A program made the position numbers and the translations under genes. From the IMG/VR virus record IMGVR_UViG_3300029998_000089, positions 1 through 31,186 of that record: a stretch of DNA of 31,186 bases; one strand, given 5' to 3'. This DNA is from a virus. Positions 1 through 31,186 of the stretch are shown in pieces. Position 1 is the stretch's first letter, and each line of letters begins with the position of its first letter. The notes beneath the pieces were generated by a model. It did no database searches and was not told where the DNA came from. It was given only the letters and a program-made list of their open reading frames with translations.

Positions 1-131
1 AACACACGCCTATGTTCATTGGCTGGCTGACGTGCATTCCGGCAGTTTTGCTCCCGCATTCACTTTGTCGTTTCACGACAGCGAATGCTCCCGCAAACCG
101 CCAAATGCCCATAGCCTCGGTCGTTATAGGC
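1..131 (-). repeat. attC-like imperfect palindrome 1 (cut by window edge)
   Basis: Read on the minus strand it opens with a TATAAC core (128-123), inside GCCTATAAC at 131-123. It closes at the window edge with GTT (3-1), as if cut within a second core. Between them CTATG (10-14) pairs with CATAG (110-114), CATTGGC (17-23) pairs with GCCAAATG (100-107) with one bulged base, GCATTC (56-61) pairs with GAATGC (83-88), and GTCGT (67-71) pairs with ACGAC (75-79). Core, bulged stem, core is the plan of integron attC sites. It lies 17 nt beyond the stop codon of the minus-strand gene 149-445, which is where an attC belongs in a cassette. A non-integron intergenic palindrome is the alternative. Confidence 0.5.
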
Positions 132-148
132 AAGCGAAAGAAAAAAGC

Positions 149-445
149 CTACCATTGCCACTCACCGTTAATGCGTACAACTCGACTTCTTTTAATTATA
201 ATCGGGTCATTTGGTCTATCTTCGTCTTTAAATTCTTCATTCCAATTGGTTCTACCAATCAGAAATGTTTCTGATATTTTAGGTCTTTTAGAAACTTCGT
301 GGACTTCACTTGTTTCAGTGTACCAGATTTCCTCGTCTGAAAATTGAATATCTTCTAAAATCAATTGTTTTTTTTCTTCTTCAAGATTTTTTATTTGCTC
401 AATTTTAGCTGAAATGTCAGCTCTTATTTCTTTTCTTGTTCTCAT
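149..445 (-). CDS. Small charged protein, possible integron-cassette gene
   Basis: 98 aa, not recognised. The ATG at 445-443 is the only sensible start. The N-terminal third (about residues 3-30) is rich in E, K, Q and L and looks like a short coiled coil. The rest is polar and acidic with several Trp residues and no signal peptide or membrane segment. The gene sits alone between two attC-like palindromes, 62 nt downstream of one and ending 17 nt before the other, all in one orientation. That is the size and geometry of a single-gene integron cassette. No promoter is obvious. Function unknown. Confidence 0.6.
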   Translation of the reverse strand: MRTRKEIRADISAKIEQIKNLEEEKKQLILEDIQFSDEEIWYTETSEVHEVSKRPKISETFLIGRTNWNEEFKDEDRPNDPIIIKRSRVVRINGEWQW

Positions 446-506
446 TTTTTTTGATTTTGATTTTTATATTTATGAATTTGAAAGTTTGACAGAAAGAGAA
501 TCGCCA

Positions 507-599
507 GCCTATAACAAACGCCTATGGTCGGCACTCCGACAACTTTTAGCGGTTTGACAGTGGTGTGCGTTTCGTGCCACCATAGCCTAATCGTTATAT
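507..599 (-). repeat. attC-like palindrome 2, overlapping the methyltransferase stop codon
   Basis: On the minus strand it runs from TATAAC (598-593) to GTTATAGGC (515-507). CTATGGT (522-528) pairs with ACCATAG (579-585), and GGCAC (530-534) pairs with GTGCC (574-578), leaving one unpaired base at 529. A stem broken by an extrahelical base is the diagnostic feature of folded attC sites. The TAA stop of the methyltransferase (596-594) lies inside the first core. The site shares its core sequences and stem position with the palindrome at 1-131 but differs in the loop, as attC sites in one array do. Confidence 0.55.
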
Positions 600-2393
600 C
601 GCCATTTTTAATTCTGTTACATTGATAGTTCCGGCAATTGCTTCGGCAAGTACACGTGCCTGGTTGCATTCTACGGCGTTGCCTATAAATTTCTTTTTGT
701 CGGCTTGTGTGCCGCACAGTTTGTATGTATCGCCAAATCCCTGAATGCGGAGTAATTCTTCTATCAGTAACATGCGCATGCGTACATCGATTATACCGTG
801 TGTATTGCACAGGGTTTTAAGTTGGATCATTATTTCGGTATCATCCGGATTAATGCATATTTCAACGTTACCACTGGTAGTTTCAATCAGGTAAGGCGGG
901 GCTTTGTCCATTCGGGCTATCAGCGTAAAGCATGGACGGTTAATGTTACCGCCCTTATTGGCAAACTGTGGATTCATTAAATAAAAATGTTTCCGGTTGG
1001 CTGTAATGGTTGGACATGGGTTTTTGAGCGAACAGCCTATGTTTTTAAACTGAGTATCCATAAGCCATTGTGCCGATACCAGGTTAAGTTTTGGATTAGC
1101 GGTAACAGTTCCGGCAGGCTGCAATATAGACGATGGTTTACTCATACCATATTGCTGATCCATAAATTTTGACGTTACTAATGCAAATCGATCTTTTGTT
1201 GTTACTGTTCCGCAAGGTTCGGTAATCGGAGTATTAAGACCTGGTGAATTGTACGTCATTATACTTTGAAATTTGGAAGTTACCAGCGCAAATCTATCTT
1301 TGGTTGTTACTGTTCTGCAAGGTTCTTCTATCGAACTGTTGTAGCCGTTACCGTAATAAGCTGTCAATAGTTGGTGATGATCTACTGTTGTAATAGTTTT
1401 AGCCGGACGATCGAGTGTGAAGTTTTTATCAGCTGGCCGTCCGCTGAAAGCCTGACTCATAAACTTGGCTTTAACCAAACCAATTCTATCCTGACAACTT
1501 ATAGTTGGACATGGTGCATCTACTGAAGGTGGAACGTATGTTTTGCGTTGGCTCATGCTGTTGTACTTTAGCATAAAATCATTGTCTCCATTTATTACAA
1601 AGCGTTCGATACCGGCAATTATACGCATAAGTGTTGCATCAACGAGCGGTTTCTGGCGGCTGAATATGCTTTCGCCTTCCACGTCCAGTTCCAGCACATC
1701 TTTAACCGATTTCCATTTTTCGAGAAATATATCACCTTTTTTTGAGTGCGTTTGTACCGGGAATGCTATGTTCAATTTATCTTTGGCAAATATGCCGAAG
1801 TAACGAACACGGCTGGTATATGCTCCGTAATCGGCTGCATTAAGTCTTCGGAAATCGTACAGATAACCCATGTTGATCAGATTATTGCGCCATTGATTAT
1901 AGTAAATTCCTTTTTGCTCTTTAGCAGGTTTTCCGTTTGCGTCAAGTGGTCCCCAGTCGATAAATTCTACCACGTTTTCAACACCAATAATGTCAGGGCA
2001 AAGTACATGCACATAGCGTTCGATATGTTCGGGCAAACTTCGGCTATCGGCATCGCGACTCATTCCACCTTTGGCTTTTGAATGGTGGGTACATTCGGCC
2101 GAAGCCCAGAACAATACTTTAGCATTTGGATATCGGAGTTTTGCATTTTCAATTATCTGTACTAATCGTTTTGGATCCAGCGTTGTAAAATCTTCGACAA
2201 AGTGAACCGTATCAGGATGATTGGCTGCATGGCTTTCTATAGCACGTGCATCGTGATTGATACCAATTACCACACGGCAAAGTTTATTGCCCTGTTTATC
2301 GGTAGCGCGGTGAAAACCTTCGGTTACACCACCAGCTCCGCAAAAGCTATCGATCACGATAATACGTACATTATAATCCGGAAGTATATTCAT
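594..2393 (-). CDS. DNA (cytosine-5) methyltransferase with a repeated recognition-type region
   Basis: 599 aa, DNA C5-cytosine methyltransferase family (S-adenosylmethionine-dependent transfer to C5 of cytosine). Visible motifs: motif I DSFCGAGG (about 15-22), motif IV with the catalytic Cys101 in AECTHHSKAKGG (EC instead of the usual PC), motif VI GVENV (137-141), motif VIII TSRVR (193-197), motif IX around RIQGF (549-553) and motif X around IGNAVE (570-575). Between VIII and IX, where the target recognition domain lies, the short motif PxxT(I/V/L) recurs seven times, at P294, P330, P358, P393, P426, P459 and P487. Two units share the identical stretch TVTTKDRFALVTSKF. No restriction endonuclease gene is nearby, so it looks like an orphan phage methylase, perhaps for protection from host restriction. 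It is the last gene of the early operon and its stop codon lies inside an attC-like site. Confidence 0.92.
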   Translation of the reverse strand: MNILPDYNVRIIVIDSFCGAGGVTEGFHRATDKQGNKLCRVVIGINHDARAIESHAANHPDTVHFVEDFTTLDPKRLVQIIENAKLRYPNAKVLFWASAECTHHSKAKGGMSRDADSRSLPEHIERYVHVLCPDIIGVENVVEFIDWGPLDANGKPAKEQKGIYYNQWRNNLINMGYLYDFRRLNAADYGAYTSRVRYFGIFAKDKLNIAFPVQTHSKKGDIFLEKWKSVKDVLELDVEGESIFSRQKPLVDATLMRIIAGIERFVINGDNDFMLKYNSMSQRKTYVPPSVDAPCPTISCQDRIGLVKAKFMSQAFSGRPADKNFTLDRPAKTITTVDHHQLLTAYYGNGYNSSIEEPCRTVTTKDRFALVTSKFQSIMTYNSPGLNTPITEPCGTVTTKDRFALVTSKFMDQQYGMSKPSSILQPAGTVTANPKLNLVSAQWLMDTQFKNIGCSLKNPCPTITANRKHFYLMNPQFANKGGNINRPCFTLIARMDKAPPYLIETTSGNVEICINPDDTEIMIQLKTLCNTHGIIDVRMRMLLIEELLRIQGFGDTYKLCGTQADKKKFIGNAVECNQARVLAEAIAGTINVTELKMAI

Positions 2394-2471
2394 TGTTTTA
2401 TTTATTTCTGAATCCTATTAAATTCATACACAAAAACCCATGGAAAATAAGATTGGTAGTTCTCTCATGGC

Positions 2472-2720
2472 TTAGTCAATTATTAATCGTAATGGTATAG
2501 CTTCAGCATAAGGAGTTGGAACTTTACATACTATAAGTTCAGCATCAAACTGTTCTGCTTTTTCTAGTTCCTCCGCAGGTATTGATATGCGGGTAATTAA
2601 ACATATTACTTTAATTCCTGTTTCTGATGTGCCTTCCCATATGCGGGCCTGAATTCCATCGCTTAATGGTCCGGCTTTTACAGTTACAATTTGTGTTGTT
2701 GATTCGATAGTTAGTTTCAT
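2472..2720 (-). CDS. Hypothetical small phage protein
   Basis: 82 aa, not recognised. No membrane segment or signal peptide; alternating hydrophobic and polar residues suggest a small beta-rich fold. Start at the ATG 2720-2718, preceded on the coding strand by TTTTAAAGCAAA, a leader that recurs before the next two upstream genes (starts at 3007 and 3260). It lies 78 nt upstream of the methyltransferase in the same early operon. Function unknown. Confidence 0.65.
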   Translation of the reverse strand: MKLTIESTTQIVTVKAGPLSDGIQARIWEGTSETGIKVICLITRISIPAEELEKAEQFDAELIVCKVPTPYAEAIPLRLIID

Positions 2721-2752
2721 TTTGCTTTAAAATTTTAAATATTATTTTTTAA

Positions 2753-3007
2753 TTATTCAAATACAGCACTGTTACATACCCTATAAAGTATTACAATCTT
2801 GTTGTTAAATATATTTACATTACATATCTCTACTCTTGTAGTTTCATAAATTGAATCAGATTTATCGCATATTACTCTGAAATATTTATTTATAAATTCA
2901 GGGGTAACTGCTAATTCTAAAATTGGATTTATCCAATTAGAACCAATATTAATATTTTGCTGAATTACTTCGTCGTAAGCTTTTTGTATTCTTTCAGGTA
3001 TTTCCAT
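2753..3007 (-). CDS. Hypothetical small phage protein
   Basis: 84 aa, not recognised. It begins MEIPERIQKAYDEVIQQN, a helical segment, and ends in a hydrophobic beta-like stretch (about 64-78). Two Cys residues in the C-terminal half (47 and 62 region) have no metal-binding spacing. The start ATG at 3007 carries the shared AATTTTAAAGCAAT leader. Co-directional with and tightly spaced between its neighbours (32 and 25 nt gaps), so part of the same early transcript. Function unknown. Confidence 0.62.
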   Translation of the reverse strand: MEIPERIQKAYDEVIQQNINIGSNWINPILELAVTPEFINKYFRVICDKSDSIYETTRVEICNVNIFNNKIVILYRVCNSAVFE

Positions 3008-3032
3008 ATTGCTTTAAAATTATTAGTTAGTA

Positions 3033-3260
3033 TTATTTTATAACCAATTCAAAGAATTTGGCTGATTTATCTATTCTATACAGTGGATCGCAAGGAATTT
3101 GCGGACAAATTTTTTCACCTTCAATAATTTTACCTCTGAATGCACATCTTAAGCAATCGACTTCGCTGTTTTCATGATCTGTTTCTGATAATTGAGCTGA
3201 TTTATATTCATTGTCATTTACAAAAACAGTGTTTTGATCTTTAGAAATAAATAGTTTCAT
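3033..3260 (-). CDS. Small cysteine-motif protein
   Basis: 75 aa, not recognised as a named family. The visible feature is a four-cysteine set, C36-x2-C39 in DCLRCAFRG, then C52 and C57, suggesting a small zinc-binding or disulfide-stabilised domain. The DCLxCAxR motif recurs in the 126-aa protein at 6969-7349, so the two probably share a domain. The start ATG at 3260 has the AAATTAAAGCAA leader typical of this gene group. The gene lies just downstream of a long-stem hairpin (3300-3382), so its transcription may depend on read-through or an unseen promoter. Function unknown. Confidence 0.62.
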   Translation of the reverse strand: MKLFISKDQNTVFVNDNEYKSAQLSETDHENSEVDCLRCAFRGKIIEGEKICPQIPCDPLYRIDKSAKFFELVIK

Positions 3261-3295
3261 TTGCTTTAATTTAAATTGTTAGTATTAGTATTTGA

Positions 3296-3382
3296 AAAAA
3301 AACAGCACGGCTGATTATTTTTACTATCTGATTTTAATAATTTTAAGGATTACCTCTATAACCCTATTGTGCCGTGCTGTTT
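3296..3382 (-). terminator. Long-loop hairpin followed by a T run (terminator or structured RNA)
   Basis: AAACAGCACGGC (3300-3311) and GCCGTGCTGTTT (3371-3382) are perfect 12-bp inverted repeats around a 59-nt AT-rich loop. On the minus strand the stem is followed directly by a T8 run, as in an intrinsic terminator, 8 nt beyond the stop of the 131-aa gene. The loop is far larger than in ordinary terminators, so a small structured RNA, or an attenuator within the early operon, is an alternative. A similar layout recurs at 26657-26734. Confidence 0.6.
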
Positions 3383-3389
3383 ATGTTAT

Positions 3390-3785
3390 TTATAATGGTT
3401 TTTCTTCAATATTTTCAGTTATTGTATCTTGAATAGTAGAGCAAATTACACTTCCATTACCGGTATAATTGTAGAATACTTCGTACAGCGTAGTTTCTTC
3501 TTCTGTTTCCGTAGCATCTATTATCACATCTTTAATATGCTCAGGATTTAGCGGATGTATCCAATAAATTTTTTCATCTTCAATTGGTTCCGGTTGCGCT
3601 TCAAGTATTTCCTTTACATGTTTACTATTCAAGGCTATTACATAGATCATATCGCCTCCAATCAGTTCAACTTCATAAATATAAAATCTATATTTACTGT
3701 TCATTTTACGTGTTAGTGCTCTTTTTTGAGCGCGCGTTCCTTTAAAATCTGATGTTTTGAACGCTGAATTGCTTGTTCTTTTCAT
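3390..3785 (-). CDS. Hypothetical phage protein
   Basis: 131 aa, not recognised. A basic N-terminus (residues 1-28, many K/R, including a GTRAQKRALTRKM stretch) could contact nucleic acid. The remainder is acidic with beta-type stretches around YRFYIYEVELI and IYWIHPL. No cysteine motif or membrane segment. Start ATG 3785; the stop of the upstream 60-aa gene is 1 nt away, so the two are translationally linked. It is the last gene before the hairpin at 3300-3382. Function unknown. Confidence 0.65.
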   Translation of the reverse strand: MKRTSNSAFKTSDFKGTRAQKRALTRKMNSKYRFYIYEVELIGGDMIYVIALNSKHVKEILEAQPEPIEDEKIYWIHPLNPEHIKDVIIDATETEEETTLYEVFYNYTGNGSVICSTIQDTITENIEEKPL

Positions 3786-3786
3786 A

Positions 3787-3969
3787 TTATTGCAGCATTT
3801 TTATTATAGTTGGTATTTCAGTTTCTTCCCATTGGTACGATACACTGCCGTGTCTTCCATGGGGTGGTAATTTTTTACCGATATTTATTGCTATTTCATT
3901 CAGATCGGCGGTGAAAATCCTGCGGTGTAATTTTGTTGTCAGAATTTTGTTTAATTCAGTAGTAGTCAT
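3787..3969 (-). CDS. Hypothetical 60-aa phage protein
   Basis: 60 aa, not recognised. It resembles a compact helical domain (TTTELNKILTTKLHRRIF, then TADLNEIAINIGKKL), suggestive of a small DNA-binding or regulatory protein, but no clear helix-turn-helix can be assigned. It sits 1 nt after the helicase gene and 1 nt before the 131-aa gene, which supports real translation as part of the replication cluster. Confidence 0.6.
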   Translation of the reverse strand: MTTTELNKILTTKLHRRIFTADLNEIAINIGKKLPPHGRHGSVSYQWEETEIPTIIKMLQ

Positions 3970-3970
3970 A

Positions 3971-5224
3971 TTATATAAATTTTAAGTGATATCCTTTTCG
4001 TGGTTCATTATTATCTGTTTTCGAACGGTATGTTACAGCCTGATAACCCAGTGCATTGAGTGCGAGCCCTATTTTTTGAGGCGTTATTTTATTCATATCT
4101 TCACTTTTAATGCGTCTGTCTTTAATTAATCGTTGTAAAATTTGAGTAGGATTAAGTTTTTCGCCTTCATTATCGTTTTCCGGAATTTCGGTGTAACTCT
4201 GAATATAGCGCATTGCATCTGTTTCAAATTTGTATCGTGCATTGTAGGCATTGAATTCTTCGTAATCAGCCTTATCAAAATGGTAATTGAATGAACTTGA
4301 TTCACAAAGTGTAAGTGCTTCGCTCCACATCTGATCCACATCTACAATGGTGGAATATTCCTGTTGAATATCAGCTATTTCAATGCATCCGAAACGGCGT
4401 GTATCCGGACCGTACCAACTCTGGATAAAGCCTCCGTTTTCTTCATTAAAATTAGTATTGAACATCGAACAGGCTAAGCGGTTTTTTTTGGAAGGAAATT
4501 CCTCATGACGCATTTTGGTGGTGATGTGTGTACAAGTTTGTGCCATTTTGAATGTATTAATACTACCTTTCGAAAGTCCGTTAAGTTCCTCAAAGTTTAC
4601 TATCATATACCTGGTATATGCATCTTCAATGTCAAACTTATGTTCATCTTTCGATGCCTGAACATAAAATTCGCTTAGTTCGTCCGGAAGAATGAATTGT
4701 GTAAAATATGTTTTACCGCTTCCACCTCTTACATCGACAAATCCTAATGCTACATCGTTTGCAATTCCTTTAGTCCAACAGGCAACGCAGGCAACTAACC
4801 ATTTGCGAATAAGTCTATCAGTACGTTCGCGATAATAAGTATCAGAATTGCCATCGAATACGCGCGGAATTATATGTGAACTTAATATGTCAATATGGCT
4901 AACACCTTTCCACTGGCCGCGGATACGATTAAAATAATTAATTACCGGATTAACAGGTGCAATCTGATTTGGTGACCGGATAATTTTGCGGAGCATATTG
5001 TCTCCTACAATAATACTTTCGCTCATAAGATGTAGCGATATATCGTTGAATGTGGGAGGAAATGTGTAACGATGTTTATCCTTACAACTTATTTGAATTT
5101 TAGCAGGATCCTGAATAGGAATTCTGATATCATAGTGTTCCATCAAAAAACTAACAACTTGCTGTACTTTATCGTCGAACAGTGAGCGTTCGTTACTGAT
5201 AGCGGGCTTTTCAATTTGGGGCAT
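3971..5224 (-). CDS. VirE-type primase/helicase ATPase (phage replication)
   Basis: 417 aa. Walker A is GGSGKT at 167-172, preceded by VALGFVDVR. A Walker B-like strand YMIVNFEEL lies at 206-214, and downstream segments with TKMRHE and NRLACSMFNTNF resemble the VirE (PF05272) / superfamily 3 helicase ATPase core of phage and plasmid replication proteins. RRF at 276-278 could supply the arginine finger. Residues 1-145 are poorly conserved and may be a partner-binding region; no primase motif is seen there. The C-terminal 80 residues look like a small helical DNA-binding domain. The gene overlaps the upstream 227-aa gene by 14 nt, implying coupled translation. Likely role: unwinding the element's DNA at replication. 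Family-level call is good, exact role inferred. Confidence 0.78.
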   Translation of the reverse strand: MPQIEKPAISNERSLFDDKVQQVVSFLMEHYDIRIPIQDPAKIQISCKDKHRYTFPPTFNDISLHLMSESIIVGDNMLRKIIRSPNQIAPVNPVINYFNRIRGQWKGVSHIDILSSHIIPRVFDGNSDTYYRERTDRLIRKWLVACVACWTKGIANDVALGFVDVRGGSGKTYFTQFILPDELSEFYVQASKDEHKFDIEDAYTRYMIVNFEELNGLSKGSINTFKMAQTCTHITTKMRHEEFPSKKNRLACSMFNTNFNEENGGFIQSWYGPDTRRFGCIEIADIQQEYSTIVDVDQMWSEALTLCESSSFNYHFDKADYEEFNAYNARYKFETDAMRYIQSYTEIPENDNEGEKLNPTQILQRLIKDRRIKSEDMNKITPQKIGLALNALGYQAVTYRSKTDNNEPRKGYHLKFI

Positions 5225-5894
5225 GTTCTTCTAAGTATTTGTTAAGAAATTCTTCACGGGCATTTTTAAGTGCCACCGGCATCATTTTATTTTCAAAGTC
5301 TTTACGCTTTTCCCAATAATCCTGGCCTTCAAGATCATTGAAATCTTTTTTCATAATTTTCAATATTTCTAAACTCACACTATTCCTTGTTTTATCCAAA
5401 TGATCTTCGAGATCTAAATTGTATTTATCACGCTGTTTGCGTGTTAAAATGCTACGTTCCAGGTTATATTGCATAAAACCATACAGTATTCGTTGTGCGT
5501 CAACTGATCCGTAAAACGGGCCATATTCAGCACGCATAATTTTCTCAAAAATTATTTTCAAATCGGTTAAATACATGAATTTATAGTCTTTATATATCAT
5601 ATATGCAACCGCATTTAGTTCTGTGAGTTGTTTATTTATATTGCTGAATTTGTTAAGAAAATCGAGCCAACGAGCAATATAATTAACTGAATTATTTATT
5701 TCAGTTTCAGGATATATTATATTAATATCCTCTATCGTCATGCGGGGTTTCGCAATTGATTCTTCAATTGTATTAATATTATCGTAAGCAACTAATAATC
5801 GTGCCGGTGATAAATCATTATAGAATAATTTATAGTTCGGATATAATTTTAGTGTTCGTTTTTGAATTGCCGTTAAATTTTCAAACTGAATCAT
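5211..5894 (-). CDS. Putative replication accessory protein (DUF6633-like)
   Basis: 227 aa, largely helical, no membrane segment. The central stretch FMYLTDLKIIFEKIMRAEYG followed by FYGSVDAQRILYGFMQYN resembles a signature I associate with Bacteroidota phage proteins of the DUF6633 type, which sit beside replication genes. That family assignment is from memory. The last third is charged and coiled (about 150-220). Translation overlaps the helicase gene by 14 nt, so the two are probably made in step and may interact; helicase loading is a reasonable guess but nothing in the sequence proves it. Confidence 0.6.
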   Translation of the reverse strand: MIQFENLTAIQKRTLKLYPNYKLFYNDLSPARLLVAYDNINTIEESIAKPRMTIEDINIIYPETEINNSVNYIARWLDFLNKFSNINKQLTELNAVAYMIYKDYKFMYLTDLKIIFEKIMRAEYGPFYGSVDAQRILYGFMQYNLERSILTRKQRDKYNLDLEDHLDKTRNSVSLEILKIMKKDFNDLEGQDYWEKRKDFENKMMPVALKNAREEFLNKYLEEHAPN

Positions 5895-5914
5895 TACTGT
5901 TTTTATTTGAGTTA

Positions 5915-6175
5915 TTATATTCCTTTTAATTTTTTAATCTCAGCATTTAACCTGTTAATTTCTTCTTGCTGTTGTCTGAGTCTCATCCATACACTTATTT
6001 CACGCCGGGTTTCTTGTTCAATAAATTGCTGTTTATCCGGAATCTGGTTATCAGTTGCAAATCTTCCTTCCGAATCTTTAGCTCTTTCGCTTATTTTCGG
6101 TTTTCGGGTTTTTTGCTTCGTAACTATTTCGGCAAAAAATGGAAATTCAAGTTGATTTAGCAATACTGAATTCAT
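5915..6175 (-). CDS. Small coiled-coil phage protein
   Basis: 86 aa, not recognised. A short hydrophobic start (NQLEFPFFAEI) is followed by a basic region (TKQKTRKPK) and a C-terminal coiled coil (about 58-84, with LRQQQEEINRLNAEIKKL in heptads). It looks like a small dimerising, possibly DNA-associated protein. It lies between the DnaD-like gene (4-nt gap) and the replication partner gene (20-nt gap) in the same operon. Function unknown. Confidence 0.62.
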   Translation of the reverse strand: MNSVLLNQLEFPFFAEIVTKQKTRKPKISERAKDSEGRFATDNQIPDKQQFIEQETRREISVWMRLRQQQEEINRLNAEIKKLKGI

Positions 6176-6179
6176 GATT

Positions 6180-6665
6180 TTAAACCTGATTGGTTGGTTT
6201 TGTTATATTAAAATCACTATGCTCTTCTGTTTTGGATGGTTCCTCACCGGTAAGTTGTTTATCAGTAGGCTTAAACATAGATTTGTAACCGTTAGCAATA
6301 AATAATTCAAGCATTTCAATTGCACGCTGTTGATTATTACCACTATATTTGCGAAGTCTCGAAAGGATAATATTCTGGCGACGCGATCCGATTTGGATAT
6401 TATAATCTTCGAGTAGATATTCTTTATAAGTTTTCCACATTTCGGCAAAATCGTTACCTTCAAATGGTAGTTTTATATCAATAGCTGCTATCGGTTCAAC
6501 TAATTTATCGAATTCATTTTGCTGATTAATAATCTTTACCCATTGCTCACATAGTTTTTTTAAAGCTTTTTTTGTGCGTACATCGCTTACACCTTCGGCA
6601 AATTCTTCTACCATTTTATTGAATGATGTGAGTGAATTAGATAGTAATATCCATTGTGGTCTCAT
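6180..6665 (-). CDS. DnaD/replisome-organizer-like protein
   Basis: 161 aa. The C-terminal half (about 70-135) has W-x2-Y-x2-YLLEDYNIQI, a helical stretch, then RAIEMLELFIANGYKSMF. This pattern is reminiscent of DnaD-like domains of phage replication initiators, whose last helix reads roughly A-x2-SI-x-NGWxGL. The same domain occurs alone in the 73-aa protein at 8709-8930 (WKIYNEYLLEDYGI near its start). The N-terminal half is helical and may be for self-association. The gene overlaps the upstream gene by 4 nt. Beside the VirE-like helicase, a role in origin recognition or helicase loading is plausible but inferred. Confidence 0.6.
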   Translation of the reverse strand: MRPQWILLSNSLTSFNKMVEEFAEGVSDVRTKKALKKLCEQWVKIINQQNEFDKLVEPIAAIDIKLPFEGNDFAEMWKTYKEYLLEDYNIQIGSRRQNIILSRLRKYSGNNQQRAIEMLELFIANGYKSMFKPTDKQLTGEEPSKTEEHSDFNITKPTNQV

Positions 6666-6967
6666 GTTGGCGTGTTTAATTTGTTAGTTACTTTGTTAAA
6701 TAGTTCGTATATTTCAAGTTTTTCAGGCGAAAGAAAAAGCTCATTTTTCTTTACTTCGAGATATTTACGAAAAGCAATTTCGAGTTTTTCAGGTTCCCCG
6801 GTATGTGGATTTATTACTGATAAAATAGGAATTCGTTCTACAGTGGATTCGCCACCATGCGGATGTTCAAAATTTATCAAGTAATCTACCATTTTAACTT
6901 CCAGTCCGGCATTACGAAATAATTTTATAGCGTCGGCCGATGAAAATATAATTTTAGCAGTAATCAT
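6662..6967 (-). CDS. Hypothetical phage protein
   Basis: 101 aa, not recognised. The N-terminal half has alternating strands and a short loop FEHPHGGEST; the C-terminal half (about 65-98) is helical and charged. No metal-binding or membrane motif. Start ATG 6967, 1 nt from the stop of the cysteine-motif gene upstream; its own end overlaps the DnaD-like gene by 4 nt, so it is translationally locked into the early operon. Function unknown. Confidence 0.64.
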   Translation of the reverse strand: MITAKIIFSSADAIKLFRNAGLEVKMVDYLINFEHPHGGESTVERIPILSVINPHTGEPEKLEIAFRKYLEVKKNELFLSPEKLEIYELFNKVTNKLNTPT

Positions 6968-6968
6968 A

Positions 6969-7349
6969 TTATTTGTATCGTTTGAAGTTTCCGGGAATCT
7001 GATCTTTGCGCGTTTCGAATGAACAAGGGAATACGATTGTCATATTATTGCATCCGTGACATGGAATGCGAAGTGCACAATCAAGACAATCGCCATTTCG
7101 GATAAATTGATAAATTTCGTTACGTGTATCGATGCGTCGTTCATCTTCAGATATGGTATAAAACTGTATGTCGAATTCCGGAACTCTTTCCTGAGCCGCG
7201 AAGCAACTACCGGCAGCATCCCATCGGCATCGAATATCATTCATTATTCCGGTAACACTTACTACCTTATTATTTTCCTTGCGTATATTTTCAATATATA
7301 CGTTCATCACATTGAGTGAAGTTTCAAAATCTTTGATTGAGTATTCCAT
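6969..7349 (-). CDS. Cysteine-cluster protein, possible zinc ribbon
   Basis: 126 aa, not recognised as a named family. The C-terminal third carries C88-x2-C91-x5-C97-x2-C100 and a further C109, in the context DCLDCALRIPCHGC; two more Cys lie at 41 and 49. Two CxxC pairs five residues apart fit a small zinc-binding knuckle. The DCLxCAxR element also occurs in the 75-aa protein at 3033-3260. It lies 81 nt downstream of the LuxR-type regulator gene. A DNA-binding or regulatory role is possible but not shown. Confidence 0.62.
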   Translation of the reverse strand: MEYSIKDFETSLNVMNVYIENIRKENNKVVSVTGIMNDIRCRWDAAGSCFAAQERVPEFDIQFYTISEDERRIDTRNEIYQFIRNGDCLDCALRIPCHGCNNMTIVFPCSFETRKDQIPGNFKRYK

Positions 7350-7430
7350 AAGTCAGTTATTAATTTTCGATTAATTGATTTAAGAGGTGGAGAGATGTTT
7401 TTTTAAAATGTTGTATGTTTTTGATAAATG

Positions 7431-7994
7431 TTACTCAACGCTTTGAGCTACATGTTTTAAATAATATTCTGTTATTGATGCATTGTTATGTTTACTAATT
7501 TTACGAAGTATATTATTGGTGTGTTTTTCAACCGTGAAGCGACTAATACAAAGTAGTACTGCAATATCGGAGACTGTTCGTCCTTCGGATATTAATTTCA
7601 TTACGCGTTCCTCTCCAACCGATATTTTTGTTTCTTCTTTCGGAAAACAGGTTTCGCGCCACTCTTTACATTCACCGGCCAGTGGACATTGCGTAAATTC
7701 AAAATGAAAATTGCCTTCAGCGTCGATATCCAACCGATTATCATAAGTCCCGAAATTACATTTCAAAAATCCGCGAACTATAAGGAATTCAAAATGCCAT
7801 CTGTTTTGATCATACTGTTGATATCGCTTTTTCAGGTTTTCCACAGCTACAGGGTAACGATCGGTAATTACTTCGAGAAACGATGTAATAAAATCACGAT
7901 TAGATTCCAGCAATTCAAAAGATTCCTGATTTTTGATCCGGATCTCCACTTCGCCATGTGGCATGGAGAAATTTTCAATATTTCTTATGTCCAT
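7431..7994 (-). CDS. LuxR-type HTH regulator with a cysteine motif
   Basis: 187 aa. The C-terminal part (about 125-180) is a LuxR/GerE helix-turn-helix: EERVMKLISEGRTVSDIAVL, then SRFTVEKHTNNILRKI, with the usual K-H-x-x-N-I-x-x-K spacing. Before it lies a cysteine motif, C103, C109, C116 in CPLAGECKEWRETC, which in my recollection is typical of LuxR-like proteins in Bacteroidota prophages and conjugative elements; it could bind metal or an Fe-S cluster. There is no receiver or autoinducer domain. As the second gene of the early operon, overlapping the Cro-position gene by 10 nt, it is well placed to switch on later genes, including the unusual late promoters at 16642, 21818 and 26292. That link is inference. 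Confidence 0.82.
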   Translation of the reverse strand: MDIRNIENFSMPHGEVEIRIKNQESFELLESNRDFITSFLEVITDRYPVAVENLKKRYQQYDQNRWHFEFLIVRGFLKCNFGTYDNRLDIDAEGNFHFEFTQCPLAGECKEWRETCFPKEETKISVGEERVMKLISEGRTVSDIAVLLCISRFTVEKHTNNILRKISKHNNASITEYYLKHVAQSVE

Positions 7995-8209
7995 TGCAGT
8001 TTTCCGGTTTTAAAATCATCAATGATTGATTCAACTGCTTCAAGTTCTAACTTAGTAAAATTCTTTTCACGGAATTTATAACTGAATGTTGGTATCGACC
8101 ATCCTGTTTTATCAATTACAGTCTGTTTGAACAGACTTTTTTGTTTTGTTTCCAAAAGTCTGTAATAACTGATAACAGTAGTTTTTTTCTTAATTTCTTG
8201 TTTTGTCAT
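7985..8209 (-). CDS. Small early protein in the Cro position
   Basis: 74 aa, basic. Residues about 25-60 (LFKQTVIDKTGWSIPTFSYKFREKNFTKLELEAV) read like a compact helix-turn-helix with a Ser/Thr-rich recognition helix. It is the first gene of the minus-strand early operon, directly across the operator region from the divergent XRE repressor gene, where Cro-like or antirepressor proteins usually lie. It overlaps the LuxR-type gene by 10 nt. The function is inferred from position and a weak fold impression only. Confidence 0.6.
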   Translation of the reverse strand: MTKQEIKKKTTVISYYRLLETKQKSLFKQTVIDKTGWSIPTFSYKFREKNFTKLELEAVESIIDDFKTGKLQWT

Positions 8210-8241
8210 TATTATATTTATATTTAATATTAATTTGATAC

Positions 8242-8318
8242 CGCAAATATATAACTAATTTGAGATAATCTCAAATATAAAATGAGTTTTTTTCAATATT
8301 TTTTTATATAATCTCATT
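8242..8318 (-). promoter_or_regulatory. Early minus-strand promoter with repressor operator
   Basis: On the minus strand TATATTTG (8250-8243) fits the Bacteroidota -7 box TAnnTTTG, with TTTG about 20 nt upstream as the -33 box. The interval between the boxes is a perfect odd palindrome, ATTTGAGAT-A-ATCTCAAAT (8258-8276), overlapping the -33 box, so a bound repressor would block transcription. Further half-sites, AATGAG (8281-8286) and ATCTCATT (8311-8318), lie towards the repressor gene and may serve autoregulation. Confidence 0.7.
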
Positions 8319-8352
8319 ACATATTGATAATCAATTAATTATATTTACAAAT

Positions 8353-8703
8353 ATGAATTTAATTAGAAATATAGAAATTATTAGAAAGCAAAAGGGTTAT
8401 AGTCAAGAATATATAGCTCAAAATATGCATGTAGATAATGCTGTAATTAGCAATATTGAAAAGGGTAAGCGAAAATTGAAGTGGGATGAAATTGAGATTT
8501 TCTCAAATATATTCGAAATGAGTATCCTTGATTTAATAACATATCCAGAAGTTTATGTAAAAAAAGATGCTCAAATGAATATATTAACAGAACCATTGGA
8601 AGAATATGGTTTAAATGATAAGGAAAAATTAATAAAGACACTTTATGATAGAATTAATTATCAGGAAAAAATAATAAATGCATTATTAAAAATTGAATTA
8701 TAA
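8353..8703 (+). CDS. XRE-family phage repressor (CI-like)
   Basis: 116 aa. Residues 4-60 form an XRE/Cro-type helix-turn-helix: IRNIEIIRKQKGYSQEYIAQ, then VDNAVISNIEKGKRKLKWDE, with the usual N-I-E-K-G after the recognition helix. The C-terminal tail (about 85-116) is helical, probably for dimerisation. There is no S24 peptidase domain, so it is unlikely to be inactivated by RecA-stimulated self-cleavage. It is divergent from the early operon across an operator with TTTGAGAT half-sites, as expected for the lysogeny repressor. A TATATTTA box directly before the start (8340-8347) suggests a very short or absent leader. Confidence 0.85.
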   Translation: MNLIRNIEIIRKQKGYSQEYIAQNMHVDNAVISNIEKGKRKLKWDEIEIFSNIFEMSILDLITYPEVYVKKDAQMNILTEPLEEYGLNDKEKLIKTLYDRINYQEKIINALLKIEL

Positions 8704-8708
8704 ATACT

Positions 8709-8930
8709 ATGTTAAACAATTCAGAATTTTTAGAAACCTGGAAAATATATAATGAATATCTTTTGGAGGATTACGGAATAATACTAAATGACACACAAAA
8801 ACAAGAACGGCTTGCTGATATAGAAAAATTGGCGAATGGAGATGAAAAATTTGCTAATGATATACTTGAAATTATGATTGCACGTGGAGAAACAACTATT
8901 TTAATGCCTGATGATAATGAATTTGCCTAA
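8709..8930 (+). CDS. Small paralogue of the DnaD-like domain
   Basis: 73 aa. Nearly the whole protein aligns by eye with residues about 73-135 of the DnaD-like protein at 6180-6665: FLETWKIYNEYLLEDYGI matches FAEMWKTYKEYLLEDYNI, and the later helix EIMIARGETTILMP matches ELFIANGYKSMFKP. It lies 5 nt after the repressor gene in the lysogeny operon, whereas its longer relative is in the lytic operon. A free copy of an oligomerisation domain could act as a competitor of replication during lysogeny; this is inference. A decayed duplicate is the alternative. Confidence 0.68.
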   Translation: MLNNSEFLETWKIYNEYLLEDYGIILNDTQKQERLADIEKLANGDEKFANDILEIMIARGETTILMPDDNEFA

Positions 8931-9045
8931 AATTTTTTTTATGATATCTGCGGCAAAACTGCGGCAGTAGTTTGTACTAATTATTAAATTAATAGTTTAA
9001 TATAATCTGATATACAATTGTTTAACTATTTTAAAAAAACAAAAA

Positions 9046-9080
9046 GGGAAGGATAACAGTCCCTCCCTCTCCGCTTTTTT
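9046..9080 (+). terminator. Possible intrinsic terminator after the repressor operon
   Basis: GGGAAGGA (9046-9053) pairs with TCCCTCCC (9060-9067), with one mismatch, around the loop TAACAG; a T6 run follows at 9075-9080. The gap between stem and T run is longer than usual, so the hairpin at 9087 may be the main terminator. Confidence 0.35.
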
Positions 9081-9086
9081 AATTTT

Positions 9087-9121
9087 AAAACGTTGTATGT
9101 CAAAAACATACAACGTTTTTT
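9087..9121 (+). terminator. Strong intrinsic terminator
   Basis: AAAACGTTGTATGT (9087-9100) and ACATACAACGTTTT (9106-9119) form a perfect 14-bp stem with a CAAAA loop, followed by more T. It separates the repressor operon from the integrase gene, so the integrase is probably transcribed separately. Confidence 0.8.
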
Positions 9122-9225
9122 ATTTTATTACTGCGGCAGTAATGCAGCACTTCAATGTTTGTTTACAGTTTTAAAATAAAAAACGCTGTAATTTAATAAG
9201 TTAAACTAATTTAAAACTTATTTTT

Positions 9226-10374
9226 ATGGCAATTATTAATGACAATTTCAAAATGGATTATATACCGGCGCGAATTTGCGATGGTAAAGAATTATGCATA
9301 AAATATTACGCATGGGACCAAAAAGAAGGTAAAAGAAAACGAAAAGTTATGCGCTTTAATCACTTAATTGGAAAATTCCCAAAACGTGAAATATATCGTA
9401 TGATGAATAAAGCCGTATTTGATATAAACGTAAAACTTGAATCAGGAAAGAACCCATATATCGAATCTGAGTTACCAAAAGCATATTCAAAATTATCTGA
9501 TGCTGTTAATATATTTAGTGAAATTAAAGAACAGGATATGCGGGAGGATGGATTTAGAAGTTATAAATCATTCATTAAAAAATTGAATGATTGGCTTATT
9601 CTTCATAACTTAACAAATTGTTATGTAATAGATTTTAACAAAGATATGGCTGTTGATTTCTTAATTGAGATTGAACGAAATAAAAGTATAGGTAATCGGA
9701 CTTATAATAATTATGTAGAATTTTACAGGGGACTCTGGAATTGGTTAATTGAAAAAAATTACTGTAAAAATAACATATTTACAAATTTCAAAAAAAAGGA
9801 AGAAGAAGAAAAAATAAGGCAAATTATTGATCCGAAATCACATTTAAAAATTATAGATTACTGCCGGAATAATATGCCAAATATGGAAATTGTTATCGAT
9901 TTAGTTAGATCTTCGTTTATCCGTCCTGCAGAGATATGCCGTATAAAAATTTCTAATATTGATTTATTTAATAAAGTTATAAGTATTCCACAGGGAAATT
10001 CAAAAACAAAAAAATTCAGATTTGCATATCTACCTGATTGGTTAGTATATAAAATTATTAATAATATGTCACTTGAAAATTATCCTTTAGATTTTTACCT
10101 TTTAACAAGAAATTTAAAACCAGGTACAAAAAAAATAGGTACCAGGGAATTGGATAAATACTGGGCGAAAATAAGAACTGATTTAAATTTAGGAATGGAA
10201 TTGCAGTTATATTCGTACAGAGATACTGGGATAACAGCACTTGAAGATGCGGGTATTCAACGGCGTGTAATTATTAAGCTTACCGGTCACCAGAGTGAAG
10301 AAATGGCTGGAAAATATATTCGCCAGCCATCACGTGAACTTATTGATAATATTGTAACAAAAATAAAAGAATAA
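9226..10374 (+). CDS. Tyrosine recombinase / integrase
   Basis: 382 aa. Residues about 90-180 form a SAM-like core-binding domain and about 200-370 the catalytic domain. Visible catalytic residues: Arg233 in FIRPAE, a Lys in the beta hairpin (SKTKKFRF, about 259-266), Arg332 in LYSYRDTG, His355 in LTGHQS and the nucleophile Tyr364 in AGKYI. The His expected three residues before Arg332 is Tyr329, a substitution that I recall from Bacteroidota phage integrases. An N-terminal arm-binding region (about 1-80, basic) is present. It would integrate and excise the element. It lies in the middle of the phage genes, not at an edge. Its stop is 4 nt from the convergent holin stop. Confidence 0.9.
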   Translation: MAIINDNFKMDYIPARICDGKELCIKYYAWDQKEGKRKRKVMRFNHLIGKFPKREIYRMMNKAVFDINVKLESGKNPYIESELPKAYSKLSDAVNIFSEIKEQDMREDGFRSYKSFIKKLNDWLILHNLTNCYVIDFNKDMAVDFLIEIERNKSIGNRTYNNYVEFYRGLWNWLIEKNYCKNNIFTNFKKKEEEEKIRQIIDPKSHLKIIDYCRNNMPNMEIVIDLVRSSFIRPAEICRIKISNIDLFNKVISIPQGNSKTKKFRFAYLPDWLVYKIINNMSLENYPLDFYLLTRNLKPGTKKIGTRELDKYWAKIRTDLNLGMELQLYSYRDTGITALEDAGIQRRVIIKLTGHQSEEMAGKYIRQPSRELIDNIVTKIKE

Positions 10375-10384
10375 AATCTTATTC
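10369..10384. terminator. Weak shared hairpin between convergent integrase and holin genes
   Basis: GAATAA (10369-10374) and TTATTC (10379-10384) form a 6-bp AT stem with an AATC loop that covers both stop codons; A and T runs flank it. Weak, but the only candidate for ending these two convergent units. Confidence 0.3.
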
Positions 10385-10852
10385 AATTTTGTTTTCCTCC
10401 TTATCTTCCAAACTCGATAAATCGACGTCGAAATGACGGGCTGTTTTATCGATCATTATTTTCTGAAATAACTTTGCCCAGCTGGAGCCGTTACAACTGC
10501 TTTCGTTTTCTAGGATACTCCACAACTCTTTAAAACAATATATACCCGCTGCCCAGTTGGCAAAAAACAGGTTATCGAACATTACGAAGATCATAGTTCC
10601 GGCAAAGTGAGCCAGTAATACGATCACAAATAGTTCGATAATTGAGGTTATAACCTTTGCGAATTTTGCACTTTGGAATTTACCTGATGCTTTTCCTGAT
10701 GTTTTTTTGACTCGTTGGCTTAGCCGATAAGCCGTAAAACTATCGACGAGAATAAAAAGTATTCCGACAAAAAGTACCGGAAATGTAGGCTTAACAGTAG
10801 CTAATAAACCACCGAAAAGCGCGATGAGCCATTTAAGTAAGGTAGAGTTCAT
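10379..10852 (-). CDS. Phage holin
   Basis: 157 aa. Hydrophobic segments at about 5-20, 24-40, 66-91 and 94-110 alternate with basic loops (QRVKKTSGKASGKF), followed by a charged C-terminal tail ending EDKEENKIE. The pattern of size, several membrane spans and charged tail fits the phage holin family (PF05105-like). It would permeabilise the inner membrane to release the endolysin or trigger lysis. It is the last gene of the third late unit, after the tail-fibre genes, and about 10 kb from the endolysin gene. Its start overlaps the 82-aa gene by 4 nt. Confidence 0.75.
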   Translation of the reverse strand: MNSTLLKWLIALFGGLLATVKPTFPVLFVGILFILVDSFTAYRLSQRVKKTSGKASGKFQSAKFAKVITSIIELFVIVLLAHFAGTMIFVMFDNLFFANWAAGIYCFKELWSILENESSCNGSSWAKLFQKIMIDKTARHFDVDLSSLEDKEENKIE

Positions 10853-11097
10853 TGTGATAAATTATTTTGAGTTGGATCAAACGGTTTTTCATTCTCAGTA
10901 ACTTTTTGATTAAAAATGATAATTTCCGTATCAGTTTCTTCGAAATCTACTGTTTTTTTGTCAATCTCTTGATATCTAACTTCTTTATATCCTAACGAAG
11001 TCAACATTTCTTCAGTAGGATTACTTACCCAGTTTTCACCAATTTTCATAAAATTGGTTGGGTAAATGAGTTCATTGTCTATTAATTTTGCTTTCAT
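10849..11097 (-). CDS. Small protein following the fibre genes
   Basis: 82 aa, not recognised. It opens MKAKLIDNELIYPTNF, then GENWVSNPTEEMLTSLGYKEV, and ends with an acidic, polar tail. The PTxEML-x3-GYK stretch resembles small proteins commonly found after phage tail-fibre genes. A fibre-assembly helper or tail-tip attachment is possible. It starts 1 nt after the lectin-like gene ends and overlaps the holin gene by 4 nt. Confidence 0.6.
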   Translation of the reverse strand: MKAKLIDNELIYPTNFMKIGENWVSNPTEEMLTSLGYKEVRYQEIDKKTVDFEETDTEIIIFNQKVTENEKPFDPTQNNLSQ

Positions 11098-11098
11098 A

Positions 11099-11899
11099 TT
11101 ATATTACTCCTTTTCCGTTATTATCCATGTAAGCTTCAATTCCGTTAGTTAAAACAGCCATTTCAGCATCAGTTAGTCCTTTTCCGGCGAATGCAAATGA
11201 CATTTGAATATTGCTTCCAAATGTCGAACCATAAGCTCCTAAAAGAAACAAATTAAAATTAGGTAGTGATAAACTTGCGACAGTTTCATTACTGAATACA
11301 TTTCCATTTTTATAAATTTTATAAGTTGAAGATGATAATCGTGAAGCTGTCCAGAATCCTAATCTTGTATTATTTGTCAAACCAGCTCCAGCTCCATTGC
11401 TCAATTCAATATAACATCTTCCTGATCCCCATGCTGTTTGAAATAAAAAAAAGTTTTGATTTGAATCGACGCCCATTTCCGCAGTATTACCTCCGCCTCC
11501 TGATGTTCTTGAATAAAATCCGGCTGATGAATTATTTTGTGATAAACGAACAGCCTGATTAGACATATTATAATTAGTATTTATATATGCTGTTGAATTA
11601 GTGAAGCCCGTAAAACCCTCTAATGCTGCAAATGTGATATTTACATCCTTAGTTGCATGATGTGCGTTTTTTACTAAGTTTCTCAAACTGCTTTCCTGAG
11701 TTTCTCCGGCGAGAATGTACATTATATCAAAATATTCAGATAATGTCGTAATTCCTAAGCCGGTTTTTAGATATTTTACAAAAGTGTTTATATTCTGAAC
11801 CTGAGCTGGACTTAAAGGAGTTACCAGTCCTGTTATATATAGTACTGTTTCAGATTCTAATGAACTTTGACCAAAAAATCTTTTTGCGTAATGTGTCAT
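11099..11899 (-). CDS. Putative receptor-binding tail tip protein (lectin-like fold)
   Basis: 266 aa. Residues 20-80 are helical with LSPAQVQNINTFVKYLKTGL. From about 85 on it is a glycine-, serine- and asparagine-rich beta protein with regular aromatic residues (ITFAALEGFTGF, FYSRTSGGGGN, NLFLLGAYGSTF), resembling a concanavalin/LamG-type jelly roll. It ends AFAGKGLTDAEMAVLTNGIE, a terminal helix seen in such Bacteroidota phage proteins. Lying directly after the tail-fibre gene and before the holin, it probably binds the cell surface. Specific ligand unknown; the fold is inferred from composition. Confidence 0.6.
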   Translation of the reverse strand: MTHYAKRFFGQSSLESETVLYITGLVTPLSPAQVQNINTFVKYLKTGLGITTLSEYFDIMYILAGETQESSLRNLVKNAHHATKDVNITFAALEGFTGFTNSTAYINTNYNMSNQAVRLSQNNSSAGFYSRTSGGGGNTAEMGVDSNQNFFLFQTAWGSGRCYIELSNGAGAGLTNNTRLGFWTASRLSSSTYKIYKNGNVFSNETVASLSLPNFNLFLLGAYGSTFGSNIQMSFAFAGKGLTDAEMAVLTNGIEAYMDNNGKGVI

Positions 11900-11900
11900 T

Positions 11901-13574
11901 TTAATATTCTCCCCAAGAAGTTTTAACTATCCACGTATTCGTTGCAGTTCTTACCTGTTCAAATACGAGCGTGTAGGTTTTATTAATTTTCATAGAAATT
12001 GCAGTGCCATTCAACCAAACAGGTGTGAATCCAGAATATACTAATGTAGGCAGGACAACTCCGGTTGCAAAATGCAAAACTGATTCATTTAAATTCCCTG
12101 CGGTTGGTGCCGGAATTGTCAAAGTACTGTTAACTCCGGAAGGCAACGTGTTCAGAATGTTCGTCGGAACATTCAGTTGAAGTGCATAAGTTTCAGCGAT
12201 AGCCGAAGCGGTTAGTACGTTCACTTTCAGAATAGCGTCAACAGTCGGGAATTTAACGCCAGTTCCATCAGGGGCTAAACTGTTTTGTTTGTTGGCAGAG
12301 TTTTCTTTTGTTGAATATACATTACTCCATTGTTGCTGAGTAAGAACAGGATTATCAGTTGTTGTATCGACGTAACTTTGATAAGCTGATTTTCCTGTAG
12401 CACCCCTCAAATCACCAGTCTGGTAACTTGTGGCATCAGTGTCAGTAATTGTAAGAACACCAGTTCCGGCATTATATGAAGTGTTTGAAATACCACGTCC
12501 ATCAGCACCTTTTAAGGCTGATAAAGCTACAAGATTAATCCAGTTAGTATCACCAGCCAAACGCCATTGTAGATAATTTCCGTTATTATTCATTTCAACG
12601 GATTTACCAGCTGCGCCTGTTAATGCAGCTACTGAAATTAAATTAATCCAGTTTTCATCTCCGAGTAATCGCCATTGAATATAGCCTCCGGAAACCTGAA
12701 ACTCCACAGTTTTTCCGTCATTTGAACCAAATTTTACCAAGTTCAAGCCATTCCATTTATAGGCTAAATTTCCAAAAATATATATACAACCCAATTCAGG
12801 ATTTGACATATCGTAAACTGGTTCGGGAGTTTGAACAATATATGTAATTATACTCTTTTGAACAGCATCGTACCATTTATCACCGTCTGCAGGGTTTTGG
12901 GGCTCAGTGGTTATAGATACCAATTCCACAGCTCCGGTAAATATATCGCTTAGTTTTTCAGGTACCGAAATGTCAACGTTCTTTTCTTCGTCAATTACAA
13001 GAGTTTCACCGTTCACAGAAATAGTGTCAATAGCTGAAGCTCCTCCAGTTCCACCACCTGAAATTTCAGTCCACTCCGGATAAGTTTGCGGATCGGTGAT
13101 AACTATACGTCTATGTTTATAATTTGCGGAAGATTGCCAAATTTGTAAAATGGAAATAATGTTTTCGCCTGCTTTTTTGCAAGCTACAAGTAAAATACCG
13201 TCGTTGCTGCCGGTAATGTTGTAAGGTCCGTCTGTTAGATCGGTACGATTAAGGTCAGTGAATGCCGAGATTGTAAGTTTATAATAATAAAATTTCAAGT
13301 AATCAGATAGTATTTTTCCATTTTCCATCCATGGAATTTGATTAATTAATTTACCTGATTTTTTAATTAACTTACCGGTAAGTCCTGAAAAAATTGGTAT
13401 TTCATTGTCTAATGATGAACTATCACCGGTAACTTTAAGATTTATTTCATCTTCAATTTCTTCTAAGGCATCGTTAACTTTATCAAAATTCCTTTTAATT
13501 TTTTGACGTGCATCAGAACCGGTATCATTAGTTCCATTCCAGGCTACAATGAATTCAAATATTTTTTTAAACAT
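11901..13574 (-). CDS. Tail fibre protein with tandem repeats
   Basis: 557 aa. The N-terminus (about 1-48: IVAWNGTNDTGSDARQKIKR, then a coiled segment) resembles phage fibre attachment ends. Two tandem 36-residue repeats lie at about 287-322 and 323-358, each running GK(T/S)VE, a Gly/Asn turn, (I/L)QWRL, GD-x-NWINL, then LxG. They are followed by collagen-like GADGRG and GATGKSAYQSYV elements that often link fibre modules. The C-terminal about 110 residues are beta-rich. It sits between the hub-type gene and the receptor-binding candidate, with a 1-nt gap to the latter. Role: host recognition fibre. Confidence 0.75.
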   Translation of the reverse strand: MFKKIFEFIVAWNGTNDTGSDARQKIKRNFDKVNDALEEIEDEINLKVTGDSSSLDNEIPIFSGLTGKLIKKSGKLINQIPWMENGKILSDYLKFYYYKLTISAFTDLNRTDLTDGPYNITGSNDGILLVACKKAGENIISILQIWQSSANYKHRRIVITDPQTYPEWTEISGGGTGGASAIDTISVNGETLVIDEEKNVDISVPEKLSDIFTGAVELVSITTEPQNPADGDKWYDAVQKSIITYIVQTPEPVYDMSNPELGCIYIFGNLAYKWNGLNLVKFGSNDGKTVEFQVSGGYIQWRLLGDENWINLISVAALTGAAGKSVEMNNNGNYLQWRLAGDTNWINLVALSALKGADGRGISNTSYNAGTGVLTITDTDATSYQTGDLRGATGKSAYQSYVDTTTDNPVLTQQQWSNVYSTKENSANKQNSLAPDGTGVKFPTVDAILKVNVLTASAIAETYALQLNVPTNILNTLPSGVNSTLTIPAPTAGNLNESVLHFATGVVLPTLVYSGFTPVWLNGTAISMKINKTYTLVFEQVRTATNTWIVKTSWGEY

Positions 13575-13584
13575 ATATTGTAAT

Positions 13585-15300
13585 TTAAAAAGTATTATTA
13601 CAAGGGAAAAAACTTCCTGTTACGAATCCGCCGTTATTGTCGGAATCGCCGTCAGTTTCTATTTTTTCACAATAAAATTTTTTGTTTTTGAAAATGAAAT
13701 AATTACGTACATCATAATTATTACGCCAACGAAAATAAATAGTCCATTTACGGGACGAATCTATTGTAAGTGCTTCAGAATAATATCGCGCATATAAACC
13801 GAATGCGGTATTAAATCGTAAACTTAACCAAAAATTTATATCAGAAATCAATGCTTCGGATGCACCGTTTGCTAATAATTTATAACAATCAGTAGTAGCT
13901 ATATTATATCCAGCATTTGCATCCGGATTTATTGCACCACCAATAACTGTAAATCCCAACTGAAAACCCACACGCAAAATTGTAGCTTTATCAGGTTCTG
14001 TTACTCCATTTAAAATTGAAGTATTTATATCCGTAACCGGATCTTCGTTTTGTGAAACTGAATCGATATAAGCTATATAAGCCCCAATAATTTCAACCGG
14101 AATAATATCGAGTTCAAGGAAGGTATCTTTTTCAGTTCCCGTATTCCATTCCTTGAAAATATTAATTAGTTTGAAATAATATGTTCCATTACCATAGTCT
14201 TTAATTATGTAATAATTTGAGGTATTGTAAACATGAAACATTTTTAATGTGCCAAAAGCAAGTTGTCTGGCTGAATCATTTGGATATGCAGCTAATAAAG
14301 CAGCAAAATTTGAATAAGTTTCTATTGATGCAATTTTAAGTACTTCATCCGATATACACTGATATTTTGAGAATTCACTGTCATCAAGATTGTACTTTAT
14401 TTTTTTGTAATTCAATTTACCGTAATCGTTGTCATCCACCTCAGTCAAATAATCATCTTTAATATCTTTATCCGGAACGGAACAGGTACCTGCTGTATTA
14501 TAAAATGAAGCCGATCGCATAATCCTGATTGTTTTATCAGTCTTATCGATTACATATATTATGTTTCCCAAAGTTTCAATTTGTTCCAGAAATTTTTTAA
14601 CTGTCCAGTCGGGAAACAAATCGTTATAATCAAGACTAACTACATTTGAAAAAATAATAAGGCGATCGAAAAATTCATCGTCATCCAGTATATTTAAAGT
14701 AATTGTATAGCCAAGATATTCAATCACTTTTTTAAAATAATACATTAAAAATGGCTGTATATTATAATTCACCACACCATCTTCCATCCATGTAGATACG
14801 TGTGTTTGTGTATTATAAAACTTGTAAATTCTGTTATAAAGAACTTCGCCAATATTATTACGTGCACAGCAAAAATTTGTTTCAGGCCATTTTTTTGAAT
14901 TAGCATCCACTGCAATTTCTAACGTTACAGGTCCACCGGCAGTTCCAAAATCAATTGCACTCATCATCAGGTTTTCATCGCACAGATAATTGAGTTCCGA
15001 ATTACCTGATAGCAGCTGAACAGTAACAGTATTGTTGTCAACCTGCATTATTTCAGCAGTACCATTGAGTTTTACTTTGTTGTCAACAATAAGTATAGCC
15101 GAACTTATTGTTTTATTTTTCTCAATATTAAACCGGTTGATGTGTGCAAAAAACACAGCATTAACAGCATTATTGAGCGATATGTTTATGTCGAGCGTAT
15201 ATTCACCATTTTTGGTGAGTACCGGATTTTCTTCGACGAAAGTATTTTTAAATTCCGCCGGAAGAACAATGTGTGTACCGTTTAATATAAGTTCTTTCAT
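13585..15300 (-). CDS. Baseplate/tail hub-like protein
   Basis: 571 aa. Mixed alpha/beta without membrane segments. The stretch LFPDWTVKKFLEQIETLGNI followed by IYVIDKTDKTIRIM (about 240-275) is like the hub domains of long-tailed phages, in which a helix is followed by a strand pair after a PDWT-type turn. The first 110 residues are beta-rich and could form the ring contact. Overall size and its place before the fibre gene suit a tail tip hub or baseplate protein. The C-terminal 90 residues are aromatic-rich and may bind the fibre. Family name not certain. Confidence 0.55.
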   Translation of the reverse strand: MKELILNGTHIVLPAEFKNTFVEENPVLTKNGEYTLDINISLNNAVNAVFFAHINRFNIEKNKTISSAILIVDNKVKLNGTAEIMQVDNNTVTVQLLSGNSELNYLCDENLMMSAIDFGTAGGPVTLEIAVDANSKKWPETNFCCARNNIGEVLYNRIYKFYNTQTHVSTWMEDGVVNYNIQPFLMYYFKKVIEYLGYTITLNILDDDEFFDRLIIFSNVVSLDYNDLFPDWTVKKFLEQIETLGNIIYVIDKTDKTIRIMRSASFYNTAGTCSVPDKDIKDDYLTEVDDNDYGKLNYKKIKYNLDDSEFSKYQCISDEVLKIASIETYSNFAALLAAYPNDSARQLAFGTLKMFHVYNTSNYYIIKDYGNGTYYFKLINIFKEWNTGTEKDTFLELDIIPVEIIGAYIAYIDSVSQNEDPVTDINTSILNGVTEPDKATILRVGFQLGFTVIGGAINPDANAGYNIATTDCYKLLANGASEALISDINFWLSLRFNTAFGLYARYYSEALTIDSSRKWTIYFRWRNNYDVRNYFIFKNKKFYCEKIETDGDSDNNGGFVTGSFFPCNNTF

Positions 15301-15303
15301 GTT

Positions 15304-15807
15304 TTAAAACTGAAAATTTTCTAATTTAAAACTCACCGAAAGCCCGTTGAAACCTCCATATACCTGATATTCCCATTCGGTATGAAATGGTTTCGAAACT
15401 TTTTCGTTTCCTCCGCATACATTACCATTCACGCCACGTTCGAAAAGATAATCTTTAACAAATTGCATTACAAGTTGCAATTTAGCGTAATGATTTCTTT
15501 CTTCTTTATCGCTCATTCGTCCCGGATCAACTTTTTCGAGTATGTAAAAAAGTTCATTATCATGCTCCGAATAATTATCCTCATTTTTTACATCTGTATC
15601 CGATGGCGCCAACTGAACGGCTAAAATTACACCTGGTTTATCTTTCAGCGTTTTGATTAAATGTGCTTCGTTAGGCGATAACACAATGCTTTTAATTTCT
15701 GGGTTTACCGAAGGCGCTATAAAATCAACATCCGTATCAAATAACCTGATATTAACTGCAGCTTTAAGCTCTATCAGCATTTCGTTAAGTTCGTTAACCG
15801 GAATCAT
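15304..15807 (-). CDS. Tail/baseplate-associated protein
   Basis: 167 aa, not recognised. The N-terminal region has a helix then IRLFDTDVDFIAP; the central part is charged (DTDVKNEDNYSEHDNELFY); the C-terminus ends in strands (YQVYGGFNGLSVSFKLENF). The end pattern resembles small phage proteins that complete or join tail parts. It overlaps the upstream gene by 4 nt and ends 3 nt before the hub-like gene, so it is translated within the baseplate block. Specific function unknown. Confidence 0.6.
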   Translation of the reverse strand: MIPVNELNEMLIELKAAVNIRLFDTDVDFIAPSVNPEIKSIVLSPNEAHLIKTLKDKPGVILAVQLAPSDTDVKNEDNYSEHDNELFYILEKVDPGRMSDKEERNHYAKLQLVMQFVKDYLFERGVNGNVCGGNEKVSKPFHTEWEYQVYGGFNGLSVSFKLENFQF

Positions 15808-16637
15808 TTTCGTAGATTTTTAGCGGTGATATGATCGTTAAGCAATTTGCACATTACATCCAATAATAATGCATTATCAGTTTCTTCGAAAGTTCCGAAG
15901 GTTCCGGCATCGGCGAGCGTGAATAGTATCGACAACATGCCAAGTTTATCATCATCGCGTTTTGAATCAGCATCTTCATTTACCCCAAATATTGGAGCAA
16001 AATTTACATCGCGTCCTTCGATATGAAAATCGCCTGAAATAAGATATTTGCAGAAATTTGCAAACCAGAGATATACACCATATTTTTTATATTCAGCAAT
16101 ATGGCGGATAGTACGTTCGTTTGTGTCAATTTTATGTTTGTTAAATTTTACACGGAAATTACCATCAAATTGTTCACTACCTATATATTTCGAAGGTTTA
16201 CGATACAACACACCTACCAGGGCATCGAGAATATAATCATCTTCATCGTCGTTGTAACAATTCATAATGTCACAAGCAATTCTGAATTCTCCAAAACGTA
16301 AATCAATACCAAAATCCTGCGGACCAACCAATTTTTTGAGTATTGGCTGAAAATTAATTGTAGTATCAATGTTCAGGATTGTTTCATTATCGCCGGTAGT
16401 TGTAAATATCCAGGATAACGATTCTGAAATTTGATTTACCAGTCTGAAATAATCTTCACGTTTATTTGGATTAATATACCGGCAACGTCCTAACAGATAA
16501 TTTGCAAAATCATTACGAATGTCATCTTCATTAATCGATGCATCATAAATGAATCGCCAATATCGGTGCAATAAATAATCGAATTGTTTTGGAGTCAATT
16601 CGTCGAAACTTTCCGGGATAAGTATGTTCCTTTTCAT
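15804..16637 (-). CDS. First gene of late unit 3, structural or assembly protein
   Basis: 277 aa, not recognised. It begins MKRNILIPESFDELTPKQFDYLLHRYW, a motif used by several Bacteroidota phage structural-region proteins. Helical overall, with an acidic segment NCYNDDEDDYILD and a C-terminal DAGTFGTFEETDNALLLDVMCKL. A tail chaperone or assembly role fits the position but is unproven. The start ATG (16637) lies only 4 nt after the -7 box of a late promoter (16649-16642), so the mRNA may be leaderless. Confidence 0.6.
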   Translation of the reverse strand: MKRNILIPESFDELTPKQFDYLLHRYWRFIYDASINEDDIRNDFANYLLGRCRYINPNKREDYFRLVNQISESLSWIFTTTGDNETILNIDTTINFQPILKKLVGPQDFGIDLRFGEFRIACDIMNCYNDDEDDYILDALVGVLYRKPSKYIGSEQFDGNFRVKFNKHKIDTNERTIRHIAEYKKYGVYLWFANFCKYLISGDFHIEGRDVNFAPIFGVNEDADSKRDDDKLGMLSILFTLADAGTFGTFEETDNALLLDVMCKLLNDHITAKNLRK

Positions 16638-16676
16638 ATTTCAAAACTATAAGTTCATGTTCAAAAAAAAAAGGAC
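16637..16676 (-). promoter_or_regulatory. Late promoter 3 (GTCC/T-run plus TAnnTTTG)
   Basis: On the minus strand GTCC (16676-16673) is followed by a T run; after 23 nt comes TAGTTTTG (16649-16642), a TAnnTTTG box, then AAAT and the ATG. Spacing and both elements match late promoters 1 and 2 exactly. GTCC directly abuts the U tract of the upstream terminator. Confidence 0.7.
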
Positions 16677-16712
16677 AAAAAAAACCTTCAGAACTTCACA
16701 GCCCCGAAGGTT
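16677..16712 (-). terminator. Intrinsic terminator between late units 2 and 3
   Basis: On the minus strand AACCTTC (16712-16706) pairs with GAAGGTT (16689-16683) around a 16-nt loop, followed by a T8 run (16684-16677). It ends the unit whose last gene stops at 16763. Confidence 0.7.
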
Positions 16713-16762
16713 CATAAAATAATAACTAACTAATAAACTTTAAAAATAATATGGCATTAAAT

Positions 16763-17884
16763 TCAAACCGGGTTATCAATCCATTGTTCTGTATCTACCC
16801 ACATATTGCCATCCTGCCATACTCCACCTTCAAGAATCCATCGCATAAAGCTTTCGCCGGTAATGTTGTTTCCCGAAAACGAATCGGCAAAATGAAAAGT
16901 AAATGATACAGGGTCAAGGTTTCCGGCACGTAAATTTACTGAAGCGTTTTCTTCCGTAATTACAATTTTGCGCCATTCGCCCTGAAAGTAAATTTCTACA
17001 GATTCGGAATTAAACATTTCGCGAAATCTGTCATAATCGTTTAATGAGAATATTTTACCTGAATTAACTGTAAATTCATCATTTCTGATTACATTATATT
17101 TTACATCAATACTTTCAATTTTTGAAGTATTGAAAGAAGTATTTCCTTTGCGTATTACCGGTCCGCGTGTAAGTATTGTTTCAGGCACGTCGAATGAATT
17201 GGTAAACCGGTATTGCAACAATAATAAATAAGGATTACGATCGATCATAAATACAGATATTTCCTTGTCCCTTTTTATACGGTAGGCAATAATACTGTCT
17301 GCAGGAATTTCATTAAATAAAGCTGCGACTACCGTAAATGAGCAATCAAACGTAATGAATCGCGGATTTGTTGGTGTATGATTTGAAATATATCGTTCAT
17401 CACTATCGGTAATTACACCATTATTTAAATATGTTACAAAACATATAACTGTACTTTTAGCCTGAGAATGATAATAAGTAATATACTCTGTAGATGTAGT
17501 TGTTGTCCGCTTTTTTTGTTTCATAAGATGCAAAAAAACAGAACCTGCTAAAAAATAATCAGCTACAACAGAACTATAAGCATTACATTTAAGAACTGCA
17601 TAAGTACCGATTGTATCATTCCCAATTTTAAATGTAAGATTTTTTTTAATATTTGTTTGCACTCCTACAGTTAAGCCTATACCTGCCAGGTACAGATTAA
17701 CAAGTTTACCAATTTCCCGGACATAAATATTTCCGGAAGAATCAGGTGTATAATTTTCGGAAAGAATACTAACATTGTCTATCAATAATTCAATTGTAAT
17801 ATCCGCAGTAGAATTTACAATTAAATCTTTAATTAGCGATGAAAGATTTGAACTATCCGGTTGCTGTACTATAGTGTAACTCAT
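16763..17884 (-). CDS. Tail/baseplate beta-rich protein
   Basis: 373 aa, not recognised with certainty. Nearly all beta, no membrane segment. The stretch NPYLLLLQYRFTNSFDVPET then ILTRGPVIRKG (about 217-248) recalls the FxNxFGxxE pattern of Bacteroidota phage tail proteins, and the later VNSGKIFSLNDYDRFREMF plus VEIYFQGEWRKI resembles their C-terminal half. A distal tail or baseplate role is likely. The C-terminus is Trp/Gly rich (EGGVWQDGNMWVDTEQWI). It is the last gene of late unit 2 and is followed by a terminator. Confidence 0.55.
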   Translation of the reverse strand: MSYTIVQQPDSSNLSSLIKDLIVNSTADITIELLIDNVSILSENYTPDSSGNIYVREIGKLVNLYLAGIGLTVGVQTNIKKNLTFKIGNDTIGTYAVLKCNAYSSVVADYFLAGSVFLHLMKQKKRTTTTSTEYITYYHSQAKSTVICFVTYLNNGVITDSDERYISNHTPTNPRFITFDCSFTVVAALFNEIPADSIIAYRIKRDKEISVFMIDRNPYLLLLQYRFTNSFDVPETILTRGPVIRKGNTSFNTSKIESIDVKYNVIRNDEFTVNSGKIFSLNDYDRFREMFNSESVEIYFQGEWRKIVITEENASVNLRAGNLDPVSFTFHFADSFSGNNITGESFMRWILEGGVWQDGNMWVDTEQWIDNPV

Positions 17885-17897
17885 TTTACATTATTTT

Positions 17898-18830
17898 TTA
17901 TACACGCATGTATTTATTATGCACATCATTTTCAGGAATTAAAACAGGGGTTGTAAATCCATTTTTCAAGCGTTTCATATCATCCAAAAGTTTCATACCT
18001 TCTTCAAAAAACAAATGGCTCATGTACTGAATATCCGATATTGCAGCCGGATCCGAAGCCTCCATTGTCTGCGAATTTGAAATAAAATTTTTAACCACAC
18101 CTGCAGGGATCAATCCGAGTGGCATTCTTTTAATGGCAATACTCATTGCTATCAGTGGAATAGGCGGATAAATAAGTTCATGTATAGCTTTTTCAGATGT
18201 AGTTAGATTTGTAGCTGCCATATATTTATCATAATCAGTTCCTAAAGCCGGCTTAATATATTTACGTTCCGCTTCCCGGATAAACGGAAGCAACATTATA
18301 TACATTCTTCCGGATTGATTAATCGGGAAATAAAAATCAAAACGAGATGCATTATTAATAAACAGCGATTTTGACAATTTTTTATTGTCGCTGTTGTGCC
18401 ATGCCGTTAATGTAGTTGTATCGAGATATGCAATAAGCTGATCAATTGCAGCATAATACCGGTCAAGTTGTAACTCATCGTCACGCTTTAATTGCCATTC
18501 CCATGGAATTTTCTCGGAAGTGGCATCTATTTTAATTTTCCGGCCGGTATCTTCATGACTGATATCGTTGCTTCGGCATACGTCCAATGCTGCTTTAATG
18601 GCAATTGGCAATTGCACATAAGGAACTAATGCAGCATTATCCGGTGTAGCGAGAGAATAATTGTAAGCAATTTCGGCTAAAGTATATACACTTTGACCAA
18701 TAATTTTAATAACCTCGGATGTTGCAAGCATTAAATGTCCGGTTAATTTACTGAAATTGTTATTCTGATAATAATTACCTGTCAGATTTGCAATTTCTTC
18801 GCTACCATTTGCATTTTTATTGAATAACAT
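17898..18830 (-). CDS. DUF6712-like phage structural protein
   Basis: 310 aa, mostly helical. The C-terminal two-thirds (LLPFIREAERKYIKPALGTDYDKY, then IHELIYPPIPLIAMSIAIKRMPLGLIP) match what I recall of DUF6712 proteins of Bacteroidota phages, thought to be head-tail connector-like or structural. It lies 1 nt after the portal-like gene, the usual company of connector proteins. No capsid gene is seen near it. Assignment is from memory. Confidence 0.58.
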   Translation of the reverse strand: MLFNKNANGSEEIANLTGNYYQNNNFSKLTGHLMLATSEVIKIIGQSVYTLAEIAYNYSLATPDNAALVPYVQLPIAIKAALDVCRSNDISHEDTGRKIKIDATSEKIPWEWQLKRDDELQLDRYYAAIDQLIAYLDTTTLTAWHNSDNKKLSKSLFINNASRFDFYFPINQSGRMYIMLLPFIREAERKYIKPALGTDYDKYMAATNLTTSEKAIHELIYPPIPLIAMSIAIKRMPLGLIPAGVVKNFISNSQTMEASDPAAISDIQYMSHLFFEEGMKLLDDMKRLKNGFTTPVLIPENDVHNKYMRV

Positions 18831-18831
18831 A

Positions 18832-20187
18832 TTACATGTTGTTAGTGCTTCTATCCGAAGCGGTTACATTATCTTCTTTATTGATAATTTTACGATAAAG
18901 ACCCATTGCAAGTTTTTTGCCCGGAAAATTTATATTTAAAGCCCAATTCAAACTTTCAAAAATAATATCTTCAGCAATTTGGGTGTCGGAGGCATAAAAT
19001 AGCTTAGCAGCATACAGCATCTGACTTCCACTGTCGGCTTTACCGTCGATAATTATATTACTTAATGCAGGATTCAGCCCAAAACTTGACGTTGTAGCAC
19101 TTTCGGCAATACGGCTAATTTTACTTTGAGCCTCGATAAACTTATCAATATTCATTTCAATAGGTTCAATTTTCCAAGCACACATATTTCCATCAGGATC
19201 GGTAAAATCAATAGATTCAAAAAATTTACCTGAATTTCGTTTACCGGCCAGTACATTGGCTATTGATTTAGTAACTTCATCGCGGAGTTCATCAATTTTA
19301 TTATTAATTTTGGTGTCATCCCAATCAGGATGCATTTCAAACAGAAAATTTTTTTTAGCTTCCCAATATTGCGCCGGTTCGTGCACATGGTATGCAGCTG
19401 CAATCATATTTTCGGTAAGATATGCAATAATTTCAGGTAAATCATTCGCGCGTTTTATCCAGGGAATTGCACCGGTAAATGATGGCAATGAATAAAAGAA
19501 ACGTCCGAAAGTACGATATGAATGATAATACATCGAAACAGGATTAGCGGCTGAATCAAATGGATTAAAAACAGGGTAACGACTCATTGTTCTATCGCGC
19601 ATCAATTCAAAATCACCAACCAATATACTTTTAACATCGTCGAGTCTTCGTCCTGCAAGTGGAAATTCAAGCCGGCAATCAGTTGAAGGTTCACATTTTA
19701 ATTCAGATATCCATTCTTTTCCTAAACGACGACCACGGCCAGCAACATATTTAACAAAAACACCACGCATGTAATTAAATTCAACTAACATATCACGAAC
19801 ATATTGTTTGTATTTCCACGTGTCGAGCCATGCCTGTACTTCCGGATCTTCAACCCATTCCTGAATTATTTCGTTATTTTCGTATTTAAGTCGGTACAGA
19901 TGCGGACCCTGACCGTAAGTAAAGCCTATTTTACGTTCAATATTTGCAGGACCTAAATTGTTTTTTTCAAGTAAACGGCGGATATAAGCCGGAAGATTGT
20001 TATCGGCACCCCATGGAACTACACGTACACCACCTATATTAACCGGATCGGATTCCCAACTACCGGAATTACTTAGTGTCATCATCAATGACTGTTCGGA
20101 TGAATCGACATTATATCCAATACCATAAGTCCCTGAAGCAACGGAAGCAAAATTAAGTCCGCCAATTCGTTTTATTTCTTTTTCCAT
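18832..20187 (-). CDS. Portal-like protein
   Basis: 451 aa. Portal-type features: early VVPWGADNNLPAYIRRLLEKN with following GFTYGQGPHLYR; a clip-like central region with WISELKCEPSTDCRLEFPL; a long helix (DKFIEAQSKISRIAESATTS) and then FGLNPALSNIIIDGKADSGS ahead of a final helix, comparable to the conserved end of phage portals where the protein sequence G-x-P-x-L is followed by an SG-rich loop. Portals form the DNA channel of the head and the site of terminase docking. Here the gene is downstream of the tape measure and lysis genes and no terminase or capsid gene accompanies it, which is odd. An unrelated tail-tip ring protein is the alternative. Confidence 0.58.
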   Translation of the reverse strand: MEKEIKRIGGLNFASVASGTYGIGYNVDSSEQSLMMTLSNSGSWESDPVNIGGVRVVPWGADNNLPAYIRRLLEKNNLGPANIERKIGFTYGQGPHLYRLKYENNEIIQEWVEDPEVQAWLDTWKYKQYVRDMLVEFNYMRGVFVKYVAGRGRRLGKEWISELKCEPSTDCRLEFPLAGRRLDDVKSILVGDFELMRDRTMSRYPVFNPFDSAANPVSMYYHSYRTFGRFFYSLPSFTGAIPWIKRANDLPEIIAYLTENMIAAAYHVHEPAQYWEAKKNFLFEMHPDWDDTKINNKIDELRDEVTKSIANVLAGKRNSGKFFESIDFTDPDGNMCAWKIEPIEMNIDKFIEAQSKISRIAESATTSSFGLNPALSNIIIDGKADSGSQMLYAAKLFYASDTQIAEDIIFESLNWALNINFPGKKLAMGLYRKIINKEDNVTASDRSTNNM

Positions 20188-20188
20188 T

Positions 20189-20461
20189 TTAATTTAATTC
20201 GAGTATTTTACCGTTAAATTCCAACAAGAGCGGTTGATATAATTGTCCGTATTCTTTTGTATCCAAATCGTAATAATTAAGCATGATATCAGCATTTTTA
20301 TTTTGTTCTTTCGTGCTTTGTTTCCGGAGCAAACATCTGGGAACTTCAATAATACCATTACTTTTGCCACGTTCGGCACTAAAACTCATAAATGTAACAG
20401 AGAAACTCTGACTTTCATTACTGAGTTTACGCATTTCGGCTATTGCTTTATATACATCCAT
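20189..20461 (-). CDS. Small protein coupled to the portal-like gene
   Basis: 90 aa, not recognised. MDVYKAIAEMRKLSNESQSFSVTFMSFSAERGKSNGI is followed by PRCLLRKQSTKE, then a strand-rich end (LYQPLLLEFNGKILELN). The start shares a base with the stop of the spanin-like gene, and the stop lies 1 nt before the portal-like start. Probably a structural-block accessory protein. Confidence 0.6.
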   Translation of the reverse strand: MDVYKAIAEMRKLSNESQSFSVTFMSFSAERGKSNGIIEVPRCLLRKQSTKEQNKNADIMLNYYDLDTKEYGQLYQPLLLEFNGKILELN

Positions 20462-20982
20462 TATTTTATAAATCCGTATCGTTTAAGAACCAAATAAGCC
20501 AATAAAAATAATCCTGTTATAACAAGTATAGACCCCAGCCATATCCAAGCCGGGGTTTTATCTTTTGTTTCTTTTTTATCTGTAATTTTTGCTTTAATCT
20601 CGGATTTATAGTCCGATTTATCTGCAACTTTAGTTTCAATTTTCTCCTTTGATTTATCAATAGCTTTTGAAGAAACATCTTTTTGCTCACCTTTTTTTAT
20701 GGTTCGTGTAGTAGCAATAGTTTGTATCGGGAATTGTTTACCGGTAGTGATATCGGGTAGCGTGTAATTGGTTGTAATTGTAGATTCTTCAACAGTTTCG
20801 TTTACAACTCCTTTATCAATTACCGATTCCTGTTTTGCCACTTCTTTAACGTCAGCTGTAGTAGTCACAACATTGGTTTTTTCCTCTGTTTTGGCTTTTA
20901 CATTGTCTTTAACTACCTGTTTGGTGGTATGACACGAAATTGAAATAATGATGATAATAAGTAATATAAATAGCTTTTTCAT
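20461..20982 (-). CDS. Unimolecular spanin-like lipoprotein (lipobox plus C-terminal membrane span)
   Basis: 173 aa. An N-terminal lipoprotein signal (MKKLFILLIIIIISISC, acylated Cys17) and a C-terminal membrane span (about 145-166, WIWLGSILVITGLFLLAYLV, then basic KRYG) enclose a Lys/Glu/Thr-rich periplasmic region. An outer-membrane lipid anchor at one end and an inner-membrane anchor at the other is the architecture of u-spanins such as phage T1 gp11, which fuse the membranes in the last step of lysis. It lies 20 nt after another lipoprotein gene and one gene after the endolysin, consistent with a lysis cassette. Function inferred from architecture. Confidence 0.65.
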   Translation of the reverse strand: MKKLFILLIIIIISISCHTTKQVVKDNVKAKTEEKTNVVTTTADVKEVAKQESVIDKGVVNETVEESTITTNYTLPDITTGKQFPIQTIATTRTIKKGEQKDVSSKAIDKSKEKIETKVADKSDYKSEIKAKITDKKETKDKTPAWIWLGSILVITGLFLLAYLVLKRYGFIK

Positions 20983-21002
20983 TGCAATAAGTCTTTAATA
21001 AT

Positions 21003-21395
21003 TTATTCTTCAAATACACGTTTTGTCCATCCTTTGTAAAATTTCCACTGTGATGGATTCTTAACACATATTTTATAGTATTTAAACAGGCGATCGAATT
21101 TGTATAGTTGTAAAAAATAATCGGAAGTCATTAGTGGTTTTAAATTTAATCTATAAACGGAATCAGACAATGCTTTAATCGTTGAATCCTGATAAGTTAC
21201 AGAATGTTGCATTACGATAAGAGCCGATTCATACGTGCGAATCATGTAATAGGATGTGTCTAATTTTTGATTCAATACTTTTATTGAATCATTCAGTTTG
21301 ATAACATTTTCTGAATTTTCAAACTTTGGAGTCGGTGACTGTGCATTACAACTTAATGTAATTAAAACGATAATGAATAAAATTAATTTTTTCAT
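21003..21395 (-). CDS. Lysis-cassette lipoprotein
   Basis: 130 aa. Signal sequence with lipobox (LITLSC, Cys16), then a polar helical region (about 32-80, INxIKVLNQKLD and DSTIKALSDSVYRL-type heptads) that could be coiled coil, and an aromatic, basic C-terminus (FYKGWTKRVFEE). Probably outer-membrane anchored and facing the periplasm. It overlaps the endolysin gene by 4 nt and precedes the spanin-like gene, so a spanin-partner or lysis-timing role is likely, though a superinfection-exclusion lipoprotein is possible. Confidence 0.62.
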   Translation of the reverse strand: MKKLILFIIVLITLSCNAQSPTPKFENSENVIKLNDSIKVLNQKLDTSYYMIRTYESALIVMQHSVTYQDSTIKALSDSVYRLNLKPLMTSDYFLQLYKFDRLFKYYKICVKNPSQWKFYKGWTKRVFEE

Positions 21396-21799
21396 AAATT
21401 ATTGAGTTTTGAAATTAATAAATCATCTATTTGTCCGGTTATCGGAATGCCGGTAATTTTTTGAGCCCTTTTTACTGCCGGAATTATACCTTCATTCACA
21501 GCACTGTCAACCAGCATTTCGGCAATGTCCTGATTTCGGATATCATTTCCTTTAATTTTGTCCCAAAAATTTATTCTGTAAAATGCTATAACCATATCTT
21601 GAAGTACATAAATTGAATGAAGAGATTCGGGAAAACCTTCTTTTGTTTTTGCAAAATCAATAAATTTCCAGCCTAACCACTTAGGCCAGTTTACACGACT
21701 AATGCCCTTATATGTTTCACCACCTTTATCGGATTTGTCATTTGAATATCCGCCTTCGTTTTTAAGTATTTTAATCAATGCTTTATTTAAATCGGCCAT
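21392..21799 (-). CDS. Endolysin, GH108-type muramidase
   Basis: 135 aa from the ATG at 21799. The N-terminus LKNEGGYSNDKSDKGGETYKGIS carries the catalytic Glu15 in EGGYS and the GGxTxxGI pattern of glycoside hydrolase family 108; FWDKIKG and LVDSAVNEGIIPAVKRAQKI match the rest of the fold and the small peptidoglycan-binding end. The enzyme would cleave the MurNAc-GlcNAc backbone during lysis. It has no signal peptide and is a little shorter than typical family members. A TTG start 7 codons upstream is rejected because it overlaps the -7 box (21825-21818). First gene of late unit 2. Confidence 0.85.
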   Translation of the reverse strand: MADLNKALIKILKNEGGYSNDKSDKGGETYKGISRVNWPKWLGWKFIDFAKTKEGFPESLHSIYVLQDMVIAFYRINFWDKIKGNDIRNQDIAEMLVDSAVNEGIIPAVKRAQKITGIPITGQIDDLLISKLNNL

Positions 21800-21852
21800 G
21801 GTTGAATTTTTATATTTCAAAATTAACGTGATTTGTTTATTAAAAAAAGGAC
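21800..21852 (-). promoter_or_regulatory. Late promoter 2 (GTCC/T-run plus TAnnTTTG)
   Basis: Minus strand: GTCC (21852-21849), T run, 23 nt, then TAATTTTG (21825-21818) and the endolysin ATG 18 nt on. Identical geometry to late promoters 1 and 3. Lies in the 62-nt gap after the tape measure gene, with no terminator between. Confidence 0.7.
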
Positions 21853-21861
21853 AATTAAAAA

Positions 21862-24800
21862 TTAACGGGACGCATTTTTAATATACTTCTCATACTTTTT
21901 AGTCATTTCGTAACTTCCTTTTTTGCCTGAAATAACAGTATAAGCCGGAATTCCATTATCTAAATGTTCGTTTAGTACCTGAATAACATCATTTAATTTA
22001 TCCATTATATTTAAACTGGCTGCAATTGGATTAATAGCTAATACTTTATCTGAAGTTGAAAAACCTTCTAAATCATTTACATAACCTCCATTTTTATAAC
22101 CATTAAACTTTACTTTTTCCAATATCTGAGTAGTATTAATCATGCTAATTGTACCATTCATTTGAGACGCATTAAAAACATCAAGAAATTTTCGAACATG
22201 CGGGTTCCTCACACCTTTAGCACTGGCAACAAACTCACCACGATGCACAGTTCCGGCAGGTTCATCTTCACGACCATCGCCGGTGAAACCTCCGGAACTA
22301 TATCCAAGTGTTTGACTTTTAATAGCATTACGTTGCGATACTGCAGATGATATATTAGCGGCTGTTACGCCCACCAAAATAGCCGTCAGGATTCCAGCAA
22401 GAATAGGATTAATACCATCGGTAGCCCAAATTTTAGCGATACCAAGTGCACCTTCGGCTAATGATTGAGCAATGGCAATACCCATATTTGCATCAGCCTG
22501 TTTCTTTTTCAGGTCCAATTCTTTTTGTGCATACTTTTTCTCAATTTTTTCGCGCTGCGAAGCATTGTTACCGGCAATTGCAAGTTCTTTATTTTTCTGA
22601 ACTTCAAGTTTATCAGTTTCTGCCTGGTGAATACTACTTACTATATTTGATATTCCGGATGTAATCTGTACGGCTGATTCGGCATATTCTGTGTATTTTC
22701 CGGCACGATATTTAGCGATAGCATCAGCAGATTCCTTTTCACTTGCTTCAGATTCTTTAAGTTTTGCTTTTAAAGCTTTTAAACCTTCGGCATACGATAA
22801 TTTTTCTTTGTCAAGTCCCAGTTCCTTACGCAGATCGGCAACTTTTTTAAGATGTTCCTTTTCTTCGTCGAGTTTATTTTTAATTACTACTTTATTTGCT
22901 TTAATTAATTCGGCATTGGCAGCTGTAACAGCAGTTTTAGCAGCTTCAACAGCTTTTTTCTTATCTTCTTCCGAATTGAAAGTAGCTGAGGATATAAGTT
23001 CCTGATAATCTTTAGCCGATTGTAAACGCCTTTCAGCCAGTGTAACATCTAATGCAGCAATTTCTTTGTTGTATTCTTCCTGCGTTATAGTTCCATCGTC
23101 CAAATTGCGTTGTAATTCGTCGCGCTTTTCGTTTTCGTAAATATCAGTAACATCCAAAATTGCTTTATACGAATCCTGAATAGCTTTAAGATCGGCTTCG
23201 TTGGCAGTAATTTTTTTATTACGATCGATATCTAATAATTTACTTTCGTATTCGAGCCATTCGGCACTATCTTTTTTATACAAATCGCGTTTTTTAGTAA
23301 TATACTTCACATCAAGAGCAAGCATTTCAGTATCGGTTTCCTCTTTGCTTTTTGCGGATTGTTTTAATATTACTTGTTCCTTGAGTAATTGGCGATCGAG
23401 TTCGGCTAATTTTTCTTTGTTAGGATCTCCTGTACCAGTTGTAGTAACAGGTTTATCTGGTACCCATTTACCTCCCTTATAAGTACACCATACACCGTTG
23501 AATTGTTGTTTATCACCTTCTTTAGGGCCAGCAGGTTTATCATCATCAGTTTTAAGATTTGAAATTACACCACTCCAGCGTGTATTAATGTCTTTTACTC
23601 CTTTATCAAATTCCTGCATTCTTCGCCAATATGTGTCAAGCGTACCGGCAATATAATCAGCATTAATTCCATAGGCTTGTACTACATCAACACCAATTTT
23701 TACAAGATAATTTTTAGTTTCATCAGCAGACTTTTTATAATTAGATCCGTTTTTTGTAAATATATTATTAATATTCTCCATTGCTTTTGCAGCTTTATCT
23801 GAACCAAGTTGATTTGCAACAATATCGGCTATAGTAGCCATTCGTGTTCCTAAATCCTCATATTCTTTTGATAATGCCTGCATATCAGATTCTTTAAGTT
23901 TCATAGCAATATTTTGACGAAGGGCGTTATTAACAGCTGTCTGAGCTCTTTCAATATCAATTAAATTTCCTTTTTCATCAATCATTCCTTTCAGATAATC
24001 ACCATATTTTGTTTTAATTTCATCCATTATTCTGCCTCTTTCAGCTGTACCGGAATTGGTTTTTTTGTAAGCTTCAAATAATTGATTAGCTGTAATTATT
24101 TCTTGCGTAGATTGCTCGTTATATTTATTCATCGATTCACGTGCTTTATCAATTTTTCGGTAATAATCTACAAAAATGCCTACAACAACTAACATAGCAG
24201 CGGCAATAGCAGCATAAGGATTTTCAGAAAGAGTGATCCATAACTTTTTAGTGTTTGCAATAATTTTTTCTGTCCAGAATGCTTTAAGTTTATCAGCAAC
24301 AATTGATGCATTAATAGCAATTGTATAGCCGGTAATAGCCAAAGTGAGCGAAATTAAGGTCCCGGAATTCTCTTTTAGCCATTTTGGCAATTCAACTAAT
24401 GCTCTAATTAAATATGTTGTAAGATTCGTCGATTTTAATAAAATAGGATTAAGACTTTCGCCAAGTTTTAATGCAGTTTCGGTAAATTGTTTTTTTGCTT
24501 TATCTAATTGTGCTGCCAGGTTATTATTTTTAATATTATACTCATTAGTTATAGAAGTACCCTCTGACATTGATTTATTGGCAATTTTTTGCGCTTCATC
24601 AATTTTACCAATACTGTTAGCCATGCTCGACAATACACCTGTAGCACGCGCACCGTCTAATCCCATTTCCTGAAAAATAGGAATAAGCGCTTGAAAACCT
24701 CCTTTTTCGTTTAACGAACGTAAAACCTGTTTTATAGCAGAATTTGCATCTGTATTCAATAATTTAGAAAATTCTTTAACATTAAGTCCTGCCAGTTTTG

Positions 24801-25839
24801 CAAATTTTGCAGGATCACCCATAATTTTCATTATAAATTGTTGCATGGCAGTGGCAGACATTTCCACTTGCTGCATATCCTGATCAAGTGCGGATCCAAA
24901 TCCTAAAATTGCATCCATACCAATTCCAGCCTGAGTAGCAACGCCACCGAGACGCCCGGCAAACTGAACCAGATAATCTTCGCTGGCGCTTGAACTTGCA
25001 CCGAGTTGATTAACTGCAGAACCAACAGCGAGCATCTGTTCTTTAAGTCCGATACCTTGTAGTTCTTTGGTAGATTTCTGAAAGACACCTACCATTTTAC
25101 CAATATTCTTAATAGCATCTTCGCCCAGATCCTCACCCAACGAAACTTTAATCTGATTACCGGCATCAACAAAATCCATTATGTTTTTTGTGCCTTCAAT
25201 ACCTAATTTACCGGCTTCCTCTGCCAGTTTGTTCAAATCTTCGCGACTTGTGCGGGTATCCATTTTTTTAAGTTCCTCGTTAAGTGCCATAACCTGTTCT
25301 TTGGTCAGGTTTGTAGTTTTCATTACATCGGCATACACATCATCCATGTGTGCAACATCTTCAGCAAGCTTACGGAATGCCATCGACGCACCTGTAATTC
25401 CGGCAATAATGGAAATACCAAGATTAAAGTATTTATTAAAACCGTTTGCTAAATTCGATAATGAACTTTCAGTTTGCGAAGCAGTACCACGAAGATCTTT
25501 AAGTCTTCCGTTTACTTCATCCAACTGCTTTTTGTATTTATCGTAAAGCGGACTATTACCAGGTAATTGAGCAATTATAGCATTAAGTTCCTGCTGACGT
25601 TTGCGCAGTTCTTTCATGCTTAGCCCTGTAATTCCAATCTTATCAATTAATCCATCGTACTCCGTTTGTGCTTTTTTAAGATCAGCTAATTTAGATTTAA
25701 ATTCCGGCGAACTTTCATCAAGTTTTTTCATTTCCTTGCGGATATTACGCATGTCATCTTCTATCTCTCGCATACGTTTACGCGATTCATCGTTTTTTAT
25801 AACTATTTCAAGTTCTGCCCTGTCAATTTTTAGACTCAT
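21862..25839 (-). CDS. Tail tape measure protein (TP901 family)
   Basis: 1325 aa. An N-terminal coiled coil (about 1-120) leads to a TP901-type core: MAFRKLAEDVAHMDDVYADV, LGEDLGEDAIKNIGKMVGVF, GRLGGVATQAGIGMDAILGFG and LSSMANSIGKIDEAQKIANK. Hydrophobic spans follow (about 487-510 and 545-565), then a long charged coiled-coil region (about 790-1120) and a second hydrophobic Ala/Gly-rich stretch (about 1130-1190). It sets tail length and acts in DNA or effector delivery; at roughly 0.15 nm per residue a tail of about 200 nm would be expected. No sheath gene is seen, pointing to a non-contractile tail. It overlaps the upstream gene by 4 nt. Confidence 0.9.
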   Translation of the reverse strand: MSLKIDRAELEIVIKNDESRKRMREIEDDMRNIRKEMKKLDESSPEFKSKLADLKKAQTEYDGLIDKIGITGLSMKELRKRQQELNAIIAQLPGNSPLYDKYKKQLDEVNGRLKDLRGTASQTESSLSNLANGFNKYFNLGISIIAGITGASMAFRKLAEDVAHMDDVYADVMKTTNLTKEQVMALNEELKKMDTRTSREDLNKLAEEAGKLGIEGTKNIMDFVDAGNQIKVSLGEDLGEDAIKNIGKMVGVFQKSTKELQGIGLKEQMLAVGSAVNQLGASSSASEDYLVQFAGRLGGVATQAGIGMDAILGFGSALDQDMQQVEMSATAMQQFIMKIMGDPAKFAKLAGLNVKEFSKLLNTDANSAIKQVLRSLNEKGGFQALIPIFQEMGLDGARATGVLSSMANSIGKIDEAQKIANKSMSEGTSITNEYNIKNNNLAAQLDKAKKQFTETALKLGESLNPILLKSTNLTTYLIRALVELPKWLKENSGTLISLTLAITGYTIAINASIVADKLKAFWTEKIIANTKKLWITLSENPYAAIAAAMLVVVGIFVDYYRKIDKARESMNKYNEQSTQEIITANQLFEAYKKTNSGTAERGRIMDEIKTKYGDYLKGMIDEKGNLIDIERAQTAVNNALRQNIAMKLKESDMQALSKEYEDLGTRMATIADIVANQLGSDKAAKAMENINNIFTKNGSNYKKSADETKNYLVKIGVDVVQAYGINADYIAGTLDTYWRRMQEFDKGVKDINTRWSGVISNLKTDDDKPAGPKEGDKQQFNGVWCTYKGGKWVPDKPVTTTGTGDPNKEKLAELDRQLLKEQVILKQSAKSKEETDTEMLALDVKYITKKRDLYKKDSAEWLEYESKLLDIDRNKKITANEADLKAIQDSYKAILDVTDIYENEKRDELQRNLDDGTITQEEYNKEIAALDVTLAERRLQSAKDYQELISSATFNSEEDKKKAVEAAKTAVTAANAELIKANKVVIKNKLDEEKEHLKKVADLRKELGLDKEKLSYAEGLKALKAKLKESEASEKESADAIAKYRAGKYTEYAESAVQITSGISNIVSSIHQAETDKLEVQKNKELAIAGNNASQREKIEKKYAQKELDLKKKQADANMGIAIAQSLAEGALGIAKIWATDGINPILAGILTAILVGVTAANISSAVSQRNAIKSQTLGYSSGGFTGDGREDEPAGTVHRGEFVASAKGVRNPHVRKFLDVFNASQMNGTISMINTTQILEKVKFNGYKNGGYVNDLEGFSTSDKVLAINPIAASLNIMDKLNDVIQVLNEHLDNGIPAYTVISGKKGSYEMTKKYEKYIKNASR

Positions 25840-26276
25840 GATTGTATTCGGTTTTTAATTATATTTTTAAGTCGGTTAATTTCGTCGCTCGATAATTCAT
25901 TCATAACAATAGATATAAGCCGGTTAAGACTACCATATGCATTACGGCTGTACCAGTCCACATCTTTTGTTTTACGTTTATTCATGCTGTTATCTTTAGC
26001 ATTCCATAGCAGTGCATTGGTATTAGTCTCCATGCTGTTACGTTTATGTTTCCTGATTTCTATAAATCGGCCATGCTGGAAAAAATTGATTCTTAAACCA
26101 CGGTTATTACCTTCCCTGAATGCTGAATAATTAAGACTTTGAAGCAAATCATCGCTTACACGAATGTTTTTTTGTTCAATAGTTTCAGAAAACAGGTCCA
26201 TAAGGAATTCACCATGTTGGCTTAATACCTCTTCCTGCCACAAAAATTCTATGTCTTTATTTTCAATTTCAGCCAT
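25836..26276 (-). CDS. Small late protein before the tape measure
   Basis: 146 aa from the ATG at 26276. The reading frame stays open 32 codons further upstream, but that extension crosses a terminator (26329-26363) and the promoter boxes (26326-26292), so 26276 is the start. Features: acidic N-terminus, then FFQHGRFIEIRKHKR and KTKDVDWYSRNAYGSLNRLIS, with helices at the end. The GR-x2-EI and W-YS-x2-AYG-x-LN pattern recalls tail-completion or neck proteins of HK97 gp10 type. Overlaps the tape measure start (ATGA). A neck/tail-terminator role is inferred. Confidence 0.62.
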   Translation of the reverse strand: MAEIENKDIEFLWQEEVLSQHGEFLMDLFSETIEQKNIRVSDDLLQSLNYSAFREGNNRGLRINFFQHGRFIEIRKHKRNSMETNTNALLWNAKDNSMNKRKTKDVDWYSRNAYGSLNRLISIVMNELSSDEINRLKNIIKNRIQS

Positions 26277-26326
26277 TAATGTAATTTTATTCAAATATAT
26301 AGCTGTAAAATGGTGTAAAAAAGGAC
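26277..26326 (-). promoter_or_regulatory. Late promoter 1 (GTCC/T-run plus TAnnTTTG)
   Basis: Minus strand: GTCC (26326-26323), T6, 23 nt, then TATATTTG (26299-26292) and the ATG 15 nt on. Same boxes and spacing as late promoters 2 and 3. Lies just after a terminator that isolates it from upstream genes. Confidence 0.7.
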
Positions 26327-26328
26327 AC

Positions 26329-26363
26329 AAAAAAACGCGAGCAGATCTGCTCACGTTTTTTTT
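26329..26363 (-). terminator. Intrinsic terminator before late unit 1
   Basis: The perfect palindrome GAGCAGATCTGCTC (26339-26352) is extended by ACG pairs and flanked by T on both strands. On the minus strand a T7 run follows (26335-26329), and the one imperfect pair becomes G-U. It ends the accessory region and insulates late promoter 1. Confidence 0.75.
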
Positions 26364-26411
26364 GTACACCATTTTCCTGACGTCAGGAAAACGATAAATC
26401 TGCTTTTAAGT

Positions 26412-26618
26412 TTATTCAGTAATAATATTATTTTTAGAATATTGATCTACTGAACATGAATTTGAACTTAATAAAGCAGCATCTTTACAATTAAATTTAA
26501 AATTGTCAGGTCCATTGCTGATTATTGCTGGTTGCATTCCGGTAGTGGAATAAATGTCCATTGCTGTTTTTACAGCAATACCCAGGTCGGGAGTTTCGAG
26601 AACATAAATAAGAGTCAT
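26412..26618 (-). CDS. Small hypothetical accessory protein
   Basis: 68 aa, not recognised. MTLIYVLETPDLGIAVKTAMDIYSTTG is followed by a Ser/Asn/Cys-rich second half ending DQYSKNNIITE. No membrane segment. The ATG at 26618 is directly preceded by one arm of the repeated GATTTGGTTTTCGCA inverted-repeat system, so its expression may be controlled by RNA folding of the leader. Ends 49 nt before the terminator. Coding status is moderately supported. Confidence 0.5.
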   Translation of the reverse strand: MTLIYVLETPDLGIAVKTAMDIYSTTGMQPAIISNGPDNFKFNCKDAALLSSNSCSVDQYSKNNIITE

Positions 26619-26624
26619 GATATT

Positions 26625-26825
26625 GATTTGGTTTTCGCATTATTAAGTACAGAAAAACGGCTGTACATTCCCGGTCTGCGAAAACCAAATCATTGAGTAA
26701 ACTCAAAAACTTTTAAAGGGAATAATACAGCCGTCTTATTTATTTTCAGACATAAAAAAAGCCTGAATTAAAGGCAACATAAAGAATGTTACTCTTTTAT
26801 ATTTGGTTTTCGCATTGCAAATATA
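26625..26825 (-). ncRNA. Structured leader with interleaved inverted repeats
   Basis: A -7 box TATATTTG (26825-26818) would start a minus-strand transcript near 26811. Within 200 nt, GATTTGGTTTTCGCA (A1, 26625-26639) is complementary to TGCGAAAACCAAATC (A', 26677-26691), and ATTTGGTTTTCGCA recurs at 26801-26814 (A3). A second pair, ACGGCTGTACATTCCC (B, 26657-26672) and GGGAATAATACAGCCGT (B', 26718-26734), is interleaved with the first. A' can pair with A1 or A3, and B with B', so alternative or pseudoknotted folds are possible; B/B' is followed by T5 on the minus strand. A short ORF (MRKPNIKE, 26815-26789) starts at A3, and GCCT...AGGC plus T7 (26775-26754) is a weak terminator-like hairpin. 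Confidence 0.5.
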
Positions 26826-26847
26826 CAACGAGATTTTATAAATTTTA

Positions 26848-27486
26848 CTATTTCTTATTAAATAATTTAATTATTTTATCAAAACCAGTACAATCTTCTA
26901 TTTTAAATTGATATTGTGAGATAGAATATTGAGAATTTTCTATTATAAAAAATGAGACAGAACCACCTTGTTTAAATATATCAGTAATTTTAGCAGATGA
27001 TTTTTTATCAAAAGATAATCTATCAGAATAATTATTAGCATATAATGTAATAGGATTATCATCATTGTGTTTTATTCTAACTTTATAATTTTCTTCAACT
27101 CCCTCTTTAACTGGGTTATTTCCAGCATATTCAAAAAGCATAATATTAACATTTTTATTTCCGTTTATTAAAAATCTAACTGTTAGTTCAGAATTTTGAG
27201 TAGCACTATTACTGAATGTTCCAGAAATATCATCTTTCATTCTGATATATTTTTCTTTTGTAATTTCATTAAATTCATTAACATAATTGCTTATTTCCCA
27301 TATTCCCAAACTATCAAAAGTATTTGCATTTGATAAATTATTATCGATGGTAGATGAATTAACATTCGAATTATCAACAACGGGAATAGCATTAGAAGAA
27401 TTAATTGATTTTTTTGTGGCAGAATATTTAAGCACAATTATCATTAATACTAAAATAAAAAGTGTAATAAATAATGGTTTTTTCAT
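26848..27486 (-). CDS. Membrane-anchored accessory protein
   Basis: 212 aa. A hydrophobic N-terminal segment (about 4-21, PLFITLFILVLMIIVLKY) acts as signal anchor, followed by an Asn/Ser linker (about 25-55) and a soluble domain with IWEISNYVNEFNEITKEKYI, DISGTFSNSATQNSELTVRF and a Tyr/Phe-rich end. The GTFSNSAT motif occurs in exported bacterial proteins of unknown function that I recognise only as a type. No lipobox. Likely periplasm-facing cargo that could alter the host envelope. It follows a 33-aa membrane peptide gene by 12 nt. Confidence 0.65.
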   Translation of the reverse strand: MKKPLFITLFILVLMIIVLKYSATKKSINSSNAIPVVDNSNVNSSTIDNNLSNANTFDSLGIWEISNYVNEFNEITKEKYIRMKDDISGTFSNSATQNSELTVRFLINGNKNVNIMLFEYAGNNPVKEGVEENYKVRIKHNDDNPITLYANNYSDRLSFDKKSSAKITDIFKQGGSVSFFIIENSQYSISQYQFKIEDCTGFDKIIKLFNKK

Positions 27487-27498
27487 AAAAAATTAAAT

Positions 27499-27600
27499 TT
27501 AAAGATTAATAATATATTTGATAATAAATATGATAGCAGCAATAACAGCAATTATAAGTGCTGCATATAGGTTATATTTCAGTCGATCGGTGAGTTTCAT
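27499..27600 (-). CDS. 33-aa single-span membrane peptide
   Basis: Translating the minus strand from ATG 27600 gives MKLTDRLKYNLYAALIIAVI, then an Ala/Ile-rich span and KYIINL before TAA: a basic amphipathic N-terminus and one membrane helix (about 13-29). Its ATG lies 4 nt after TATATTTG (27612-27605), a perfect TAnnTTTG box, so its mRNA may be leaderless. It precedes the 212-aa membrane-anchored gene by 12 nt, probably in one operon. Candidates include a small membrane regulator or toxin-like peptide; unproven. Confidence 0.45.
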   Translation of the reverse strand: MKLTDRLKYNLYAALIIAVIAAIIFIIKYIINL

Positions 27601-27611
27601 AGTGCAAATAT

Positions 27612-27648
27612 AAAAAAAGCCTCGGACAAATAAATGTCAGAGGCTTTT
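27612..27648 (-). terminator. Intrinsic terminator after the XRE accessory gene
   Basis: GCCTC-G-GACA (27619-27628) pairs with TGTC-A-GAGGC (27635-27644) around a 6-nt loop, with T7 following on the minus strand. It lies 23 nt beyond the XRE gene's stop. Confidence 0.75.
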
Positions 27649-27670
27649 AAATATCGTTATAGTACCTTCA

Positions 27671-27871
27671 TTAAATAAAATCAAGTTCAAGTTCAAGTGC
27701 ATTGGCTATTTTAATAAGGATATCAAGTCCGGGGTTATATTTCCCGTTTTCTATCCGGGATAAGTTATTTTGTGTTATCCCGACTCGTTCAGCCAGTTCT
27801 GTTTGTGTAAGTCGTTTAATAGTTCTGGCTTCTACTATTTTTTGTCCGAATTCTTTGCGGGTATTTGCCAT
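27671..27871 (-). CDS. XRE-family HTH protein, antitoxin-like
   Basis: 66 aa consisting of one XRE helix-turn-helix: FGQKIVEARTIKRLTQTELA, then GITQNNLSRIENGKYNPGLD and a closing helix IANALELELDFI. The N-L-S-R-I-E-N-G-K recognition region is intact. Single-domain XRE proteins of this size are often antitoxins or regulators of the upstream gene. It starts 2 nt after the 119-aa gene, so the pair is translated together. A terminator follows. Confidence 0.82.
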   Translation of the reverse strand: MANTRKEFGQKIVEARTIKRLTQTELAERVGITQNNLSRIENGKYNPGLDILIKIANALELELDFI

Positions 27872-27873
27872 TA

Positions 27874-28233
27874 TTAATTTATTTTTGAGTTATCTTCTGT
27901 TTCAATAGTTTTATCCATCCATGTCATCCATTCTTTAAAGAATGCAATTGCTTTTTGAATCACATAGTCTAAGCCTGTAAAATCACTTTCAAGACTATAA
28001 TGTATGGCTACCACATAGTTTTCTCCAAGTCCGTATTTGTTGGTGTAAGTAAAATGCATTCTTTTTACTTCACCTGATAGCTGAATCATATTATCATCAA
28101 TGCTTATAAATTCCAGTATAGTATGTGTGCGGACATGTAGAAGTATATCGCGACCTGTAAGTGCATTTCCGGTTTGGTAATCGGCATCAAGAAATGCCCA
28201 TTCGGGCAAAGTTAGATCTGTTTTTTGTTTCAT
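27874..28233 (-). CDS. Hypothetical protein paired with an XRE regulator
   Basis: 119 aa, not firmly recognised. LTLPEWAFLDADY, GRDILLHVRTHTILEFISID and VAIHYSLESDF are conserved-looking segments of a Bacteroidota protein type I recall but cannot name. No signal peptide or membrane span. It sits 2 nt before the XRE gene. By size and order the pair could be a toxin-antitoxin-like module, but no RelE/HigB catalytic pattern is visible, so this is only a suggestion. Confidence 0.6.
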   Translation of the reverse strand: MKQKTDLTLPEWAFLDADYQTGNALTGRDILLHVRTHTILEFISIDDNMIQLSGEVKRMHFTYTNKYGLGENYVVAIHYSLESDFTGLDYVIQKAIAFFKEWMTWMDKTIETEDNSKIN

Positions 28234-28275
28234 AATAAAAAATTTATATCCGACCGAAGCCGGATATGTTATAGT

Positions 28276-28725
28276 TTATTTTACTGTTAATAAAATTTCT
28301 CTTAATTGATTTTTTGCTGATCTAATTGCATTGTCGTATGGTGCATTATACGCTGCTATTTCGCTTATCAATTTATTTTCTTTTTCTTTGAATGAAAGAT
28401 AATCTTGATATGCTTTACCTCTTTTAATTTTATACTTTGGAGAAGGTGTCCATGAAGGATATTGCTTTACTAACTTTTCATTCGCCGAAATTGAATTTTG
28501 TAATATTTCAATCATAGAAAAATTTTCTTCTGAATATTCAACTTCTTTTAATGAAAAATATCTGTCACTGTCAGAACTAGTAGCATTTGACCAATAATTA
28601 ACATCTGTTGGATAATTGCGAGATGATGGATATATTTGACAACCGAAATAACGGCCTTCTACAAAAATAAAAACTGAAGGTTGATTGTACTTGTACTCGC
28701 TGCTAATAATTAATGTTGCTTTCAT
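28276..28725 (-). CDS. Hypothetical protein
   Basis: 149 aa, not recognised. The first half is beta-rich with YNQPSVFIFVEGRYFGCQIY; the second half (about 75-145) is long helices, KRGKAYQDYLSFKEKENKL and SAKNQLREIL. No signal peptide. The ATG at 28725 is preceded by a 25-nt GC-rich element (28757-28733), nearly repeated before the ArdC-like gene, and by a TAnnTTTG box (28794-28787), giving a leader of about 55 nt. Confidence 0.6.
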   Translation of the reverse strand: MKATLIISSEYKYNQPSVFIFVEGRYFGCQIYPSSRNYPTDVNYWSNATSSDSDRYFSLKEVEYSEENFSMIEILQNSISANEKLVKQYPSWTPSPKYKIKRGKAYQDYLSFKEKENKLISEIAAYNAPYDNAIRSAKNQLREILLTVK

Positions 28726-29065
28726 TTTAAGTATGCCGCTATTATCCGTTGCCGCCGGGATTTGATTATTTGTTTTAATTACTCTGCAAATATAATATTA
28801 TTATTTCAATTATATCTAATTAGGTATATTTATTTAACTATATTTAATATATAAATTTACTTTATAAGGTGAACTACACTGTATTCTATGCATTTCGGTT
28901 TTTATATCATATTTGAATCTGTATAATTTGCGATATAAAAAATGAAATAGCATATCAACCACTTACAACAAATTGAAATTTACACAATCTTTTTCTTTCG
29001 CACTCTTTGTAAATTTCAATTTTTGACCGCTTTCCCCCGACGGCACGAAGTGCCGGCGCGCGGGC
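28726..29065. other. Non-coding stretch with inverted repeat and GC-rich island
   Basis: No gene is seen. It holds the -7 box of the 149-aa gene (28794-28787), then plain AT-rich DNA. After that comes a perfect 15-bp inverted repeat AAATTGAAATTTACA (28970-28984) / TGTAAATTTCAATTT (29008-29022) with a 23-nt spacer, and a GC-rich island (29034-29065) with CGGCAC-GAA-GTGCCG (29041-29055). The contrast in base composition suggests a junction between the phage-derived cargo and another mobile element; a protein-binding site or transfer origin is possible. Confidence 0.45.
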
Positions 29066-29103
29066 AAAAACCATCCCCTGAAATTTCAGAGGATGATTTT
29101 AAT
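29066..29103 (-). terminator. Intrinsic terminator of the SymE/AbrB-like operon
   Basis: On the minus strand CATCCTCTGAAA (29095-29084) pairs with TTTCAGGGGATG (29083-29072), including one U-G pair, then TTTTT (29070-29066). It begins 9 nt after the stop codon at 29104. Confidence 0.75.
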
Positions 29104-29331
29104 TTATAGATTTTCAATAACTTTAAAAAGTCGCGCATCTTTAGCTCCCATCATTTGTAAAATATTCGTGCTCGCTGTTTTCTCTATAATAATCTTATCT
29201 TTTGAAATAGTCAATTTTACAAAATCTCCCATTTTAAAACCGTGTTCTTTCAGATAATTACCTGAAATATTTACTGATTCAATATACCCCTTTTTTGCTG
29301 GGCTTTTCTGAATTCTTATTAATTTTTCCAT
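29104..29331 (-). CDS. SymE/AbrB-fold small protein
   Basis: 75 aa. IESVNISGNYLKEHGFKMGDFVKLTISKDKIIIEK fits the swapped-hairpin AbrB fold; the IxGxxLxxxGFxxGxxVxV order is that of SymE-type proteins, a toxin group derived from AbrB-like DNA-binding proteins. A DNA-binding regulator is equally possible. The start shares one base with the stop of the DUF932-like gene (TAATG), so translation is coupled. A terminator follows directly. Confidence 0.65.
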   Translation of the reverse strand: MEKLIRIQKSPAKKGYIESVNISGNYLKEHGFKMGDFVKLTISKDKIIIEKTASTNILQMMGAKDARLFKVIENL

Positions 29332-30200
29332 TAATCAGATAATTTATAAAAATCATTAAGCACATCATATAAAACAGCAGTTTGAGGCAAAATATTTGGT
29401 ATCTCCGTTGTATGGGGTTTATAAATATGAGTTGCTAAATTATAAACATCCCATAAATTAACTTTTATATTTTCTTGCTCAAACCTTAAATAATTTTCAG
29501 TAAAAATAGAAATTTGAGCCTGATTTAATGGGTAGTTGTTAAGCTGTTGTTTAATCTCTCCGATGCCGTTGTCATAAGCAACCCGAATAGATGTTAACAT
29601 TCCAATTAATTGCATCACATCCGATTTCTGACAAATTATACTTTTCATTTTTTGGATTACTCTCAAATCCCGCTCCTGATAATTTCCAAAATCACGAAGC
29701 CAGTTTTCTACACTTTCAAAAATACGGTCGTTTGAAATTTTGCCATTTCCGTAATTAGTTACCATTTTTTGAGCTCCCAAAATACAAAGGTTTCTACAAA
29801 TTTTTACGGTTGTACCAAAAGCAACCTGCAAGCCTTCTTGATGGTAGGCGATGGCGATGTTGGTTGTCAATTCGTCCGTTTCTCCATCATGGATGCGGAT
29901 GGTTGTGTAAACTCTTCTAAGGATGTGCGCTTCTGGTGCGTTTGCTCCGTGCGTGGCTGCTACTTGTGGCAGCATAGAAACACCAGGATACTGTTTACTA
30001 TTATTATTCGCTGCAAAAATATCCTGTATTTCATATTTTAATCCATTACGTTCGCAAATATTCAGTATATTATTAATTACTTGATAATGATAAACATCAC
30101 GTAAAGGATTACCAAAAACATCATTTTCTTTATAAGTTGCCTGTAAAGTTTCAATGTCAAGTTCTTGGATTTTTGCGATTTCAAAATTTAGAGTTTTCAT
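29331..30200 (-). CDS. DUF932-like plasmid/phage protein
   Basis: 289 aa from the ATG at 30200; an 18-codon upstream extension starts with TTG and runs into the previous gene. PQVAATHGANAPEAHILRRVYTTIRI, then TTNIAIAYHQEGLQVAFGTTV and ICRNLCILGAQ resemble the central part of DUF932-type proteins carried by plasmids and conjugative elements, whose function is not settled. The C-terminus is helical. It starts 1 nt after the ArdC-like gene, a common neighbour. Confidence 0.58.
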   Translation of the reverse strand: MKTLNFEIAKIQELDIETLQATYKENDVFGNPLRDVYHYQVINNILNICERNGLKYEIQDIFAANNNSKQYPGVSMLPQVAATHGANAPEAHILRRVYTTIRIHDGETDELTTNIAIAYHQEGLQVAFGTTVKICRNLCILGAQKMVTNYGNGKISNDRIFESVENWLRDFGNYQERDLRVIQKMKSIICQKSDVMQLIGMLTSIRVAYDNGIGEIKQQLNNYPLNQAQISIFTENYLRFEQENIKVNLWDVYNLATHIYKPHTTEIPNILPQTAVLYDVLNDFYKLSD

Positions 30201-30201
30201 A

Positions 30202-30543
30202 TTAGCGTAAATATTCAGGTTTATAAACTTGTATTTCAGAGAATTTAAAAACAACAGGATAAAAACTACCTATACTTTCAATTTTGGATGGGTCTTTTTC
30301 ATTTCTGATTTCAAAATCTTCAGGCGTTCCCCAAAAACAAAAGGCTTTTTCTCCTTTTTTAATTCTATAACCTAAATTTACCCACTCTTCAAATGTTCTG
30401 AATAAAACAGATTCATCACCATCAGAATAATAATCTTGTAATTTACTGTTTACTGATTCGTTGTAAAATTCAGTTTCAATTGAATGTCTCAATTGAGTAG
30501 CACAAATTTCTTTTAAAATTGTGCGATGTTGTTGCATTGTCAT
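30202..30543 (-). CDS. ArdC N-terminal-like ssDNA-binding protein
   Basis: 113 aa from ATG 30543 (or ATG 30537). VLFRTFEEWVNLGYRIKKGEKAFCFWG matches the F-x-T-F-x-x-W-x-x-x-G-x-x-VKKGEKA pattern of ArdC-type single-stranded DNA-binding domains found on conjugative elements, where they protect incoming DNA. It lacks the metallopeptidase domain of full ArdC. A further upstream TTG start (30612) is rejected. The leader contains the 25-nt GC-rich element (30576-30552), and a TATATTTG box lies at 30688-30681. Confidence 0.68.
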   Translation of the reverse strand: MTMQQHRTILKEICATQLRHSIETEFYNESVNSKLQDYYSDGDESVLFRTFEEWVNLGYRIKKGEKAFCFWGTPEDFEIRNEKDPSKIESIGSFYPVVFKFSEIQVYKPEYLR

Positions 30544-30680
30544 TTTTTTTGATGCCGATGTTATACGTTGCCGCCGATTATTTATATTTATTAATAAAAA
30601 AAAGATGTCCAAAATTTCAAAGATTCCGCAAAGCGGCTATTATATAAAATTGCTCTGTAATGTCGTGCAATTCCGTACTA

Positions 30681-30688
30681 CAAATATA
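30681..30688 (-). promoter_or_regulatory. Promoter of the ArdC-like/DUF932-like/SymE-like operon
   Basis: TATATTTG on the minus strand fits TAnnTTTG, with ATTG about 20 nt upstream as a partial -33 box. The leader to ATG 30543 would be about 130 nt and includes CCGC-AAA-GCGG (30626-30636) and the 25-nt element. Confidence 0.5.
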
Positions 30689-31005
30689 TAAAAAAAAATT
30701 GAATTATACAATTTAAATAACTGTATATTAATAATATACATATATATACATTATAAATTTAATCGTAGATATGTAATAATTTATATACAATTAAAAATAA
30801 AATATTTTTAATGTTTGTATTTAAAAATAGTCGAGTTTCTTTATTAAACAGTCTTATTTAAAGTCAAAAAATCAATTTATAAACTTTAACATATTGATTT
30901 TCATATTAAAAAGCATTTTACAACTTTTTTACAAAAAAGTTACCACACGAAGTGAACCGACACGCTCTGTCCTTAGGTTGCAATTGCACTGCCATTTATT
31001 ATTAG

Positions 31006-31027
31006 AAATGTGATATATATCACATTT
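31006..31027. promoter_or_regulatory. CRP/FNR-type palindrome
   Basis: AATGTGATATATATCACATT, with one more A/T pair outside, is a perfect 22-bp palindrome. TGTGA-N6-TCACA is the classical CRP consensus, and the outer AAA/TTT also agree. It lies about 100 nt upstream of the leader peptide. A CRP/FNR-family regulator of the host would be the likely binder. Confidence 0.55.
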
Positions 31028-31041
31028 ATATATTATGTTGT

Positions 31042-31060
31042 GGGGGGGGCTGGGGGGGGG
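31042..31060 (+). repeat. Two adjacent G tracts (G8 and G9)
   Basis: G8 (31042-31049), CT, G9 (31052-31060) in otherwise AT-rich DNA. Such runs slip in replication and could fold with each other as part of a quadruplex. Lies between the CRP-type palindrome and the leader-peptide hairpin. Confidence 0.6.
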
Positions 31061-31098
31061 CAATAATACCACCTAATGAACGAAGTTCAACCATATCT

Positions 31099-31153
31099 AT
31101 ATTACAACCATAGGAACGGAGGTTGTAATATGAGTTACCATTACCTATTTTAA
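31099..31153 (+). promoter_or_regulatory. Hairpin over a Shine-Dalgarno-led leader peptide
   Basis: ATATTACAACC (31099-31109) and GGTTGTAATAT (31121-31131) form a perfect 11-bp stem with an 11-nt loop. The right arm contains part of GGAGG (31118-31122) and the first two bases of ATG (31130-31132), which opens a 7-codon frame MSYHYLF ending TAA at 31153. A second SD-like AAGGAG lies at the window end, as if a gene starts just outside. A translational attenuator is suggested. Confidence 0.45.
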
Positions 31154-31186
31154 GCAACTATATATACCCGACATAAGGAGTGGTTG

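Follow-up and report, generated by a model that had tools for sequence, protein, structure and literature searches.

The locus and its two palindromic sites

The window, by which we mean the whole stretch of DNA that was analysed (a linear IMG/VR record of 31,186 bases), was found to contain two imperfect palindromes near its left end, at positions 1-131 and 507-601. Each is built from an AAC core followed by a 4-nt spacer and the box GCCTATG, then a middle that varies, and after it the box CATAGCC, a second spacer and the GTT core. These palindromes are very likely attC-type sites that bound an integron cassette, with recombination at them inferred and not assayed, and they are so named in the following list of features, where R1 and R2 are covariance models described below.

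1-131, plus strand: attC site 1, its left core truncated where the contig ends; matched by R2; continues to the left in overlapping record L003 (parts: AAC 1-3; L box GCCTATG 8-14; L' box CATAGCC 110-116; GTTATAGGC 123-131)
124-593, plus strand: gene cassette A, between two G^TT points, with its own attC (site 2) at the 3' end
149-445, minus strand: 98-aa ORF, function unknown, running against the attC of cassette A
507-601, plus strand: attC site 2, the last attC of the array; R1 E 0.0037, R2 E 0.003 (parts: GCCTATAAC 507-515; GCCTATG 520-526; CATAGCC 581-587; GTTATATCG 593-601)
594-2393, minus strand: C5-cytosine DNA methyltransferase; PF00145 E 5.9e-22; phrog_116 DNA methyltransferase E 7.7e-65
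9226-10374, plus strand: phage tyrosine integrase; PF00589 E 1.8e-13; TIGR02249 24 bits versus a cut-off of 265

An attC site is defined as an imperfect palindrome of 57-141 bp with RYYYAAC-like and GTTRRRY-like cores (PMC3053210), and this definition is satisfied by the sites in the window. Cores of the site family include GTTAGGC, GTTAGCG and GTTATGG; the GTTATAG and GTTATAT of the window are off at one or two R/Y positions. The left box, read on the plus strand, has an extra unpaired base, consistent with the rule (PMC3053210), applied here by eye, that when the bottom strand folds its two extrahelical bases are found on the same side. The anatomy of the sites is thus shown. When single-strand folding was compared to that of shuffled sequences, support was modest for site 1, matched by 4 of 200 shuffles, and below significance for site 2, matched by 31 of 200. 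Therefore, the case for attC stands on the covariance model, covariation and the cassette-boundary rule, not on folding energy. An Rfam search found nothing, and a generic scan for AAC/GTT palindromes was dropped, as it did not beat Markov shuffles.

A short cassette array inside phage DNA

The first base of the window already falls within the left core of site 1. When viral contigs were scanned for a pattern of one half of the site, a single record was returned, IMGVR_UViG_3300030339_000226 (24,614 bases; L003), which was identical to window positions 1-10,393, the part compared, and extended 11,871 bases further left. This record reads CGCTAAC at the left core of site 1; thus, the TATAAC core that a sequence-only reading of the window had assigned to both palindromes failed for site 1. 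A third attC, a second copy of site 1 (94-96% identical), was located 744 bases further left in L003, and a plus-strand ORF of 145 aa sits between it and site 1, giving a second complete cassette. A probable third phage cassette includes a 138-aa ORF and displays an exact 9-base match between its ends; a degenerate half-site remnant, identified by eye (L003 6310-6331), is apparently at its outer end. Only the 145-aa ORF points its 3' end to its attC, the 98-aa and 138-aa ORFs being reversed. The start of cassette A, GTTATAGGC, is the reverse complement of its own end, GCCTATAAC, with 6 of 6 bases matching beyond GTT.

No family was detected for the 98-aa protein in NCBIfam, Pfam or PHROGs, and none of 300 genomes of the host family encoded a relative. 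For the 145-aa protein one relative was found among the 300 family genomes, with 45% identity over its length. The gene of this relative (L119 7756-8585, genome G216) was observed between two direct attC-like repeats of about 95 nt in the same orientation; these represent a different attC-like family to which R1 gives no match.

The three phage attC sites lie within 1.4 kb. A CALIN requires two or more attC sites separated by less than 4 kb and no integron integrase nearby; the array qualifies, the sole integrase present being of phage type. This window integrase was considered as an integron integrase and rejected, since it scores like a general phage/Xer-type integrase. Left of the array, L003 carries minus-strand genes that include a head maturation protease (phrog_53, E 1.9e-42), together with long ORFs tentatively labelled capsid and large terminase, with no family match in support. 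Right of the array are the C5-methyltransferase, a helicase/primase-like gene, a Cro/C1-type regulator, the phage integrase, a tape-measure gene and a portal-like protein. With phage genes on both sides the array is inside phage DNA, a context that is shown here; with three attC sites and no integron integrase it is a CALIN inside a phage genome. Its location is between the phage head genes and the methyltransferase/replication region of a phage that has its own integrase gene.

The right core of site 2 is the junction with phage DNA. As the sequence-only reading had stated, the methyltransferase stop codon (594-596) is inside this core, with its TTA directly right of the crossover point. The methyltransferase was ruled out as a cassette gene, no GTTATATCG-type start being present upstream on its strand, and is concluded to be a phage gene that flanks the array. 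Its relatives in L005 and L006 (54-66% and 44-46% identity) were not accompanied by sites of the family. A 72-nt direct repeat (79%) was noted within the methyltransferase gene at window positions 1164-1340, perhaps a repeated target-recognition segment.

The half-site pattern AACGACCGAGGCTATGGGCA was detected in 8 viral records, several of which are short and possibly host DNA. Among these, a 54-kb record with several phage-family proteins (IMGVR_UViG_3300021602_000009, L113) has a lone cassette at 264-2492 with one attC and two plus-strand ORFs (111 and 165 aa); its start, GTTAGGTGT, matches its own end, and an N6/N4 DNA methyltransferase gene adjoins it. In a separate observation, record IMGVR_UViG_3300033419_000075 (L112), which may be host or prophage DNA, encodes a Cas13b (650-4066, minus strand; NF038190, 752.6 bits) about 2.3 kb from an attC of the family (6327-6457).

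An assembly chimera, in which a host CALIN was fused to phage contigs via repeats, or a host flank would also place such sites in viral records. This is favored by the window ending inside a repeat and by the terminase and capsid labels on the left side lacking a family match. By contrast, a second record crosses the array with no difference over 10.4 kb and has the head maturation protease on the far side, and the separate L113 viral record has a single cassette of the same site family. We regard a chimera as very unlikely.

Chromosomal sites of the same family

Model R1 was built from six sites, two from the phage and four from Paludibacter MAGs (exact pattern in GTDB genomes). Matches to R1 (E<=0.01) were found in 34 of 150 genomes of the Paludibacteraceae family, often in arrays (G004, G037, G096, G027, G131, G115 and others) that run on one strand with a spacing of mostly 0.6-1.2 kb. 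One genome assembled as a single contig of 3,685,504 bases (G004) has at least 11 sites over 12 kb. Some sites were solitary, between cellular genes in Paludibacter MAGs (L009, L010).

Covariation was examined with 64 distinct chromosomal sites, in an alignment that was fitted to the model and thus favors the structure. Of the base-pair cells, 88.3% were standard pairs compared to at most 53.1% when partners were slid, and 87 cells were changed on both sides compared to 21 in shuffled alignments, a value reached by none of 500 shuffles. Covariation is thus shown, and the attC criterion of structure conserved over sequence is satisfied for this site set within the limits of a model-fitted alignment; the site middles are partly conserved in sequence. 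Model R2, trained on chromosomal sites only, matched site 1 at 151.6 bits (E 1.4e-49) and the third phage site at E 7.3e-52, and matched site 2 weakly (19.3 bits, E 0.003). The independence of R2 is partial, since its training set was gathered with R1, itself seeded by two phage sites.

Cassette boundaries and ORF orientation

Since integron cassettes are joined at G^TT, complementarity is expected between the two ends of the same cassette, and not between the start of a cassette and the half-site that adjoins it. This was examined in 30 cassettes lying between adjacent sites, by comparing the six bases that follow GTT with the reverse complement of the six that precede the cassette's own AAC. 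The match averaged 4.7 of 6 for the own end, 3.18 for ends taken from other cassettes and 2.96 for the adjoining half-site in place (26 values); the own-end value was reached by none of 20,000 permutations. A full 6/6 match was found in 15 of the 30, including both complete phage cassettes. The cassette boundaries are thus shown. The main ORF was on the strand opposite R1 (the window plus strand) in 28 of the 29 cassettes with an ORF of at least 50 aa, the count omitting one cassette without an ORF of 50 aa on either strand; the lone exception was the window's own 98-aa ORF. A minus-strand reading of the sites was rejected, as 28 of the 29 ORF-bearing cassettes point the opposite way.

Much of the sequence-only reading can be judged by these results. 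The two palindromes that it placed at positions 1-600 are both present, supported by R2, covariation and the boundary rule, and its proposal of an integron-like array without an integrase (CALIN) in phage DNA also held, with no integron integrase found in the window. It had suggested an attC covariance model, as in IntegronFinder, and a search to the left for intI and further cassettes; the family-specific R1 and R2 were built in place of the IntegronFinder model and matched both window sites, site 2 weakly, and the leftward search revealed the third attC, the second complete cassette and the probable third cassette, with no intI in the phage DNA seen. Its picture of an edge needs correction, the array being interior to the phage genome according to the overlapping record. 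Its remark that each site lies just after the stop of a minus-strand gene does not follow cassette logic, as the sites face the plus strand; this orientation puts site 2 last in the array and makes the methyltransferase beside it flanking phage DNA, not cassette content.

Patch-less recombinases at the heads of chromosomal arrays

Several chromosomal arrays begin directly 3' of an IntI-like tyrosine recombinase. The TIGR02249 cut-off was exceeded in none of the 150 family genomes, and the best sub-threshold stretches (about 110-135 bits) were mostly in tyrosine recombinases of 548-586 aa. These are without the IntI-specific insertion of about 43 residues and have extra N-terminal modules. The closest PDB sequence is VchIntIA (2a3v; E 8.6e-39), with 20 residues between aligned blocks in the recombinase compared to 63 in VchIntIA, and the KxxDR-to-HxLRH distance was 56-63 residues in 32 recombinases with a full core. 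In the VchIntIA structure the extrahelical bases are held by K209, Y210, W219, P232, H240 and H241 (PMC3053210), all of which are inside the segment missing from the recombinase (within VchIntIA 182-246). If these enzymes do act on folded attC sites, hairpin recognition must use other parts of the protein, perhaps the N-terminal modules. The chromosomal recombinase fails the IntI criterion of an insertion around patch III and satisfies that of an adjacent attI and cassette array. Smyshlyaev et al. 2021 (PMC8138268) describe the insertion as incompletely conserved in their integron-like subgroup, yet as essential to the working of integrons.

Adjacency of recombinase and array is shown by several counts. 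An R1 site was located downstream in 5 of 8 long-type loci with sufficient 3' DNA compared to 0 of 7 loci of shorter recombinases (p 0.019), and at four more long-type loci the contig broke off no more than 272 nt past the recombinase 3' end. The shorter enzymes (280-360 aa) were rejected as the cognate recombinase, none of their seven loci having sites. Sites were present in 11 of 12 genomes with the long recombinase compared to 23 of 138 others (Fisher p=2e-7), a value obtained on a selected set, as the 12 were chosen from the top TIGR02249 matches. The most site-rich genomes (G004 with 18, G145 with 16, G149 with 14) had only Xer-level scores in the TIGR02249 search. An attI-like site and recombinase were found at array heads, and in G037, G096 and G113 a stretch of 9-10 bases at the start of the first cassette matches the attC of that cassette. 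G027 has two copies of the recombinase 3' end that are identical through ..ATACGCATG|TTAT and differ beyond it, the pattern that an attI filled on two occasions should leave.

Recombinase genes were also noted at MAG contig ends (G002:C9, G003:C5, G131:C1, G063:C6 and others), and two contigs start with (C)TAAC. Assemblies seemingly break at recombinase/array junctions, so arrays are probably under-represented in MAGs. A different pairing was observed in L055 and L056, where recombinases of 283-285 aa are directly followed by an ORF that by eye resembles IS91-type transposases.

Ordinary dispersed palindromic repeats (terminators, REP/MITE-like) that resemble attC had been named by the sequence-only reading as its refutation. 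This explanation is supported by the isolated copies in L009 and L010 and by the partial sequence conservation of the site middles. Against it are the many one-strand arrays with their mostly 0.6-1.2 kb spacing, the cassette-specific complementarity of starts and ends that no permutation reached, the near-uniform ORF orientation, and the recombinase and attI-like site at array heads. Dispersed repeats are thus considered very unlikely.

Other Bacteroidia examined without a site model

The N-terminal module was detected in 89 of 345 Bacteroidia genomes. Among 20 recombinase loci, which included fragments without a complete catalytic core (G615, G430, G327a, G327b), a contig end was within 1.7 kb on the 3' side in 12 and on the 5' side in 4, an excess that is expected if hard-to-assemble repeats come after the recombinase gene. 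Chains of cassettes were identified by exact GTT+6 start/end matches 45-170 nt apart, with no site model. By this approach, chains were found 3' of recombinases outside the first family in G321 (7 cassettes), G552 (5, in a flank that includes a masked stretch) and G451 (4), with attC lengths mostly of 122-124 nt, and in Paludibacteraceae-family loci of G027 (5), G037 (4) and G096 (3). Chains of only 1-2 were found in G113, G115, G073, G090, G141, G327 (two loci), G396, G421 and G424. In G004, which has the most R1 sites, the lesser exactness of the cassette ends kept the chain to 2. The background was 0-2 in 29 pieces; an uncut 48.7-kb stretch of Polaribacter phage P12002S gave a chain of 3, one G115-flank shuffle reached 4, and G046 and G421 flank shuffles reached 3. 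Thus, chains of 3 are weak evidence, and a chain of 4 at one locus is possible by chance. The first chain element in the present phage (L003 6041-6252) was discarded as low-complexity and probably due to chance.

Interpretation

The reading that we consider very likely is that a phage of a Paludibacteraceae-like host carries a short CALIN of integron gene cassettes; that these came from host-family integrons is inferred, as is recombination itself, without assay. In the proposed mechanism, a host integron recombinase would act in trans on the folded minus (bottom) strand of attC, and circular cassettes would be joined to phage DNA at the G^TT beside the methyltransferase stop codon, after which the phage may carry cassettes between hosts. 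The putative enzyme is the IntI-like tyrosine recombinase that heads chromosomal arrays with the same sites; its binding and cutting of the sites are inferred, as is the suggestion that its N-terminal modules may substitute for the IntI insertion in hairpin binding. The only ties between the phage sites and this patch-less recombinase are that the sites belong to one family and that the hosts do. No phage was found in two versions, one with the cassettes and one lacking them. Weighing against the main reading, site 2 alone is a weak model match, the 98-aa and 138-aa ORFs are unusually oriented against their attC, and the most site-rich genomes have only the Xer-level scores given above.

Alternatively, the array may be genuine but dead, the immobile relic of a single capture in which illegitimate recombination was perhaps involved. 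The reversal of two of the three cassette ORFs, the divergence of site 2 and the apparent half-site remnant at L003 6310-6331 are in its favor. By contrast, three sites retain their boxes, spacers and exact cassette boundaries, and two sites are 94% identical, suggesting recent exchange or duplication; a dead array thus seems unlikely.

Beyond the phage CALIN, a bolder reading, which we find likely when taken as a whole, is that Bacteroidia have an integron class of their own, from which phages take up cassettes. Its recombinase would be patch-less and IntI/XerA-like, with N-terminal modules in repeated form; its attI, containing inverted repeats, would lie about 0-250 nt beyond the 3' end of the recombinase gene; and its cassette arrays would be long. 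The class would have been overlooked since detection requires the IntI-specific insertion. If this is true, integron cassettes are moved by phages in a major phylum whose members are mostly anaerobes, and recombinases without a segment held to be essential for integrons come within the integron concept. Recognition of folded single-stranded DNA without the IntI insertion would also become directly testable, and it is suggested that some Bacteroidota CALINs are integrons with an overlooked integrase.

Comparison with known systems

Phage CALINs are already known; the part that would be new is the patch-less recombinase as a candidate integron integrase. No report of such an enzyme in Bacteroidia was found in the open-access literature searched, subscription papers and preprints being outside the search. 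For Bacteroidetes, IntegronFinder 2.0 listed one complete integron, in Salinibacter ruber, and only In0 elements had been listed earlier.

Qi et al. 2023 (PMC9892861) identified 17 CALINs from 10,705 phage genomes, and IntI1 used 5 of 6 tested attC sites from virulent phages. The present array resembles these in its integrase-less attC cluster and in the DNA methyltransferases in or near it, and one Polaribacter (Bacteroidota) phage is among them. It differs in that sites of its family also form arrays in host-family chromosomes, where a candidate cognate recombinase is encoded, and in that its methyltransferase lies outside the cassettes.

Sedentary chromosomal integrons with IntI share with the chromosomal loci a recombinase, an attI-like site, tandem cassettes, folded attC sites and G^TT junctions. 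By contrast to IntI, the recombinase described here is without the insertion and has N-terminal modules, and its attI is 3' of the gene; an attI immediately downstream of intI has also been described for Archaea (PMC9668308). XerA, XerC and XerD are similar in having a catalytic core without the insertion; unlike the long recombinases, the 280-360-aa recombinases of the same genomes are not trailed by attC arrays (0 of 7).
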